Translations under genes and position numbers: made by a program | Origin: Bacteroidales bacterium | Lineage (GTDB): Bacteria; Bacteroidota; Bacteroidia; Bacteroidales; P3 | Assembly: GCA_017647785.1 (NCBI GenBank) | Contig: JAGCJW010000006.1 | Span: forward strand, 1 to 64,000 | DNA: 64,000 bases | Direction of reading: 5' to 3' | Part shown: in pieces, positions 1 to 64,000 of the stretch | Numbering within the stretch: position 1 is the first letter of the stretch | Layout: the number at the start of each line of letters is the position of its first letter | Notes under the pieces: generated by a model | Database searches by the model: none | Seen by the model: only the letters and a program-made list of their open reading frames with translations | What the model was told of the DNA's origin: nothing

Positions 1-1955
1 CTTCCTAAAAGTTTTGCGATGTTGTTTCTTATGCCAAGATAACTTGTTAAAACGTTTAATAATTCTAATTGAGATTCTCCTTCTTCAAGGGGAATTATTT
101 TTTTTACGTCTTCTATGTATCCGTTTATTTTATATAGTTTGAAATCAAGCAGAGTGTCTTTTATGTATTTGTCCATTGTTTCTTTATTTTCTGGACGTGG
201 GACTTTGATTTCGTTTTTTTCTTCCCAATAAGGACTTATAACGTATTGATTCATTACTAAATCGGTTGCTAATTTTGCAATTTCTTGATTTTGATGGGAA
301 GTGAAAAATCTTAAATTTGGTAAAGGAGAATTGTTGTAAATGCAATCTTTATATATCATAAAAATTGTATTAAACAACTCATTATTGAAACTTATATTGT
401 CATTGAAAATGTCGCAAACTACATAATTTGCAACTGATAAGTCTTTTCTTTCTATTTTGCCTTCATCATTATAAACCTCTTGTGTAGTAATCTTATCTGC
501 ATAATTAAACAAAATAGAAATTATATTTTGTTCTTTTATGTTATTTACATCGTTATCAATTTCGTTTACTTTAGTTGCGTTATTGTCAATAGGGGTAGTA
601 GGTGTGGTTTCTTCTTTTACTTCGTTCTTTAAAGTTTCTTTAAAGGCCTTACCTCTTATAATCTTTGCAAGTTCTGCGCTGAGTATTTCTTCTTTAACCT
701 CTAATAACTTACTGCATTGTTGTAAATATGCGTTTCTTTCTAATAAATCGGGTATTAAAGCAATGGTTTCAACAATGTTTCTTGTTAAATCAGCTCTTTT
801 TATTGGGTCGTTTTGAGCATCATCAAGTAAAAGATTAGTTTTGTAAATGATGAAATTTTGTGCATTATTCTTTATGAAGTCCTTAAACTGATCTTGTGTA
901 TGTTTTCTTGCGAAAGAATCTGGGTCTTCATTATCTGGGAAAAGTAAAGTTTTAACATGTAACCCTTGTTCTAACAAAAGATTTACAGCTTTAAAGGTTG
1001 CTTTTATTCCTGCTTTGTCTCCGTCATATAGAAGCGTTACATTTTTTGTGTAACGTTTAATTAGTCTTATTTGGTCTTCGGTTAGGGCTGTTCCGGAAGT
1101 AGCAACGACATTTGTTACTGAATTTTGGCTCATCATTACAACGTCCATATTACCTTCTACCAAGTAACATTCGTCTTGTTTTACTATTTCGTTTTTTGCG
1201 AGATGTAATCCGAATAAAACCTTACCTTTAGAATAGATTAAACTTTCAGGAGAATTGACATACTTTGCTTTTACTTTATCAGTTCTTAAAGTTCTTGCAG
1301 AAAAGCCTAAAACTCTTCCTCCTATATTATAGATAGGAAAGCAAACTCTTCCTCTAAATCTATCATAAATACTGCCATCGTTAGCATTTAAAAGACTAAC
1401 GCCAGCGCTTACAAGTTCTTCTTTTGAGAAACCTTTTGCTAAGGCCTTTTTTGAAAAGTCATCTCCTGCGTCTTTGCAGTATCCAATTCCCCAACGTTTG
1501 ATTGTCTCTTCTGAAAGTTCTCTTTCTTTTAAGTAAGACAAACCAATTGATTTACCTTCTATATCTGAGAAAAGAATTTCTTGAAAGTATTTTTGTGCAA
1601 ATTCATTGATTTGGTACACTCTATCTCTTTCGCTTTGTTGAGCTACTTCCTCTGCTGACAAGACTTGCTCCTCTATTTCTATACCATATTTATTAGCAAG
1701 CCAACGAAGTGCTTCAGGATAAGTGTAATGCTCGTGCTTCATTAAAAAAGAAACAGCGTCGCCACCTTCTCCACAACCAAAGCATTTAAAAATTCCTTTT
1801 GCGGGATTAACATTAAAAGAAGGAGTTTTTTCATTATGAAAAGGACAAAGACCTATGTAATTGACACCTCTTTTTCGAAGTTCAACAAAACTGCCAACCA
1901 CATCTTCAATGCGAGTTGCATTAAGAATTTTATCTATATCTTCCCTTTTAATCAT
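1..1955 (-). CDS. dnaG: DNA primase DnaG (C-terminus beyond window)
   Basis: Synthesises RNA primers for DNA replication. My minus-strand translation begins MIKREDIDKIL at 1955 and stays open to the left edge, about 651 residues, so the helicase-binding C-terminus is probably mostly present but the end is missing. The N-terminal CHC2 zinc finger shows ligands C37, H40, C58 and C61. The central Toprim domain shows a VEGNMDVV motif (the conserved Glu) and a YDGDKAG motif (the metal-binding DxD). The segment around 540-660 is rich in Asn, Thr and Glu and looks like a linker between the catalytic core and the C-terminal domain. A TATATTTG box lies 11 nt upstream of the start on the same strand. 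Identification is secure from the two motif sets. Confidence 0.96.
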   Translation of the reverse strand, partial: MIKREDIDKILNATRIEDVVGSFVELRKRGVNYIGLCPFHNEKTPSFNVNPAKGIFKCFGCGEGGDAVSFLMKHEHYTYPEALRWLANKYGIEIEEQVLSAEEVAQQSERDRVYQINEFAQKYFQEILFSDIEGKSIGLSYLKERELSEETIKRWGIGYCKDAGDDFSKKALAKGFSKEELVSAGVSLLNANDGSIYDRFRGRVCFPIYNIGGRVLGFSARTLRTDKVKAKYVNSPESLIYSKGKVLFGLHLAKNEIVKQDECYLVEGNMDVVMMSQNSVTNVVATSGTALTEDQIRLIKRYTKNVTLLYDGDKAGIKATFKAVNLLLEQGLHVKTLLFPDNEDPDSFARKHTQDQFKDFIKNNAQNFIIYKTNLLLDDAQNDPIKRADLTRNIVETIALIPDLLERNAYLQQCSKLLEVKEEILSAELAKIIRGKAFKETLKNEVKEETTPTTPIDNNATKVNEIDNDVNNIKEQNIISILFNYADKITTQEVYNDEGKIERKDLSVANYVVCDIFNDNISFNNELFNTIFMIYKDCIYNNSPLPNLRFFTSHQNQEIAKLATDLVMNQYVISPYWEEKNEIKVPRPENKETMDKYIKDTLLDFKLYKINGYIEDVKKIIPLEEGESQLELLNVLTSYLGIRNNIAKLLG

Positions 1956-1965
1956 AATTGAATTG

Positions 1966-1973
1966 CAAATATA
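1966..1973 (-). promoter_or_regulatory. -7 box of dnaG promoter
   Basis: TATATTTG on the minus strand matches the Bacteroidetes -7 consensus TAnnTTTG. It lies only 11 nt upstream of the dnaG start codon, so the leader would be very short. No clear TTTG is present at the -33 position. Confidence 0.45.
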
Positions 1974-2029
1974 CGTTTTTTATTGATTTTATCGTTATAT
2001 AAAGTTCGATAACAAGAAAAACTGGTATT

Positions 2030-3499
2030 ATGAAATTGAGAATTATAAATAAATTAAAGTACAACTACTCTTATTTGGCTGTGATAGGCTTTGCTATTTT
2101 ATATCTCTTGTTTTTGTCTCATAATCCTACTTCGGACTCTGTTTCATATGCCTATTCATCTTTACATGGAGAGGAATTATTACGTCCTCATCATTTATTA
2201 TATTGTTGGATTTGCCGTGTGATTTATTCTGTTTTTGCTTTTACAAATATAGAACCGATAACAATTTTTCAAACCTTTAATGCCATTCTTGCAGCAGGTA
2301 CATTACTTGTTTTGAGACGGATAATAAAGAGAGTAAATCGTGATGAGAGATTTTTGTTTTCAGCAATAGTTTTTTGTGGCTCATGTTTTGGATTTATGCG
2401 ATTTGCAACAGACAATGAAACATATATACTTCCATTGTTTTTTTCAATGCTTTCAATTTATTATTTACAGACTTTTTTGCTTGAAAACACTTTTGCACGA
2501 TTACTAAAAATGAGTTTGTCAATAGTAATTGCCTGTTTGTGTCATCAACTCAGTATTTTAGCTTACCTCTCATTATTTATAGGTTTGTTATTAAATAAAA
2601 GACGAAAATATGTTTTGTATTTCATTCTTTTTAGTTTGATAATACCGATAGTCTATTCGGTTGCATGTTGGCTTGTTACTAATCAACTAACTTTAAACGG
2701 ACTTTTCTCATTTGTTCTTCATGATTATGTTCAAGGTTATGCACAATCGCCAGACGTAAAGCAAGTTTTGATTCTAAGTGTTGTAAGTTTGGTAAGGACA
2801 TTTATTCAACTGCATGGAAATGTCTTGGAATTAATAAAATGTTTTCAAGTTTCAATGATTTTATTCTTTGTTTTATTCTTACCATTCTTGATTTTAGGAA
2901 TAGTAAATCTTTTCAAGAATCAAAAGAATGATATTTCGCTTTTTAGCAATAAAAGATTTGTAATCATACTTTGGATAATGCTTGTTTTATCATTTGTATT
3001 TGCAGCTCTTTCTAATGGTAATGCAGAGTTTATGATTATAATTCCTTTTATTCTCATAATGCTTTATGCTTACTATTTCACAAATTATAAGGCGATGCTT
3101 TTTATTGGCTTGGCTTTAATCTTATGGAATACAACTTTTGCTCTTTATCCACAAAGATTTATTAAACTTAACTGTAATGAAGAAGTTGTTTCGCTTATGA
3201 AAACTCATAAAAATGCTACCTTTATTTTGATAGATAAGCCTGCTGCAGAGAATCTTTATATGTATAAATATGGCAGTAAAGATTTACCTTTAGTCATTTC
3301 ATCTCACAAATATAATAAATCGAAAGTTTTAAGTGAAAAAGTCATCACAGATGTTATTGGTGCAAAGACTCCTTTGTCTCGTTCAAGCATACTAAATACA
3401 AGTGATTTGGATTTTAAAGAATACAAAAAAGATAGTATTCTTTTGAAATTTGAATCTTTAGGATTGAAAAGAGAGTTACATCTATTGCAATTACGATGA
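2030..3499 (+). CDS. Multi-pass membrane protein, GT-C glycosyltransferase-like
   Basis: A 489-residue protein with about ten or more hydrophobic segments and short charged loops, so an inner-membrane protein. After the first membrane segment (about residues 16-30) there is a periplasmic-type loop with an acidic site (PTSDSVSY, near 33-40) and a PHHLLY motif. This is the arrangement of GT-C glycosyltransferases that use lipid-linked sugars, where an Asp in the first loop is catalytic. The last 110 residues are soluble. I cannot assign it to a named family and the glycosyltransferase role is inferred from topology. It stands alone between divergent dnaG and rdgB, whose promoter overlaps its end region. 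Confidence 0.6.
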   Translation: MKLRIINKLKYNYSYLAVIGFAILYLLFLSHNPTSDSVSYAYSSLHGEELLRPHHLLYCWICRVIYSVFAFTNIEPITIFQTFNAILAAGTLLVLRRIIKRVNRDERFLFSAIVFCGSCFGFMRFATDNETYILPLFFSMLSIYYLQTFLLENTFARLLKMSLSIVIACLCHQLSILAYLSLFIGLLLNKRRKYVLYFILFSLIIPIVYSVACWLVTNQLTLNGLFSFVLHDYVQGYAQSPDVKQVLILSVVSLVRTFIQLHGNVLELIKCFQVSMILFFVLFLPFLILGIVNLFKNQKNDISLFSNKRFVIILWIMLVLSFVFAALSNGNAEFMIIIPFILIMLYAYYFTNYKAMLFIGLALILWNTTFALYPQRFIKLNCNEEVVSLMKTHKNATFILIDKPAAENLYMYKYGSKDLPLVISSHKYNKSKVLSEKVITDVIGAKTPLSRSSILNTSDLDFKEYKKDSILLKFESLGLKRELHLLQLR

Positions 3500-3507
3500 A
3501 AATGAAC

Positions 3508-3515
3508 TAACTTTG
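3508..3515 (+). promoter_or_regulatory. -7 box of the rdgB-serS operon promoter
   Basis: TAACTTTG matches TAnnTTTG and lies 23 nt before the rdgB start, just after the stop of the membrane protein gene. It probably drives rdgB, the DUF2148 gene, serS and the aminotransferase. Confidence 0.55.
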
Positions 3516-3538
3516 CAGTCTGAAAAGAAGGTTAGACA

Positions 3539-4117
3539 ATGAGAGAAATTGTAATAGCTACCAATAATAAACATAAGGTAGAAGAAATACGTTCAGTTGT
3601 GGACGGTAAAATCAAGATAATCACTCTTGCAGAACTTGGTTGCAAGGAGGATATTCCTGAAACAGGCGAAACATTAGAGGAAAATGCACGTCAAAAAGCA
3701 AGATATATTTGGGAAAAATATGGAAGAGATTGCTTTGCAGATGATACTGGTCTAATGGTTGATGCACTTGATGGCAAACCTGGAGTATATTCTGCGCGCT
3801 TTGCAGGAGAGAAATGCAGCTTTGATGATAATATTGACCTTATGTTAGAAATGATGGAAGGCAAAACTAATCGTAAAGCATATTTTTCTACAGTTATTTG
3901 TTTGATAGAAGGAGGGAAAGAAACTGTTTTTGAAGGAAGATGCGAGGGATGTATTCTTACAGAACGCTATGGAAGAGGAGGATTTGGCTATGATCCTATT
4001 TTTATGCCAAATGGTTATGGGGAAAGTTTTGCAGAGATGAGTTTGGAAGAAAAGAATAAAATATCTCATAGGGGCAGAGCAACAGATAAACTCATAAAAT
4101 ATCTTCTAAAAAAGTAA
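3539..4117 (+). CDS. rdgB: XTP/dITP diphosphatase (RdgB/HAM1 family)
   Basis: Hydrolyses non-canonical purine nucleoside triphosphates (ITP, dITP, XTP) to the monophosphate and pyrophosphate, keeping deaminated purines out of DNA and RNA. The 192-residue length is typical. The N-terminus IVIATNNKHKVEEI carries the T/SxNxxK substrate motif. ETGETLEENARQKA, FADDTGL (catalytic and metal-binding acids), PGVYSARFAG and GFGYDPIF are all family hallmarks, and the C-terminal SHRGRA closes the active site. It is the first gene of a four-gene run, followed 8 nt later by a DUF2148 protein. A second house-cleaning pyrophosphatase, Maf, is encoded at 40350. Confidence 0.96.
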   Translation: MREIVIATNNKHKVEEIRSVVDGKIKIITLAELGCKEDIPETGETLEENARQKARYIWEKYGRDCFADDTGLMVDALDGKPGVYSARFAGEKCSFDDNIDLMLEMMEGKTNRKAYFSTVICLIEGGKETVFEGRCEGCILTERYGRGGFGYDPIFMPNGYGESFAEMSLEEKNKISHRGRATDKLIKYLLKK

Positions 4118-4124
4118 AAAGACT

Positions 4125-4661
4125 ATGATTGATATAAGAGAAATTACAGAAGAACAAGTTATTTCTATTGCAAAACAAATTTCGCTTGCAGCTATAACTG
4201 CTCCAAAGGCGAGAGGAGTTGATAATTTAGAAATAAAAATAGCACACGGAGAAGATTTACAACAATTATCTCAAAAGCTACAAGAACTTTATCAAAAAAC
4301 AGGTCAAGAGTTCTTGTTGAGAGATTCAAATAATTTGCTTCAATCACAAGCAATCATACTTATAGGAAGTAAAACTAAGGTTTTAGGTTTGGATTGTGGC
4401 TATTGTGGTTTTGCATCTTGCAAAGAAAAGGAAGAAAATGCACCACTTGCTCCTTGTTTTTTCAATTCTAATGATTTGGGAATAGCAATTGGAAGTATGT
4501 GTTCTAAAACTGCGGATTACAGAATTGATAGTAGAGTAATGTTTTCTGTAGGATTGGCAGCAAAAGAACTTTCTTTATTACCTGATTGTTCTACTATTTT
4601 AGCATTGGTTTTAAGTGTATCAGGTAAGAGTGTATTTTTTGATAGAGTAGTAAATAAGTAA
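4125..4661 (+). CDS. DUF2148 ferredoxin-like domain protein
   Basis: A 178-residue protein resembling the conserved COG4739/DUF2148 family, described as a ferredoxin-domain protein of unknown function. The central segment LDCGYCGFASCKEKEEN with a following PCFF and a later SMCSK provides at least four cysteines (C-x2-C-x4-C, then more distant) that could hold an iron-sulfur cluster. The N-terminal half is rich in Gln and helical, without a signal peptide, so the protein is cytoplasmic. It sits between rdgB and serS with short spacers, which suggests co-transcription but does not reveal a function. Confidence 0.75.
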   Translation: MIDIREITEEQVISIAKQISLAAITAPKARGVDNLEIKIAHGEDLQQLSQKLQELYQKTGQEFLLRDSNNLLQSQAIILIGSKTKVLGLDCGYCGFASCKEKEENAPLAPCFFNSNDLGIAIGSMCSKTADYRIDSRVMFSVGLAAKELSLLPDCSTILALVLSVSGKSVFFDRVVNK

Positions 4662-4672
4662 AAATAAGATAT

Positions 4673-5947
4673 ATGTTACAAGTATCATTTATAAGAGAGA
4701 ATAGAGATTTTGTTATTGAAAGATTAGGAGTAAAGAATTTTTCGGAAGCAGAATCAAAAGTAGATAAAGTAATATCTTTAGACAACGAAAGAAGAACTAA
4801 ACAAACAGAGTTAGATAATATAAAAGCTGAAGCTAATCGTTTGGCTAAAGAAATAGGAATGCTTTTTAAACAAGGAAAAGCTGCCGAAGCAGAAGAGTTG
4901 AAAGCAAGAACAGCTGAATGCAAAGTTCAAGAAAAAGAATTAGGAGAACAATTTGCAAAAGTGGAAGCTGAATTAAAAGATTTACTTTTGAGTATTCCTA
5001 ACTTACCAAATCAAGCTGTACCAAGAGGAAAATCTGCTGAAGATAACGAAATAGTTTATGAAGAAGGAGTTATTCCAGAATTGCATGCAGGTGCAGTAGA
5101 ACATTGGACTTTATGTTCAAAATATGATATAATAGATTTTGAACTTGGAAATAAAATTACAGGTGCAGGATTCCCTGTATATAAATCACAAGGAGCAAAA
5201 CTACAAAGAGCTTTAATTAATTTCTTCTTAGATGAGGCAGGAAAATCTGGTTTTACAGAAGTACAACCTCCTTTAATGGTAAATGAGGCTTCTGCTCTTG
5301 CAACAGGACAATTACCAGATAAAGAAGGACAAATGTATTCTGTTCCTTTAGATGGTTTTTATATGATTCCAACAGCTGAGGTTCCTGTTACGAATATATT
5401 TAGAGATACAATACAAAAACAAAGTAATTTACCAATAGCTTGTTGTGCTTATTCTCAGTGTTTTAGAAGAGAGGCTGGTTCATACGGGAAAGATGTTAGA
5501 GGCCTTAATAGATTACATCAATTTGATAAGGTAGAAATTGTATGTATAGATACTCCAGAACATAGTTATGAACAGTTGGAGATGATGAAAAACCATGTTG
5601 CTGGATTGTTAAGAAAATTAGAGTTGCCGTTTAGAATACTTAGATTATGTGGAGGAGATATGAGTTTCACTTCTGCGATAACATACGACTTTGAAGTTTA
5701 TTCTGCAGCACAAAAACGTTGGTTAGAAGTAAGTAGTGTTTCAAATTTTGAAACTTATCAATCAAATAGATTGAAGCTAAGATATAAAGATGAAAATAAT
5801 AAAACTCAATTAGCTCACACATTAAATGGTAGTGCATTGGCTTTACCTAGAATAGTGGCTGCTTTGTTGGAAAATCATCAATTTGAATCAGGAATACGCA
5901 TACCAAAAGCTTTACAAGCATATTTTGGAGCAGAAACAATATTCTAA
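4673..5947 (+). CDS. serS: Seryl-tRNA synthetase
   Basis: Charges tRNA-Ser (and tRNA-Sec where present) with serine. At 424 residues it has the normal length. The first 110 residues form the antiparallel coiled-coil arm that binds the long variable arm of tRNA-Ser, visible as heptad-like Lys/Glu/Leu stretches. The class II catalytic core follows, with motif 2 (FRREAGSYGKDVRGLNRLHQF) and motif 3 (NGSALALPRIVAALLENHQ). The start at 4673 opens with MLQVSFIREN, matching the family's short N-terminus. A cognate tRNA-Ser(GCT) is encoded at 55626-55714. Confidence 0.97.
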   Translation: MLQVSFIRENRDFVIERLGVKNFSEAESKVDKVISLDNERRTKQTELDNIKAEANRLAKEIGMLFKQGKAAEAEELKARTAECKVQEKELGEQFAKVEAELKDLLLSIPNLPNQAVPRGKSAEDNEIVYEEGVIPELHAGAVEHWTLCSKYDIIDFELGNKITGAGFPVYKSQGAKLQRALINFFLDEAGKSGFTEVQPPLMVNEASALATGQLPDKEGQMYSVPLDGFYMIPTAEVPVTNIFRDTIQKQSNLPIACCAYSQCFRREAGSYGKDVRGLNRLHQFDKVEIVCIDTPEHSYEQLEMMKNHVAGLLRKLELPFRILRLCGGDMSFTSAITYDFEVYSAAQKRWLEVSSVSNFETYQSNRLKLRYKDENNKTQLAHTLNGSALALPRIVAALLENHQFESGIRIPKALQAYFGAETIF

Positions 5948-5957
5948 TAAGACTATT

Positions 5958-7088
5958 ATGAATAAAATACAAATGGTAGATTTGAAGAATCAATATCAGA
6001 AGATAAAGTCTGAGGTTGATTCTTCAATACAATCGGTTATAGATTCTACTGCTTTTATTAAAGGGGGTATAGTAGATGAGTTTGCTAATAATTTAGCAAA
6101 TTTTCTTTCTGTAAAGCATGTAATTCCATGTGGAAATGGTACAGATGCTTTACAAATTGCTATTATGTCTTTAGGTTTAAAACCTTCTGATGAAATAATC
6201 TGTCCTTCCTTTACTTTCATAGCATCTGCTGAAGTGATAGGGCTGTTAGGTTTTAGACCTGTATTTGTAGATGTTGATAAGGATTCTTTTAATGTGACTG
6301 CAAAAAACATTGAAAAGGCTATTTCTGTAAAAACAAAGGCTATAATACCTGTTCACTTGTTTGGACAAGCTGCTCCAATGGAAGAAATTCTTGCTATTGC
6401 AAAAAAATATGATTTACATGTAATTGAAGATACTGCACAGGCTATTGGAGCTGATTATACTTTCTCTAATGGCGAGAAAAAGAAGTTAGGAACTATTGGT
6501 ACAATAGGTTGTACTTCTTTCTTCCCATCTAAAAACCTTGGTTGTTTTGGTGATGGTGGTGCAATATTTACTAATGATGATGTCTTGGCTGAAAAGATGA
6601 AGATGATAGCTAATCATGGAATGAAGGTTAGATATCATCATGAGGTGCTTGGAGTTAATTCTCGCTTAGATTCAATTCAAGCTGCGATTTTAAATGTAAA
6701 ATTAAAACATCTTGAAGAGTATCAGGCGGCAAGATATAAAGCAGCTCAAGTTTATACAGAAGGATTAAAGGGTATAGAAGAAATAGAAACTCCAGTAGAA
6801 GTTCCTTATTCAACTCATGTTTATCATCAATATACATTGAAAATTAAAAATGGTTTGCGTGATAAATTAAAGGATTTTCTTGCAGAAAACAATATTCCAG
6901 CGATGGTGTATTACCCAATACCTTTGCATTTACAAAAAGCCTTTTTACAGATTGCAAGACAAGGTGATGAATTAAAGGTGTCTGAGGAATTATCAGAGTG
7001 CGTATTGTCATTGCCAATGCACACAGAATTGGATGAGATGCAACAATCTTACATGATTTCTAAAATAAAGGAATTTTTTAAAGCTTAA
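5958..7088 (+). CDS. DegT/DnrJ/EryC1/StrS-family PLP aminotransferase
   Basis: A 376-residue pyridoxal-phosphate enzyme of the sugar aminotransferase class that usually transfers an amino group to a nucleotide-linked keto sugar for surface polysaccharides. I place the start at ATG 5958 (MNKIQMVDLKNQY), the typical family N-terminus. The longer frame from 5883 would overlap serS by 65 nt without similarity. Visible features are GNGTDALQIA (phosphate-binding), the PSFTF and HLFGQ segments, the IEDTAQAIGA motif with the Asp that contacts the PLP ring, and SFFPSKNLGCFGDGGA containing the Schiff-base lysine. The C-terminus has the VYHQYTL substrate-loop region. The exact sugar cannot be read from the sequence. 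It follows serS by 10 nt. Confidence 0.9.
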   Translation: MNKIQMVDLKNQYQKIKSEVDSSIQSVIDSTAFIKGGIVDEFANNLANFLSVKHVIPCGNGTDALQIAIMSLGLKPSDEIICPSFTFIASAEVIGLLGFRPVFVDVDKDSFNVTAKNIEKAISVKTKAIIPVHLFGQAAPMEEILAIAKKYDLHVIEDTAQAIGADYTFSNGEKKKLGTIGTIGCTSFFPSKNLGCFGDGGAIFTNDDVLAEKMKMIANHGMKVRYHHEVLGVNSRLDSIQAAILNVKLKHLEEYQAARYKAAQVYTEGLKGIEEIETPVEVPYSTHVYHQYTLKIKNGLRDKLKDFLAENNIPAMVYYPIPLHLQKAFLQIARQGDELKVSEELSECVLSLPMHTELDEMQQSYMISKIKEFFKA

Positions 7089-7115
7089 TTCAAGAAAATA
7101 AAATCAAGAATAAAT

Positions 7116-7159
7116 AAAACCAAATCAAGAAAAAAATCAGTAATTCTTGATTTGGTTTT
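7116..7159. terminator. Bidirectional terminator, perfect 16-bp stem
   Basis: Arms 7116-7131 and 7144-7159 are perfectly complementary, with a 12-nt loop and runs of A on one flank and T on the other. It lies between convergent genes (aminotransferase and M20 peptidase) and can end transcription in both directions. The stem contains the TCAAGAA/TTCTTGA core seen in other terminators here. Confidence 0.85.
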
Positions 7160-7162
7160 TTG

Positions 7163-8365
7163 TTATTTAATATTTAGATTTTCAATTGCTAAAAAGGAAA
7201 GAAGTCCTATTGCGTCTTGCATACTTTTTTCGTCAATATCAAAATTAGCTGTGTGGAGATTAGTTATTGCTTCGTTAGCTTTCTTTGTGCCTAATCTCAA
7301 ATAGCAAGCAGGAACTCTTTGTGCAAAGTAAGCAAAGTCTTCAGCTGTCATTCTCATATCTATATCTAATACGTTTTCTTCGCCAAGATATTCTTGAGCT
7401 AAAGAGCGTGTTGCTTTTGTAAGCTTTGGATTGTTGTATAGATAAGGGTATCCATGGTCTATAAATACGTCAGCAGTTGCTCCGAATGCTTTAGCTGTAT
7501 TTTCGCTTATTCTGTGTATTAATTTATGAGCTTCTTTTCTCCAATTATCATCAAAAGTACGAATAATACATTCCAAATCTACTTTTGATGGGATTATATT
7601 TGTTCTGCCATTTGCAATGAATGTTCCTACTGAAAATGTTGTTGGAAGTGTAGGATTTGCATTTCTACTTACTAATGTTTGTAATGCTATTACTACATGA
7701 GATGCTGCAACTATAGGGTCAATGTTTAAATCAGGTGTTGCTCCATGTCCTCCTTTGCCTCTTACTTCTATGTAAATTTCATCAGTAGAAGCCATGTATT
7801 TACCTTCTTTTAAGCCAATTTTACCACATTCTAATTCAGGTGTTGTATGTAAAGCAAATATAGCAGATGGTGTTATATCTTTGAAGATTCCGTCATTTAA
7901 CATTGTTATTGCACCTCCTGGATAATGTTCTTCAGAAGGTTGAAAGATAAACATTACTTGTCCATCAAAAGAATCTCTTAATTCTGATAGTAATTTGATT
8001 GTTCCTAATAGGATTGCTGTATGTGCATCATGTCCACAAGCATGCATTGCTCCTTCATTTCTTGAAGCAAAAGGTAGGTTTGTGCATTCCTTTATCGGTA
8101 AAGCGTCCATGTCAGCTCTTAAAGCTACAGCTTTACCATTAGGATTTTTGCCTTTAACGAATCCATAGACTCCGTAACCTCCAACATTTGCTTTATATTC
8201 TACACCATCTATTGTATCAAGTATAGAACAAATGTACTCTGAAGTCGCTTTTTCTTGCTTTGAAAGTTCTGGATATTGATGTAAATGTCTACGAAAAGCG
8301 ACAACATCTTTAAAATGTTGTCGTGCTTTTTCTTTTATTTTCTCTGTGATTTCTGTGATTTTCAT
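7163..8365 (-). CDS. M20-family amidohydrolase/peptidase
   Basis: A 400-residue metal-dependent hydrolase of the M20D group (hippurate hydrolase, N-acyl amino acid or N-acetyldiaminopimelate deacetylase relatives), probably cytoplasmic. RADMDALPI and HACGHDAHTAIL carry the di-zinc ligands, followed by QPSEE with the catalytic Glu region, GHGATP in the dimerisation domain, and a C-terminal MTAEDFAYF with the last metal ligand. The start is ATG 8365 (MKITEITEKI). A longer open frame to 8422 reads through the tRNA-Lys gene and must be an artefact. The gene begins 25 nt after the tRNA with no terminator between, so it is probably transcribed from the tRNA promoter. The natural substrate is unknown. 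Confidence 0.9.
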   Translation of the reverse strand: MKITEITEKIKEKARQHFKDVVAFRRHLHQYPELSKQEKATSEYICSILDTIDGVEYKANVGGYGVYGFVKGKNPNGKAVALRADMDALPIKECTNLPFASRNEGAMHACGHDAHTAILLGTIKLLSELRDSFDGQVMFIFQPSEEHYPGGAITMLNDGIFKDITPSAIFALHTTPELECGKIGLKEGKYMASTDEIYIEVRGKGGHGATPDLNIDPIVAASHVVIALQTLVSRNANPTLPTTFSVGTFIANGRTNIIPSKVDLECIIRTFDDNWRKEAHKLIHRISENTAKAFGATADVFIDHGYPYLYNNPKLTKATRSLAQEYLGEENVLDIDMRMTAEDFAYFAQRVPACYLRLGTKKANEAITNLHTANFDIDEKSMQDAIGLLSFLAIENLNIK

Positions 8366-8390
8366 AACAACCACATTTGAATGAAAGTAG

Positions 8391-8463
8391 TGTCCTCGCA
8401 GGGACTCGAACCCTGGACCCATTGATTAAGAGTCAATTGCTCTACCAGCTGAGCTACGAAGAC
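8391..8463 (-). tRNA. tRNA-Lys (CTT)
   Basis: Minus-strand cloverleaf of 73 nt including the discriminator A. The acceptor GTCTTCG pairs with CGAGGAC (one G-T pair). The D-arm is GCTCAGCTGGTAGAGC. Anticodon stem ATTGA/TCAAT encloses loop CTCTTAA, giving anticodon CTT. The T-arm is CAGGG-TTCGAGT-CCCTG. CCA is not encoded. An M20 peptidase gene follows immediately. Confidence 0.96.
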
Positions 8464-8492
8464 AATGTCAAAACTCATTGATTTTTCGAGTG

Positions 8493-8500
8493 CAAAGATA
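8493..8500 (-). promoter_or_regulatory. -7 box of tRNA-Lys / M20 promoter
   Basis: TATCTTTG on the minus strand, 30 nt upstream of the tRNA 5' end. A CTTG, one base off TTTG, lies 19 nt further upstream. It fits the Bacteroidetes promoter pattern used elsewhere in the window. Confidence 0.55.
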
Positions 8501-8636
8501 CATCTTTGTTTAATTTCTGCAAGGTTTTTATGCTAAAACTTTGAATAAATATTTCTAATTGATTGATAATTAATGTATTTTATTGGACACTTGTTTTTTT
8601 TTCTTGTTTTTTCTCTTTAGTATGCAAAAAATATTA

Positions 8637-8644
8637 TAACTTTG
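8637..8644 (+). promoter_or_regulatory. -7 box of the ATP synthase operon promoter
   Basis: TAACTTTG 53 nt before the atpE start. Between the tRNA and this box (8501-8636) I see only AT-rich sequence and no gene, which makes atpE the first gene of the operon. Confidence 0.6.
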
Positions 8645-8697
8645 AACGCATTTTTATAAGTAATAGAACTAAATTTAAATAACAAAAAGTAATTATT

Positions 8698-8958
8698 ATG
8701 ACATCTTTATCATTATTATTAGAAGCTGTTGCTAACCCAACAATTGGTTATGGTTTAGCAGGCATTGGAGCAGGTATCGCTGCTGTAGGCGCAGGTATAG
8801 GTATTGGAAATATCGGACGTAATGGAATGGACGCCATTGCTCGTCAACCTGAAGCAACGGGAGATATTCGTTCTAATATGATTATTGCAGCTGCGTTAGT
8901 AGAAGCTGTTGCTTTGTTCGCTAATGTGGTTTGTTTGTTAGTTATATTGATGAAATAA
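8698..8958 (+). CDS. atpE: ATP synthase F0 subunit c
   Basis: Forms the rotating membrane ring of the F-type ATP synthase. The 86 residues make two hydrophobic helices joined by the polar loop RNGMDAIARQPEA, with the conserved RQP. The ion-binding carboxylate is E69 in ALVEAVALF. The residue after it is Ala rather than Ser/Thr, and the first helix reads GAGIGIGN with Ile where sodium-type rings carry Gln. From known c-ring chemistry this predicts proton rather than sodium coupling. Uniquely for the region, no atpB lies upstream; the operon starts here from its own promoter. Confidence 0.95.
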   Translation: MTSLSLLLEAVANPTIGYGLAGIGAGIAAVGAGIGIGNIGRNGMDAIARQPEATGDIRSNMIIAAALVEAVALFANVVCLLVILMK

Positions 8959-9042
8959 CAAACAAAGAGTTATAACATAGCAGCATGACGATTGGTTTTG
9001 TTGCTATGTTTTATTAAGAAACATTAATATTTTATTAAATAT

Positions 9043-9537
9043 ATGGGACTACTAACACCTGATATTGGTCTTTTATTTTGGATGACTCTAACTTTTGGAG
9101 TTCTTTTGTTCGTTTTATGGAAATTCGGTTGGCCGATAGTTATTTCTATGATGCTGAAAAGAGAGGAAAAAATTAAACAATCTCTTGAAGAGGCGGCGTT
9201 GGCAAGAGAAGAAATGAAGCAATTGCAAGCTGGAAATGAACGATTACTAATAGAGGCTCAAAAAGAAAGAGATTTGATGTTGCAACAAACTAAAGAGCTA
9301 AAAGAAAAAATGATAGAGGAGGCTAAAACTCAAGCTCAAAAAGAGGCTCAAAGAATTGTTGCTTCAGCGCGTGAAAACATTGAATATGAAAAGATGCATG
9401 CTATGACTGATTTGAAAAATCAAATAGCTCACCTTTCTATAGAAATAGCAGAAGATCTTTTAGGACATGAACTTTCTGATAAGGCGAAAAGTAATGAAAT
9501 TATTAGTAAGAGAATGTCAGAAATAAACCTTAAATAA
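9043..9537 (+). CDS. atpF: ATP synthase F0 subunit b
   Basis: Peripheral stalk subunit that holds the F1 head against rotation. The 164-residue protein has one N-terminal membrane helix (about residues 8-30) and then a long charged helical stretch rich in Glu, Lys and Ala with coiled-coil periodicity, the classic b-subunit layout. The C-terminus (DLKNQIAHLSIEIAEDLL) matches the segment that contacts subunit delta. It lies 84 nt after atpE, a slightly longer gap than the others in the operon, and 2 nt before atpH. Confidence 0.93.
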   Translation: MGLLTPDIGLLFWMTLTFGVLLFVLWKFGWPIVISMMLKREEKIKQSLEEAALAREEMKQLQAGNERLLIEAQKERDLMLQQTKELKEKMIEEAKTQAQKEAQRIVASARENIEYEKMHAMTDLKNQIAHLSIEIAEDLLGHELSDKAKSNEIISKRMSEINLK

Positions 9538-9539
9538 TA

Positions 9540-10097
9540 ATGAATAGTTTTAAATTACAAACTCGTTATGCTCAGTCTTTGTTTGATCTTGCACAAGAGA
9601 ATAATGCAATCGACAGAGTTTATGAGGATATGTTATTAATTAAGAAGGTTTGTGAAGAATCTCCGCAATTGAAGGCTATTTTGAAAAATCCTGTGATTAA
9701 GCCTTCAAAAAAGAAAAGTATAATTCACGATATCTTTTCTAGCAAGGTAGAACAAATTTCTATTCTTTTTATGGAATTGTTAGTTACAAAAAGAAGAGAC
9801 GTTATCTTGTTTGAAATAGCAGATAGATATACTGAATTGTACAAGGAGTTTAACCACATAAAAACTGTTAGATTTACAACAGCTCAAGTTCTTGATGAGG
9901 TGATTGTAGATGATATTAGAAGAGAGATTGAAGAAAAATTATCTTCTAAAATAGATTTACAGTTATTTGTTAATCCTAAATTGTTAGGTGGTTTCTCTCT
10001 AACTGTAGAAGGAAAACAATATGATGCAAGTTTCAGTAAACAAATAACAAAATTAAAAAAGGAATTTAACAAGAATATATACGAAAGAATATTCTAA
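9540..10097 (+). CDS. atpH: ATP synthase F1 subunit delta
   Basis: Links the top of F1 to the peripheral stalk. The 185-residue protein begins with a helical N-domain (RYAQSLFDLAQENN, the family signature RYAxALFxLA) and ends with GGFSLTVEGKQYDASF, matching the conserved C-terminal GG(F)xxxxxxxxxDxS signature. It lies between atpF and atpA in the normal bacterial gene order, which supports the assignment. Confidence 0.93.
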   Translation: MNSFKLQTRYAQSLFDLAQENNAIDRVYEDMLLIKKVCEESPQLKAILKNPVIKPSKKKSIIHDIFSSKVEQISILFMELLVTKRRDVILFEIADRYTELYKEFNHIKTVRFTTAQVLDEVIVDDIRREIEEKLSSKIDLQLFVNPKLLGGFSLTVEGKQYDASFSKQITKLKKEFNKNIYERIF

Positions 10098-10112
10098 AAA
10101 ATAAGGATAGAT

Positions 10113-11693
10113 ATGGCAGAAATAAAACCATCGGAAATAACAGCGATATTACGCCAACAACTTTCAAATTCTAATTTGGAAGCTACATTGGAAGAGGTTG
10201 GTACAGTTTTGACAGTAGGTGATGGAATTGCGAGAGTTTATGGCTTAATGAATGTTCAAGCAGGGGAATTGGTGGAATTTGATAATGGCGTTCAAGCAAT
10301 AGTTCAAAACCTTGAAGAAGATAATGTGGGAGTTGTGATTCTAGGAGAATCAGAATCTATAAATGAAGGTGATACTGTTAAAAGAACAAAGAGGATTGCA
10401 TCTATAAAAGTAGGGGAAGGTTTGTTGGGTAGAGTAATTAATACTATAGGTGAACCTATAGATGGAAAAGGTCCTATTTCAGGAGAATTGTATGAAATGC
10501 CTCTTGAAAGAAAAGCTCCAGGTGTTATCTTCAGACAACCAGTTGAAGAACCTTTACAAACAGGATTGAAAGCGGTTGACTCTATGATTCCTATCGGAAG
10601 AGGACAAAGAGAGCTGATAATTGGAGATAGACAAACAGGTAAAACAGCTATCGCGATAGACACTATATTAAATCAAAAAGAATTTTACGATAAGGGAGAA
10701 CCTGTTTATTGTATTTATGTTGCTTGTGGACAAAAAGGATCTACTGTTGCGAATATAGTTAGAACATTAGAGGAAAAAGGAGCAATGGCTTATACAACAG
10801 TTTTAGCTGCAACAGCATCTGATTCTGCTGCAATGCAATTCTATGCTCCTTTTGCAGGTGCTGCCATCGGAGAATTCTTTAGAGATACAGGACGTGCAGC
10901 TTTAGTCGTTTATGATGATTTAAGTAAACAAGCTGTTGCTTACCGTGAAGTTTCTCTATTGTTGAGACGTCCACCAGGACGTGAAGCTTATCCTGGAGAT
11001 GTATTCTACTTACACTCAAGATTGTTGGAAAGAGCAGGTAAGATTATCAATGAGGATACTGTAGCAAAGAATATGAATGATTTGCCTGAAAGTATTAAAC
11101 ATTTAGTTAAAGGAGGAGGTTCTTTAACAGCTCTTCCTATCATTGAAACTCAAGCAGGGGACGTATCGGCATATATTCCAACAAACGTTATTTCTATTAC
11201 GGATGGACAGATATTCCTTGAAACAAATTTATTCAATGCAGGTATTAGACCAGCGATTAACGTAGGTATTTCTGTGTCACGTGTTGGAGGTAAAGCACAA
11301 ATTAAATCTATGAAGAAGGTTTCTGGAACGTTGAAATTAGACCAAGCTCAATATCGTGAATTGGAAGCATTCTCTAAATTTGGTTCAGACCTTGATGCAG
11401 CTACTAAGTTTGTATTAGAAAAAGGTAAACGAAATGTTGAAATATTGAAACAGTCTCAATATTCACCAATGAAAGTTGAACACCAAGTTGCTATTATAGC
11501 TTGTGGAACTAATGGTTGGTTGAGAGATGTTCCAACAAATAAAGTTAAAAACTTTGAAGAAGAATTTATTTTCCACCTTGAAAGTAATGAAAAAGAAATG
11601 TTGAATGCTTTAGGAGCAGGAAAACTTGATGATCAAATTATGAGTAAATTGGAAAATATTGCGAAAGATATAAGTAGAAAATATAAAGCATAG
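10113..11693 (+). CDS. atpA: ATP synthase F1 subunit alpha
   Basis: Regulatory nucleotide-binding subunit of the F1 head. The 526 residues include the beta-barrel N-domain ([11 protein letters not shown]), the P-loop GDRQTGKT (about residues 171-178), the [12 protein letters not shown] Walker B region, the [12 protein letters not shown] segment and the signature [14 protein letters not shown] with the arginine finger. Length and domain order are standard. The beta subunit (atpD) and epsilon subunit (atpC) are not in this window, so they must be encoded elsewhere, as is common in the phylum. Confidence 0.97.
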
Positions 11694-11699
11694 TTATTT

Positions 11700-12572
11700 A
11701 TGGCTAATCTTAAAGAAATCAGGACAAGAATAGCTTCTGTTAGCTCAACTCAACAGATAACGAGTGCAATGAAAATGGTATCAGCTTCAAAATTGCGTAA
11801 ATCTCAGAACGCGATTTTGAAGTTAAGACCATATTCTGCAAAGATGACTGAGATAATACAGAATCTTTGTAGTAGCGAGGGAGATGAATTACCTCTTGCA
11901 AGACAATCAAAAGTTTTAAATAATGTTTTGATTTTAGTATTGACAAGTAACAAAGGATTGTGTTCTACATTTAATGCAAATGTTATAAAGGCTACTAATC
12001 AAAGAATAGAGTATTACAAATCTAATGATTCAGATACTAAGATAGATGTTAAGACTTTTGGTAAAAAAGGTTCAGATTTTTTCAAAAAGCATTCTAGTGG
12101 CATTAATCACATAGGAGAGAATGATGAAATATGGGATAATTTATCGTTTGACAATGTTGCTAGTGAGTGTGAAGCATTAATTACTGAGTTTTTAGATAAA
12201 AAATATGATAAAATAGAAGTTGTCTATAATCAATTTAAAAATGCATCAACACAAGTTTTGACAGACGAAACATTATTACCTATAACTTTTGAACAAGGAA
12301 ATTCTGAAATAAATAATGATTATATTTTTGAACCATCTAAAATAGAAATAATTAATTCTATAATACCACAATCATTAAAAACACAGTTGTTTAAGTGCTT
12401 TTTAGATTCTTTTGCTTCAGAACATGGAGCGAGAATGACATCTATGCATAAAGCAACAGATAATGCAACAAATCTGTTAAAAGATCTTAAGCTTACTTAC
12501 AATAAAGCACGTCAAGCTTCTATTACAAATGAAATAATAGAAATTTGTAGTGGTGCAGAGGCTTTAAAATAG
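11700..12572 (+). CDS. atpG: ATP synthase F1 subunit gamma
   Basis: Central rotating shaft of F1. The 290-residue protein opens with LKEIRTRIASVSSTQQITSAMKMVSASKL, the highly conserved N-terminal helix (pieces quoted only in part: IASVSSTQQIT, AMKMVSA), and closes with the matching C-terminal helix containing RMTSMHKATDNATNLL. The two helices form the coiled coil inserted in the alpha/beta hexamer. It is followed 7 nt later by nadB rather than by atpD, so the operon joins energy and NAD genes. Confidence 0.95.
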   Translation: MANLKEIRTRIASVSSTQQITSAMKMVSASKLRKSQNAILKLRPYSAKMTEIIQNLCSSEGDELPLARQSKVLNNVLILVLTSNKGLCSTFNANVIKATNQRIEYYKSNDSDTKIDVKTFGKKGSDFFKKHSSGINHIGENDEIWDNLSFDNVASECEALITEFLDKKYDKIEVVYNQFKNASTQVLTDETLLPITFEQGNSEINNDYIFEPSKIEIINSIIPQSLKTQLFKCFLDSFASEHGARMTSMHKATDNATNLLKDLKLTYNKARQASITNEIIEICSGAEALK

Positions 12573-12579
12573 TGTATTT

Positions 12580-14145
12580 ATGAGATTCAAGGTAGATTTT
12601 TTGGTAATAGGTTCTGGAATTGCAGGATTGAGTTATGCTTTAAAGGTAGCTGATTATGGAAAGGTTTGTATCTTGACAAAGTCTGATGCCTCAGAATCTT
12701 CTACTAAATACGCTCAAGGTGGTATCGCGGCAGTAATGTATGATCATGATTCTTATGAGAAGCATATTAATGATACATTGATTGCAGGAGCAGGGCTTTG
12801 TGATTTAGAAAGCGTAAAGATAACTATTACAGAATCTACAGATAGAATTAAAGAATTAATAGACTGGGGAACAAATTTCGATAAGAATCAAACTGGTGTT
12901 TATGATTTAGCCAAAGAAGGTGGGCATTCTGAATATAGAATCTTGCATCATAGAGACAATACTGGTTTTGAAATAGAGAGGGCTTTATTAGAGAAAGTTC
13001 GTTCCCACCCAAATGTTATCTTAAAAGAGAATCAATATACCATAGATATAATTACTCAACACCATTTAGGAGAAGAAGTTACTAGGAGACGTGAGGATAT
13101 TAGATGTTATGGAGCTTATGTTTTAGATAAGAAAACAAATACGATAGATACATATTTATCCAAGGTTACAATGCTATGTACAGGAGGCAATGGTAATGTG
13201 TATTCTACAACAACAAGTCCATTAATAGCAACTGGAGATGGGCAAGCAATGGTTCATAGAGCCAAGGGAAAACTAAGACATATGGAATTTATTCAATTCC
13301 ACCCTACATCTTTGTTTAACCCAAGAGAAAAGCCTTCTTTTTTGATTACAGAAGCCATGAGGGGAGCTGGTGGAATTTTGAAGAATCTTTCAGGAGAATC
13401 TTTTATGGAAAAATATGATGAAAGAGGATCTTTAGCTCCACGAGATATCGTTGCAAGAGCGGTTAATGCAGAAATGACAAGGCGAGGAGATGAGCATGAA
13501 TATTTAGATTGCAGAGGAATTAGCAAAGAAGAGATTATGCGACATTTTCCTAACATATACGCAAAATGTTTAGAAATAGGTATCAATATAACCCAAGAGA
13601 TGATACCTATCATTCCTGCAGCCCACTATTGCTGTGGAGGAATAGAAGTTGATCAATATTCAAGAACAAGTATTGAAAATCTATATGCTTCAGGGGAATG
13701 TTCTTGTACTGGATTACATGGTGCAAATCGTTTGGCATCAAATTCTTTATTAGAATCTTTAGTTTATTCTCATAGGGCTTATTTAGATTCAGTTAAAAGG
13801 ATTAAAACAGTGGATTTCTGTGATAAAGTTCCAAACTGGGATGCAGAGGGTATGGTTCTAAATGAAGAATTAAGTCTTATCACTCAATCAAGAAGAGAAT
13901 TACAACAAATTATGACTAACTATGTTGGAATAGTTAGAAGTGATTTGAGATTAAAAAAAGCTTTTAAGAGAATAAAATTAATTTACGAAGAAACAGAAGA
14001 ACTATACAATCGTTCTGTTCTTACTCCTCAGTTATGTGAGTTAAGAAATTTGATAGCGAATAGTTATTTGATAATAAAGATGGCGGAACAGAGAAAAGAG
14101 AGTGTAGGATTACATTACTCTATAGATTATCCGCCTAAAAAATAA
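12580..14145 (+). CDS. nadB: L-aspartate oxidase
   Basis: First enzyme of de novo NAD synthesis: oxidises L-aspartate to iminoaspartate with FAD; anaerobes can use fumarate as acceptor. The 521-residue protein starts with the FAD-binding GSGIAG motif (residues 11-16) and KYAQGGIAAV. It then shows HRDNTG, a HMEFIQFHPT stretch, a DIVARAV segment (the catalytic Arg region) and the GLHGANRLASNSLLE C-terminal FAD signature. nadA and nadC are not seen nearby. It is joined to atpG by a 7-nt gap and to the next secreted protein by 6 nt, suggesting read-through. Confidence 0.95.
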   Translation: MRFKVDFLVIGSGIAGLSYALKVADYGKVCILTKSDASESSTKYAQGGIAAVMYDHDSYEKHINDTLIAGAGLCDLESVKITITESTDRIKELIDWGTNFDKNQTGVYDLAKEGGHSEYRILHHRDNTGFEIERALLEKVRSHPNVILKENQYTIDIITQHHLGEEVTRRREDIRCYGAYVLDKKTNTIDTYLSKVTMLCTGGNGNVYSTTTSPLIATGDGQAMVHRAKGKLRHMEFIQFHPTSLFNPREKPSFLITEAMRGAGGILKNLSGESFMEKYDERGSLAPRDIVARAVNAEMTRRGDEHEYLDCRGISKEEIMRHFPNIYAKCLEIGINITQEMIPIIPAAHYCCGGIEVDQYSRTSIENLYASGECSCTGLHGANRLASNSLLESLVYSHRAYLDSVKRIKTVDFCDKVPNWDAEGMVLNEELSLITQSRRELQQIMTNYVGIVRSDLRLKKAFKRIKLIYEETEELYNRSVLTPQLCELRNLIANSYLIIKMAEQRKESVGLHYSIDYPPKK

Positions 14146-14151
14146 TCAAAT

Positions 14152-16779
14152 ATGAAGAAAATAATTCTTATATTAACCTTTTTGTTTTTTGGGTTAAAAA
14201 CAATAGCATTTGATTTCAGTTCAGTATCTCCAACAGGACAAACATTGTATTACAATATAAATAATCAAACAAAAACAGTTATTGTAACTGCTCCTTATTA
14301 TACTAAAGTAAGATCTTCATATATTGGTTATAGTAAACCTTCTGGAGATTTAATAATTCCAAATACAGTAAATTATAATGGAATAGAATACACTGTAATA
14401 GCAATTGATAACCAGGCTTTCAGTAGTTGTGCAGATTTAAAATCAGTCATAATATTAGATTCAATAAGAATAATAGGTAGTGAATCTTTTGCTAATTGTA
14501 GTAATTTAAAATCAGTTAAGTTAGGGGAAAGTGTTAGAAAAATAGGTGCTTCAGCTTTTTTATCATGTTCGAAGTTAAAGCATATTAATCTGCCTAATAC
14601 TTTAGTAGAAATTTCAAAACATGCATTTGCTCATTGTTCTTCATTAGAAGAAGTAATAATCCCCAATAATATAAGAAATATAGAGGCTTATACATTTTCT
14701 TCTTGTAAAAATTTAAGACAGATTACTCTGTCAGAATCAATAGAATATATAGGAGAATCAGCTTTTTCATCTTGTAGTAATTTAAATTCTATAACATTAC
14801 CTCAAAATTTAAAAATAATAGACAATAAAGCATTTTCATCTTGTTCTAAATTACAAACTATCAAATTACCAGAATCAATAACAAGTTTAGGTTTATCTGT
14901 TTTTTCATCTTGTGTAAGTTTAAAAACAATTAATTTTCCTCAGTCATTAAGAGTTATAAGTAATTCGACTTTTGCACATTGTGAAAGTTTGGAAAGTATA
15001 GAAATACCAAATACAATAGAAATAATAGATAATAATGCTTTTGAATATTGCACAAAATTAACGCACATAATACTTCCAACTACTATTAGCGTAATAGGGA
15101 ACGCTGTTTTTTCTAATTGTGTAAATTTAGCCGAGATAAATGTACCTAAATCAGTTGTCACAATAGGATCATATGCTTTTCAAAATTGTAAAAATCTTAA
15201 AACAATAGATTTAAATTCGGTACATGAAATAAACAAATACGCATTTGAAGGTTGTGAAAGTTTAGAGCTAGTAATATTATCAAATACACGAGAGATAGGA
15301 TCATATGCTTTTTCAGAATGCAAAAAACTAAAATCTATAGAAATACCAAATACAATAGATACGGTAAGAAGCTATGTATTTTACAATTGTACTAATCTTG
15401 AGAGAGTAAAAATAGGTGATAATGTAAGGGCGATAGGTAATTATGCTTTCTATAAATGTTCAAAATTAAATTCGCTTAATATCCCAGCAGCAGTAACAAT
15501 GATAGGGGTAGGGGCTTTTGAACAATGTCTAAATATCACATCAATTACATTTGGAGAAAATATAGAAACAATTTCAGCATACGCTTTTAATAATTGTAAA
15601 AATTTAAGAGAAATTGTTTTTAAGACTACAACACCTCCCCTAGTGACTTCAAAAACAACATGGAATGGACTCCCTAAAAATGCTAATATTTATATAGATC
15701 TTAATGATTCTATCATTAATCCAGATTCTGTGTTTATTGCATCCTTACGATTTCCCTATTTAGAAGCAAAAGTTCATCAATCGGTAAAGAATTTAGAGGT
15801 AACGATTGACTCGCAAAGACAATCGTTAATAAAAGATAGAACTATATACGAGAATTTTAATAAGACGAATATACAAGAAAGTCTGTTAGAAAATATACCA
15901 ATAGCAAAATTATATGAAGTACCTGTTAAAAGAAAGGTATTATATTTAGAATATCCTCAAACAATAAGTGTATTATCTCTATCTTTGAATGGAATAAACA
16001 CAGAGTATTTATCATATATAGAACCAACGCAAGAAAATATTGTAACAAATACAATATTAGAGCCACAAATAATACAAATGACACCAATTCAACCTACCTC
16101 TATTAAAGAAGAAAGTATAGTTGAGAAAAAAGATTGCTTACTTACAGTATTTAGCTATGATGATATAATGGGAGAGACTAAAGGTTCAGGAAAATACTCA
16201 TATTCAAAAGATATTGAAATTTCTGCAAAAGCAAATATAGGATACAAATTTGTTTCTTGGCACGACAACAATGTCGACAATCCAAGAACAATAAATTTAG
16301 TTAATGATACTGCGTTCTGTGCAATTTTTGAGCCAGAGACCTATATTATAGACGTGAATACAAACGATATAATGATGGGTGATGCTTATGGAAGTGGTGT
16401 ATATAATTATAATTCAGAAGTAATAATCACTGCAGATGCATTTGAAGGTTATAAATTTGTTAAATGGAATGATGGAAGTACTGAAAATCCTCGCAAAATA
16501 AAGGTGAACGATACAGAAAAGATTTATATAGCAATATTTTCGCCTAATAACAACCTAGGACTAGAAGAGAAATTGACATTTTACCCAAATCCAACAAAAG
16601 GAGTAGTTTATTTAAGTAAAAAGGCGAAAATAATAGAAGTTTTTAATACATCTGGGAATTTAGTAGATATTTTTGCAGAAAAATCAGTTGTTGATATATC
16701 TTCGTTACCTTCAGGAACATATACCTTTAGAGTTACAATAAACGAAGGTATTCAAACGCTAAAAGTAATAAAGAAATAA
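14152..16779 (+). CDS. BspA-type leucine-rich-repeat surface protein, T9SS cargo
   Basis: An 875-residue exported protein with a signal peptide (MKKIILILTFLFF). From about residue 85 to 490 there are eighteen LRR_5 (BspA/TpLRR) repeats of about 23 residues, each marked by F-x-x-C-x-x-L (FSSCADL, FANCSNL, FAHCSSL and so on), so one Cys per turn. Residues 655-800 contain two repeats of the InlB B-repeat type (GYKFVSWHDN and GYKFVKWNDG). The last 80 residues are a type A T9SS sorting domain with FYPNPTKG and a terminal IQTLKVIKK. Such proteins usually bind host or microbial surfaces. Two 24-nt identical stretches at 14997 and 15336 show recent repeat exchange. A lipoprotein gene follows after 4 nt. 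Confidence 0.92.
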   Translation: MKKIILILTFLFFGLKTIAFDFSSVSPTGQTLYYNINNQTKTVIVTAPYYTKVRSSYIGYSKPSGDLIIPNTVNYNGIEYTVIAIDNQAFSSCADLKSVIILDSIRIIGSESFANCSNLKSVKLGESVRKIGASAFLSCSKLKHINLPNTLVEISKHAFAHCSSLEEVIIPNNIRNIEAYTFSSCKNLRQITLSESIEYIGESAFSSCSNLNSITLPQNLKIIDNKAFSSCSKLQTIKLPESITSLGLSVFSSCVSLKTINFPQSLRVISNSTFAHCESLESIEIPNTIEIIDNNAFEYCTKLTHIILPTTISVIGNAVFSNCVNLAEINVPKSVVTIGSYAFQNCKNLKTIDLNSVHEINKYAFEGCESLELVILSNTREIGSYAFSECKKLKSIEIPNTIDTVRSYVFYNCTNLERVKIGDNVRAIGNYAFYKCSKLNSLNIPAAVTMIGVGAFEQCLNITSITFGENIETISAYAFNNCKNLREIVFKTTTPPLVTSKTTWNGLPKNANIYIDLNDSIINPDSVFIASLRFPYLEAKVHQSVKNLEVTIDSQRQSLIKDRTIYENFNKTNIQESLLENIPIAKLYEVPVKRKVLYLEYPQTISVLSLSLNGINTEYLSYIEPTQENIVTNTILEPQIIQMTPIQPTSIKEESIVEKKDCLLTVFSYDDIMGETKGSGKYSYSKDIEISAKANIGYKFVSWHDNNVDNPRTINLVNDTAFCAIFEPETYIIDVNTNDIMMGDAYGSGVYNYNSEVIITADAFEGYKFVKWNDGSTENPRKIKVNDTEKIYIAIFSPNNNLGLEEKLTFYPNPTKGVVYLSKKAKIIEVFNTSGNLVDIFAEKSVVDISSLPSGTYTFRVTINEGIQTLKVIKK

Positions 16780-16783
16780 ATTT

Positions 16784-17167
16784 ATGAAAATAATAAACCT
16801 TATCATAGCGCTTGTATTGTCAATTACAATAGTATCTTGTCAAAAAGAAGTCAAGAAACTTGATGTTACAATGACTTATGTCGGAGATTGTTTGGAAAAT
16901 AAAACAGATAAAGATTCTGCATTTAGTTATCATTCTTCAATTTCAACTCTTAATATTCATAAATATAGTACAGCCTATCCTTGTGAAGGTGAAATCAATG
17001 TTTCAGCAGAGATAAAAGACAATGTAATTGCCATAACAGAACAATCCAGCATGGAAAACAAATGTACTTGCCCTAAAAATATAACCTATACCATAGGAAA
17101 TATTACATCAGGCAGTTATCAAATATCTATAAATGGTAAAATAATAGGGGATGTTCTAATTTACTAA
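16784..17167 (+). CDS. Small lipoprotein of unknown function
   Basis: A 127-residue protein with a lipoprotein signal: hydrophobic stretch followed by IVSC with the modified Cys at position 19. The mature part is short, polar and contains four more cysteines (in VGDCL, YPCEG and the KCTC pair), which could form disulfides in the periplasm. I recognise no family. It lies 4 nt after the LRR protein, so the two may be made together. Its stop overlaps the stop of convergent dxs by a few bases, so there is no room for a separate terminator. Confidence 0.7.
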   Translation: MKIINLIIALVLSITIVSCQKEVKKLDVTMTYVGDCLENKTDKDSAFSYHSSISTLNIHKYSTAYPCEGEINVSAEIKDNVIAITEQSSMENKCTCPKNITYTIGNITSGSYQISINGKIIGDVLIY

Positions 17168-19062
17168 TCTACTTTTAGTCTTAAAATCTTTTCCTTAACG
17201 CTTTCGCAATCCATTTTACAAAGTTTTTGTAATTCTTTTACACTACCTTGCTCAATAAATTCGTCAGGTATTCCTATCCTTTCAATCTTTTTGTGATAGT
17301 TATTATTAACAGCAAATTCTATAATACTGCTTCCGAAACCTCCATTTATAGTTCCGTCTTCCATTGTTAATATATAATCGTAAGACTCTAAGGCTTGTTT
17401 CGCCAAATCTTTGTCAAAAGGTTTCAAAAACTTAAAGTCAAACAAAGCAATATCAAGATTATCTTCAGCAAGCTCACTTGCAACTTTTTTAGCAATATGA
17501 ATAGTATTTCCAATACAAAGAATAGCAATTTCCTTTCCCTCTTTCACTTTCACTCCTTTGCCGATCTCTATACTTTTCATTTCATTACGCCAATCCTTTA
17601 AGTAACCTTTTCCTCTTGGATAACGAATTACAAAAGGCTTATTTTGATTTACGGCAGTAAACATCATATTCCGTAAATCATTCTCATCACTTGGAGCAGC
17701 CACTATTATATTTGGTACACAATTCAAGTAAGCTAAATCAAAAGCACCGTGGTGAGTGGCTCCATCTTCTCCAACCAATCCAGCTCTATCAAGACATAAT
17801 ACAACACCAAGGTCTTGCAAAGCAATATCATGTATTAATTGATCATAGGCTCTTTGCATGAAAGAAGAATATATGTTACATACAGGAATCATTCCTTGAC
17901 ACGCAAACCCAGCTGAAAGAGTTACAGCATGTTCTTCTGCAATTCCAACATCAAAAGTGCGTTCAGGGAAAACCTTTTGCAGTTTATTCATAGAGCAACC
18001 GCTAAGCATAGCAGGTGTAATGCCGACAATTTTTTCGTTTTCTTTCGCAAGCTCCACCAAAGTTTCTCCAAACACATCTTGAAATTTAAGAATTTCATCA
18101 TTAGACTTGTTTTCAGGAATCTCTCCCGTCAAAGGGTTAAACACTCCTGGAGCATGATAAGTCGTAGGATTACTTTCTGCAACAGGGAGTCCCTTTCCTT
18201 TCTTTGTAATTATGTGTAATAATTTAGGGCCTTTGATATTTTTTAAATCTTCTAAAGTTTTAGTAAGAGCAATCAAATCATGACCATCTACAGGTCCAAA
18301 ATATCTTATGTTTAAAGCCTCAAAGAAATTACTCTTTCCTGAAAATAAAGATTTAAGAGAAAAAGATATTTTTTTTAAAAAGTTCTTTGGCTTATTGTGA
18401 GAAGTATTTCCTCCCATCAAATTCCAAATCCTATTTTTCAATCTATTATACGTTGCAGAAGATGTAATCATTGTTAAATACTGACTCATAGCTCCTACCC
18501 GCTTATCAATAGATATTCCATTATCATTAAGAATTACTAAAAGATTAGCGTCAGTAGAGCCAGCGTGATTAAGAGCTTCAAACGCCATTCCACCAGTCAT
18601 TGAACCGTCTCCAATAACTGCAATATGATGATTGTCTTTTTTTTGTAGCTTATCTGCAATGGCCATAGCTAAAGCAGCAGATATAGAAGTAGAAGCATGT
18701 CCTACACCAAAAGAATCGTATTTGCTTTCACTCCTTTTAGGAAAACCGCTAAGGCCTCCAAACTTTCTTATGTTAACGAAATCATTTCTTCTTCCCGTGA
18801 GCACTTTGTGGATATAAGCTTGATGACCTACGTCCCAAACTATAGGATCTTCTGGAGTATTAAATACTTTATGTAGAGCAATTGTAAGTTCTACGGCACC
18901 AAGACTTGAAGCCAAGTGCCCAGGATTTTCACTCAACACATCTAGTATATATTCCCTTACCTCTTTTGCAAGAGATAAGAGTTCATTATTGCTTAATGAT
19001 TTTAAATCATTTGGAGAATCTATTTTTTTTAAAACATCTCCTTGTTTATATGTAGAAATCAT
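17164..19062 (-). CDS. dxs: 1-deoxy-D-xylulose-5-phosphate synthase
   Basis: Thiamine-diphosphate enzyme that condenses pyruvate and glyceraldehyde-3-phosphate, the first step of the MEP isoprenoid pathway and of thiamine/pyridoxal precursors. The 632-residue protein shows GHQAYIHKVLTGR, GDGSMTGGMAFEALNHAG (cofactor binding), GPVDGHD, the EEHAVTLSAGFA segment with the catalytic Glu, and DRAGLVGEDGATHHG. Length is standard. The 3' end overlaps the convergent lipoprotein gene by 4 nt. The UbiA prenyltransferase at 39402 would use products of this pathway. Confidence 0.97.
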   Translation of the reverse strand: MISTYKQGDVLKKIDSPNDLKSLSNNELLSLAKEVREYILDVLSENPGHLASSLGAVELTIALHKVFNTPEDPIVWDVGHQAYIHKVLTGRRNDFVNIRKFGGLSGFPKRSESKYDSFGVGHASTSISAALAMAIADKLQKKDNHHIAVIGDGSMTGGMAFEALNHAGSTDANLLVILNDNGISIDKRVGAMSQYLTMITSSATYNRLKNRIWNLMGGNTSHNKPKNFLKKISFSLKSLFSGKSNFFEALNIRYFGPVDGHDLIALTKTLEDLKNIKGPKLLHIITKKGKGLPVAESNPTTYHAPGVFNPLTGEIPENKSNDEILKFQDVFGETLVELAKENEKIVGITPAMLSGCSMNKLQKVFPERTFDVGIAEEHAVTLSAGFACQGMIPVCNIYSSFMQRAYDQLIHDIALQDLGVVLCLDRAGLVGEDGATHHGAFDLAYLNCVPNIIVAAPSDENDLRNMMFTAVNQNKPFVIRYPRGKGYLKDWRNEMKSIEIGKGVKVKEGKEIAILCIGNTIHIAKKVASELAEDNLDIALFDFKFLKPFDKDLAKQALESYDYILTMEDGTINGGFGSSIIEFAVNNNYHKKIERIGIPDEFIEQGSVKELQKLCKMDCESVKEKILRLKVD

Positions 19063-19082
19063 ATTTACTCAACATTGAATTG

Positions 19083-19090
19083 CAAAGATA
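19083..19090 (-). promoter_or_regulatory. -7 box of dxs promoter
   Basis: TATCTTTG on the minus strand, 20 nt upstream of the dxs start. No convincing -33 TTTG at the usual distance. It is divergent from the Omp28 promoter. Confidence 0.5.
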
Positions 19091-19139
19091 CATAAAAAGC
19101 ACTTAAAAATATTTATTTGACATTTTTTTTATTCTACAA

Positions 19140-19170
19140 TTTGTTAATTCAAGAAAAAAATGTATTATTG
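19140..19170 (+). promoter_or_regulatory. Promoter of the Omp28-like gene
   Basis: TTTG at 19140-19143, then exactly 19 nt, then TATTATTG at 19163-19170 (one mismatch to TAnnTTTG). It lies 32 nt before the start codon of the exported protein. Confidence 0.55.
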
Positions 19171-19202
19171 CAAACTGAATTAATTAGATAAAATTAAAAG
19201 CT

Positions 19203-20954
19203 ATGAAGAAAATTGTATTATCATTATTCGGTTTGTTGGCTGCTTTTGCAGTATCAGCACAAACTCCAGAGTTTGTTTCAACACAGCCTGCAAACAAGAA
19301 TGTCGTTATTGAAGAGTACACAGGTATAAACTGTGGATACTGTCCAGACGGACATAGAATTGTAAAAGAATACGAAGAAGCTAATCCAGGAAGAGTGTTT
19401 GGAATCAATGTACATGCAGGAGGTTATGCTGCAATGTACACAACTCAATGGGGAACTGCTTTAATGAACCAAACAGGACTTCAAGGTTTCCCTTCAGGAA
19501 CAGTAAATAGACACGTATTCTCTGGTTCTGTAACAGCATTAGGAAGAGGTGAATTTGTTTCTGCAGGAAATCAAATTCTTGCACAACAATCTTTTGTAAA
19601 CGTTGCAGCACAAGCTACAATAGATGCAACAGCAAGAACTATGACTGTAAATGTTGAAGCATACTACACAGCAGATGCAGAAACTGCATCAAACAAATTA
19701 AACGTTGTTTTAGTACAAGACAGCATCATAGGACCACAATCAGGCGCAAGTGGAAACCCTTCTCAAGTTACTTCTGATGGACAATACATTCACATGAGCA
19801 TGTTGAGAGATATGATCACAGGTCAATGGGGCGATGATATTACAGCGCCAGAAGGATCAAGCGTTATTCCTGCTGGAACATTAGTTCAAAGAACATATAC
19901 TTACAGCGTACCAGGTTCAATCAGCGATGAATTAGTAAAACTTGGTCATTTAAGATTAATTGTATTTATTGCAAGAGATCAACAAGAAATATACACAGGT
20001 TCAGAATGTACACCATCAGTTACAAACCTTCCAGAACTTGCTGCAATGTCAACAACTATGTCTGCAGCTGGCATAAACGGTTGTAACGATTTAGCATCAC
20101 TTGCATTAAAAGTTTACAATACAGGAGCAACTGCAATAACAAGCATGCAAATTGCTTATGGCTCAGCAGTATCTGGAGAACAAACTTTTGATTGGACAGG
20201 AAATATAACTACAGATCAAGAAGTTTTCGTTGAATTGCCAGAAGTCCCTGTAACAGTTGGTCAAAACACAAACGTATTTGCTAAGATAGTTTCAATCAAT
20301 GGAACAGCAATCGAAGATGCACAAAAGACTGCAACAATCAAAAAAGATGCTCCAAAAGAAGGAAACGGAGATAAACTTAAAATTATCATAAAAACAGACC
20401 AATATGCTTACGAATGCAGTTGGAAACTTTCTGATGGAAATGGTAATGTATTAGAAGAAGCTGACTACTATCCACAACAATCAGTCGTAAGAGATACAGT
20501 AGAAGTTCCATTAACTGAGACAGGTTGTTATATATTTGAAATCTTTGACTCATACGGAGATGGTGGTGCAACATACAAAATCTACGATGGTTCAGAAACA
20601 AGATTAGTAAACGGAACAGCATCATCTTACGATGACTATAAAGCAGTTGATATTAAAATTCTTTCATTAGTAGGATTAGAAGAAGCAGAAGGAGCAATAC
20701 TTCAAACATTAGCTTACCCTAACCCAGTTAATGATATGTTGAACCTTGAAATCTCTATGTTAGAATCAACTCATGCTAATATCTCTGTAGTAGATATGTT
20801 AGGAAGAGAAGTAATCTCATTAGGAGAAGTTGCATTGGCAACAGGAACAAATAGATTTGAAATAAATACATCAAATTTAAGTAATGGTGCTTACTTTGTT
20901 AAGATAATATCTAACGCAGGTATCACTTCAAAGAAAATATCTGTTAACAGATGA
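19203..20954 (+). CDS. Omp28-related secreted protein with thioredoxin-like CxxC, T9SS cargo
   Basis: A 583-residue exported protein. The signal peptide ends near VSAQ (residues 17-20). Residues about 33-250 resemble the Omp28-related domain, with EEYTGINCGYCPDGH, a C-x2-C motif in a thioredoxin-like context, and the FPSGTVNR segment typical of this fold. The middle looks beta-rich, with an FDSYGDGG motif near 445. The last 80 residues are a type A T9SS sorting domain (AYPNPVNDMLNLE and a terminal KKISVNR). I infer surface exposure or outer-membrane attachment; a redox role is possible but not shown. Codon choice is more C-ending than its neighbours, consistent with strong expression. Confidence 0.85.
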   Translation: MKKIVLSLFGLLAAFAVSAQTPEFVSTQPANKNVVIEEYTGINCGYCPDGHRIVKEYEEANPGRVFGINVHAGGYAAMYTTQWGTALMNQTGLQGFPSGTVNRHVFSGSVTALGRGEFVSAGNQILAQQSFVNVAAQATIDATARTMTVNVEAYYTADAETASNKLNVVLVQDSIIGPQSGASGNPSQVTSDGQYIHMSMLRDMITGQWGDDITAPEGSSVIPAGTLVQRTYTYSVPGSISDELVKLGHLRLIVFIARDQQEIYTGSECTPSVTNLPELAAMSTTMSAAGINGCNDLASLALKVYNTGATAITSMQIAYGSAVSGEQTFDWTGNITTDQEVFVELPEVPVTVGQNTNVFAKIVSINGTAIEDAQKTATIKKDAPKEGNGDKLKIIIKTDQYAYECSWKLSDGNGNVLEEADYYPQQSVVRDTVEVPLTETGCYIFEIFDSYGDGGATYKIYDGSETRLVNGTASSYDDYKAVDIKILSLVGLEEAEGAILQTLAYPNPVNDMLNLEISMLESTHANISVVDMLGREVISLGEVALATGTNRFEINTSNLSNGAYFVKIISNAGITSKKISVNR

Positions 20955-20970
20955 TAAATAATTATAAAAA

Positions 20971-21006
20971 TAAAACTGCGTTTTAAAGAAATAAAACGCA
21001 GTTTTA
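20971..21006 (+). terminator. Terminator of the Omp28-like gene
   Basis: Perfect 15-bp stem, arms 20971-20985 and 20992-21006, with a 6-nt loop. The stem has GC in the middle and A/T at the base. It is 17 nt after the stop codon. Confidence 0.8.
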
Positions 21007-21010
21007 GTAA

Positions 21011-21050
21011 AACAACTCTTGAAAAGAATTTATCTATTTCAAGAGTTGTT
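21011..21050. terminator. Terminator whose arm overlaps the cutC coding end
   Basis: Perfect 14-bp arms 21011-21024 and 21037-21050 around a 12-nt loop that includes the cutC stop codon (21034-21036). On the plus strand it is followed by a run of seven T. It would stop plus-strand read-through and may also end the minus-strand transcript. Confidence 0.7.
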
Positions 21051-21789
21051 TTTTTACATCTTCTATTTTTCTATAATCTGTTTGAGTAATTTTGTATTCT
21101 TCTTCTGCAGAGATTGCACCCATTGAGACTCCTTCTTTTCTATAAGTCATCTGGCTATCAATTTGTACTTTTCCTGATAGGTGGAAATGTCTAATTCCTA
21201 AATCGTAAAATGATTTTACATTATCAGCATTTATTCCACTACCAACCATAATCTCTATTTTATTTCCATAAAGCTCTTGTGCTTTCTTAATATTTTCAAT
21301 TCCTTCAATTGCTTTATTAGCACCACCAGATGTAAGTATTCTATGACAACCACAATCTATGATTTGCTCGACAGCTTTTAAGTAATCATTGCTTAAATCT
21401 ACCGCTCTGTGAAAGCAAACTTGCATATTCCCAGCAGTTTCCACCAATATCTTTGTTCTTTCACAATCAATATTTCCATCAGGGGTTAATAAACCAAATA
21501 CAACAGCTTCCACGCCAACTGATTTGCAAAATTCTATGTCTTTTTTCATTATTTCAAACTCTAAATCTGAATAAAGAAAATCTCCATGTCGTGGTCTAAT
21601 CATCACGGCTGCAGGAATTTGTAATTTTTCTTTTGTCATTTGAATTAGAGCTGCAGAAGGAGTTGTGCCACCTTCGGCAAGATTGTCGCATAACTCTACT
21701 CTATTTGCGCCTCCCTTTTCAGCTTCTATTCCCGATTGCAAAGTGCCTATGCAGGCTTCTATTCTAAATAAGTTTGTTTCGTTTTTCAT
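21034..21789 (-). CDS. cutC: CutC family protein
   Basis: A 251-residue TIM-barrel protein of the CutC family, annotated as copper homeostasis although the biochemical role is still unclear in most bacteria. The N-terminus FRIEACIGTLQSGIEAEKGG, the RVELCDNLAEGGTTPS motif and MIRPRHGDFLYSDLE are family signatures, as are the later LTSGG and VGSGIN segments. It is cytoplasmic with no signal peptide. It overlaps the upstream GSCFA gene by 26 nt, so translation is likely coupled. Its last codons form one arm of a terminator. Confidence 0.92.
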   Translation of the reverse strand: MKNETNLFRIEACIGTLQSGIEAEKGGANRVELCDNLAEGGTTPSAALIQMTKEKLQIPAAVMIRPRHGDFLYSDLEFEIMKKDIEFCKSVGVEAVVFGLLTPDGNIDCERTKILVETAGNMQVCFHRAVDLSNDYLKAVEQIIDCGCHRILTSGGANKAIEGIENIKKAQELYGNKIEIMVGSGINADNVKSFYDLGIRHFHLSGKVQIDSQMTYRKEGVSMGAISAEEEYKITQTDYRKIEDVKKQLLK

Positions 21790-22708
21790 ATAATTCTTGT
21801 TCTAAATTAGCTATTTTTATTAAATGTTTTTTATATCCCTGGCTTTCAGGGTTAAAGGCTTTGTGTTGTTTCATGGAGTGTAATTTAAGATAGTCTTTAC
21901 AGAGGCTTATAGTTGAGTCTGTAAATAAGTGATTAGAGAATTTTTCCCAAATATAATCTACTGTAACTTCCGATGGGTGTAGCATATCTGCTTGATAAAA
22001 TCTGTAATCTCTTAATTCATCCATAACTATTTCGTATGCAGGAAAATAAGAACAGTTATTCGTTGTTTTACATATTTGATCAACTGCTATATGTAGAGTA
22101 CTTTTACTGATGAGGTTTTCTCTATATCCTTGTTTCCAGTGTCTTATGGGAGAAACTGTAAGTATTATTTTAATATTTGGATTTATTTTTCTTATCTTAT
22201 TGATAGTAAGTATAGTATCTTTATATATTTCTTCTGTAGATAAAAGTCTTTTGTCTATTAATTGAGGATTTAATTTGTGACAATTGCCTAATATTTGATT
22301 GTTTTCTTTTAAAAAGAACACCCAAGCTGTTCCTAAGGTAATAATAAGCCAATCGGTTTGTTTTAAAAATAAATTGGTATTTGTAATATCTAAGTTTATA
22401 GTTTGCAGTAGTTTATCTTTGTTTTCATCTCTAAATTTTCCATGATGTTCATAAGAATACCAAAATTCATCTACTTGAACTAAACTGTCTGAATTCAAAT
22501 ATTTTAGCTCTATTATTCTATTTAAACAACTATTTATTGAAATTGGATTGTATAAAATACCAAATGGATTTATCAATGTTTCAAAACCATTTGTTGTTAA
22601 TTTGTTTCCAATATTTTCGGTAAAACAAGAACCCAATAACATTATTTTATCTTTATGAGAAATATTGATTTCGTGTTTTGAAATAGGGATTGGTGTTGTG
22701 AAATTCAT
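21764..22708 (-). CDS. GSCFA domain protein
   Basis: A 314-residue member of the GSCFA family, named for the motif near the N-terminus seen here as LLGSCFTENIG (residues 24-34), in a context like the nucleophile elbow of SGNH hydrolases. A later TLGTAWVF and the HPSEVTVDYIW segment are further family marks; the His/Asp before it could complete a hydrolase triad. The substrate is unknown; an esterase on a glycan or lipid is a reasonable guess. No signal peptide is evident. It is the first gene of a two-gene operon with cutC from a clear promoter at 22742-22772. Confidence 0.88.
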   Translation of the reverse strand: MNFTTPIPISKHEINISHKDKIMLLGSCFTENIGNKLTTNGFETLINPFGILYNPISINSCLNRIIELKYLNSDSLVQVDEFWYSYEHHGKFRDENKDKLLQTINLDITNTNLFLKQTDWLIITLGTAWVFFLKENNQILGNCHKLNPQLIDKRLLSTEEIYKDTILTINKIRKINPNIKIILTVSPIRHWKQGYRENLISKSTLHIAVDQICKTTNNCSYFPAYEIVMDELRDYRFYQADMLHPSEVTVDYIWEKFSNHLFTDSTISLCKDYLKLHSMKQHKAFNPESQGYKKHLIKIANLEQELYEKRNKLI

Positions 22709-22741
22709 ACTATCTAAAAATAAATTGTATTTTTTGGATCA

Positions 22742-22772
22742 CAAAATTACGTATAAAAACATAAAATTCAAA
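22742..22772 (-). promoter_or_regulatory. Promoter of the GSCFA-cutC operon
   Basis: On the minus strand, TTTG (22772-22769), exactly 19 nt, then TAATTTTG (22749-22742), an exact consensus match. It is divergent from and interleaved with the purL promoter. Confidence 0.65.
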
Positions 22773-22781
22773 ATAAAATAT

Positions 22782-22789
22782 TACCTTTG
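22782..22789 (+). promoter_or_regulatory. -7 box of purL promoter
   Basis: TACCTTTG, 21 nt before ATG 22811. Transcription would start at about the mid-22790s, after the upstream in-frame start candidate at 22787. This decides for the start at 22811. Confidence 0.6.
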
Positions 22790-22810
22790 CAAGATAAAAT
22801 TTTTGAATTT

Positions 22811-25051
22811 ATGGAAAATAATCAAATCGCAACAGTTGAAAATGCAAAAGAGTTAGGCTTATTGCCTGAAGAGTATGAAAAAATAAAAGAATATTTAGGC
22901 GGACGTTGTCCTAACTATGTTGAATTGAGTATTTATTCTGTTATGTGGAGCGAACATGCTTCTTACAAAAATTCTATTAAGTACCTAAAGACTTTACCAA
23001 AAGAAGGTAAGCAATTATTAGTTGCTCCAGGAGAAGAAAATGCAGGTATGGTAGATGTTGGTGGAGGATTAGCTTGTGTGTTTAAAATAGAATCTCACAA
23101 CCACCCTTGTGCAGTAGAACCATTCCAAGGCGCAGCTACAGGAGTTGGAGGAATTAACAGAGATATTTTTACAATGGGTGCAAGACCTATTGCTCAATTA
23201 AATTCTTTACGATTTGGTAATTTACATAATCCTCATACACAATGGTTGTTGAGGGGAGTTACGAAAGGTATTTCTCATTATGGAAATGCATTTGGAGTTC
23301 CAGTCTTAGGAGGAGAAGTTTTCTTTAATGATAGCTTTGAAAACAACCCATTGGTAAATGCAATGAGTGTTGGGGTGATGAGAAAAGAAGAGTTAATCAA
23401 AGCAGTAGCAAAAGGTGCTGGTAATCCTATTTACATAGTTGGTTCTGCAACAGGAAAAGATGGAATTCATGGAGCTACTTTTGCATCTGCAGATGTAACA
23501 GAAAATACAGCAGATGATATTCCTTCTATACAAGTTGGTGATCCATTCCAAGAAAAGCTACTATTGGAAGCTACTTTGGAATTAGGAAAGAGTGGAGCTA
23601 TAGTTGGAATGCAAGATATGGGCGCTGCGGGAATTATTTGTTCAACTTCTGAAATGAGTGAAAAGGGTGGTTCTGGTATGAGAATCAACTTAGACAAAGT
23701 TCCTTTGCGTCAACAAAATATGGAAGCATGGGAAATACTTCTTTCAGAGAGCCAAGAAAGAATGCTTGTTTGTGTAGAAAAGGGAAAAGAAGAAGTAGTA
23801 GAACAAATCTTTGCAAAGTGGGATTTGAATTGTGCTCAAATAGGAGAGGTAATAGATGAAGACATGCTTTACTTCTATCATAATGACAAATTAGTTGCAC
23901 AAGTTCCTGCTTCAACATTAGTTTTGGGTGGAGGAGCTCCTGTTTACGATAGAAGCTATGCTGAACCTGAATACTATAAACAAACATTTGAATTTAAGAA
24001 AGAATCTGTAAAAGAACCAGATATTCAAGAGGCTAAAAAGATTGCTGAATATTTAGCTTCTCATCCAAACATCGCATCAAAACGTTGGGTTTATGAACAA
24101 TATGATTCAATGGTTGGAACAAAAAATATGTCAACAAATAAACCTTCAGATGCAGGAATTGCAAATTTGAAAGGAACAGATAATGCAATTGCTATGACTT
24201 GTGATTGTAATTCAAGATATGTTTATTCTGATCCATTTGTAGGAACTCAAATAGCAGTATCAGAAGCTGCAAGAAATATAGTTTGTTCTGGAGGAGAGCC
24301 TTTGGCAGTAACAAACTGTTTGAATTTTGGTAATCCATATAATGAAAACACATATTGGCAATTTGTTAAAGCCATAGAAGGTATGTCTTCAGCTTGTATC
24401 AAATTTAATACTCCAGTTACAGGTGGAAACGTGAGTTTCTATAACCAAGCAGTGATGAATGGAAAAACAGAGGCTGTGTATCCATCACCTGTTATAGGAA
24501 TGGTTGGTACTGTTGAAAAGTCTAATCAAATGACAATGGACTTTAAGGCTGCTGATAAAACAATTTATATGTTAGGAGAAATGGTTGATGATATCAATTG
24601 TTCAGAATACCTATATTCATACAGAGGAATTAAATTATCTCCAGCTCCATACTTCAATTTAGATAAAGAAGCAAATATGCAAAGGACATTAAGCGACTTG
24701 ATAAATCAGGGAGTGATAGAATCTGCTCACGATATAAGTGAAGGAGGATTGTTCGTTGCAGTTTTAGAAAGTGCCATGATAAGAAATCTTGGATTTGAAA
24801 TCTATACAGCAGGAGAATTAAGATTAGACTCTTTCTTGTTTGGAGAAGCTCAAGGTAGAGCTATTGTAACTGTTTGTAAAGATAAAGAGGAAGAATTCTT
24901 TGATATGTTAAGAATTTCTGGCATTGAATGTTGTGCAGTAGGTAAAGTAAGAGATGATGCAGAAGTAATAATTGACGAAGAATCTTTCGGAAAGATTAGT
25001 AAGTATAAACAAATGTATGATAATACAATTGGGGACGTATTAGATAAATAA
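22811..25051 (+). CDS. purL: Phosphoribosylformylglycinamidine synthase, small PurL type
   Basis: Fourth step of purine synthesis: converts FGAR to FGAM using ATP and ammonia. At 746 residues this is the small PurL form, which needs PurQ (glutaminase) and PurS partners; neither is in this window. Recognisable parts are YSVMWSEHASYKNS, the ESHNHP motif (catalytic His, ATP contacts), QPFQGAATGVGG-like VEPFQGAATGVGG, VGGGLACVFK, and the second-half YDSMVGT and HDISEGGL motifs. No C-terminal glutaminase domain follows, unlike the about 1200-residue fused enzyme found in many Bacteroides-like genomes. The start is fixed by the promoter position. Confidence 0.95.
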   Translation: MENNQIATVENAKELGLLPEEYEKIKEYLGGRCPNYVELSIYSVMWSEHASYKNSIKYLKTLPKEGKQLLVAPGEENAGMVDVGGGLACVFKIESHNHPCAVEPFQGAATGVGGINRDIFTMGARPIAQLNSLRFGNLHNPHTQWLLRGVTKGISHYGNAFGVPVLGGEVFFNDSFENNPLVNAMSVGVMRKEELIKAVAKGAGNPIYIVGSATGKDGIHGATFASADVTENTADDIPSIQVGDPFQEKLLLEATLELGKSGAIVGMQDMGAAGIICSTSEMSEKGGSGMRINLDKVPLRQQNMEAWEILLSESQERMLVCVEKGKEEVVEQIFAKWDLNCAQIGEVIDEDMLYFYHNDKLVAQVPASTLVLGGGAPVYDRSYAEPEYYKQTFEFKKESVKEPDIQEAKKIAEYLASHPNIASKRWVYEQYDSMVGTKNMSTNKPSDAGIANLKGTDNAIAMTCDCNSRYVYSDPFVGTQIAVSEAARNIVCSGGEPLAVTNCLNFGNPYNENTYWQFVKAIEGMSSACIKFNTPVTGGNVSFYNQAVMNGKTEAVYPSPVIGMVGTVEKSNQMTMDFKAADKTIYMLGEMVDDINCSEYLYSYRGIKLSPAPYFNLDKEANMQRTLSDLINQGVIESAHDISEGGLFVAVLESAMIRNLGFEIYTAGELRLDSFLFGEAQGRAIVTVCKDKEEEFFDMLRISGIECCAVGKVRDDAEVIIDEESFGKISKYKQMYDNTIGDVLDK

Positions 25052-25066
25052 TTTATTAAGAATAAA

Positions 25067-26470
25067 ATGAAAAAGTTATTTACATTAATATTAGCATTAA
25101 CTTGTGGAAGTTTTTCAGTTTTTGCACAAGAAGGCGGTTTAAGCGAAGAATCTTTAAATAAAATAAGAAGTTCTTACAAACAAACACCAGAAAATAAAGC
25201 AATAAGAAATGCTGTTGCTAATAATAATATCCAAAAATTGGTTTTGGATTTAGATAATTTAAACAAGTATGACACTCACTTTTCTCATAGAGTTAAAAGT
25301 AAAGGAATAACAGATCAAAAATCTTCTGGCCGTTGCTGGATGTTTACAGGCTTTAATGTAATGAGAAGTGCTATGATTGCAAAATATAATCTTGGTGCTT
25401 TTGAATTTAGCCAAAACTATTTGTTCTTCTATGATCAATTAGAAAAGAGTAATTTATTCTTGTCTTTGATTATAAATCATATAGATGAACCTTTGGATAG
25501 TAAACATAATGAATGGTTATTTAAAAATACGCTTTCAGACGGAGGACAATTTACAGGAGTTTCTGATTTGGTTACAAAGTACGGATTAGTTCCTTCAACT
25601 GTTCAACCTGAAACTTTTAATTCTAATAATACTCGCAAAATAGATGAACTTGTTATTTTGAAATTAAAAGAATATGCTTTGGAGTTAAGAGCAATGAAGC
25701 AAAACAATAAAAAAGTAAAGTATGAACAATTAGAAAGCAAAAAAATAGAAATGCTTTCTCAAATTTACAAAATGTTAGTTTATGCTTATGGAGAGCCTGT
25801 GCAAGAATTTACTTACACATTGAGAGATGCTGAAGGTAAGGAAATTTCTACAGAAACTTATACTCCAAAATCATTCTATGAAAAACACATAGGTAAAGAT
25901 TTAAAGAATACTTACGTTATGTTGATGAATGATCCATCAAGAGATTTCTATAAAGTCTATGAAATAGAAAATGACAGACACGTTATGGATGGAGCAAATT
26001 GGAAATACATAAATCTTCCTATTGAAGAAATAAAGAAAGTCGCTATTGCATCGATAAAAGATTCAACAATGATGTATTTTTCTTGTGATGTTGGTAAGTT
26101 CTTGTATTCAGAAAAAGGGTTATTAGATGTAAACACATATGACTATGCTTCATTGATGGGAACAAAGTTTGGTATGAATAAAAAAGAAAGAATACAAACT
26201 TTCGCAAGTGGTTCTTCTCACGCTATGACTTTGTGCGCTGTTGATTTAGATGAAAATGGTAATCCTAAAAAATGGTTAGTAGAAAATAGTTGGGGCGCTT
26301 CTAACGGTTGGCAAGGACATTTAATAATGACAGATGAATGGTTTGAAGAATATATGTTCAGAGTAGTAGTTGATAAAAAATATGTATCAGCTGATATTTT
26401 GAAATATTTAGAACAAAAACCTATCGTTTTACCACCTTGGGATCCAATGTTTAGTGAAGATATTTATTAA
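25067..26470 (+). CDS. C1-family aminopeptidase (PepC / bleomycin hydrolase type), exported
   Basis: A 467-residue cysteine peptidase. The N-terminus has a signal peptide (LILALTCGSFSVFAQ), so unlike classical cytoplasmic PepC it is exported, probably periplasmic. The catalytic Cys is in DQKSSGRCWMFTGFN (about residue 92), the His in SSHAMTLCAVD, and the Asn in VENSWG. The region between holds the family's FSQNYLFFYDQLEKSN segment. Such enzymes trim N-terminal residues from peptides; a role in peptide nutrition is likely. It follows purL by 15 nt, and a secreted protein gene follows. Confidence 0.92.
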   Translation: MKKLFTLILALTCGSFSVFAQEGGLSEESLNKIRSSYKQTPENKAIRNAVANNNIQKLVLDLDNLNKYDTHFSHRVKSKGITDQKSSGRCWMFTGFNVMRSAMIAKYNLGAFEFSQNYLFFYDQLEKSNLFLSLIINHIDEPLDSKHNEWLFKNTLSDGGQFTGVSDLVTKYGLVPSTVQPETFNSNNTRKIDELVILKLKEYALELRAMKQNNKKVKYEQLESKKIEMLSQIYKMLVYAYGEPVQEFTYTLRDAEGKEISTETYTPKSFYEKHIGKDLKNTYVMLMNDPSRDFYKVYEIENDRHVMDGANWKYINLPIEEIKKVAIASIKDSTMMYFSCDVGKFLYSEKGLLDVNTYDYASLMGTKFGMNKKERIQTFASGSSHAMTLCAVDLDENGNPKKWLVENSWGASNGWQGHLIMTDEWFEEYMFRVVVDKKYVSADILKYLEQKPIVLPPWDPMFSEDIY

Positions 26471-26483
26471 AAAAATAAATAGA

Positions 26484-27185
26484 ATGAAATTTTTTAAGTT
26501 TCTATTTTTACTTGTGCTTTTTGTTCAAGCAAATGCAAAAGCACAAGATATAGATACTGTTAATTATTTGGACTACAATACAGAGTTTTTTGACGAGTCA
26601 GAAGAAGAATATGAAATTTCTGATGAAGAGAAAATCTTTCAAGATGAGTCTGATGAATCAAGAGAAATTGTTCTTTATATAGAAGATTTGTTGAATTATG
26701 CTATTTATCTAAATGAGAATGATAGCTTGACATATAGATATGCAAAGTATAAAGACAATGAAGAGTTTATAGAATATGAAGGACAATTACCAAGTCTTGA
26801 AGATATAGAAAAACGTTTTGAATTGGTTGATTGTAAAGAGGAAAATAGTTTTTTCTATTGTAAGGAATATATTTATAATCAAAATAAAGCATGGGACTTT
26901 ATTTATGAAAGGTTGTATGATTCTTCAGGAGAGTTGATTCTATTCATTAGACATTATAATACTTATAATTCTGTTTGTGCAGAGGTAGCTTTTGAACGCT
27001 CTGAATACTATTGGGATAAAGAAGGTAATTTGATTAGAAAAACTTACGAGATATATGATTCCAACAATAATTCACTAAATATAGAGGATTGTTGGATGGA
27101 AAGAGAATTCTATGATAAATACATGGATTTATCAAGCTTTAATTCAGTATATCCTTTTCCTTTTTTAAGTGGAAGTAAAGAATGA
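26484..27185 (+). CDS. Secreted acidic protein of unknown function
   Basis: A 233-residue protein that I do not recognise. The start is ATG 26484, which gives a clean signal peptide (FFKFLFLLVLFVQANAKAQ); the longer frame from 26454 adds ten basic residues overlapping pepC. The mature N-terminus (about residues 25-60) is extremely acidic, with many Glu and Asp, and the rest is rich in Tyr and Glu. It may be periplasmic or surface-exposed. The stop overlaps the coaX start by 4 nt, so translation is likely coupled, but the contents give no functional clue. Confidence 0.65.
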   Translation: MKFFKFLFLLVLFVQANAKAQDIDTVNYLDYNTEFFDESEEEYEISDEEKIFQDESDESREIVLYIEDLLNYAIYLNENDSLTYRYAKYKDNEEFIEYEGQLPSLEDIEKRFELVDCKEENSFFYCKEYIYNQNKAWDFIYERLYDSSGELILFIRHYNTYNSVCAEVAFERSEYYWDKEGNLIRKTYEIYDSNNNSLNIEDCWMEREFYDKYMDLSSFNSVYPFPFLSGSKE

Positions 27186-27925
27186 AATTAATAATAGATA
27201 AAGGTAATACAAGAACAAAGATAGCCGTATTTAAGGGATCAGATATGCTTTCCTTAAATGCGGTTAAAGCTTTGGATATGTATTTAATCTATGATTTATT
27301 TTCAAAATACGATATTAAAAACACAATATTTTCAACCGTATCTGGTAAAGAAAAAGAAGATGTAATAAACTATCTGTCCAGTCACTCTAATTTATTTATT
27401 ATGAGCGAGGACTTGTGTTTGCCTATTCAGATGAATTACTTGCCAAAATACACTTTAGGAAATGATAGGATAGCGGCTGTGGTTGGAGCTACTAAAATTT
27501 TTCCTAAAAAATATGTATTGGTAATAGATGCTGGCTCTTGTATTTGTTTAGATTTTATAAATGATAAATCGGAATACAAAGGAGGAAGTATATCATTAGG
27601 ATTTGAAATGAAATCTAAAGCATTAAATACTTTTACAGCCGCTCTTCCGTTAATAAATTTAGATAATCAAAAAGTAGCAGTTTGTTCCAATAATACGACT
27701 GATTGCATTAAATCTGGCATTGTAAATGGTACAATATTTGAAATACAAGGAATGATAGAATATTATGCGAAGCAAGAAAATAATGAATTTAAAATAATTT
27801 TAACAGGAGGAGATGCAGAATTTATATCGAAAAATATTGAATACGACAATATAGTAGAAGAAAATTTAGTTTTAAAAGGTTTAAATACAATATTGGAATA
27901 TAATATAAATAAAAGAAATGTATAA
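27182..27925 (+). CDS. coaX: Type III pantothenate kinase
   Basis: Phosphorylates pantothenate, the first step of coenzyme A synthesis. The 247-residue ASKHA-fold protein has the phosphate-binding DKGNTRTK (D6), LGNDRIAAVVGA, VIDAGSCICLDF, GGSISLGFEMKSKAL and ILTGGDAEF. In the second motif Ser replaces the usual Thr, and the GGxIxPG motif reads Leu in place of Pro, both conservative. CoaX is typically insensitive to feedback by coenzyme A. In this phylum coaX is commonly followed by the same outer-membrane, TPR and lptC genes found here, so the order supports the call. Confidence 0.93.
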   Translation: MKLIIDKGNTRTKIAVFKGSDMLSLNAVKALDMYLIYDLFSKYDIKNTIFSTVSGKEKEDVINYLSSHSNLFIMSEDLCLPIQMNYLPKYTLGNDRIAAVVGATKIFPKKYVLVIDAGSCICLDFINDKSEYKGGSISLGFEMKSKALNTFTAALPLINLDNQKVAVCSNNTTDCIKSGIVNGTIFEIQGMIEYYAKQENNEFKIILTGGDAEFISKNIEYDNIVEENLVLKGLNTILEYNINKRNV

Positions 27926-29192
27926 AAGAATAACACTTATTTTATTATTCATAGTATTTGCTTTTGAATTAGGGGCACAAAATACGATAAGTTCTCCTTA
28001 TTCAAAGTATGGAATAGGAGACAATGTCGGGTTTACAAATACAATTAATGCATCTATGGGAGGAATTCATAATGCCCTTAGAAGAAATAACTTTGTAAAC
28101 CACAAAAATCCTGCTTCTTATACAGCAATAGATACCCAATCCTTTGTATTTGATATAGGATATTATTCAAATAACATTGTTTTACAATCAGGAGAATTAA
28201 AATCTAAAGGTAATACAGGAGGTATTTCTCATATATTATTCGCTTTTCCATTAAGTAAAACTATAAAGATGGCAGGGGGAATTTTACCAGTATCAGTTAT
28301 AGACTTTTCTGCATCTGAAAGTTTTCCTGCAGATACCATAGTAGGATCTCATAAGCTTACTTACGATGGGGAAGGTGGAGTGAATAAAGCAATGTTAGGT
28401 ATAGCTTATCAGCCATCGTTTTGGGATAATTTATCAATAGGACTAAATGCAGAATACTTGTTTGGAAATTATTATAGAAGTTCTACATTGACTTTTCCAG
28501 ATTCAGCAAATATGCTTTCATCGAGAGTAGAATCAAACTATTCTATATCTGCATTTAATTTCAATTTTGGGTTGCAATATTTTCAAAAATTTGCTAACGA
28601 AGACCAAGTAACAATAGGATTAAATTATGTGTTACCAGCAAATTTACCTACAAATAATCAATACAGACATTATACCTTCTCAACAAGTGCAGCAGTGGAA
28701 ATACTAAGAGATTCAATAAATTATGAAAATACTACAGGAGAAATTAAACTTCCTCAAACAATGGGTATTGGACTTTCTTATGAACGTCCAAATAAGTTTT
28801 TAGCGGGATTTGATTTGGGTTATGCACAATGGTCTGATTTTACTTTGCAAGGCATTACTTATGAATCATTATTGCAAGATAACTATACAATCAATGTGGG
28901 CTTTGAATATAAACCTAATATATATGGAAATTATTTAGAGAAACTTGCGTATAGATTAGGATTTAATTATGAAACGGGAGTAATTACACTACGCAATACC
29001 AATATATCTCAAATGGGAATCTCCTTAGGTTTTGGTTTACCGATAAAGAAGCAAGGAACACATGTTAATTTATATCTTGAGTATGGAAAAAGAGGAACAA
29101 CTGAAAATAATCTAATAAGAGAAGATTATTTTAGAGTAGGAGTTTCTTTCTCTGCAAGAGATAGATGGTTTTTTAAAAGAAAATATCAATAA
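27918..29192 (+). CDS. Outer-membrane beta-barrel protein, FadL-like
   Basis: A 424-residue exported protein with a signal peptide (LILLFIVFAFELGAQ). The mature protein starts NTISSPYSKYGIGD, a Bacteroidetes-typical N-terminus, and consists of alternating amphipathic beta strands with Gly and aromatic girdles (FNFNFGLQYF, YLFGNYYRSS, SLGFGLPI), ending in a strand with terminal aromatic residues. It resembles FadL/OmpP1-type barrels, though transport specificity cannot be read. It overlaps coaX by 8 nt and precedes a TPR protein and lptC, a conserved gene run in the phylum. Confidence 0.75.
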   Translation: MYKRITLILLFIVFAFELGAQNTISSPYSKYGIGDNVGFTNTINASMGGIHNALRRNNFVNHKNPASYTAIDTQSFVFDIGYYSNNIVLQSGELKSKGNTGGISHILFAFPLSKTIKMAGGILPVSVIDFSASESFPADTIVGSHKLTYDGEGGVNKAMLGIAYQPSFWDNLSIGLNAEYLFGNYYRSSTLTFPDSANMLSSRVESNYSISAFNFNFGLQYFQKFANEDQVTIGLNYVLPANLPTNNQYRHYTFSTSAAVEILRDSINYENTTGEIKLPQTMGIGLSYERPNKFLAGFDLGYAQWSDFTLQGITYESLLQDNYTINVGFEYKPNIYGNYLEKLAYRLGFNYETGVITLRNTNISQMGISLGFGLPIKKQGTHVNLYLEYGKRGTTENNLIREDYFRVGVSFSARDRWFFKRKYQ

Positions 29193-29207
29193 AATAAATA
29201 ATAAAGA

Positions 29208-30587
29208 ATGAAGAAAATAGCTTTAATTGCAGCTGTTATAACAGCGATGTTTTGTGCAACGACAGTAAACGCACAAAAATTTGGAAAAACACCGGAAGAC
29301 AGTACAGCATGTATAATGAACAACTCATTATACCAAGAATTTTACAAACAAAAAAATTACAAAGATGCGTATGAACCATGGACAAAAGTAGTAGCTCATT
29401 GTCCACAATATCACGTAAACACATACATTAGAGGAGCGAACATCTTGAAAACAATGATTGCAACAGCCCCTAATGTTGAAATGAGAAACAAATACATAGA
29501 TGAGTATTTAGCATTGCAAGACATAAGAAGCCAAGCTTTTGGAGAAGAATACAATAACATTGCGCAAAAAGCTAAAATCTTATCAGAATATCGCCCTAAC
29601 CAAACAGAGCAAATTTTAAATTGGTTTAAAGAAGCCGCACAAAAGGGAGGAAAACAATTAGACGCACAATATTGTCCATTGTATGTTGAAGCAGCAGTAA
29701 AACACTTAGCTGCAATAAAAGCAAGTGCAGATCAAATGGATATACTATTTGATGCATACGATTATGCTTCAGAAACATTGGAAGGGATATTAAAAACTTC
29801 TAAAGCAGAATTAGAACAAGCACAAGCATCAGGAAATGCTAAAACAATAAAGAAGATTGAAACAAATATTAAAAATGCACAAAGCTACCTTGCTTTAACA
29901 GAACAAATCATAGAACCTTTTGCTTCTTGTGATAAAATTATTCCTATTTACGAACCAAAATTTGCAGCAAATCCTAACGATGTAGAATTATTGAGAAAAA
30001 TCACTACAAACTTAGATCGTAAGAAATGTACAAAATCAGAACTATTCTTCCAAGCAACAGAGAACTTACATAAATTAGAACCAAATGCAAAATCAGCATT
30101 TATGATGGGACAAATGTTAGTTGAGAAAGAAAGATATGAAGAAGCAGTGCCTTATTTTGAAGAAGCAATTAGCAAATTTGAAGATAATGAATCAAAAGCA
30201 AAAGCTTCATTCTTATTAGCAACAGCTTATATGAATGCAGGACAATATGGTTCAGCTCGTACAGCAGCTTATAAAGTAGCAGAATATGACAAATCATTAG
30301 AAGGAAAAGCAGTTTTAATGGTGGCGAATATGTACTTGAAAAGCTCAGTTTCTTGTGCATCGCATGGAGGAAAAATCAGAGGAGCAGCTTGGGCAGCATA
30401 CGATGAAGCAGCAAGGGTTAAAAATATTGACCCAAGCCTTGCAGAAGATGCTCAAAGAGTAATGAATGCTGCACGTTCTCAATGGCCATTAAAAGCAGAT
30501 ATGTTCTTTAACTCTATAAATCCAGGTGACGGATACACTGTTGGATGTTGGATAGGAAAAGGAACAACAGCAAGATCTAGAGATTAA
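29208..30587 (+). CDS. Periplasmic TPR-repeat protein
   Basis: A 459-residue exported protein (signal MKKIALIAAVITAMFCATTVNAQ, in part) made almost entirely of helices. Tetratricopeptide-like pairs are seen at about residues 45-70 (YKDAYEPWTKVVAHCP) and most clearly at 290-350 (ALKKERYEEAVPYFEEA-like: MLVEKERYEEAVPYFEEAI, then AKASFLLATAYMNAG). TPR folds mediate protein contacts, so this is probably a scaffold in the envelope. Codon choice is biased towards C-ending codons, suggesting high expression. Its neighbours are the FadL-like barrel and lptC; co-conservation suggests a shared role in envelope biogenesis, which is inference. Confidence 0.8.
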   Translation: MKKIALIAAVITAMFCATTVNAQKFGKTPEDSTACIMNNSLYQEFYKQKNYKDAYEPWTKVVAHCPQYHVNTYIRGANILKTMIATAPNVEMRNKYIDEYLALQDIRSQAFGEEYNNIAQKAKILSEYRPNQTEQILNWFKEAAQKGGKQLDAQYCPLYVEAAVKHLAAIKASADQMDILFDAYDYASETLEGILKTSKAELEQAQASGNAKTIKKIETNIKNAQSYLALTEQIIEPFASCDKIIPIYEPKFAANPNDVELLRKITTNLDRKKCTKSELFFQATENLHKLEPNAKSAFMMGQMLVEKERYEEAVPYFEEAISKFEDNESKAKASFLLATAYMNAGQYGSARTAAYKVAEYDKSLEGKAVLMVANMYLKSSVSCASHGGKIRGAAWAAYDEAARVKNIDPSLAEDAQRVMNAARSQWPLKADMFFNSINPGDGYTVGCWIGKGTTARSRD

Positions 30588-30617
30588 TAAATTATCATAT
30601 ACTCAATAAGTATAAGT

Positions 30618-31169
30618 ATGAGAAAGTATATATTTGTGAAATTATTACTTGTATTTGCTTTCTCATACTTTTTTTTCGCTTGTAGCAAAACTACTTCCTC
30701 TCAACCAAAAACGGAAGATAATAATTCTCCTTCGCAAATAATAAATGACGCACACCTATTGCGTAGCTCTGATGGAATAGTTGATACGGAATTATTCTCA
30801 AAAAAAATAGAGATTTACAACTATCCTGATAGTTCAAAAATGATTTTTCCTCAAGGATTAGAGGTGAAATTTATCAATTCAGACAAAACAATAAAAGCAA
30901 TTCTTACATCACTTTACGCAGAAAGCCTTTCAAATAATCTATACTACCTAAAAGATAGCGTAGTCATTGTAAACTATAAAGATATGGATACAATCTATTG
31001 TCAAGATTTGTATTGGATACAAGATTCTGCAATAGTAAGAACAGATTTACCTCTTAGACGACATAGTAAAGGAGGAATTGATTATGCTAAAGGCCTAAGA
31101 GCAAGAGATGATTTTGATAGCGTAACAGTTAAAAACCCTTACGGAGTACAAAAAGTAAACGAAGAATAA
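30618..31169 (+). CDS. lptC: LPS export lipoprotein-like protein LptC
   Basis: Part of the Lpt bridge that moves lipopolysaccharide from the inner to the outer membrane. The 183-residue protein has one N-terminal membrane segment ending in FFAC (Cys 22), so it may be lipidated, as in other members of this phylum. The body has the LptC beta-jellyroll pattern: NDAHLLRSSDGIVDTELFSKKIEIYNYPD (quoted in part), a KMIFPQGLEVKF strand, TIYCQDLYW and a final basic segment. Partner LptB is encoded 10 kb away at 41103. It is the last gene of the coaX cluster. Confidence 0.87.
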   Translation: MRKYIFVKLLLVFAFSYFFFACSKTTSSQPKTEDNNSPSQIINDAHLLRSSDGIVDTELFSKKIEIYNYPDSSKMIFPQGLEVKFINSDKTIKAILTSLYAESLSNNLYYLKDSVVIVNYKDMDTIYCQDLYWIQDSAIVRTDLPLRRHSKGGIDYAKGLRARDDFDSVTVKNPYGVQKVNEE

Positions 31170-31180
31170 TTCGAAACCCT

Positions 31181-31654
31181 TTATCGTTTTCTTAAAACGT
31201 AGTTTTGCTTTTTTAAAGGCTTATCTGTTAAGAACACAAAACCAAAATCAAAAAAATCAGAGCAAATCTTAAAATCTTGATTTGCTTGTAAAGATTTCCA
31301 TAAATTGTAATTAGATTTGTTTTTATAAATACCCTCAATCACAATAGCAGTATTGGAGGAGTAAGACTTGAAATTCTCTATACAATCCAAAGAAAAATCA
31401 TCTTTTTTTACATAAACTACTTCAATATCCTGCGACTTAAAATATTGAAAAGCCTTAAACAAAAACTTTCTTAAAGACTTACTCTTAGGAATAATGTTTT
31501 TTAATTTAGAATCGAAATAAATATCCTTAGATTTGCAAGGTTTCTTTAAACCATTTACAAAAAAGTCAAACATAAAAGGCGAATGCAAAGAATATTCGTC
31601 TTTGGCTTTAAATTTGTAACAAGTATAACTTTTCAGAAAGAATAAAAAATCCAT
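31181..31654 (-). CDS. Shortened relative of the Bacteroidetes HSPF-type methyltransferase family
   Basis: A 157-residue protein. The N-terminus has the motif SLHSPFMFDFF (about 22-32) and the C-terminus has DFFDFGFVFLTDKPLKKQNYVLR, both known from a class I SAM-dependent methyltransferase family of about 230-260 residues in this phylum. The middle of that family, with a glycine-rich ExGxxxG SAM-binding loop and an acidic D-x-D/N-G-x-H region, is absent: the ends are joined by about 95 residues without it. NTAIVIEGIYKNKSNYNLW corresponds to the segment normally before the C-terminus. So it is either a decayed gene or a non-catalytic remnant with an intact frame. Family assignment is from memory of motifs. 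Confidence 0.6.
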   Translation of the reverse strand: MDFLFFLKSYTCYKFKAKDEYSLHSPFMFDFFVNGLKKPCKSKDIYFDSKLKNIIPKSKSLRKFLFKAFQYFKSQDIEVVYVKKDDFSLDCIENFKSYSSNTAIVIEGIYKNKSNYNLWKSLQANQDFKICSDFFDFGFVFLTDKPLKKQNYVLRKR

Positions 31655-31658
31655 AACG

Positions 31659-31689
31659 TTTGCGAAATTACAAAATTTAATTATTTTTG
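31659..31689 (+). promoter_or_regulatory. Promoter of the C_GCAxxG_C_C gene
   Basis: TTTG at 31659-31662, exactly 19 nt, then TATTTTTG at 31682-31689, an exact consensus match. It lies 23 nt before the start codon. Confidence 0.65.
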
Positions 31690-31712
31690 CGGGAAATTAA
31701 AACCAAAAAATT

Positions 31713-32129
31713 ATGGTAAACATAGAAGAACGAGTAGAATTAGCAAGAAAATATCACAATGAAGGCTATAATTGCGCCCAATCAGTCGTTATGGCGTACA
31801 GCGATTTGTTGCCAATAGACAAGAATATTGCAGAAAAACTCTCCTTACCTTTTGGAAGAGGACTCGCAGGCTTTAAAGAAGTGTGTGGTTGCGTATCAGC
31901 AATGAGCCTACTTGTAGGAATGCTTTTGCAATATCAAAAACAAAATCCCGAAAACAAAGACTATTTTGCAATGGTGCAAACAATGGGAGAAAAATTCCAC
32001 GAAGAAAATGGAGAAATTGTTTGTAAAAAACTACTTGGCTTAGAGCCTGGAAGCACCAAAGCAAAGAAACCTTGTAACGATTATGTAGCTTGTGCTGCTA
32101 GAATAGTAGGAGAAACTCTTTTGAGGTAG
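31713..32129 (+). CDS. C_GCAxxG_C_C family protein
   Basis: A 138-residue cytoplasmic protein of the redox-associated C_GCAxxG_C_C family (PF09719). Its cysteines lie in NCAQSVV (about residue 23), VCGCVSAM (about 55-57), EIVCKKL, PCNDYVACAAR. The LPFGRGLAGFKEVCG core is the family signature and may bind a metal or iron-sulfur cluster. The enzymatic role is undefined in the literature I know. It is a single-gene transcript with its own promoter and terminator. Confidence 0.88.
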   Translation: MVNIEERVELARKYHNEGYNCAQSVVMAYSDLLPIDKNIAEKLSLPFGRGLAGFKEVCGCVSAMSLLVGMLLQYQKQNPENKDYFAMVQTMGEKFHEENGEIVCKKLLGLEPGSTKAKKPCNDYVACAARIVGETLLR

Positions 32130-32157
32130 ATTTGCTAAAAATAAAACAAAGAAACAA

Positions 32158-32203
32158 AAAAATAACTCTTAGAATTAGTAAATTATTTCTAAGAGTTATT
32201 TTT
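32158..32203. terminator. Bidirectional terminator, perfect 17-bp stem
   Basis: Arms 32158-32174 and 32187-32203 are perfectly complementary with a 12-nt loop and A-rich/T-rich flanks. It lies between the convergent C_GCAxxG_C_C gene and the beta-barrel gene. Confidence 0.85.
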
Positions 32204-32219
32204 TTTAAACGAAGAGTTA

Positions 32220-32837
32220 TTATCTTCTTGCTTTATGAAAGTCGAGTGGCATACCTATTGAGACTTCAAATGCCGGCATTTTTAATTTTAAATCGTTGGT
32301 ACTGCTATTTACGTTTCTAGTAGGTAGTCGGTAAGTAAAGGCTAAGGAAGTGTTGTATAGGACCCCTTTTATTTTGATTGGGATATATCCAACGGAATGA
32401 GTAATTGCATTTACGGAAGAAGGAAATTCGTTTTGTGTATCTGTGTTTTCAAAGCAGTATATGCCATTAAAACCACCTATTCCCACAGAAAAAGAAAGCA
32501 TAGCAAAAAGATCTTCTTTGTCGTAGATGAGATTGTATCCTAATAAAAAGGCACACTCTGTTGAAGTCATAGATTGTCCAAATTTACCTTCAGTTGCAAT
32601 CATTGAAGTGCTTAATGCTAAATCCCACTCAAAAGATAGTCCTATTTTTTTGTAAATAGATATATATCTGCAGCCAATTCCTGCATTCCAAGAAGGGATT
32701 TCTTGTTCAAGAACTTTATTGTTATTTGCTCCAAACGAGAAATCAACGTATGGTTCTATTATATTCATTGTTCTCTTTTCTTGTGCGAGAAGATTTAGTG
32801 AGCAAAATAATGCTACTAAAAAGAATATTTTTTTCAT
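32220..32837 (-). CDS. Outer-membrane beta-barrel protein
   Basis: A 205-residue exported protein with a signal peptide ending NLLAQ (residue 19). The mature part is a run of amphipathic beta strands (PYVDFSFGAN, LSFEWDLALS, CAFLLGYNLIY, LSFSVGIGGF, SLAFTYRLPT) consistent with a small eight-stranded barrel. No family can be named. It is downstream of the sugar transferase gene by 33 nt on the same strand and may be co-transcribed with it. Confidence 0.7.
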   Translation of the reverse strand: MKKIFFLVALFCSLNLLAQEKRTMNIIEPYVDFSFGANNNKVLEQEIPSWNAGIGCRYISIYKKIGLSFEWDLALSTSMIATEGKFGQSMTSTECAFLLGYNLIYDKEDLFAMLSFSVGIGGFNGIYCFENTDTQNEFPSSVNAITHSVGYIPIKIKGVLYNTSLAFTYRLPTRNVNSSTNDLKLKMPAFEVSIGMPLDFHKARR

Positions 32838-32870
32838 ATTTCTACTATTTTGTGTGTTTATTCAAAGGTT

Positions 32871-34280
32871 TTACTTTCCTCTTCCTTGAATTATTATTAT
32901 TGCTGTGTAGAATAGAATTTTTATGTCAGTGGAAAGAGACAAGTTTTCCATGTAGATAAGATCGTATTTCAGTCTTTCCACCATTTCATCAACCGATTCG
33001 GCATATCCATACTTTACTTGTCCCCAAGAAGTTATTCCTGGCTTTACTCTATGTAAAAGTCTGTATTCGGGAGCCTTTTGAACGATTTGGTCAATGAAGA
33101 ATTGGCGTTCTGGACGTGGCCCTACGATACTCATTGTGCCTTTAAGAACGTTGTAAAACTGTGGAATTTCGTCTAATCTCACCTTTCTCATAAATCGACC
33201 AAAAGGTGTAATTCTTGGGTCTTTGTCTCCGCTTGATAGCATTGGTCCATTGTTTTCGGCATTTGTGTACATAGAACGGAATTTGTGCATATAGAATGGT
33301 TTTCCCTTGTAACCAATTCTTTCTTGCTTGTAAAAAATTGGTCCTTTGCTTGTTGAATACACAATGATTGCCGTAATTATGTAAACAGGTGAAAGGATTA
33401 TTATAGCAATTAGGGAAATTACGATGTCAAATATACGTTTTAGAATTTGTTGCCAAGGATCCATTAGTCCATGTGTTACAGATATTAAAGGGGTGTTAAA
33501 TATTGCGTTTGATTTTACGTTACCCATTAAAATATCTCTTCTGTCTGCTGGCATTTTTATTTCAACATCTTGTCCTGCAAGGCAGATTATGTCAAATATT
33601 TCGTTTTCTTCTTCTTGCTCTAAGGCAACTATTATTTCTTCTATTTTGTATTGTTCTATTATTTCGGTTAGTTGGCTGATTTGTCCTAAGTGTTGCAAAT
33701 CCGAAAAATTAGTTGGATTTCCACTTTTGTTTAAAAAACCAATAATTTTATTGCCTGAGGAAATCTCTTGGCTTTGTAGGTCTTGGTAAATCTTCGATGC
33801 TTTTTCTCCATCGCCGATTATGATTGTTGGAAAGTATATTTTGTTTGAGTGAACGTTAAATACTTTTTTTGAAGTTATGATAAGACGTGGAATATATGTT
33901 AAAACAAAATGAATGGAAAAGAGAATGAAGAATGAGATATAGTAATTCTTGTATGTTTGTACATTGTCATCAAGTAGTAATGCAAAGAAAATGATTACTA
34001 CTCCAACGAAGCAAGAAAATAAGGTTTGAATTAAATCTTTTAAACGTGCTTTTTTGTATATTTTTTGATAGTATCCTTGTACGTAATAGAGGGATAACCA
34101 AAATATAGGTATAATTGCCAGTCCGTAATAGAAATTATTGTCTGCGAAGACTGCATTTATATCCTCAAAATTGCCTGATTCTATGCTTGTTTTTCTGAAA
34201 ATGAAAAACAAACTCCAAGCTAACATAGAAGATAAAGCGTCACTTATTATGTATTTAAGTGTTTGCGTAGTCTTGTTCAT
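32871..34280 (-). CDS. Undecaprenyl-phosphate sugar phosphotransferase (WbaP/WcaJ family)
   Basis: A 469-residue inner-membrane enzyme that starts O-antigen or capsule repeat units by moving a sugar-1-phosphate to undecaprenyl phosphate. There are four N-terminal membrane segments (about residues 10-120), a cytoplasmic nucleotide-binding-like domain (140-250) and a fifth hydrophobic helix (about 285). The catalytic bacterial sugar transferase domain follows, with KRIFDIVIS, SKGPIFYKQERIG, MHKFRSMY, LDEIPQFYNVLKG and MSIVGPRPE. In relatives with T9SS the same class of enzyme builds the LPS that anchors secreted cargo; that link is inference. Which sugar is transferred cannot be told. Confidence 0.92.
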   Translation of the reverse strand: MNKTTQTLKYIISDALSSMLAWSLFFIFRKTSIESGNFEDINAVFADNNFYYGLAIIPIFWLSLYYVQGYYQKIYKKARLKDLIQTLFSCFVGVVIIFFALLLDDNVQTYKNYYISFFILFSIHFVLTYIPRLIITSKKVFNVHSNKIYFPTIIIGDGEKASKIYQDLQSQEISSGNKIIGFLNKSGNPTNFSDLQHLGQISQLTEIIEQYKIEEIIVALEQEEENEIFDIICLAGQDVEIKMPADRRDILMGNVKSNAIFNTPLISVTHGLMDPWQQILKRIFDIVISLIAIIILSPVYIITAIIVYSTSKGPIFYKQERIGYKGKPFYMHKFRSMYTNAENNGPMLSSGDKDPRITPFGRFMRKVRLDEIPQFYNVLKGTMSIVGPRPERQFFIDQIVQKAPEYRLLHRVKPGITSWGQVKYGYAESVDEMVERLKYDLIYMENLSLSTDIKILFYTAIIIIQGRGK

Positions 34281-34305
34281 GAAAATCTTGAGATTAGATT
34301 AGTGG

Positions 34306-35223
34306 TTATTTGTTAGGATATTGAACAAATTTTATGTTGTCAATGTGTATAAAAGAATTATTTATATTATTTGGATTAAAGGCTTCTATATATATTTTAA
34401 AGGTTGTAGGATAGCCCAAAGTGTTCCATACTTTTGACAATAAAATATAAGCTTTTTCCCACTTCCCACTTTGAGGAGGTGTTAGCCTTACTGCGCTTAT
34501 GTATTTGTATGCTTCTTCAGATTGGCTGCGTCCATACATACCTATCTCAAATGGTATGTTAGAATAATAATCAACCTCTAATATTATTCCGTTTGTGTTG
34601 TTACAATAAATGGAATCTATAGTAATAAATTTGTTATGTCCACCATCTTCAAAATAAATTGCTCCGCAATGATTACCATATTTTACACTATCGTTTATTA
34701 TTGTCATTGGGAGAGGTTCTGCTCCTACTACATCTGCTTGTTCAAAATTTACAAAATAGTTTTCAAAGGTTTCTTTTAAAGGGATACTGCATTTATTAGT
34801 ATACATTATAGGTTTAGGTTCTATAACTATTTCTTGACCAGGAATTAAATCAAGATTATCTGTATACGTTGTATAGAAAACATATTCTTCTCTCATATTA
34901 TTCATACGGTTATAAATAATACCAGGTCTTAAATCAATTTTATGTTCTCCTTCTTTTAAGATAGGGAATGAGCAAGAGAAAGAAGAGTCTGCTTCTAAGT
35001 GTAAAGGATATGCTCCTATCCAATCATTATCAACATAAACCCATACATCTCTTATGTCAGAGGTAAGTAAATCTTCTGATTGAGAAAAAGTGAAGTTTGG
35101 GTTTTCTTCAAGATAAAATCCTTTAAAATTTATGTATGCTGGGATTTCTTGACCTCCTTCAAAGTTATCGCAAGAAGATAACATTAATACTGAAAGTATT
35201 GCTAAAACAAGTGCTCTTTTCAT
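34306..35223 (-). CDS. Surface or periplasmic lipoprotein of unknown function
   Basis: A 305-residue lipoprotein, with start at ATG 35223 giving the signal RALVLAILSVLMLSSC (Cys 18); the longer frame from 35247 would spoil it. Residues 25-150 form a domain with strands and a GAYPLHLEADSSF segment, and the second half (160-305) resembles a carbohydrate-binding-type jellyroll with HIDNIKFVQYPNK at the end, a pattern seen in many Bacteroidetes surface lipoproteins. I do not recognise a family. It is 25 nt upstream of the sugar transferase on the same strand, so both are probably one transcript. Confidence 0.72.
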   Translation of the reverse strand: MKRALVLAILSVLMLSSCDNFEGGQEIPAYINFKGFYLEENPNFTFSQSEDLLTSDIRDVWVYVDNDWIGAYPLHLEADSSFSCSFPILKEGEHKIDLRPGIIYNRMNNMREEYVFYTTYTDNLDLIPGQEIVIEPKPIMYTNKCSIPLKETFENYFVNFEQADVVGAEPLPMTIINDSVKYGNHCGAIYFEDGGHNKFITIDSIYCNNTNGIILEVDYYSNIPFEIGMYGRSQSEEAYKYISAVRLTPPQSGKWEKAYILLSKVWNTLGYPTTFKIYIEAFNPNNINNSFIHIDNIKFVQYPNK

Positions 35224-35244
35224 ATTCAAAAAATTATCTGTCTG

Positions 35245-35252
35245 CAAAAGTA
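35245..35252 (-). promoter_or_regulatory. -7 box of the lipoprotein-sugar transferase transcript
   Basis: TACTTTTG on the minus strand, 21 nt upstream of the lipoprotein start; exact to TAnnTTTG. It is divergent from the pcm promoter 22 nt away. Confidence 0.5.
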
Positions 35253-35273
35253 CAAATTATTTTAAATATTTTG

Positions 35274-35281
35274 TATCTTTG
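35274..35281 (+). promoter_or_regulatory. -7 box of pcm promoter
   Basis: TATCTTTG, 36 nt before the pcm start; exact to TAnnTTTG. No TTTG at the expected -33 position. Confidence 0.5.
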
Positions 35282-35317
35282 CTCTTCGTTTTGTAAATAA
35301 AATCAATATTTAGAAGT

Positions 35318-35965
35318 ATGTTTGTTGATAGCTATAAGCATAAGGGTATGCGGCGTTTGATGATTAAGGCTTTGCAGGAAAAAGGAATCTCTGATCAAAG
35401 GGTTTTGGAAGCAATGAACGAGGTTCCAAGGCATTTCTTTTTGGATTCTTCATTAGATGTGTTAGCATACGAGGATAGAGCTTTAGAAATTTTATGTAAA
35501 CAAACTATTTCTCAGCCTTCAACTGTAGCTTTTCAAACTCAATTACTTGATGTTTCTCCTTTTCAGAAAGTGTTAGAGATAGGGACTGGTTCTGGTTATC
35601 AAACGAGTGTACTTTGTAAGATGAAAGCGAGGGTTTTTACTATAGAGCGATTTAAACCATTGCATAATTCTGCTCAAATAATGTTTGATGTATTGAAAGT
35701 TAGTCCACAATGCTTTTTTGGGGATGGTTATTTGGGACTTCCTGCTTTTGCTCCATTTGATAGAATTCTAATTACTTGTGCAGCGCCGTCCATTCCTAAA
35801 GTTCTTGTTAATCAGTTGAAAGTTGGAGGTGTTATGGTTGCTCCTATTGGAGAAGAATCTCAGATTATGTATAGAATACAAAAAAATTCAGATTCAGAGA
35901 TTGATATACAATCGTATGGGGAATTTAAGTTTGTCCCAATGTTAAAAGAAAGGAAATTTTGTTAG
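35318..35965 (+). CDS. pcm: Protein-L-isoaspartate O-methyltransferase
   Basis: Methylates isoaspartyl residues so that aged proteins can be repaired. The 215-residue protein shows RVLEAMNEVPRHFF (family signature), QTISQPSTVAFQTQLL, the SAM motif VLEIGTGSGYQT, and FFGDGYLGLP with APFDRILITCAAP. All catalytic segments are present. It starts at 35318 with MFVDSYKHKGMRRLM and stands divergent to the lipoprotein gene; the next gene begins 47 nt later from its own promoter. Confidence 0.94.
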   Translation: MFVDSYKHKGMRRLMIKALQEKGISDQRVLEAMNEVPRHFFLDSSLDVLAYEDRALEILCKQTISQPSTVAFQTQLLDVSPFQKVLEIGTGSGYQTSVLCKMKARVFTIERFKPLHNSAQIMFDVLKVSPQCFFGDGYLGLPAFAPFDRILITCAAPSIPKVLVNQLKVGGVMVAPIGEESQIMYRIQKNSDSEIDIQSYGEFKFVPMLKERKFC

Positions 35966-35988
35966 GAGCTTATTTTTTTGTAATTTTG
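35958..35988 (+). promoter_or_regulatory. Promoter of the GT5-like / DUF4270 genes
   Basis: TTTG at 35958-35961, exactly 19 nt, then TAATTTTG at 35981-35988, exact consensus. It is partly inside the pcm 3' end and 24 nt upstream of the start codon. Confidence 0.65.
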
Positions 35989-36012
35989 CATATTATATTC
36001 AATTAATAAACA

Positions 36013-36831
36013 ATGGTAAAAACGAAAGTTTTATATGTCAATCAAGAAGTGTTTCCTTATTTGGAATCAGGATTGGCAAATGTTGGAAGATATCTTCCGC
36101 AAAGTATTCAAGAAAAAGGTAAGGAAGTAAGATTGTTTATGCCTAAATTTGGAGGTGTAAATGAGAGAAAAAATCAATTACATGAGGTTATTCGTTTATC
36201 TGGAATGAATTTAATAATTGATGATAGTGATCATCAATTAATTATAAAGGTTGCGTCTATTCAATCTGCTAGAATGCAAGTCTATTTCATAGATAACGAA
36301 GATTATTTTCAAAGAAAAGCAAATGCTCTTGATGCTGATGGGAACTTGTTTGAAGATAATGATGAAAGGATTATGTTCTATGCAAGAGGAGTGTTAGAAA
36401 CAATCAAAAAACTTAGTTGGAAGCCAAATGTTATTCATTGCGTAGGGTGGTTCTCTGCACTTTTGCCTTTTTATGTAAAAAGGACAGAATATAAAAATAA
36501 TCCTTTCTTTAATGATAGTAAGATTGTTCTTAGTTTGTTTAATGATGAGTGGCAAGGAAGTTTGGATGCGTCTTTCTTAAAAAAATTAAAAATGGAAGGT
36601 GGAACTCAAAAAGACTGGAAGTTTTATAAAGAACCAACTTATCTTAATTTGATGAAGGCTGCTATTATGTATTCTGATGCTATTGTTGTTGCAGAAGAAG
36701 GTGTAAAACCAGAATTGATAGAATTTGCAGTAGCAAACAAGAAGCAAGTAATAGAGTATGCATCATTTGATGAACAAAAAGTCTTGATAGATAATCTTTA
36801 TGATAGTTTGGCCGTTATAGATGAAGATTAA
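36013..36831 (+). CDS. Glycogen/starch synthase N-domain protein (GT5, catalytic half only)
   Basis: A 272-residue protein homologous to the N-terminal Rossmann domain of GT5 glycogen synthases: LYVNQEVFPYLESGLANVGRYLP is the usual acceptor region and NVIHCVGWFSALLPFY corresponds to the HxHDWQ segment (here HCVGW). The canonical KTGGL motif is replaced by LESGLAN. The C-terminal GT-B domain with the ADP-glucose site is missing altogether, so the protein is unlikely to make glycogen. Stand-alone forms of this domain next to a DUF4270 lipoprotein are known in Bacteroidetes, so the length is not a local truncation. Function unknown. Confidence 0.82.
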   Translation: MVKTKVLYVNQEVFPYLESGLANVGRYLPQSIQEKGKEVRLFMPKFGGVNERKNQLHEVIRLSGMNLIIDDSDHQLIIKVASIQSARMQVYFIDNEDYFQRKANALDADGNLFEDNDERIMFYARGVLETIKKLSWKPNVIHCVGWFSALLPFYVKRTEYKNNPFFNDSKIVLSLFNDEWQGSLDASFLKKLKMEGGTQKDWKFYKEPTYLNLMKAAIMYSDAIVVAEEGVKPELIEFAVANKKQVIEYASFDEQKVLIDNLYDSLAVIDED

Positions 36832-36842
36832 AAGTACAAAGT

Positions 36843-38159
36843 ATGAATAAATTGAAAATATTGTTATTGTTGCCATTGTTTCTTTTCGCATCTTGTGTTG
36901 ATGAGGAAGATACTTTGGGAATAGATTTGGTTGATGAAAATGATAAATTAAATGTAGGCTTATTGAAAGATGTAGAAATGTCTTCATCTTTCTTTAGAGA
37001 GGATTCTTTATTGACCGCAAATTACAGATATAATGTGTTGGGGGAATATAAAGATGAAAACTTTGGAGCAGTATCTTCAATTATTTTTACTCAACTTTGC
37101 TTGTCTTCTCCTGCAGAAGATTTTTCAAGTTTTGATATAGATTCAATTTGTTTAACTTTGGCATATTCTGGTGGTTATTCTAAAGATACTGCATTGCTTG
37201 CAAAAGAAATGCAGGTTTCTGTTTATGAACTTAATGAGGTAATTGATTCTACAAAGAAATATTCTTTTAGTGATGTTTCTGCAAATGCTATTCCGATATA
37301 TAGTAACTCAAGTGAAATAATAGATGTAAATAAAGATATTGTTATAGGAACAGATACTTTAGATCCTCATTTGAGGTTGAAAATAACAAATAGTGAATTT
37401 TGTCAAAAAATAAGTAGTTTTCAAGGGAATAATGATGCTTTTCAAGAGTTGATAAAAGGATTAAAAATTGTAGCAGAAAGAAAAGATAATGATGGTTTTA
37501 TGGCTTATGTAGATATGACTTCTGCTGCTACTGGTTTGACTATTTATTATGTGAAAGATGATAAAAAACAAACTTATAAGATAAATTTTCCTGAAAAAGG
37601 TAATCGATTTATGAAGTATGGATATAACTTTACTGGAACTGCAATTAATAACATCAATACAGATACTTTAGGGATTAATGGAGAATATATCTATCTTGGA
37701 AATATGGGGATAAGTATGGCTAAAATAGATATTGATGAACAAGCTTTTATGTCTTATTGGAGAGATTCGATAAACAAAGGAGTAGAAAATAATAATGTGG
37801 CAATAAATAGAGCAGTGATAGAAATTCCACTTGCAGATATGAATCCAGGACTTTTGCCAGTATTAAAAATTTTAGCATATAGGCAGTACGTCGCAAATGG
37901 AGATACAACTTTAGTCCTTATTCATGATGCACAGGTGTCAGATACTTATTATGATGGGAGATACGAGCATACAACTAATTCGTATAGAATCACTGCTACG
38001 ATGCATTTTGAAAATTACATAAATGGCAATATAGATAATCTTGATTTGTATCTTATTCCAGATGAAAGACGTTCTTCTGCAAATCGAGTGATATTGAATG
38101 GAGTAAATCATCCAACAAATCCTATTAAAATGAGAATTACTTACTCTAAACCAAAATAA
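36843..38159 (+). CDS. DUF4270 lipoprotein
   Basis: A 438-residue lipoprotein with signal LLLLPLFLFASC (Cys 18) and the DUF4270 opening EEDTLGIDLVDENDKL. This domain family is widespread in the phylum and has no assigned role. The mature protein is strand-rich with polar loops and is probably attached to the outer membrane. It follows the GT5-like gene by 11 nt and precedes the YwqK-repeat gene by 1 nt, so the three are likely one operon from the promoter at 35958. Confidence 0.88.
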   Translation: MNKLKILLLLPLFLFASCVDEEDTLGIDLVDENDKLNVGLLKDVEMSSSFFREDSLLTANYRYNVLGEYKDENFGAVSSIIFTQLCLSSPAEDFSSFDIDSICLTLAYSGGYSKDTALLAKEMQVSVYELNEVIDSTKKYSFSDVSANAIPIYSNSSEIIDVNKDIVIGTDTLDPHLRLKITNSEFCQKISSFQGNNDAFQELIKGLKIVAERKDNDGFMAYVDMTSAATGLTIYYVKDDKKQTYKINFPEKGNRFMKYGYNFTGTAINNINTDTLGINGEYIYLGNMGISMAKIDIDEQAFMSYWRDSINKGVENNNVAINRAVIEIPLADMNPGLLPVLKILAYRQYVANGDTTLVLIHDAQVSDTYYDGRYEHTTNSYRITATMHFENYINGNIDNLDLYLIPDERRSSANRVILNGVNHPTNPIKMRITYSKPK

Positions 38160-38160
38160 T

Positions 38161-39402
38161 ATGAAAAATATATTAAGTTTTTTATTAATTTTAAGTATAT
38201 CTTTAAATGTCGTATTTGCTCAAAAACCTTATGTAGAGTATTGGAGCAATTCACAAAAAGCAACAGAAGGAACACTTTCAGATAAAGGAGAAAGAATAGG
38301 TGTTTGGCGTTGGTATTATGAAAATGGTGCTTTGCAAAAAGTTGGTGAATACAATGATAAGGGCATAAAAGTTGGTGAATGGATAGATTATTATTCAAAT
38401 GGTAAAGTTCAAAAGCAAGAATTGCTTTCGGGAAAAGGAGAGTGTAAGGCTTTTTATGAAAATGGACAACTACAATATTCTTATAACGTTAAAGAAGGTC
38501 TAAAACAAGGGGAATACCAAGAGTATTATCCAGATGGTAAAAAGAAAATACAAGCTACATATAAAGACAATGAACTAGACGGTTATGCAATTTGGTTTTT
38601 CCCAAATGGAGAGAAGGATATGGAAGGTAGTTTAAAGATGGGGAAACGTGAAGGAGCATGGATTTATTATTATAGAGGTAATGGACAAAAGGGTAGTGAA
38701 GGTTCTTACTCCAATGATAAAGAAGTAGGTCGTTGGATTTACTACTATGGAACATCTGAAAAATGGAGAGAAGGAGACTATAGAAATGGATTAAGAGAAG
38801 GTTTGTGGAATACTTATTATGAAAATGGAAAATTACATCACAAAGGAAGTTATGTAGCAGGTAAAGAAGAAGGAATATGGGAAAGCTATTATGAAAATGG
38901 AGAAATCAATACAAGAGGGCGTTTTGTTTCAGGACAAATGAGTGGAAAGTGGGAGGTATTCTATACAGATGGTTCAAGGAAAACGCAAACAGATTATCAA
39001 AATGGTTTAAAGCATGGAACGGAAATATTATACGATGAAAATGGGACTATTTACCAAAAAGCTAATTACAAAGAAGGCGTTATGAATGGCCGTTGGGAAA
39101 AATATCTTGATGACATTTTGGTAGAGAATGGATTTTATATTGATGGGAAAAAAGACGGACTTTGGGTGTTCTATGCTCAAAATGGATATAAACAAAGAGA
39201 ACAAGAGTTTAAACAAGGTAAACCAAATGGCAAATGGATAGAATATTTCTCTGCGAATAAGAAATCTGCAGAAGGAGAATATGCAAATGGACAAAAGTCA
39301 GGTGTTTGGAAGAATTACGATAAGAGAGGTAATATTTTATCCGAAACAGTTTTTAAAAACGGTAAGAAAATAAAAGAAGAAATAAAGAAAAATAAACTTT
39401 AA
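38161..39402 (+). CDS. Exported MORN/YwqK-type repeat protein
   Basis: A 413-residue exported protein (signal ILSFLLILSISLNVVFAQ). The mature part is a continuous array of about 15 repeats of roughly 22-24 residues with core YYENG-x-L/I plus G-x-W-x-x-Y (GVWRWYYENG, GEWIDYYSNG, GAWIYYYRGNG, GLWNTYYENG and others). Such MORN-like hairpin arrays (the YwqK antitoxin-repeat family) form elongated beta solenoids used for binding. It lies between a DUF4270 lipoprotein and a UbiA enzyme. No toxin gene is adjacent, so the antitoxin name should not be taken literally. Confidence 0.86.
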   Translation: MKNILSFLLILSISLNVVFAQKPYVEYWSNSQKATEGTLSDKGERIGVWRWYYENGALQKVGEYNDKGIKVGEWIDYYSNGKVQKQELLSGKGECKAFYENGQLQYSYNVKEGLKQGEYQEYYPDGKKKIQATYKDNELDGYAIWFFPNGEKDMEGSLKMGKREGAWIYYYRGNGQKGSEGSYSNDKEVGRWIYYYGTSEKWREGDYRNGLREGLWNTYYENGKLHHKGSYVAGKEEGIWESYYENGEINTRGRFVSGQMSGKWEVFYTDGSRKTQTDYQNGLKHGTEILYDENGTIYQKANYKEGVMNGRWEKYLDDILVENGFYIDGKKDGLWVFYAQNGYKQREQEFKQGKPNGKWIEYFSANKKSAEGEYANGQKSGVWKNYDKRGNILSETVFKNGKKIKEEIKKNKL

Positions 39403-40343
39403 TGAAAAGTTTTCTAAATTTAATACGTTGGAAAAGCGTAATATTATGTCTTATTGCTCTTTTTGTAGTTAGGTTTTTTCTGATAGAATCATTTTATCAA
39501 ACGGTTGCGGGAGGAGTTATAAGTTCTCTCTCAATATTAGAATATATTATATTTTGTTTATCTATCCTATTGATTGTTATTGCTTCTGTCTTAATAAATG
39601 AATATTTTGATCAGGATATTGATAAAATTAATAAAGCAGAGAAGGATATCTTTATAGGGAAGTTTATTTCCGAAAAAAGAGTGCTTAATTTGTTTTATAT
39701 TCTATCAGCAATAGGAGTATTGATAGGATATATAGTGGGATATTTAAATGGCTTTTTACATTTAGGCTCATTGCTTATTGCAATTGCATGTATATCTTAT
39801 TTTTATTCTCTTAAATACAAACGACAATTTATAGTAGGTAATTTAGTAGTTGCATTTCTTTATTCAATGATAATTTTCTTGCCTATTTTGTTTGAATTAT
39901 TCTCTTTAATGAAAGTGCAACCAGAAATTTTCAAAATAATTATACATCCTTTGAAAGAACAATTATTACCAATTACTATATTATTTACTGCTATTACCTT
40001 CGTATTGACATTTATTAGAGAAGTGATTGGTGATATGCAAGATGAAGAAGGCGATAGAGAAGGAGGTTGTCGCTCTTTTGCAATTGTTCTAGGAGAGAAA
40101 AAAACAAAATATATAGTAATTGCTGTTACATTACTTCTTATTCCTTTAATATATTTTCTGTTTTATTATTATGAAAGTTATGTTTCTTTTCTTATAGTTG
40201 CTTTGATTATTTACATTCCTCTAATCTTCTTTTTGAAGGAATTGAGAAAAGCAAAAGCTATTCAAGACTATGGATTTCTTTCAGAGTTATTAAAGATGGT
40301 TTACGTTTCTTGTTTGTTTGCAATAACCATGTTAAAATTCTAA
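39402..40343 (+). CDS. UbiA-family prenyltransferase
   Basis: A 313-residue inner-membrane enzyme with about eight or nine helices. The first Asp-rich site is NEYFDQDIDKINK (about 65-77) and the second is IGDMQDEEGDREG (about 205-217), the two metal-binding motifs of UbiA enzymes. It resembles the geranylgeranylglycerol-phosphate/polyprenyl transferase branch annotated in Bacteroidetes, but the acceptor is not certain. The start overlaps the upstream stop by one base. maf follows after 6 nt, a common pairing in the phylum. Confidence 0.85.
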   Translation: MKSFLNLIRWKSVILCLIALFVVRFFLIESFYQTVAGGVISSLSILEYIIFCLSILLIVIASVLINEYFDQDIDKINKAEKDIFIGKFISEKRVLNLFYILSAIGVLIGYIVGYLNGFLHLGSLLIAIACISYFYSLKYKRQFIVGNLVVAFLYSMIIFLPILFELFSLMKVQPEIFKIIIHPLKEQLLPITILFTAITFVLTFIREVIGDMQDEEGDREGGCRSFAIVLGEKKTKYIVIAVTLLLIPLIYFLFYYYESYVSFLIVALIIYIPLIFFLKELRKAKAIQDYGFLSELLKMVYVSCLFAITMLKF

Positions 40344-40349
40344 CGATTT

Positions 40350-40937
40350 ATGTCTTTATCTGATTTGCTTTCTACAAAGATAATATTGGCTTCTAAGTCT
40401 CCAAGAAGGAAACAATTGCTGGAACAAATGGGATTTGAAGTTGAGGTAGAAACAATAGATGTCAATGAGGATTACCCTAAAGATATTGATATAAATTTTG
40501 TTGCTGAATATTTGGCAATTAAGAAATCAGAAAATTATACAAAAAAAATAGATGATAATTCCATTCTTGTGACTTCTGATACTATCGTTATTGTAGATAG
40601 AATTATTTTGGGAAAACCTAAAGATGAGGTTCAAGCAAAGCAATATTTGAATTTATTATCCTCAAAAACTCATAAAGTTATTACGGCTTGTTGTTTAAAA
40701 ACAAATAAAAAAGTCAAACATTTTTCTGTTTCAAGTATCGTTAAATTTAAGTCTTTAACAAAGGAAGAAATAGAGTACTATGTCAAGAATTTTAAACCTT
40801 ACGATAAAGCAGGAGCTTACGGAATACAAGAATGGATAGGGACTATAGGGATAGAATCTATAGAAGGTGATTATTATAATATTGTTGGATTTCCTTGTAA
40901 TAAGTTTTTCGAATTTGCAAAAGAAATCATATCTTGA
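40350..40937 (+). CDS. maf: Maf-family nucleotide pyrophosphatase
   Basis: Cytoplasmic house-cleaning enzyme that hydrolyses dTTP, UTP or modified nucleotides. The 195-residue protein has the signature IILASKSPRRKQLLEQMG at the N-terminus, SDTIVIVDRIILGKP with the catalytic Asp, and AGAYGIQEWIG near the C-terminus, all Maf hallmarks. Length is normal. It follows the UbiA gene by 6 nt and is the last gene of its run. Specificity (YhdE-like or YceF-like) is not determined. Confidence 0.93.
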   Translation: MSLSDLLSTKIILASKSPRRKQLLEQMGFEVEVETIDVNEDYPKDIDINFVAEYLAIKKSENYTKKIDDNSILVTSDTIVIVDRIILGKPKDEVQAKQYLNLLSSKTHKVITACCLKTNKKVKHFSVSSIVKFKSLTKEEIEYYVKNFKPYDKAGAYGIQEWIGTIGIESIEGDYYNIVGFPCNKFFEFAKEIIS

Positions 40938-41007
40938 TATTGCGTGGATAAGAGTTAATAAAACGCCATTCTACAAGAATAAAACAAAGACTTAATATTT
41001 TAAAATC

Positions 41008-41025
41008 AAGAAAAAAATTTTTCTT
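41008..41025 (+). terminator. Possible weak terminator after maf
   Basis: A short A/T-only inverted repeat (AAGAAAAA/TTTTTCTT), 71 nt after the maf stop. It contains the TCAAGAA sequence seen in stronger terminators but lacks GC pairs, so stability is low. Confidence 0.35.
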
Positions 41026-41074
41026 TTCAAGAAAGAATTTCCTTAAATAAACATTCGGTTTACATTATTTTTAA

Positions 41075-41082
41075 TATCTTTG
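41075..41082 (+). promoter_or_regulatory. -7 box of lptB promoter
   Basis: TATCTTTG, 20 nt before ATG 41103. An in-frame GTG at 41082 overlaps the box itself and cannot be the start, which fixes the start at 41103. Confidence 0.6.
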
Positions 41083-41102
41083 TGCAGATAAAAGCAGATA
41101 AA

Positions 41103-41828
41103 ATGAAGTTGTACACAGAAAATATTGTAAAAAAATACAAGAAAAGAACGGTTGTGAAAGGTGTTTCAATAGAAGTTTCTATGGGGGAAATAGTTGGGTT
41201 ATTGGGGCCTAACGGAGCAGGAAAGACAACTACGTTTTATATGATGACAGGTTTAATAAAGCCATATTCTGGTAAAGTCTTTTTAGATGGAAAAGATATT
41301 ACCGATATGCCTATGTATAAAAGGGCGCAAGAAGGAGTAGGATATCTTGCTCAAGAAGCATCTGTTTTTAGAACATTGTCTGTGGAAGATAATATAATGT
41401 CAATATTAGAATTCAATAATAAACTTTCCAAGAAAGAAAAAGAAATGAAAATGGAAGAGTTATTAGAGGAATTTAGTTTGACACATATAAGAAAAAGTAA
41501 GGGAATACAACTTTCGGGAGGCGAAAGACGAAGAACAGAAATTGCAAGAGCATTAGCGGCAGATCCTAAATTTATATTATTAGATGAACCTTTTGCAGGA
41601 GTAGACCCAATTGCAGTACAAGATATTCAAAATATAGTAAAAGGATTAAAAGATAAAAATATAGGAGTATTGATAACGGATCACAATGTTCACGAAACTT
41701 TATCAATAACTGATAGAGCTTATCTGTTGATAGAGGGTAATGTATTTAAATATGGAACACCTCAAGAATTAGCAAATGATGAGCAAGTTAGAAAAAAATA
41801 TTTAGGAGATAATTTTGAGTTAAGGTAA
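41103..41828 (+). CDS. lptB: LPS export ABC transporter ATP-binding protein LptB
   Basis: ATPase of the LptB2FG complex that extracts lipopolysaccharide from the inner membrane. The 241-residue protein begins [12 protein letters not shown] and shows Walker [11 protein letters not shown], the Q-loop region YLAQEASVF, signature [15 protein letters not shown], Walker [14 protein letters not shown] and the H-loop ITDHNVHET. The DHNV sequence is typical of LptB. A partner, LptC, is at 30618. It heads a run of envelope genes (deacetylase, hldD, kdsC, rlpA). Confidence 0.95.
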
Positions 41829-41833
41829 GAGAT

Positions 41834-43144
41834 ATGTTGTTGGTTTATGTAGATAAATTAACTAATAGATTAGGCTATACTTTAAATTTAGTATTTAAAG
41901 AACTATTGTCTGTGAAATATTCCATCACAATAGACAAGGGATATTTTCTTGAATACGAAGGACCTAAGTTAAATTATTCTACAAAACCTATTGCCGATGA
42001 ACTATTCCTATTTAGTTCTTCTCTTTTGTTTCAAACCATAATAGAAATGGTAGAAATAGATTATTTTGAAAAAGAGGGGGTGCCATACTTATTCAAAACT
42101 TATACAAAAGAATCAATATGTGATTTTGATGTTTTTGCAGCATGTTTCTATTTGGTATCACGATATGAAGAGTATCTGCCGTATATAAAGGATGTTCATT
42201 CGCGTTTTAAAGTAGAAGATAGTTTAGCATACAAAAAAGGCTTTTTGAAAAAACCTGTAGTTAATATATGGGTTAATGAATTGAAAGCTAGGTTATTAAA
42301 TAAATATCCTGCGATTTTCACTCAACATAAAGAGTATTCTTATTTAAACACTATAGATGTTGATTCTGCATATTCTTATACATGCAAAGGATTTACAAGA
42401 AATACTTTAGGATTTTGTAGAGATTTGTTAAAAGGGCAAATAAGTCTTTGTATGGAAAGAATAAAAGTTCTTCTTAAAATAGAAAAAGACCCGTACGACA
42501 CGTTTGATTATATAATTGAATTGATTGAAAAACATAAAGTTAATACAATATTCTTTATTCTATATGGTCAATATGGGAAGTATGATAAAAATATAAGTCC
42601 ATACAATAACAAATTTCGAATATTAGTCAAAACCTTATGTGATTATGGTAAGGTTGGTGTACATCCTTCGTATGAATGTTTTGAATATCCACAAATGCTT
42701 AATTCTCAAATAAAAATGCTAAAAGAGACTTTGCATAAACCAATACAAAGAGCTCGTTATCACTACTTAAGATTTAGATTGCCTGAAGGATATAGAAACT
42801 TGATGAATACCAATACTATAGAAGATGATTTCTCTATGGGATATTCAGATAACATAGGTTTTAGAGCTGGAATTTGCAATAGTTTTAATTTTTATGATTT
42901 AGCATTAGACTATGAAACGAAGTTAAGGATACATCCTTTTGCTTATATGGATGTGGCTTTAAAAAATGGACTAAAATTATCTCCGCAACAAGCACTAATA
43001 GAAATAAAAACTATTATTGAAGAGGTAAGAAAGGTTAATGGAGAAATGATAAGTATATGGCATAACGAAAGTTTGTCTGATAAAAGAGAGTGGTTGGGTT
43101 GGAGAGATATTTATGAAAAAGCAATAGAATATAGTCTTAATTAA
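41834..43144 (+). CDS. Polysaccharide deacetylase family protein with DUF7033-like N-domain
   Basis: A 436-residue protein. The C-terminal two thirds show a polysaccharide-deacetylase NodB fold: LNTIDVDSAYSY (about 173-184, in place of TFDD/TFDID, with Asp as metal ligand candidate), a GVHPSYEC segment with the second metal-site His, and a SIWHNES near the end. The N-terminal 150 residues match the domain found in front of this fold in Bacteroidetes proteins. No signal peptide is apparent. It is located between lptB and hldD, so a role in lipopolysaccharide or peptidoglycan trimming is likely but unproven. Confidence 0.82.
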   Translation: MLLVYVDKLTNRLGYTLNLVFKELLSVKYSITIDKGYFLEYEGPKLNYSTKPIADELFLFSSSLLFQTIIEMVEIDYFEKEGVPYLFKTYTKESICDFDVFAACFYLVSRYEEYLPYIKDVHSRFKVEDSLAYKKGFLKKPVVNIWVNELKARLLNKYPAIFTQHKEYSYLNTIDVDSAYSYTCKGFTRNTLGFCRDLLKGQISLCMERIKVLLKIEKDPYDTFDYIIELIEKHKVNTIFFILYGQYGKYDKNISPYNNKFRILVKTLCDYGKVGVHPSYECFEYPQMLNSQIKMLKETLHKPIQRARYHYLRFRLPEGYRNLMNTNTIEDDFSMGYSDNIGFRAGICNSFNFYDLALDYETKLRIHPFAYMDVALKNGLKLSPQQALIEIKTIIEEVRKVNGEMISIWHNESLSDKREWLGWRDIYEKAIEYSLN

Positions 43145-43151
43145 AAATAAT

Positions 43152-44117
43152 ATGATAGTACTTACAGGAGCCGCAGGTTTTATAGGAAGTTGTATGCTTT
43201 GTAAATTAAATAACGAGCAAATAACAGATATAGTTATTGTTGATGATTTTTCCAAAATAGAGAAAATAAATAACTATATAAACTCAAAGTTTTCTTTTAA
43301 AATAGACCGTAAAGACTTTATTCAATGGTTTAAAGATAATGCAAAAAATATAGAAGGAGTATATCATTTAGGAGCAAGAACTGATACAACAGAATTTAAT
43401 TGGGATATATTTGAAGAATTAAATCTTGGATATACAAAAAGCATTTGGGAGATATGTGCATATAATGATATTCCAATGGTATATGCCTCTTCTGCAGCAA
43501 CCTATGGAGGAGGAGAGAATGGTTATGATGATAATTTAGGTATAATAAACAAATTACAGCCACTGAATCCTTATGGACGTTCAAAACATGAATTTGATTT
43601 ATGGGCGATAGCTCAAACTAAAAAACCTCCATTTTGGGCAGGCTTGAAATTCTTTAATGTTTATGGTCCTAATGAATACCATAAAGGAAGAATGGCGTCT
43701 GTTATCTTCCATTCTTATAATCAAATAATGAACAATGGTCAAGTGAAACTTTTCCGTTCTCATAAAGAAGGTTATAAAGATGGTTGGCAAATGCGAGATT
43801 TTATTTATGTAAAAGACATTGTTGATGTGTTGTTCTTCTTAATGCAAGAAAAACCAAAAAGTGATATATATAACCTTGGCTCAGGAACAGCGAGAAGCTT
43901 TTATGATTTAGCTGCAGCAACATTTTCTGCAATGAATAGAGAAGAAAATATAGAATACATAGATATACCAATTGATATAAGAGATAAATATCAATATTAT
44001 ACAGAAGCAAATATGCAAAAACTAATATCTGTTGGATATAAATCTAGATTCCATTCTTTAGAAGAAGGAGTTAAAGATTATGTGCAAAATTATTTAATGA
44101 AACAATCTTATTTTTAG
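43152..44117 (+). CDS. hldD: ADP-L-glycero-D-manno-heptose 6-epimerase
   Basis: Makes ADP-L-glycero-D-manno-heptose for the LPS inner core by epimerising at C6. The 321-residue short-chain dehydrogenase has the NAD(P)-binding GAAGFIGS (about 6-13), VYHLGARTDTTE, the catalytic ASSAATYG and YGRSK (Tyr-x3-Lys), FNVYGPNEYHKGRMASV and MRDFIYVKD, which together identify HldD. It indicates that the cell has heptose in its LPS. It is followed 2 nt later by kdsC. Confidence 0.94.
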   Translation: MIVLTGAAGFIGSCMLCKLNNEQITDIVIVDDFSKIEKINNYINSKFSFKIDRKDFIQWFKDNAKNIEGVYHLGARTDTTEFNWDIFEELNLGYTKSIWEICAYNDIPMVYASSAATYGGGENGYDDNLGIINKLQPLNPYGRSKHEFDLWAIAQTKKPPFWAGLKFFNVYGPNEYHKGRMASVIFHSYNQIMNNGQVKLFRSHKEGYKDGWQMRDFIYVKDIVDVLFFLMQEKPKSDIYNLGSGTARSFYDLAAATFSAMNREENIEYIDIPIDIRDKYQYYTEANMQKLISVGYKSRFHSLEEGVKDYVQNYLMKQSYF

Positions 44118-44119
44118 AT

Positions 44120-44638
44120 ATGAATTATAAATCTAAATTACATGAAATCAAAGCTTTCGTATTTGATTACGATGGCGTAATAAGCGATGGCAATATATGG
44201 ACTGCTAATGATGAAATAATAATTCGTAGTGGAAATGTAAAAGATGGGTATGCAATACAATATGCTATAAGAAAAGGCTATGTTGTTGCGGTGATTTCAG
44301 GAGGAAAAGGTAGTAGTATTGCATCTCGTATGGCCATGTTAGGTGTTAAAGATGTCTATTTAGGTTCACATAGGAAAAAAGAAATATTTGAGAAATTTTT
44401 AGAAGACAAACAGTTAAAAGCAAGCGAGGTCCTATATATGGGAGATGATATTCCCGACTATGATGTTATGAAAATGGTAGGAGTATCTACTTGCCCTGCT
44501 GATGCAGCTGAAGAAATTAAACTTGTTGCAGACTATATTTCTCATAGACCAGGGGGAAGTGGGTGTGTAAGAGATGTTATAGAACAAGTTATGAAGTTAC
44601 AAAATAAATGGTTTGACGAAGACGCAAAATCGTGGTAA
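44120..44638 (+). CDS. kdsC: KDO-8-phosphate phosphatase (KdsC-like HAD)
   Basis: Removes phosphate from KDO-8-phosphate in LPS core synthesis. The 172-residue HAD protein without a cap domain has motif I FDYDGVISDG (nucleophile D16, acid D18), ISGGKGS (motif II Ser), the KKEIF segment (motif III Lys) and MGDDIPDYDVM (motif IV acids). The C-terminal SHRPGGSGCVRDVIE is typical of KdsC. Compared with the usual FDVDGVLTDG the motif I is slightly changed but all catalytic groups remain. The stop overlaps the rlpA start by 7 nt. Confidence 0.92.
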   Translation: MNYKSKLHEIKAFVFDYDGVISDGNIWTANDEIIIRSGNVKDGYAIQYAIRKGYVVAVISGGKGSSIASRMAMLGVKDVYLGSHRKKEIFEKFLEDKQLKASEVLYMGDDIPDYDVMKMVGVSTCPADAAEEIKLVADYISHRPGGSGCVRDVIEQVMKLQNKWFDEDAKSW

Positions 44639-45375
44639 GATTAAAAAAAATATTATCAACTATATTATTAGTAGTTTGCTTTGTTAGTTCGTGGCAATGT
44701 GTATTTGCACAATCTATACAGCCTTTTGAATGCAGAGCAACCTACTATCATAATATGTTTGAAAATAGAAAAACTTCTTCGGGAGAAATCTTCTCTCAAA
44801 AGAAGTATACAGCAGCACATAAAACGATTCCGTTAAATACTTTAGTAAAAGTTACTAATTTAAGTAATGGACGTTCTGTTTTGGTTAAAGTAAATGATAG
44901 ATGTCCTAAAAAAGGAGTTATAGATTTGTCTTATATCGCCGCAAAGCAAATTCTTTTACATAAAACAGGTACTGCAAGAGTAAGAGTAGAGGTAATGGAA
45001 GACGAGTATTTTGAAATTTTTGATGAACAAGAATTATTGTTTGAAGTACTTGATAAACTAAAAGCAGATGATAAGATTCGCAATCATCAGTTTGATTCAC
45101 TTCTTTATTCAAGAAAAAACAAATACGAAGAAATATTTGCGTTTAATTTTTATGTTAGAATATGTTCAGTAGAAAAAGAAGAAGATTCTGAATTAATACA
45201 ACAACAATTGCCCGAAAATTTAAAAAACAAAGTATTGATGGAAAAAGTTCTTAATGCAGGCTATTATAATGTAAATATTGGACCGTTTTTGTCTATAAAA
45301 TTAGCAGAAGATGCATTGAATGAGTTAAAAAATACATATAAATCTGCTTATATTGTTAAAAAGAAAGAAAAATGA
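44632..45375 (+). CDS. RlpA-like double-psi beta-barrel protein
   Basis: A 247-residue exported protein. GTG 44632 is the only reasonable start and overlaps kdsC by 7 nt; the signal peptide is ILSTILLVVCFVSSWQCVFAQ-like (quoted in part). Residues 30-115 are an RlpA/DPBB domain (CRATYYHNMFENRKTSSGE, TAAHKTIPLNTLVKVTN, VKVNDRCPKKGVIDLS), as in septal lytic transglycosylases. The C-terminal 80 residues (FYVRICSVEKEE to the end) resemble a degenerate SPOR-type domain. It probably acts on peptidoglycan in the periplasm. Confidence 0.85.
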   Translation: MVRLKKILSTILLVVCFVSSWQCVFAQSIQPFECRATYYHNMFENRKTSSGEIFSQKKYTAAHKTIPLNTLVKVTNLSNGRSVLVKVNDRCPKKGVIDLSYIAAKQILLHKTGTARVRVEVMEDEYFEIFDEQELLFEVLDKLKADDKIRNHQFDSLLYSRKNKYEEIFAFNFYVRICSVEKEEDSELIQQQLPENLKNKVLMEKVLNAGYYNVNIGPFLSIKLAEDALNELKNTYKSAYIVKKKEK

Positions 45376-45476
45376 AATATAAGATAAATACTTTATTATC
45401 AATATTTAATATTAAATTAAAAAAATAGTTTTTAACAAAAAAATGATTAAAACTTCTTTTTTATAAAGTTTTTTTT

Positions 45477-45484
45477 TACTTTTG
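45477..45484 (+). promoter_or_regulatory. -7 box of the T9SS operon promoter
   Basis: TACTTTTG, 66 nt before porP-like start; exact to TAnnTTTG. The leader (45490-45550) contains no clear hairpin. Confidence 0.6.
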
Positions 45485-45550
45485 CACGACTGCTTTTTGA
45501 CTAAATAGGGGTTATCAAAAGTAGAAGAGTAATAAAATAGGTAGAGTATA

Positions 45551-46573
45551 ATGTTAGAATTTATACAAAGGAAATATAAACGAATTGCGAATTTGATTTG
45601 CACACTATTAATTGCAAGTCCGGTGTTGTTGTATGCTCAACAAGAACCTCAGTTTTCGCAATATATGTTTAATCGTTTATCCTACAATCCTGGTTATGCC
45701 GGAAGCAATGGAGCAATTTGTTTGACAGGTTTCTATCGTAATCAATGGATGGGGATGGGATTAACAGATGTGTATGGAGAGCCTTCAAGTGCTTCTGCAG
45801 GTGAAACTATGAATATGTCATTTGATATGCCTGTTAGATTTCTTCATGGAGGTATAGGTGCTACGATTATTTCTGATAAAATAGGTTTTAGGGATAATAT
45901 ATATGCAAAAATAGATTATGCGTTTAGAATCCAATTCCCAACAGGTAATTTGGCAATTGGGGTAGAAGCTCAATTGTTTAATTCTACTTTGGATAAATCT
46001 CAATTAATAGGGGCTGATGGTATTACACAAAATGACCAAATAGGAACATCTCTTGATCCTGTGTTGGGAGATATGTCGGAGCAAAGTGATTTTCTTTTTG
46101 ATTTAGGGGCAGGTATTTATTATCAAATACCTGGAAAATTGTACATAGGCTTGTCAACATCTAAGTTATTAGAAACATCAAGCGATAATCTATATTGGAC
46201 AAATAGAAGATATTACTATATATTGGCAGGATATGAATGGGCATTGCCTGCGTATCCTTCATTGAGACTTTTACCTTCGGCTTTAGTTAAAACAGATTTT
46301 GTATCAAAATCAGCATATCAAGTAGATGCTTCTTTGTTAATGGAATGGGAACACAAAATTTGGGGAGGAATGACATATAGAGTGCAGGATGCGATGGTCT
46401 TAATGGGAGGAGTTTCGTTCGGAGATTTTAAATTAGGTGTATCTTATGACATTCCAACTTCTAGAATTTCAACTCAATCATTTGGTTCATTAGAAATATT
46501 TGCTAGATTCTGCTTCAAGATAGAAAATCCACCGAAACCGCCTACAATTTATAGAAATACACGTCGTATTTAA
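45551..46573 (+). CDS. porP: PorP/SprF family T9SS outer-membrane protein
   Basis: A 340-residue outer-membrane protein of the PorP/SprF family needed for type IX secretion. The N-terminus has a signal (IASPVLLYAQ) and the typical opening EPQFSQYMFNRLSYNPGYAGS. Beta strands follow throughout (YAFRIQF, LFDLGAGIYYQI, KLYIGLSTSKLLE, FKLGVSYDI). The family is usually encoded directly upstream of gldK, as here (64 nt). It may help to bring gliding or cargo proteins to the translocon. Confidence 0.9.
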   Translation: MLEFIQRKYKRIANLICTLLIASPVLLYAQQEPQFSQYMFNRLSYNPGYAGSNGAICLTGFYRNQWMGMGLTDVYGEPSSASAGETMNMSFDMPVRFLHGGIGATIISDKIGFRDNIYAKIDYAFRIQFPTGNLAIGVEAQLFNSTLDKSQLIGADGITQNDQIGTSLDPVLGDMSEQSDFLFDLGAGIYYQIPGKLYIGLSTSKLLETSSDNLYWTNRRYYYILAGYEWALPAYPSLRLLPSALVKTDFVSKSAYQVDASLLMEWEHKIWGGMTYRVQDAMVLMGGVSFGDFKLGVSYDIPTSRISTQSFGSLEIFARFCFKIENPPKPPTIYRNTRRI

Positions 46574-46637
46574 GGGTTAAATAATTGAAACATAAAGAGT
46601 ATATTTACGTATTTTAATATAGAAAACAATTTGTGAT

Positions 46638-48008
46638 ATGAAGAAAATATTTTTGTTAATTTCAACAGCCTTTCTGATGTTCAGTTGTGGCTCTTCTGAT
46701 AAAGGAGAAGTTATAGGTGTGCAAGAAAGACCAGACTTCTTAGATATGCAACCATATGGAATGGTTGATGTACCTCAAGGAAGTTTCTTAATGGGTTCTT
46801 CAGATGAAGATGTTTACAAACTTTATGATTGGCAACCCAGAACAGTTCAAGTGCAATCCTTTTGGATGGATGAAACAGAAATTACAAACAACGAATATCG
46901 TCAGTTTGTATATTGGGTGAGAGACTCTATTGCCTATAAATTATTAGGAGCAGATTTTCCTGAGACCTATTTAATTGAAGCAGATCAATGGGGAGAAGAG
47001 TTAGAGACTCCTATAATCAATTGGGAAAAGAAAATTGATTGGACATTAGAAAATGCGGACGAAAGAGAAGCTCTAGCAGAATTATTTGTTCCAGTAGATG
47101 AAAGATTCTATGGCGCAATGCAAATAGATGCTAAAAAATTAAATTATGAATATTATTGGATTGATCTTAGAGCTGCAAGTCAAAAGAACTTTGAAACAAC
47201 TTCTTCAGAGGAGTATAGAGGTTCATCTTTCTCATCTCGTCCTGATGGCTTGAATAATAAGAATAAATTCTATAAGAGAGAAGTAATCAATGTATATCCA
47301 GATACGTTATGTTGGGTACATGATTATTCTTATTCTTACAATGATGCGGCTACTCGTTCTTATTTTAGTCACCCAAGATATGATAATTATCCAGTAGTTG
47401 GTGTTTCTTACAAACAAGCAAAAGCTTTCTCTGTATGGAGAACGTTGATGATGAACAACTATTTAGCTAAGAAAGAGTATGAAAGAATGGAAGATTTCCG
47501 TTTACCAACAGAAGCTGAGTGGGAATACGCAGCAAGAGGAGGAGTTGATGGAGCACCTTATCCATGGGGAGGTCCTTATGTAAGAAATGGTAACGGATGT
47601 TTCATTGCAAACTACAAACCATTGAGAGGTAACTACGGCGATGATGGTGGTGTAACTCCAATATTAGTTGCTCACTATGCTCCTAACGGATTTGGATTAT
47701 ATGATATGGCAGGTAATGTTGCAGAATGGTGTGAAGATGCTTATAATGAATCAGCATATAACTTTGCTCATGACTTGAACCAAGTAAATGTTTATCTTGC
47801 ATCAGAAGATGATGCTCCTGTAATGAAGAGAAAAACAGTTAGAGGAGGTTCTTGGAAAGATCAAAAATACTTCATACAAACAGCAACTCGTTCGTATGAA
47901 TATCAAGATTCAGGGAAGAGTTATATAGGATTCCGTTGCGTACAATCTTACTTAGGAAGAGTGAGAGGTGACAATCCTAAAACATCATCAAATGTTTACG
48001 TAGAATAA
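46638..48008 (+). CDS. gldK: T9SS ring lipoprotein GldK/PorK
   Basis: Forms, with GldN, the periplasmic ring on the outer membrane around the T9SS. The 456-residue lipoprotein has the signal LMFSC (Cys 17) and a formylglycine-generating-enzyme-like fold (VPQGSFLMGSSDED, WMDETEITNNEYRQF, FRLPTEAEWEYAARGG, GFGLYDMAGNVAEW, KTVRGGSW, GFRCVQ). The opening PQGSF and closing FRCV are conserved in GldK, which is thought not to be catalytic. Length is a little above the usual 450. Followed by gldL after 68 nt. Confidence 0.95.
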   Translation: MKKIFLLISTAFLMFSCGSSDKGEVIGVQERPDFLDMQPYGMVDVPQGSFLMGSSDEDVYKLYDWQPRTVQVQSFWMDETEITNNEYRQFVYWVRDSIAYKLLGADFPETYLIEADQWGEELETPIINWEKKIDWTLENADEREALAELFVPVDERFYGAMQIDAKKLNYEYYWIDLRAASQKNFETTSSEEYRGSSFSSRPDGLNNKNKFYKREVINVYPDTLCWVHDYSYSYNDAATRSYFSHPRYDNYPVVGVSYKQAKAFSVWRTLMMNNYLAKKEYERMEDFRLPTEAEWEYAARGGVDGAPYPWGGPYVRNGNGCFIANYKPLRGNYGDDGGVTPILVAHYAPNGFGLYDMAGNVAEWCEDAYNESAYNFAHDLNQVNVYLASEDDAPVMKRKTVRGGSWKDQKYFIQTATRSYEYQDSGKSYIGFRCVQSYLGRVRGDNPKTSSNVYVE

Positions 48009-48076
48009 ACTAAATGTTAAGTAATAAAGAAAGCTAATTAAGAAATCGTTTAAGAAATAAAAAAAAGAAAATAGTT

Positions 48077-49036
48077 ATGGGAATTATAGATAAAATAGTA
48101 ACAAGTAAAGCTTATAAAGAAACTACAGCGAAATTATATGGTATGGGTGCAGCGGTCGTAATCGTTGGTGCATTGTTCAAAATCAACCACTGGCCAGGTG
48201 CAGGTCCTATGCTTATCGTTGGTATGGGTATTGAAGCCTTAATTTTCTTCGCTTCAGCATTCGAGCCATTACACGTTACATATGATTGGAGTTTGGTATA
48301 TCCTGAATTAGCAGGGATGGAAGATGCTCACGGACACGGATCTGAAAAGGAAAAGAAAGATAAAAAAGCAGACGCTCAAGTAGAAGTAGTAGGAGGAGTA
48401 GGTGGCACAACAATAATAGGAGGATTCTCTGGTACACAAGAGCTAGATAAAATGTTGGCTGATGCTAAAATAGGACCAGAGTTAATAGAAAGCTTAGGAA
48501 AAGGATTACAAAATCTTTCTACAACAACATCTGGGTTAAATAATATAGCAGGAGCTGCTGCTGCATCAGAAAAATTCACTACAAATATCAATGTAGCATC
48601 AGAATCAGTTGTAGAATTATCTACTGCATATAAGAAAACAGCAGACAATTTAAACAAAGACTTATTAGTTTCTGGCGAATACTTATCATCAGTACAAGAA
48701 GCAACATCAGCGGTTTCAACATTAGCAAATATTTACAAAGAAACAGCAAATACATTATCAGTAGGTGATGCTTCATACTTAGATGAATTAAAAACTATGG
48801 CATCAAGCCTTTCTTCAATCAATGCTTTATATGAAATGCAAATACAAAATTCTTCTACACAATTAGAAGCAACAAAAGCAGTTCAAGAAAGAATAGACAA
48901 CTTGGTTATAAACTTTGCAGATACAGCAGAAAACGTATTGAGATACAAAGAACAAGTAAATGCACTTTCTAAGAAAGTTGGAGCATTAAATGACATATAT
49001 GGAAATATGCTTGCTGCAATGCAAACAAAAGCATAG
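48077..49036 (+). CDS. gldL: T9SS inner-membrane motor protein GldL/PorL
   Basis: With GldM forms the proton-driven motor that powers type IX secretion. The 319-residue protein has two N-terminal membrane helices (about 22-37 and 44-60) and a long soluble region. Two membrane or edge acids, E53 and E63, sit in GIEALIFFASAFEP; one corresponds to the conserved proton-path Glu of GldL. The opening KLYGMGAAVVIVGALFKINHWPG (quoted in part) is highly conserved in the family. The C-terminal 200 residues are heptad-rich with no domain. Followed by gldM after 49 nt. Confidence 0.95.
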   Translation: MGIIDKIVTSKAYKETTAKLYGMGAAVVIVGALFKINHWPGAGPMLIVGMGIEALIFFASAFEPLHVTYDWSLVYPELAGMEDAHGHGSEKEKKDKKADAQVEVVGGVGGTTIIGGFSGTQELDKMLADAKIGPELIESLGKGLQNLSTTTSGLNNIAGAAAASEKFTTNINVASESVVELSTAYKKTADNLNKDLLVSGEYLSSVQEATSAVSTLANIYKETANTLSVGDASYLDELKTMASSLSSINALYEMQIQNSSTQLEATKAVQERIDNLVINFADTAENVLRYKEQVNALSKKVGALNDIYGNMLAAMQTKA

Positions 49037-49085
49037 TTTATAAAAGTAAAACGAGTAAACAATAATTTAAAATAAAGAGAAAATT

Positions 49086-50684
49086 ATGGGTGCTACGAAT
49101 TGTCCGGAAACGCCGAGGCAGCGAATGATCTCGATGATGTACTTGGTTTACACAGCGATGTTAGCCTTGAACGTTTCTGCAGATATAATTAATGCTTTCG
49201 TTACAGTAGGGGATAGTGTTGAGGTAACTAATAAACTTATGGCAGGAAAAGCCGAAAGTACTTACATTGCTTTTGAAAATGCTTACAACGGAAACCCTGG
49301 AAAAGTAGGAGATAACTGGGCGAAAGCACAAGAAGTAAGAGAGAAAACTAAAAAGATGTTGGACTATATAGACAACATTAAATATGAGCTACACGTTGCT
49401 GTTGATGGTTTACAAGGTGGAGTTGCAGAATCTAAAAAATTATTAAATGAAAAAGGTTTCTCTGCAATTGTAAAGAAAGACAACTATGATATTCCAACAA
49501 ACTATTTCTTAGCAGGAACAGAAGATGGTTCAGCAGGTAAGGCTTTAGAATTAAGAAAAAAGATAGAAGCTTACCAAGCAGATATGCTTACATATGCTCA
49601 AAGTGATGCATATAAGAAGCTTCTAAAAGGAATGCAAATTATCACAGATGGAACTTGGAAAGATGCACAAGGCCAAGATAAAAACTGGCAAATGTACAAT
49701 TTCTATCATACTATTATCACAGCTGATATGGTGCTTTTGAACAAGCTTAAATCAGAAATTCAAAATGCTGAAATGGACTTGGTAAATCACCTTTATTCAC
49801 AAATATCTGCTGATGACTTTAAGTTTGATCAAGTTGTTGCAAGAGTATTACCAAAATCTACTTACATTATACAAGGTGGTCAATATGAAGCAGATGTAAT
49901 AGTTGCAGCATACGACTCTAAGAGTGAACTTAGAGGAGAAGTTAGAGGACAAAATATCGTTGGCGATTCAGGTATGTTGAAATTGAAATTTGGTGCAGGT
50001 GCATTAGGACAACAAAAATACAAAGGTACAATCTTCGTTAAAAAAGAATCAGGAGAAGTTCCTTACGAATTTGAAAGTGAATATTTTGTTGCTGCACCTT
50101 CTGCAACAATCTCTCCAACAAACATGAACGTATTCTATATTGGAGTTGATAACCCAGTATCAATATCTGTACCAGGAGCAAACTCAAAAGATATCACTGC
50201 AACAATATCAGGTGCAGGTGGAGTTTTGACAAAGGTAAAAGATGGAGAATATACAGTTAAAGTTACTAAACAAGAAACTTGCCAAATCAATGTAAGAGCC
50301 AAAATAGGTGGTAAAGATATGGATATGGGAGTTATGAAGTTTAGAACAAAACGTATTCCTAACCCTATTGCAATGGTAGGTAAACAACAAGGAGGTAAAA
50401 TAGACAAGGAAGTGTTAGCTGCACAAGGAGGACTTCGTGTAGAAAAAGGAGACTTTGACTTCCCAGTAACATATAGAATATCTTCATTTAAAATACAAGT
50501 TATTGGAGGTGGGGATGCAAAACCTGCAACTTCTGTAACAGGTGCTAAATTCCCACCAGACATTATTGCTCAAATTAAAAAGGCAAGAAGAGGTGCTAAA
50601 ATATATATAGAAGATATTACTGCTATTGGACCTGTCGGAGAAGTACAAGTATCTAATAAAGATATGATATTTACAATTAAATAA
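49086..50684 (+). CDS. gldM: T9SS periplasmic shaft protein GldM/PorM
   Basis: Spans the periplasm from the GldL motor to the GldK/N ring. The 532-residue protein begins with NCPETPRQRMISMMYLVYTAMLALN (quoted in part), one membrane helix typical of all GldM. The body is the four-domain periplasmic part: a helical D1 domain (residues 50-220) then three Ig-like domains (residues 225-532; FKFDQVVARVLPKSTYII opens the second). Length is standard (F. johnsoniae GldM is about 513). gldN follows after about 10 nt. Confidence 0.95.
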   Translation: MGATNCPETPRQRMISMMYLVYTAMLALNVSADIINAFVTVGDSVEVTNKLMAGKAESTYIAFENAYNGNPGKVGDNWAKAQEVREKTKKMLDYIDNIKYELHVAVDGLQGGVAESKKLLNEKGFSAIVKKDNYDIPTNYFLAGTEDGSAGKALELRKKIEAYQADMLTYAQSDAYKKLLKGMQIITDGTWKDAQGQDKNWQMYNFYHTIITADMVLLNKLKSEIQNAEMDLVNHLYSQISADDFKFDQVVARVLPKSTYIIQGGQYEADVIVAAYDSKSELRGEVRGQNIVGDSGMLKLKFGAGALGQQKYKGTIFVKKESGEVPYEFESEYFVAAPSATISPTNMNVFYIGVDNPVSISVPGANSKDITATISGAGGVLTKVKDGEYTVKVTKQETCQINVRAKIGGKDMDMGVMKFRTKRIPNPIAMVGKQQGGKIDKEVLAAQGGLRVEKGDFDFPVTYRISSFKIQVIGGGDAKPATSVTGAKFPPDIIAQIKKARRGAKIYIEDITAIGPVGEVQVSNKDMIFTIK

Positions 50685-50695
50685 TATTTGTGATT

Positions 50696-51562
50696 ATGAA
50701 AAGAATAGAAGTTATATTATTAGGCTTATTTTTGTTCTTGTCACCAAGTTTGTTTGCTCAAGTGGTAGATGAACCAGAAGATAATTCAGATGGATTCTAT
50801 GTAAAAGAATCAGAGCTTATTGAAAATGGTAAAAAGGCATTTGAATTCCCTTATGTTAGAGAAGCAGATGTTGTTTGGGCTCACAGAGTTTGGAGAGTAA
50901 TAGACTTTAAAGAAAAAATCAATCAAGTATTCTACTATCCAGTTACTCCTGACCAAGGTAGAAAAAACCTTTACACAATTTTAGATGAAGCTTTGACTGA
51001 AGGACGTATAAGAGGCTTTGATGATGATATGTTCTCTAAGGAAGTAAATTGGGAAGAATTGAAATCAAACCTTGGAGGATCTGAAGTCATATCAAGATGG
51101 GAAACAGATATGGACGGTATGGAAATAGAAACATTTGATACTGTTTACACATCTTTAAAAGCAGAAGATATCAAGATGTTGCGTATAAAAGAAGATTGGT
51201 TTATTGACAAAAATCGTTCTGTAGAAGACGTAAGAATAATAGGCTTTGCTTTAATATATTTGCAACAAAAAGAAGAAGGAGTTCCTCCTGTACAAATACC
51301 TCTTGCTTGGATAAGATACAATGATCCTGAAGTTAGAGAATTATTGGCAAATGCAGAAGTATATAATATGGATAACGATAGAGCAAGACGTTCATACGAT
51401 GATATATTCCGTAAAAGAATCTTCTCAAGTTATGTTATCAGAGAATCAAATGACTTCAATAGACGTATAGAAGACTATGCGAGTGGTGTAGATGCTTTAT
51501 TAGAATCTCAAAGAGTTGAAGATTATTTATTCGAAATGGAAGAAGATATGTGGGAATACTAA
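50696..51562 (+). CDS. gldN: T9SS ring protein GldN/PorN
   Basis: Partner of GldK in the periplasmic ring. ATG 50696 is preferred over an in-frame GTG at 50690 because it gives a signal peptide (RIEVILLGLFLFLSPSLFAQ, in part). The 288-residue mature protein shows the family's VVWAHRVWRVIDFKEKINQ and LRIKEDWFIDKNR segments and ends ESQRVEDYLFEMEEDMWEY. It is the last gene of the operon, followed by a strong hairpin. Confidence 0.93.
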   Translation: MKRIEVILLGLFLFLSPSLFAQVVDEPEDNSDGFYVKESELIENGKKAFEFPYVREADVVWAHRVWRVIDFKEKINQVFYYPVTPDQGRKNLYTILDEALTEGRIRGFDDDMFSKEVNWEELKSNLGGSEVISRWETDMDGMEIETFDTVYTSLKAEDIKMLRIKEDWFIDKNRSVEDVRIIGFALIYLQQKEEGVPPVQIPLAWIRYNDPEVRELLANAEVYNMDNDRARRSYDDIFRKRIFSSYVIRESNDFNRRIEDYASGVDALLESQRVEDYLFEMEEDMWEY

Positions 51563-51585
51563 ATTAAGTATTATTCATAAAAGCT

Positions 51586-51625
51586 AAAAAGAGAATGACA
51601 ATTTAAAAGGTCATTCTCTTTTTTT
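51586..51625 (+). terminator. Terminator of the T9SS operon
   Basis: Perfect 14-bp arms 51586-51599 and 51610-51623 with a 10-nt loop, followed by further T. It starts 23 nt after the gldN stop. Confidence 0.85.
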
Positions 51626-51680
51626 GTATCCGCAAATTAAAACTTGATTTCAGCAACATAATTCTTTGTTTTATTTTTTT

Positions 51681-51741
51681 ACTTCTTTAAGGTAATACTT
51701 CTACCTTCAAGAAGTAGAAATATTACTTTCAAAAGGTAGAA
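51681..51741. repeat. Nested inverted repeats between gldN and the PIG-V-like gene
   Basis: The main hairpin pairs 51692-51704 with 51714-51726 (12 of 13 positions) around a 9-nt loop. Competing pairings are 51681-51687 with 51709-51715 (7 bp) and 51699-51707 with 51733-51741 (9 bp). No coding sequence is present from 51563 to 51841; the rest holds the gldN terminator and a promoter. Confidence 0.55.
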
Positions 51742-51785
51742 CATTACAACTAAGTTAAAATAGTATTATCAAAGATTTTTTCCTT

Positions 51786-51816
51786 TTTGTTGGCATTGAA
51801 ATAATTGTTACTTTTG
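51786..51816 (+). promoter_or_regulatory. Promoter of the PIG-V-like gene
   Basis: TTTG at 51786-51789, exactly 19 nt, then TACTTTTG at 51809-51816, exact consensus. It lies 25 nt before the start codon. Confidence 0.65.
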
Positions 51817-51841
51817 CAGTGGTTATTAGCTTTTTTAAAAT

Positions 51842-53197
51842 ATGAAACAAATAAATTCAAGGAGTACTTTAATATTCTCTTTATCTTCTATCTTTTTATT
51901 TTTTATTTTGGTTTTTGGATTGCATATTCTTTTGCAAAGGGAGAGTGTTCATATGCCTTTAAAGAATATCTTTCCTACTTATGATGTTTCTTTTGATGAG
52001 AATTATTCAAAGAGCGTGAGTTTATCAGATAAGCCTTTTGAGAAGATTTCTTCTGAAAAGATGACGGTTTGGGACGGCTCGCATTATGATTGGATAAAGA
52101 AAACTAATTATGAAAGAGAAAAGGATTTTGCTTATTACCCTTTGTTTCCTTTCTTTTGGAAGGCTACAGGGCTTTCTACTCTTGGAATAAGCATTTTGAA
52201 TATCTTCCTTTTTGCAATAGGAATGTTCTTTATGCTTAAAATATTTAAGGATAAGTTAAGCTTTAGTGGCGTTTTACTATTGTTATGCGTGCCTTATATG
52301 GTTATTTTTATGATGCCATATTCTGAGGCGTTGTATTTTATTTTTATTGCTTTTGGACTTTTTGGTATCATAAAGGAAAAGTATTGGATTTATTTTCTTG
52401 GATTCCTTTTTGCTTCTATGACAAAGTCCTCTTCTTTACTTTTTGTGATTTTATTTTTATGTTTAGAAGGCCTTTATGCTTTCAATCATCGTGATATTGT
52501 TTTGTTCTTTAAAAGGTTTTTAAAGGCAATTTTACCAGTTGTATTGGGAATGTTTTTAGTTATGTGCTTTCAATATTTAATGGGAGCACCTTCGTTTTTT
52601 CAGTCAATTATTTCGCAAAGATATTGGGGAAAGTATCTTTCTTTGCCAGAATTGCCTTTTAGTTTTTGGTCAAACGAGGGTAGGAGCATAATAGTTCCTT
52701 TCCTTTATTTGTATTTTTTACCTATGTTGGTAGTGTTAGCAAGGGAATTTGTGCTTTTTTTGAGAAAAAAACAAGATTATGTTTTTGATAAATGGAAGTA
52801 TGTTAGATTGATTTGTATTCTCTTTCTTGTAGGTAATGTGTTTACTGCTTTGTTTACTCAACATGGAGGTTTATATTCTTTGGCGCGTTACCTTTTAGCA
52901 ACTCCTTTTTTTGTGTTTTTATTGTTTGATACTTTTGCTAAAAACAGAAATAATCTTTCTCAAATACTCTGTTTATCAATAGGTTTAATAACAATAATTC
53001 TTTGTAAGGACTATTTTACAAAGATAGATTTTTTTGGTACATATTTAGTTGTAATTACTTCTTTTATGGCGTTTTTTCATAGAAGGATTACTTCTAAATT
53101 ATTGTATCCTTTATTGGTAATTATTGCGTTAATGAATGTGTGTTGGACGGCTTATATGTTTAATTGTTTTCTTTTAGATGGTTGGATTTTTACCTAA
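51842..53197 (+). CDS. Gpi18/PIG-V-like membrane glycosyltransferase
   Basis: A 451-residue inner-membrane protein with about eleven hydrophobic helices. After the first helix the extracytoplasmic loop (35-95) carries VWDGSHYDWI and AYYPLFPFFW, the signature of the Gpi18/PIG-V mannosyltransferase-like GT-C family (WDxxHY, then FFPLYP). The Asp in WDG is the expected catalytic residue. The donor would be a lipid-linked sugar and the acceptor is unknown. It is a single gene with its own promoter between the T9SS operon and HU. It may modify exported glycans. Confidence 0.78.
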   Translation: MKQINSRSTLIFSLSSIFLFFILVFGLHILLQRESVHMPLKNIFPTYDVSFDENYSKSVSLSDKPFEKISSEKMTVWDGSHYDWIKKTNYEREKDFAYYPLFPFFWKATGLSTLGISILNIFLFAIGMFFMLKIFKDKLSFSGVLLLLCVPYMVIFMMPYSEALYFIFIAFGLFGIIKEKYWIYFLGFLFASMTKSSSLLFVILFLCLEGLYAFNHRDIVLFFKRFLKAILPVVLGMFLVMCFQYLMGAPSFFQSIISQRYWGKYLSLPELPFSFWSNEGRSIIVPFLYLYFLPMLVVLAREFVLFLRKKQDYVFDKWKYVRLICILFLVGNVFTALFTQHGGLYSLARYLLATPFFVFLLFDTFAKNRNNLSQILCLSIGLITIILCKDYFTKIDFFGTYLVVITSFMAFFHRRITSKLLYPLLVIIALMNVCWTAYMFNCFLLDGWIFT

Positions 53198-53200
53198 TGT

Positions 53201-53231
53201 TTTGTAATTCAAATTTTTTTCTATATCTTTG
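53201..53231 (+). promoter_or_regulatory. Promoter of the HU gene
   Basis: TTTG at 53201-53204, exactly 19 nt, then TATCTTTG at 53224-53231, exact consensus. It gives a leader of about 45 nt to the HU start at 53282. Confidence 0.7.
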
Positions 53232-53281
53232 CAAACCGATTTTTTAGTAAAAAATAGAATAATTAAATAACATAACAAGAA

Positions 53282-53581
53282 ATGACAAAAGCAGAAATCG
53301 TTGCGGAAATTGCACACAGAACAGGTATAGAAAAGATTTTAGTTCAAGAGTCTGTAGAAGCTTTTATGACTGTATTGAAAGAAGCTTTGACAAAAGAAAA
53401 TGCTGAAAACGTATATTTAAGAGGGTTTGGAAGTTTCATAGTTAAGAAAAGAGCAGAAAAAACAGGTAGAAATATCTCTAAAAACACTACAATAATCATC
53501 CCTGCTCATTATATTCCATCTTTTAAACCTGCAAAGGTATTTATGGAATCAGTAAAGAAAAATGTAAAACAAGTAAAATAA
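53282..53581 (+). CDS. HU/IHF-family DNA-binding protein
   Basis: A 99-residue nucleoid protein that bends DNA. It has the HU fold: N-terminal helices (TKAEIVAEIAHRTG, VQESVEAFMTVLKEAL), GFGSFIVKKRAEKTGRN at the start of the beta arm, and IPAHYIPSFKPAKVF in the C-terminal part. The length and the change of the usual Pro-Gln-Thr in the arm tip to NISKN are typical of Bacteroidetes HU/IHF proteins. It precedes the 29-residue basic gene by 22 nt. Confidence 0.92.
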   Translation: MTKAEIVAEIAHRTGIEKILVQESVEAFMTVLKEALTKENAENVYLRGFGSFIVKKRAEKTGRNISKNTTIIIPAHYIPSFKPAKVFMESVKKNVKQVK

Positions 53582-53603
53582 GCATTAAATAATATTTGAA
53601 GTT

Positions 53604-53693
53604 ATGCCAAGCGGAAAAAAGAGAAAAGGTCATAAAATGGCTACTCACAAACGTAAAAAACGTTTAAGAAAGAATAGACATAAAAAGAAATAA
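53604..53693 (+). CDS. 29-residue basic microprotein, AURKAIP1/COX24-like (possible ribosomal protein)
   Basis: An ATG-to-stop frame of 29 residues starting MPSGKKRKGHKMATHKRKK and ending RKNRHKKK, with 15 Lys, Arg or His in the second half alone. The same very basic sequence, found at this position in Bacteroidetes genomes, is annotated as an AURKAIP1/COX24-domain protein, homologous to mitochondrial ribosomal mS38 and bacterial bS22-like small-subunit proteins. It lies between HU and RNase E/G, 22 nt after HU. It is too short for standard gene finders. The link to the ribosome is from family knowledge and needs testing. Confidence 0.8.
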   Translation: MPSGKKRKGHKMATHKRKKRLRKNRHKKK

Positions 53694-53726
53694 TTTTTCT
53701 TTTGGACTTAGTGTCTATGTAAGGTT

Positions 53727-53767
53727 ATTGCGAAACATTTAGACATAATTGCTTGGTGTTTCGCAAT
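53727..53767 (+). terminator. Hairpin between the microprotein gene and RNase E/G
   Basis: Perfect 11-bp arms 53727-53737 and 53757-53767 followed by ATTTTTA. It could end the HU-microprotein transcript or fold in the leader of the rng mRNA, whose start is only 35 nt away. Confidence 0.65.
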
Positions 53768-53802
53768 ATTTTTATGTTTAATCATCTTAAAATTATATTC
53801 GA

Positions 53803-55356
53803 GTGGATAAAGATTTGATTATAGATGCATCTTCTGGTTCGGGAGTGGATATTGCACTTCTTGAAGATAAGAAGTTAGTTGAATTGCATCGTTCAAAATC
53901 AGAATCGCAACACATTGTCGGTGATATTTATCTTGGGCAAGTTAAAAGAATTTTACCAGGATTGAATGCCGCGTTTGTTGATGTCGGTTATGAGAAAGAT
54001 GGTTTCCTACATTATCTTGATTTAGGTTTGTATTATTCCTCAATGAAGAGGTTTACAAAATTAGGAATAAATAATTCATTAAATAATATAGACTTTAAAT
54101 CATTAAAAGAGCCTAATTTAGAGAAAAATGGTTTAATAACAAATTATGTTAAACAAGGACAACTTATATTGGTGCAAATAAGCAAAGAACCAATATCTAC
54201 AAAAGGTCCACGTTTAAGTGCTGAAATATCCTTTGCAGGAAGATTTCTTGTTTTAGTTCCATTCTCTAATAAGGTTTCAATTTCACAAAAAATAAAAAAT
54301 TCTGAAGAAAGAAATCGTTTAAAAAGGTTAATTCAAAGCATTCGTCCAGAAAACTTTGGGATAATTATAAGAACTGTTGCTGAAGGACAATCAGTTGCAG
54401 ATTTGGATAATGATTTGAAGGATTTGATGTCAAAATGGGAAGAATTGATAAGAAAACTTCCTAAATCTCTTCCACCTTGTAAAATGATTTCGGAAATGGA
54501 TAAGTCTTCTGTTTTAGTAAGAGATATGCTTACCGAAGAGTTTACAAATATCTATGTTAATGATGTAGATATGTATGAAGAATTGAAGACTTATATTTCT
54601 AATATTTTCCCTAAGATGGAAGATATTTTGCATCTTTATAAGTTGCAAACCCCTATTTTTGAACAGTTCAGTGTAGCTAATCAAATACGCAGTTCTTTTG
54701 GGAAAGTTGTAACCATAAGAAGTGGGATTTATTTAGTGATTGAACAAACGGAAGCTATGCATGTAATAGATGTAAATAGCGGCCATAGAATTAAATCAAG
54801 TCAGGACCAAGAAGAAAATGCCTTAATGGTAAACTGTGAAGCAGCAGTTGAGATTGCACGCCAAATGAGGTTAAGAGATTTAGGTGGTATAATAGTAATT
54901 GACTTTATAGATTTGAATTTAGCATCTAACAGAAAGATTCTTCTTGATAAAATGATGGAAGAGCTTAGTAAAGATAAAGCAAAACATACTGTATTACCTT
55001 TAAGTAAGTTTTGCTTGATGCAAATAACCCGTCAGAGAGTAAGACCTGCAGTAGATGTTGATTTATCTGAAGTGTGTCCATTATGTAATGGAAGCGGTAA
55101 GATAAAATCTTCTATGGTAGTAGTTGATGAAATAGAGAGTGATATTAAATACTTATCTCAAGAACAAAACGAAAAGCAACTAACAATCGTTGTACACCCA
55201 TTTGTTCGTTCATATTTAATATCAGGACTATTGAAATCTATTCGCAGAAAATGGATGAAATTGTATAAAATTAAAATAAAAGTTATTTCATCTTCTGATT
55301 ATGGAATAATGGAGTATTCTTTTTTGAATGCCGAAAACGAAGAAATAAAGTTGTAG
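53803..55356 (+). CDS. rng: Ribonuclease E/G family endoribonuclease
   Basis: Cytoplasmic single-strand-specific RNase for rRNA maturation and mRNA decay. The 517-residue protein begins at GTG 53803 (MDKDLIIDASSG); no in-frame ATG lies close upstream. It has the S1-like RNA-binding domain (GDIYLGQVKRILPGLNAAFVDVGYEKDGFLH, quoted in part), the catalytic DVNSG and IVIDFIDL (two metal-binding Asp), and the zinc-link CPLCNGSGK that joins dimers. Without the long C-terminal tail of RNase E it is the short RNase G type. The small basic gene and HU lie upstream. Confidence 0.94.
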   Translation: MDKDLIIDASSGSGVDIALLEDKKLVELHRSKSESQHIVGDIYLGQVKRILPGLNAAFVDVGYEKDGFLHYLDLGLYYSSMKRFTKLGINNSLNNIDFKSLKEPNLEKNGLITNYVKQGQLILVQISKEPISTKGPRLSAEISFAGRFLVLVPFSNKVSISQKIKNSEERNRLKRLIQSIRPENFGIIIRTVAEGQSVADLDNDLKDLMSKWEELIRKLPKSLPPCKMISEMDKSSVLVRDMLTEEFTNIYVNDVDMYEELKTYISNIFPKMEDILHLYKLQTPIFEQFSVANQIRSSFGKVVTIRSGIYLVIEQTEAMHVIDVNSGHRIKSSQDQEENALMVNCEAAVEIARQMRLRDLGGIIVIDFIDLNLASNRKILLDKMMEELSKDKAKHTVLPLSKFCLMQITRQRVRPAVDVDLSEVCPLCNGSGKIKSSMVVVDEIESDIKYLSQEQNEKQLTIVVHPFVRSYLISGLLKSIRRKWMKLYKIKIKVISSSDYGIMEYSFLNAENEEIKL

Positions 55357-55371
55357 GAAAACCAAAGAAAT

Positions 55372-55407
55372 AAAAAAAGAGAGAAATCAAATTTCTCTCT
55401 TTTTTTT
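55372..55407. terminator. Bidirectional terminator between rng and the tRNA cluster
   Basis: Perfect arms 55372-55387 and 55391-55406 with a 3-nt loop, the outer part A/T and the core GAGAGAAAT. It can end the rng transcript and the oppositely oriented tRNA transcript. Confidence 0.85.
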
Positions 55408-55408
55408 G

Positions 55409-55482
55409 TGATCTAGTCAGGATTCGAACCTGAGACCTACTGCTTAGAAGGCAGTTGCTCTATCCAGCTGAGCTACTAGACC
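55409..55482 (-). tRNA. tRNA-Arg (TCT)
   Basis: Acceptor GGTCTAG pairs with CTAGATC (one G-T pair). The anticodon stem ACTGC/GCAGT encloses CTTCTAA, giving anticodon TCT. The T-arm is CAGGTTCGAATCCTG. CCA is not encoded. It is the last of three tRNA genes of one transcript. Confidence 0.95.
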
Positions 55483-55520
55483 AACCCTTAAAAAAAAGAA
55501 CCATTCTCTTGGTTCCTTTG

Positions 55521-55595
55521 TCGGGGTAGCAGGATTCGAACCTGCGACCTCCACATCCCAAATGTGGCGCGATAACCGGACTACGCTATACCCCG
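55521..55595 (-). tRNA. tRNA-Pro (TGG)
   Basis: Acceptor CGGGGTA pairs with TACCCCG; the first base C is usual for tRNA-Pro. The anticodon stem CCACA/TGTGG encloses TTTGGGA, giving anticodon TGG. The T-arm is CAGGTTCGAATCCTG. CCA is not encoded. It is the second gene of the tRNA transcript. Confidence 0.95.
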
Positions 55596-55624
55596 TTTTT
55601 GTTTTTCCCAACCTAGAATCTTCT

Positions 55625-55714
<90 letters not shown>

Positions 55715-55756
55715 AATTCTATCAAGAAACACTGCGTTTCTTGTGAATTGGGATTG

Positions 55757-55787
55757 CAAAATTACGTCTTTTTTTTAAAGTACCAAA
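55757..55787 (-). promoter_or_regulatory. Promoter of the tRNA Ser-Pro-Arg transcript
   Basis: On the minus strand, TTTG (55787-55784), exactly 19 nt, then TAATTTTG (55764-55757), an exact consensus match, 42 nt before the tRNA-Ser 5' end. The remaining region 55788-55938 is AT-rich, with no gene or clear structure seen. Confidence 0.7.
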
Positions 55788-55938
55788 CTTTTTTCAATAA
55801 TTTTTTAATTAATACGTCTTCTTTTTTATTTTTATTATTGTAAATCAATAGATTAAAATTTTAGTTTATTGATTTATTTTATTGTATTTATAATTTTTGA
55901 TACTTTGTTTACGTTATCTAATGATTAATAATAAGTAA

Positions 55939-57006
55939 ATGCAAGGTAAATTTAAGATTTTTGATGATAATCTTCTTCTATATGAGGCTATACTTTCTGA
56001 TATTCGTGCTGCAAAGCAGAGTGTTTGGATAGAGGTTTTTCGCTTTAATAAAGACGCAATGGGAGAAAAGTTCCGTTCAGTGCTTTATGAAAAGCTAAAA
56101 GAGGGTATAGAAGTTAAATTACTTGTTGATGCGTGGGGAACGGGTTATGATAAGACATTCTTTGAGCTGTTGATAAAAGAAGGAGCAGAAGTAAGAATTT
56201 ATAGGAAAATGAGATTTGGCAAGACTTTTCTTGCGAAAAATCATTGTAGAAATCATAGAAAATTAATAATTATAGATTCTGAAATAGCTTATTTAGGTTC
56301 TTCTAACATATCTGCTTATTGTTTAAATTGGAGAGAATTGAATATTAGAATCAAAGAAGAGGATTTATTAACTATATTTCGTCGTTCGTTTAAAGATAGT
56401 TTTCGCTCTTTTGAAAGATATTCATTTAAAAATATAGGCTCTAAAAGACATCTTCATTCTGGAAAGTGGATGTTCATTCAAGATTTTCCGAATATCTATC
56501 GTCAAAAGATAAAAACGAAATATGAAAGAATGATTTCACAAGCAACTAATGAAATTATAATAGAAACACCTTACTTTCTTCCTGGACATAATTTAAGAAA
56601 ATTGCTTAGTGAAGCAGCGCAAAGGGGAGTTAATACCATCATAGTAACACCTTTGCATTCTGATGTGAAATTTGTAGATATAATAAGAAGGCACTATTTA
56701 GGCCCACTTCATCAAGCAGGAGTTAAGTTCTTCTTTTATACACAAGGAAATTTACACTCTAAAGGTTTGATGATAGATAATTCTATATTTTCAATCAGTT
56801 CTGCAAATTTTGATTATAGAAGTTTTAGATATCAATATGAATTAGCTCTTATAGGAAACGAAGCAGAACTTATTCCTAGTCTTAGAGAACATTTTGATTC
56901 TTCGCTAAAGAATTGCACTTCATTTGATTTTCATGAATGGAAAAAGCGTTCTTTGTTTCAAAGAATCTCAGAAGTTATTTTATTACCGTTTAGATATTTG
57001 TTTTAA
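55939..57006 (+). CDS. Phospholipase D-domain protein, cardiolipin synthase-like
   Basis: A 355-residue protein with two HKD motifs, NHRKLIIIDSEIAYLGSSN (His about 105) and LHSKGLMIDNSIFSISSANF (His about 273), each followed by the Ser/Asn-rich SSN or SSANF. This is the layout of bacterial cardiolipin synthases, which make cardiolipin from two phosphatidylglycerols. There is no N-terminal membrane pair, so it is shorter than the E. coli ClsA form and more like ClsB. A hydrophobic tail near FQRISEVILLPFRYLF could attach it to the membrane. It stands alone between the tRNA cluster and the sigma-54 activator. Confidence 0.88.
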   Translation: MQGKFKIFDDNLLLYEAILSDIRAAKQSVWIEVFRFNKDAMGEKFRSVLYEKLKEGIEVKLLVDAWGTGYDKTFFELLIKEGAEVRIYRKMRFGKTFLAKNHCRNHRKLIIIDSEIAYLGSSNISAYCLNWRELNIRIKEEDLLTIFRRSFKDSFRSFERYSFKNIGSKRHLHSGKWMFIQDFPNIYRQKIKTKYERMISQATNEIIIETPYFLPGHNLRKLLSEAAQRGVNTIIVTPLHSDVKFVDIIRRHYLGPLHQAGVKFFFYTQGNLHSKGLMIDNSIFSISSANFDYRSFRYQYELALIGNEAELIPSLREHFDSSLKNCTSFDFHEWKKRSLFQRISEVILLPFRYLF

Positions 57007-57012
57007 ATATAC

Positions 57013-57025
57013 TGACAAATTGTCA
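57013..57025. promoter_or_regulatory. Palindrome in the sigma-54 activator promoter
   Basis: A perfect 6-1-6 inverted repeat, TGACAA-A-TTGTCA, ending 8 nt before the -7 box and thus inside the spacer region. It is 36 nt before the start codon. Symmetry and place suggest an operator; the cognate protein is unknown. Confidence 0.55.
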
Positions 57026-57033
57026 TAAATTCT

Positions 57034-57041
57034 TATCTTTG
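57034..57041 (+). promoter_or_regulatory. -7 box of the sigma-54 activator-aroA promoter
   Basis: TATCTTTG, 19 nt before the start codon; exact to TAnnTTTG. The expected -33 TTTG is absent, and the palindrome occupies this part of the promoter. Confidence 0.6.
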
Positions 57042-57060
57042 CACCTTAAAACTAAGAGTA

Positions 57061-58260
57061 ATGCAAAATTTAGATGTATCTGAAATAAAGAAAAATTTTA
57101 GAATTTACGGAAAGGATACTAAATTAGATGAAGCTATAAGCATAGCTGCTAGAGTTGCTCCAACAGATTCAACTATTGTTATAACAGGAGAAAGTGGGGT
57201 TGGAAAAGATGTTTTCTCTAGAATTATACATCAAAATAGCAAAAGAAAACAAAATAAATACGTTGCAGTAAACTGTGCTGCTATTCCAGAAGGAACAATA
57301 GAAAGCGAATTGTTTGGTCATATAAAAGGTTCTTTTACAGGTGCAGATAAAGATAGAAAAGGATATTTTGCAGAAGCAGATAAAGGAACAATCTTTTTAG
57401 ATGAAATAGGGGAATTACCTATAACTACTCAATCAAAACTATTAAGAATTTTAGAAAATGGAGAATTGATACCTGTAGGTTCTTCACAAGTTTCAAAAGT
57501 AGATGTTAGGGTTATAGCTGCTACTAATGTTAATTTGTATAGAGCAGTTGAAAAAGGAAAATTCAGAGAAGACCTTTATTATAGATTAAATCAAGTAGTA
57601 ATCAATGTCCCTTCTTTAAGAGAGAGAAGAGATGATATTCCTATATTATTTAGATTCTTCGCTTCAGAACATGCAAGCAAGTATCAAGTACCTAAAATAG
57701 AACTTACACCAGAAGCAGTAGAGTATTTAAAGAATTATCGTTGGAAAGGAAATGTAAGAGAGTTAAAAAACATTGCAGAAAGAATTTCTATACTTGAAAT
57801 GAATAGAGAAATTGATTTGCATACTCTTCAAAAATACATTCCAATATTAGAAAAGTTACCTGTAGTTACAGATACAAGAGGAGAGGAAACTAACGAAAAT
57901 AGAGATGATATAATCAGAATGGTGCTGCAAAATCACAAAGATGTACTGCAACTTAGAGATGAAGTAGACCAGTTAAAGCAAATAGTTAGACAATTATTTG
58001 AAACAACTAATAGCATACGTAGAGAACCTTTACTTTTGCCTTCTGAAGTAGAAGAAGAATTTGTTACTATGGAAGAAGAAAGAAGAGATATAGTAGAAGA
58101 AACAGCTCCTCAAAATCTAAAAGAGATAGAAAAGCAAACGATTATAAAATCTTTAGAAAGACATAATGGTAAAAGAAGTGCCGTGGCAAAAGAATTAGGT
58201 TTTTCAGAACGTACTCTATATAGAAAATTATTAGAATATGGTTTAAATACTAAAAATTAA
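57061..58260 (+). CDS. Sigma-54-dependent transcriptional activator (no receiver domain)
   Basis: A 399-residue bacterial enhancer-binding protein. The first 20 residues lead directly into the AAA+ ATPase (about 20-250): Walker A GESGVGKD (43-50), GSFTGA loop (a variant of GAFTGA that contacts sigma-54, about 90), Walker B GTIFLDEIG and the arginine-finger region FREDLYYRLNQ. Residues 280-330 are charged and helical. The C-terminal Fis-type helix-turn-helix is RSAVAKELGFSERTLYRKL (about 373-394). Without a receiver or PAS domain its activity must be controlled by level or another protein. aroA begins on the next base. Confidence 0.93.
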   Translation: MQNLDVSEIKKNFRIYGKDTKLDEAISIAARVAPTDSTIVITGESGVGKDVFSRIIHQNSKRKQNKYVAVNCAAIPEGTIESELFGHIKGSFTGADKDRKGYFAEADKGTIFLDEIGELPITTQSKLLRILENGELIPVGSSQVSKVDVRVIAATNVNLYRAVEKGKFREDLYYRLNQVVINVPSLRERRDDIPILFRFFASEHASKYQVPKIELTPEAVEYLKNYRWKGNVRELKNIAERISILEMNREIDLHTLQKYIPILEKLPVVTDTRGEETNENRDDIIRMVLQNHKDVLQLRDEVDQLKQIVRQLFETTNSIRREPLLLPSEVEEEFVTMEEERRDIVEETAPQNLKEIEKQTIIKSLERHNGKRSAVAKELGFSERTLYRKLLEYGLNTKN

Positions 58261-59502
58261 ATGACTGATTCAATTAAGTTAGACTATTCTTTAAGAAATA
58301 AAGAAGAAATTTTTAACATACCATATTCTAAAAGTATTAGCAATAGAGTTTTGCTAATTAATTATTTATCAAAAAATAAATTACAATTAGAAAGACTATC
58401 TCAATCAGACGACACTACTCTTTTAAAATCTATTATTAATAGTATAGAAACTAAGCAAACAAGTAGTTTTAATACTTGTAATGCTGGAACAACTACAAGA
58501 TTCTTAATAGCATTGCTTTCCATCATTCAAGGACAATGGGTAGTCAATGCAGATGAGAGAATGAATGATAGACCAATTCTCCCACTTGTAAATTCTTTGC
58601 AACAATTAGGAGCTGATATTTCAATAAATTCAGAACAAAAAATATTTCCTATAACAATAAAAGGCACTACTTTAAAAGGAGGAAAAACAATCAAGGTTGC
58701 TTCTTCTCAAAGTAGTCAAATAGTGAGTGCGTTATCGTTAATTGCTCCATATTGTGAAGGAGGTTTGAATATAGAATACCCAAAAGGACAAACTTCTCTT
58801 TCCTACATTGATATGACTCTTTCTATAATGCAAAATTGCAAAATTGCAATCAAAAGAGAAGATAACCTTATTTGTATTAGAGAAGGAGAATATAAATTTA
58901 ATAAAGAAATATTTGAAGCTGACTGGTCTTCAGCTTCATTTGCATATGCATTAGTTGCTATTTCTAAAGAAATAAAACTATTTATACCTGGATTAAAAGA
59001 AGATAGCCTACAAGGAGATAAGGTTGTGAAAGATATATTCTTGAATATTTTTGGAGTAGTTACTACATTTACAGAAGAAGGTGCTTACATAGAGTATTCT
59101 TCTGAAGTAGAAAAGCAATTTAATGAAGTAAACTTTTCTTCTTGTCCTGATTTATTTTTACCAGTTTTGGTAAGCTATATTTGTACTGAGTCACAAATGA
59201 TTTTTAGTGGTTTACAAACTCTCTCATTAAAAGAATCAGATAGGTTGAATAATGCTATACAACAAATAGAAAAGTTAAATGCTAAAACTAATTTAGAAGA
59301 TTTTGTCTTGAAAGTAGATAAAAGTAAATTATGTTTTGATAATTCACTGAAATTTATTCCAACTTACAACGACCATAGAATGGCAATGGCATTTTCTTTG
59401 CTCGCTATAAAGGACAAAGGCATTGTTATAGAAAATCCAAACTGCGTTAGCAAATCATTCCCTATGTATTGGGAAGAATTATCTAAATTTTTCTCGTATT
59501 AA
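58261..59502 (+). CDS. aroA: 5-enolpyruvylshikimate-3-phosphate synthase
   Basis: Sixth step of the shikimate pathway: adds enolpyruvate from PEP to shikimate-3-phosphate. The 413-residue protein shows SKSISNRVLLIN, NAGTTTRFL, ERMNDRP (for the usual LxGxxRMxxRP), SSQSSQIVSALSLIAP, KESDRLNNA and YNDHRMAMAFS with the conserved Asp/His/Arg. It is somewhat shorter than the 427-residue E. coli enzyme and diverged in the N-terminal part, as in many Bacteroidetes. It begins directly after the activator stop and ends before a strong terminator. Confidence 0.94.
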   Translation: MTDSIKLDYSLRNKEEIFNIPYSKSISNRVLLINYLSKNKLQLERLSQSDDTTLLKSIINSIETKQTSSFNTCNAGTTTRFLIALLSIIQGQWVVNADERMNDRPILPLVNSLQQLGADISINSEQKIFPITIKGTTLKGGKTIKVASSQSSQIVSALSLIAPYCEGGLNIEYPKGQTSLSYIDMTLSIMQNCKIAIKREDNLICIREGEYKFNKEIFEADWSSASFAYALVAISKEIKLFIPGLKEDSLQGDKVVKDIFLNIFGVVTTFTEEGAYIEYSSEVEKQFNEVNFSSCPDLFLPVLVSYICTESQMIFSGLQTLSLKESDRLNNAIQQIEKLNAKTNLEDFVLKVDKSKLCFDNSLKFIPTYNDHRMAMAFSLLAIKDKGIVIENPNCVSKSFPMYWEELSKFFSY

Positions 59503-59563
59503 TTCTTGAAAAAAAAGAAATGATTTCAAGAATTAATTTATTTTTTCTTGAAATCATTTCTTT
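59503..59563. terminator. Bidirectional terminator with competing hairpins
   Basis: Perfect 19-bp arms 59514-59532 and 59545-59563 with a 12-nt loop. An upstream copy of TTCTTGAA (59503-59510) can instead pair with 59525-59532, so two hairpins are mutually exclusive. It separates convergent aroA and the MFS transporter. Confidence 0.85.
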
Positions 59564-59590
59564 AAATTAAAGATTCATTTCTTCAATATC

Positions 59591-60988
59591 TTATTTTGAA
59601 GAAATCTTTCCTATATTAAATCCTTTAATACCATAGAAGAATAAATATGCGTATGAAACCATAGGAATAAGGAAGGAAATAGTAATGTTAGTTGCATCAG
59701 CTAATAAACCTTGTAAAGGAGGTAATATCGCACCACCTACAATCATCATAATAAGAATAGAAGATACTTGAGATGTTTGTTCATCTAATCCATCTATTGC
59801 AAGAGTGAATACATTGGACCACATAATAGAGTTAAACAATCCTATTGCAAGTAAAGTCCATATTACTAAAGGAGAGTTTATAGACAAACTTAAAATTATT
59901 AAACATACATTAACAAATGCAAAAATAGCTAATGAACGAGCAGGTTTGCCTTTTCCTAAGTACAAACAAATGAAGTTAAGAGCTACAAACAATAAGAAAA
60001 TCCACACTTTGTCGAAAGAAAGAGCGTGAAGAGAGTTATTGATTACGAATATTACGCCAAAGCCCACAGCTGCAAGTAATAACATATAAAGTAGTTTCTT
60101 TTCTGTTTTCAAATTACTCAAACTAATAGAACCAAGAAAACGTCCTATCATAGCACCTCCCCAATAATAAGAAAGATATGCAGCAGCTATACCTTCTTCC
60201 ATTGAATAGTTTTCCTTTAAGTAAGAAACAATATTACTACCTACTGCAACTTCTGCTCCAACGTAGAAGAATATTCCTAAAGCTCCCAATACCACATAAG
60301 GCTTTTTAAATATAGATTCTTTCTTAGTTGTTTCTGTCGTTTCTTCTACTTGAGTGTTTATTTTTGAGAAGTAAATAAATACAGCAACAAGTAATAAAAG
60401 GATAGCTAAAGCTAAATAAGGAAGCTCGACTGTTGAAGCTCCTTGACTTACTCCAGGTTTAATCATTGAGAAAATCAAATAACCACCTAATGCTGGTCCT
60501 AAAGTTGTTCCTAAAGAGTTGAATGCTTGACTTAAATTTAATCTTGAAGAAGCTGTTTCAGGATTACCAATGATTGCAACAAAAGGATTTGCTGCAACTT
60601 GTAAGAATGTTAATCCCAATCCTAAACAGAATAGTGTAAATAAGAAAATAGGGAAACTCAAAGCTAGGTGAGCAGCAAGAGAGAATAAGAAACAAGCTAC
60701 TGAAGAAATGACTAAACCTATTACTATTGTAGTTTTGTAACCCCATTTGCTAATTGGGTCATTTTTTGAGAAGGAGAGTAGGTAGAAAACAAATGCTCCA
60801 ACAAAGTAAGCGATGAAAAAAGCAAATTGAACGATGTTTGCCTCAAAGTGAGATAAGGAATAAATCTTTTTTAAGTAAGGAATCAAAATATCATTTAAAG
60901 ACGTAATAAATCCCCACATAAAAAAGAGAATTGTAATTGAAATCATAGGCATTATATTTTGCCCTTTGTTTAAACTTGTTGTTGTCAT
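59591..60988 (-). CDS. Sugar MFS transporter (FucP/GluP family)
   Basis: A 465-residue major facilitator with twelve predicted helices, of the fucose/glucose-galactose:proton symporter group. The opening FFMWGFITSLNDILIPYLKK (quoted in part) carries the conserved Asp of the sugar/H+ site, followed by FAFFIAYFVGAF and the LQVAANPFVAIIGNPETASSRLNLSQAFNSLG segments typical of FucP-like proteins. The substrate cannot be assigned; glucose, galactose or fucose are all possible. No sugar-catabolism genes adjoin it, only the M16 peptidase upstream. Confidence 0.9.
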   Translation of the reverse strand: MTTTSLNKGQNIMPMISITILFFMWGFITSLNDILIPYLKKIYSLSHFEANIVQFAFFIAYFVGAFVFYLLSFSKNDPISKWGYKTTIVIGLVISSVACFLFSLAAHLALSFPIFLFTLFCLGLGLTFLQVAANPFVAIIGNPETASSRLNLSQAFNSLGTTLGPALGGYLIFSMIKPGVSQGASTVELPYLALAILLLLVAVFIYFSKINTQVEETTETTKKESIFKKPYVVLGALGIFFYVGAEVAVGSNIVSYLKENYSMEEGIAAAYLSYYWGGAMIGRFLGSISLSNLKTEKKLLYMLLLAAVGFGVIFVINNSLHALSFDKVWIFLLFVALNFICLYLGKGKPARSLAIFAFVNVCLIILSLSINSPLVIWTLLAIGLFNSIMWSNVFTLAIDGLDEQTSQVSSILIMMIVGGAILPPLQGLLADATNITISFLIPMVSYAYLFFYGIKGFNIGKISSK

Positions 60989-60989
60989 T

Positions 60990-62231
60990 TTATTTGTTTT
61001 TTAAATAATACAATGTTGAATACTTGGTGTTGTTAAAAAGATTGTTTGCAAGCCTTTGTAAATCTTCAAGACTTACTTTGTTATATTGCTCTCTTTCTTC
61101 ATTTATTAAATGAGTTTTTCCTTCAAGGTGAGTAAAATAAGCAAGATTCATTACTTTGTCCAATGCTTTTATGTTTCCAAAAGTAGCGTTTGCGTCATTT
61201 TTGTTTTTCATCTTTTGCAATTCGTTTTCGGTAATCATGTTTTCTTTCATTGATTTTAACTCTTGCCAAATTGCTTCTTCGCCTTGTTTTATATCTACTC
61301 CATCTCGGTATTTTCCTGTAACGACAAAAAGCCCGCAATCGTCCTCGCCTGTTATGAAGGCATTGATTTCGGTAAATAATTGTTGATTTACAACTAAACT
61401 ATTATACAAACGAGTGCTTTTTCCATTAGATAGCACGTCGGAAATTAAGTCATACTTATAGTAATCTTCGCTTAGTCGTCCGCCCATTTGGAAAATAATA
61501 CAGATTAAGTTAGCTGGGACATCTGCTTTTACGGTTTTCTCTCTATTTTCTGTTTGTTTTGGTTCGTTAGGATATGTTTTCTTTACTGTTTTTGTGGCAG
61601 GGATTTTTCCGAATGACGCTTCTATCATAGATTTCAAGTCATTCAATTCTACATTTCCCGAAATTGCAAGCACAGCATTAGAGGGTGTGTAATAGTTTTC
61701 ATAGAATTGTTTCGCTGTTTCTAAGCTAACGTTTTCTATATGCTCAATACATTTTCCTATTGTTTGGTGTTGATAGGGGTGAGAGGTGAAAGTAAGCTCT
61801 CTTATTTGCTTCCATAAATCTCCGTAGGGCTGATTGATATATCTTTGTTTAAATTCTTCTATTACAACATTCTTTTGAACTTCTAAACTTTTGTCATTTA
61901 AATTTAGATTTTGCATTCTGTCTGCTTCTAAGTCCAAAGCGTATTGTAAATACATATTTGGTACGCTTAAATAGTAGTTTGTGATGTCGTTATTTGTGAA
62001 TGCGTTACTTTCTCCGCCTAATCGCTCTACTATTTGGTCGTAATTTTCAAAGTTTTTACTACCCGAAAACATTAAATGCTCAAAAAGATGTACAAAACCC
62101 GTAGCATCGTCCTCCTCGTGCTTTGCTCCAATTTCATATAACAAATTAACAGCAACAAGAGTAGTGTTTTTGTCTTGATTAAACACTACTCTTAGTCCGT
62201 TTTCTAATTGAAAAGTTTCAAAATTTATCAT
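60990..62231 (-). CDS. M16-family zinc peptidase
   Basis: A 413-residue metallopeptidase of the insulinase/pitrilysin/mitochondrial-processing-peptidase family. The inverted zinc motif HLFEH (about residues 47-51) is followed by the distal Glu in VVIEEFKQR about 75 residues later. The N-domain includes GLRVVFNQDKNTTL and SGSKNFENYDQIVERLGGESNAFT. The C-terminal half is the inactive-type partner domain. No signal peptide is apparent, so cytoplasmic peptide turnover is likely. It lies between the MFS transporter (1 nt) and the nuclease (5 nt), so the three genes may be one transcript. Confidence 0.93.
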   Translation of the reverse strand: MINFETFQLENGLRVVFNQDKNTTLVAVNLLYEIGAKHEEDDATGFVHLFEHLMFSGSKNFENYDQIVERLGGESNAFTNNDITNYYLSVPNMYLQYALDLEADRMQNLNLNDKSLEVQKNVVIEEFKQRYINQPYGDLWKQIRELTFTSHPYQHQTIGKCIEHIENVSLETAKQFYENYYTPSNAVLAISGNVELNDLKSMIEASFGKIPATKTVKKTYPNEPKQTENREKTVKADVPANLICIIFQMGGRLSEDYYKYDLISDVLSNGKSTRLYNSLVVNQQLFTEINAFITGEDDCGLFVVTGKYRDGVDIKQGEEAIWQELKSMKENMITENELQKMKNKNDANATFGNIKALDKVMNLAYFTHLEGKTHLINEEREQYNKVSLEDLQRLANNLFNNTKYSTLYYLKNK

Positions 62232-62236
62232 TATTT

Positions 62237-64000
62237 CTATTCGTCTCTTTCGTTTGAAGCCTCAAAATTACTACAAATTTCTTTGTAATCACAATAATTA
62301 CAATTTTTTGTGCTTTCCCACTGCTTTTCTTTGTCGAAAATTTCCTCTAAGCACTTCTTTAAATTATTTTCATATTCATTGTAAATAGCATTGTTAAATT
62401 CTGACACACTGCAATTACTGTCTTTGTGAAGCAAATGCGGATAAATTAACTGTGTATCTAAGACTTTGTAACCTTTTTTTTGTAATAAATAGGCGTAAAA
62501 TAAGATTTGAAGTGCGTAAGCGTTCCTTTTTTCCTTTAAACTGCTGTCAAATAATTTTGGAATATTGTTATCAAATATTTTTTTCTTCTTACTTGTCTTG
62601 TAATCTATAACTATATAATCTCCATCTTTGGTTGTATCTATTCTGTCTATGACTCCGTATAGGTTTAGAGCAAAACCATCTAAAAATATTTTAACTTCCT
62701 CTATTTCTTTTTCCGCTTCTAAAAATTTATTATCGCTTTTGTAATATTTCTTTAATGCCTCTAAATATTTTACACACGTATCTTTTTCAGATTGTGTGAT
62801 TACTTCTTTTTCATTATCTTTAAATTCTTCAAAAGCAAGGTTTACACAATCCGTTTCGACTAATGTGTATTCTGATTCTACAAATCTTTCTGCCGATTTA
62901 TGAAATAGTCTTCCAAAGACTAAGTAAGAAATATCAGTCTCTTCGGGAGGGGTTAATTTTTTTATGTATTTGAAATAGAATTTGCGACCACAGTCAAGAT
63001 AAGTGTTTATCATGGAGGCTGAAAATCGCTTTTTCTTTAATTCTTCTAAGTCTTGGTCGGTTTTTTTGAAGAGATTTTCATAGTATAGATTAGTTTGCTC
63101 TTTCATTGGCAAAGAGATGTATTTTTCTTCAAAACAAATCGTGCTTTCAAATCGCAGTTGGAGTAAAAATCTTGTCATTTCCTTAATTTTTCCTCCTAAT
63201 CCAAGGGTGTTATATACAAAATCTAAATCTTTTCTATTTTGTAATAATCTGTAAAAGTAATAAGCAAAAACCGCAATCTTTTTCTTCTGGTCAATCAATC
63301 CAAAGGCATCTCTTACCGAAAGAGGAATAAAAGAATTTACATTGTTAATTTTAGGAATATATCCTTCGTTTGCCGATAAGACAAGTACGTGTTTAAAAGT
63401 TAAATTTCTACTTTCCAATAATCCCATTATTTGAATACCATCAGTAGCGTCGGATTCGAAAGGAATATGTAATCGTCTTAGTAAATACAATAAGGTTTTC
63501 TTCAAAAAATTGTTTTGTAAAAATTCTATTTTATTAAAAGATAAGGTGTCTTTAAAGTCGGAGAGTATTTTTATTACTCCGTAGCAACTTTGTATGATTT
63601 CGGTTTTGTGTTTTTTTTCTCCTTTTTCTTTAACGAATAAAGTCAATTCTTCTATCTGCTCTACGATAGATTTTTCTGCTTTTTGAATTTCGTCTATTTT
63701 TTCTTCGATTTCGTTAAATAGGGTAATATTTGCAAGAGGATAACCCATTGCAATGTTTACTTTTATTTCTTGATTGTTGATTTTATTAGGTAAAGAATTT
63801 AACACAAATGGTAAAAGGTTTTCGTTTCCAAGTATTATGGCGATTTCATTTTGCTTTAAATCATCTTTATACTTATTTTCTAAACTCTCAATCCAAGTTT
63901 TAATATAATAAGTGTTTTCTATTTCGTAAGAAGTTTTGATGAGGTTGATTTTTTCTTTATTTTTAGTAATAGAATTAAAGTTATTGTTAGCAAAATCTTG
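62237..64000 (-). CDS. PD-(D/E)XK nuclease, AddB/RecB-like (N-terminus beyond window)
   Basis: A protein of at least 587 residues, with its C-terminus at 62237 and still open at the right edge; the apparent start at 63805 is an internal GTG. The C-terminal nuclease domain shows SASMINTYLDCGRKFYFKYI (the QxxxY-like region), a KTSKKKK/IVIDYKTSKK motif with catalytic Asp and Lys, and a terminal four-cysteine cluster (CNYCDYKEIC) like the AddB iron-sulfur staple. Upstream there is a helicase-like region (SLPNKINNQEIKVNIAMGYPL). It probably takes part in double-strand break processing. The partner AddA-type helicase is not in this window. Confidence 0.8.
   Translation of the reverse strand, partial: QDFANNNFNSITKNKEKINLIKTSYEIENTYYIKTWIESLENKYKDDLKQNEIAIILGNENLLPFVLNSLPNKINNQEIKVNIAMGYPLANITLFNEIEEKIDEIQKAEKSIVEQIEELTLFVKEKGEKKHKTEIIQSCYGVIKILSDFKDTLSFNKIEFLQNNFLKKTLLYLLRRLHIPFESDATDGIQIMGLLESRNLTFKHVLVLSANEGYIPKINNVNSFIPLSVRDAFGLIDQKKKIAVFAYYFYRLLQNRKDLDFVYNTLGLGGKIKEMTRFLLQLRFESTICFEEKYISLPMKEQTNLYYENLFKKTDQDLEELKKKRFSASMINTYLDCGRKFYFKYIKKLTPPEETDISYLVFGRLFHKSAERFVESEYTLVETDCVNLAFEEFKDNEKEVITQSEKDTCVKYLEALKKYYKSDNKFLEAEKEIEEVKIFLDGFALNLYGVIDRIDTTKDGDYIVIDYKTSKKKKIFDNNIPKLFDSSLKEKRNAYALQILFYAYLLQKKGYKVLDTQLIYPHLLHKDSNCSVSEFNNAIYNEYENNLKKCLEEIFDKEKQWESTKNCNYCDYKEICSNFEASNERDE

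Follow-up and report, generated by a model that had tools for sequence, protein, structure and literature searches.

The closest described counterparts of the gene considered here are bS22 proteins modelled in ribosome structures. In Borrelia burgdorferi, bS22 (8fmw chain V) is reported to be bound in a pocket of 16S rRNA helices h2, h27, h44, and h45 and to contact H68 of the 23S rRNA; it occupies the same pocket as Flavobacterium johnsoniae bS22, to which it is closer than to mycobacterial bS22 (PMC10618245). The same report describes the Borrelia gene, which has a GUG start, as unannotated before the structure and, given its lack of transposon insertions, as among the essential candidates (PMC10618245). 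The F. johnsoniae protein is chain 5 of 7JIL, an entry cited as the F. johnsoniae ribosome (PMC9976891, PMC9723584). For C. acnes bS22, the site is placed between h27, h44, and h45, and identity to the F. johnsoniae protein is given as 37% (PMC10085706). Actinobacterial bS22 and mitochondrial mS38/AURKAIP1/COX24, which are likewise short, basic, and helical, are described as using the same rRNA pocket (PMC10618245, PMC10085706).

The locus compared with these systems lies in the window, i.e., the whole 64-kb stretch of Bacteroidales DNA that was analysed, and comprises the following features:

53282-53581, plus strand: HU/IHF-type DNA-binding protein gene, 99 residues (Pfam Bac_DNA_binding, E 5.4e-25)
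53604-53693, plus strand: predicted bS22 gene, 29 codons and a stop (open reading frame, PDB matches, and conservation)
53726-53768, plus strand: terminator-like hairpin of 14 pairs, then a T-rich run (folding and inverted repeats)
53803-55356, plus strand: RNase E/G gene (rng) with a GTG start (TIGR00757, 438.9 bits against a cut-off of 325.95)

The initial annotation had described an extremely basic 29-codon frame with an intact ATG, squeezed between HU and rng, and this description is exact: the ATG stands at 53604, the TAA occupies 53691-53693, and both flanking genes are identified by their Pfam and TIGR00757 matches. The frame begins 22 bases after HU and encodes the peptide MPSGKKRKGHKMATHKRKKRLRKNRHKKK, followed by the stop. 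Lysine (11), arginine (5), and histidine (3) dominate its composition, so that 16 of the 29 residues are K or R, and aspartate and glutamate are absent. No other open reading frame of 20 to 60 residues in the window has a K+R content of at least 50%, and none arose in 30 windows shuffled in 2-base blocks. The peptide is present as a single copy in the source genome. At position -3 of its start codon the base is G, as against the A described as favoured in F. johnsoniae (PMC6847099). An Rfam scan of 50000-58000 returned three tRNAs only; these form a cluster (tRNA-Arg, tRNA-Pro, and tRNA-Ser) at 55408-55714 on the minus strand, just after rng and opposite to it.

A phmmer search of the window peptide against PDB chains gave three matches, the first two over its full length. 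The best was chain 10 of 9i5v (E 1.4e-9), to which it is identical without a gap at 26 of 29 positions, differing by S3N, G9R, and R22K; next came 7jil chain 5 (E 5.1e-9), likewise ungapped, with 25 of 29 positions identical and the differences G9R, M12V, L21A, and K23A. Both chains are one residue longer. The Borrelia chain, from another phylum, was matched over residues 1-28 (E 1.3e-5). The depositors' names differ: 8fmw chain V is 30S ribosomal protein bS22, 7jil chain 5 is 30S ribosomal protein S22 or 50S ribosomal protein L38, depending on the entry, and 9i5v chain 10 is an AURKAIP1/COX24 domain-containing protein. We also built an alignment (A1) of 26 rows, consisting of 25 of 31 distinct peptides, including the window's own, and the Borrelia chain. 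Its profile found the same three PDB chains with E values of 1.7e-14 to 8.3e-13, and no further chain up to E 10, the Borrelia chain being itself a row of the profile. Thirteen of the 29 columns in A1 are invariant (M1, P2, G4, K6, K11, H15, K16, R17, K18, K19, R25, H26, and K27), and the window peptide, as one of the 26 rows, has all of them. In size and composition (28 to 30 residues, more than half K or R, and no acidic residue), as in its full-length similarity to chains modelled in ribosomes, it agrees with bS22 of the Bacteroidota/spirochaete type. These matches bear out the proposal of a bS22-type small-subunit ribosomal protein. The suggestion that such a protein had been overlooked does not hold, since the family is already known from ribosome structures; by sequence comparison, the window gene is predicted to encode an already known, ordinary ribosomal protein bS22. 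This fixes the annotation of a gene prone to being missed by automatic callers, and the frame is no longer a mystery.

A frame of just 29 codons in A-rich intergenic DNA could have opened by chance, and the absence of comparable frames from the shuffled windows already speaks against that. Conservation speaks against it further. Among 392 genomes sampled evenly across the phylum, with a completeness of at least 90% requested, 377 gave a bS22 match (E <= 0.1), as did 58 of 61 near relatives. At 18 loci the identical peptide is encoded by 16 distinct DNA sequences; these differ at 28 positions (24 third and 4 first codon positions) without a single amino-acid change, against an expectation of 17% synonymous changes if single bases of the bS22 sequence were altered at random. 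The peptide is, on this evidence, predicted to be under purifying selection. Together with the ribosome-chain matches, phylum-wide presence and synonymous-only variation refute a chance frame, which we regard as vanishingly improbable, and we consider it settled at the level of sequence that the frame is a predicted translated, constrained gene orthologous to bS22.

Short frames beside HU and rng, which the initial annotation had proposed looking for, are found in relatives. Of the 88 loci examined first (L001-L088), 45 have HU as the immediate upstream neighbour, 49 have rng as the immediate downstream neighbour, and 34 have both; a neighbour was called by its similarity to the HU or Rng of the window (E < 1e-3), a threshold that misses diverged neighbours, and contig ends truncate a few loci. 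In a second set, the best 80 of at least 164 confirmed loci from genome_contigs, the corresponding counts are 54, 78, and 52. The frequent HU neighbour in both sets is what one would expect of a nucleoid peptide that works with HU on DNA and not in the ribosome. The other 43 of the 88 loci, however, have no HU upstream at the thresholds used, and relatives of the peptide are described as modelled in the 30S pocket (PMC10618245), so that we hold this alternative to be very unlikely and retain the ribosomal assignment. Within the window's family, each of two genomes from one genus has a pair of bS22 genes (G403, at L055 and at L222 near 3114-3200; G413, at L053 and C60:4322-4408), and the copy in L053 adjoins neither HU nor rng.

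The initial annotation had also placed the peptide in an AURKAIP1/COX24-like family related to mS38 and bacterial bS22-type proteins. The bS22 part of this claim stands; the kinship with COX24/mS38 found no counterpart in our searches. The window peptide matched nothing in Pfam or NCBIfam and fell short of the cut-off of COX24_C (PF08213), which was matched weakly by 7 of the 26 A1 rows (best E 0.018). An hhalign comparison of A1 with actinobacterial bS22, represented by three sequences, gave a probability of 10% and an E value of 0.0031 over 16 columns, and the A1 profile found neither mS38 nor actinobacterial chains in the PDB at E <= 10. In contrast to the shared site and build, a significant sequence relation to actinobacterial bS22 or mS38 was not found. 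The argument for kinship comes from the shared binding site described in the structural papers (PMC10618245, PMC10085706); we do not file the window peptide under COX24_C, and its sequence would not by itself demonstrate common descent with COX24/mS38.

Taken together, the gene very probably specifies a Bacteroidota/spirochaete-type bS22, a predicted helix of the rRNA pocket. In the proposed mechanism, HU and bS22 would probably share a transcript that stops at the hairpin, and the peptide made from it would be a very basic helix that sits where the subunits meet, in the 16S rRNA pocket of h2, h27, h44, and h45, and touches H68 of the 23S rRNA upon subunit joining. As such, bS22 would staple rRNA near the decoding site and add an inter-subunit contact. 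The pocket facing the 50S subunit is seen in the structures of relatives, and we infer the same placement in this organism; bS22 may in turn influence head movement, initiation, subunit joining, or fidelity. An extra-ribosomal job for the protein, e.g., as an antimicrobial peptide, is suggested by the report that C. acnes bS22 inhibited the growth of three bacteria as well as E. coli cell-free translation (PMC10085706). That protein, however, is just distantly similar to bS22 of the window type, and we regard such a second role as unlikely.

The hairpin assigned to the end of the transcript has stem arms at 53726-53739 and 53755-53768, which form 14 pairs ahead of the T-rich run. The 109-nucleotide intergenic stretch between bS22 and rng folds at -27.3 kcal/mol (z -4.80), with none of 200 shuffles as low. 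The same stem recurs in three relatives from the genus (L031, L035, and L037), and many other relatives have different inverted repeats in this gap. Against a terminator, the gap is just 10 to 26 bases in 4 of 49 rng-flanked loci (L027, L034, L058, and L059), too short for a hairpin. A consensus scan for promoters and terminators, with a loop limit of 8, did not list the hairpin at 53726-53768 and yielded about as much as it did on shuffled sequence. In the window, the hairpin would act as the terminator of the HU-bS22 transcript.

Two newer by-products of the survey are the loss of bS22 in some lineages and bS22-like genes on phage contigs; the main interest lies in the phage copies, not in the window gene. 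Of the 15 genomes among the 392 that gave no match, seven belong to family f37 and five to genus g90 (family f25); the others are two f19 drafts and an f48 genome. With the A1 profile at E <= 10, these 15 remain negative, as do three further matchless relatives (73%, 61%, and 90% complete), and the same scan recovers three g90 positives. Within g90, bS22 is present in 5 of 12 genomes and missing in 7. In f37, it is present in 3 of 27, all of one genus, and missing in 24; among f37 genomes with a completeness of 90% or more and a contamination of 5% or less, 1 of 14 has it.

In five g90 genomes without bS22 (L171-L175: G274, G286, G389, G227, and G338), HU still adjoins the convergent next gene. 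The distance between the HU and next-gene matches is 83 to 180 bases in these five, versus 296 in G081, which has bS22. Measured by sequence, the gaps are 118, 171, and 137 bases in three g90 genomes without the gene and 290, 388, and 278 in three with it, those of L174 and L175 being taken from match coordinates. In these five genomes, bS22 is missing from its place and the locus has closed up, from which it follows that some lineages can do without the protein. In f37, the HU surroundings of five genomes were covered; the sole frame of 20 to 60 residues there with K+R of at least one third, found in one genome, is 60 residues long and looks unrelated. Natural losses within a bS22-bearing phylum provide matched pairs for probing the role of the protein in translation.

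Two candidate correlates of loss were rejected. An acidic, salt-in proteome is unsupported as a cause, as the ratios of acidic to basic residues overlap within g90 (1.35-1.43 in five genomes without bS22, 1.35-1.45 in three with it); these ratios come from single 20-kb samples of 20 genomes and the first 20 kb of the window. They were 0.90-1.37 in six f37 genomes without bS22, 1.24 and 1.41 in the other two f25 genomes (both with bS22), and 0.82-1.24 in the window and four genomes from elsewhere in the sample, all of which have bS22. A compensating 16S rRNA change was sought in the seven of 22 queried genomes that gave a 16S match, and no column of their alignment told the four lacking bS22 apart from the three that have it. 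The 16S 3' end in one of the seven (L219, G012) is GGAACATCTCATTT, versus GGATCACCTCC in the other six, which is an altered anti-Shine-Dalgarno sequence. Altered ends of this kind occur in some Flavobacteriales.

On the viral side, three IMG/VR contigs encode full-length bS22-like peptides of 30 residues with the common form MSGAKKKK..KI.THKRKK.SRK.RHKTK. They are listed here with bit scores from a joint profile that includes these same peptides, so that the scores are not independent:

L221:10001-10093 (L231/L221), on a contig of 297,623 bases: MSGAKKKKPSKISTHKRKKQSRKNRHKTKK, 50.0 bits
L230, around 8832-8870, minus strand, on a contig of 18,050 bases: MSGAKKKKSSKISTHKRKKQSRKNRHKTKK, 49.7 bits
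L235:3342-3434, on a contig of 231,285 bases: MSGAKKKKKIKIATHKRKKRSRKDRHKTKR, 47.3 bits

The bacterial profile confirmed one locus among 61 IMG/VR pattern matches, with 62% identity to the window peptide by tblastn (E 2e-6, computed against the candidate stretches). The two further contigs came from DNA patterns built on the core motif, and a search with the phage alignment recovered two of the three, L235 not being confirmed. The two closest phage genes differ by 9 synonymous codon changes and 1 non-synonymous one, and the remaining two pairs by 12 and 6 each. All three contigs carry phage genes: a terminase large subunit on the 297,623-base contig (phrog_2, E 2.5e-41), an endolysin on the 18,050-base contig (phrog_7, E 7.5e-23), and a tail sheath (E 4.7e-55), tail tube (E 3.3e-28), and baseplate hub (E 2e-13) on the 231,285-base contig. 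The largest also encodes a CHU_C type IX secretion domain (E 4.6e-13), which points to a Bacteroidota host for that contig.

Both large contigs also carry bS21 (PF01165, E 1.2e-11 and 1.6e-12; TIGR00030, 40.1 and 47.6 bits against a cut-off of 28.95), as do the Bacteroidota phages described by Chen et al. 2022 (PMC9723584); the 18-kb contig gave no bS21 match. The bS21 of those phages is likewise a phage-encoded small-subunit protein, although bS22 is a different one, and the curated genomes of that study are described as being without other ribosomal protein genes (PMC9723584). We put at even odds a reading in which Bacteroidota phages carry their own bS22, with bS21 on the two large contigs, and in which these proteins, swapped into the host 30S subunit close to the decoding site and the 3' tail of the 16S rRNA, would redirect ribosomes to phage mRNAs. 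The hosts would be Bacteroidota, as one Bacteroidota-type domain on one contig suggests, and incorporation into the 30S subunit and takeover are likewise proposed. If this reading is true, phage bS22 beside bS21 would make ribosome takeover testable with two small proteins, in phages whose hosts do not use Shine-Dalgarno sequences.

Gene callers usually have a lower length limit close to the 93 bases of this gene, which would account for the absence of phage bS22 from the surveys of phage ribosomal proteins cited below. We found no report of it in our searches of the open-access literature, and mention elsewhere is possible. As far as the main texts go, bS22 or S22 is absent from Mizuno et al. 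2019 (PMC6375957) and the PhiMa05 paper (PMC13157829), and S22 from Chen et al. 2022 (PMC9723584). Nor was bS22 found in Flavobacterium phage immuto_2-6A (160 kb; best 8.1 bits) or in a 40-kb piece of LR756501.1 (best 6.5 bits). A tblastn search of phages and plasmids with short peptides gave one match, to residues 1-15 only, pointing to masking of the remainder by the low-complexity filter, and a DNA search of the phage collection with the phage bS22 gene gave none. The remaining scanned IMG/VR pattern loci scored at most 23.4 bits with the joint profile and, L233 apart, are taken as chance matches. L233, on an IMG/VR contig of 17,874 bases without a bS21 match, holds a weaker bS22-like frame at 9545-9649 that reaches 23.4 bits and has a TTG start with GAGGAGG upstream.
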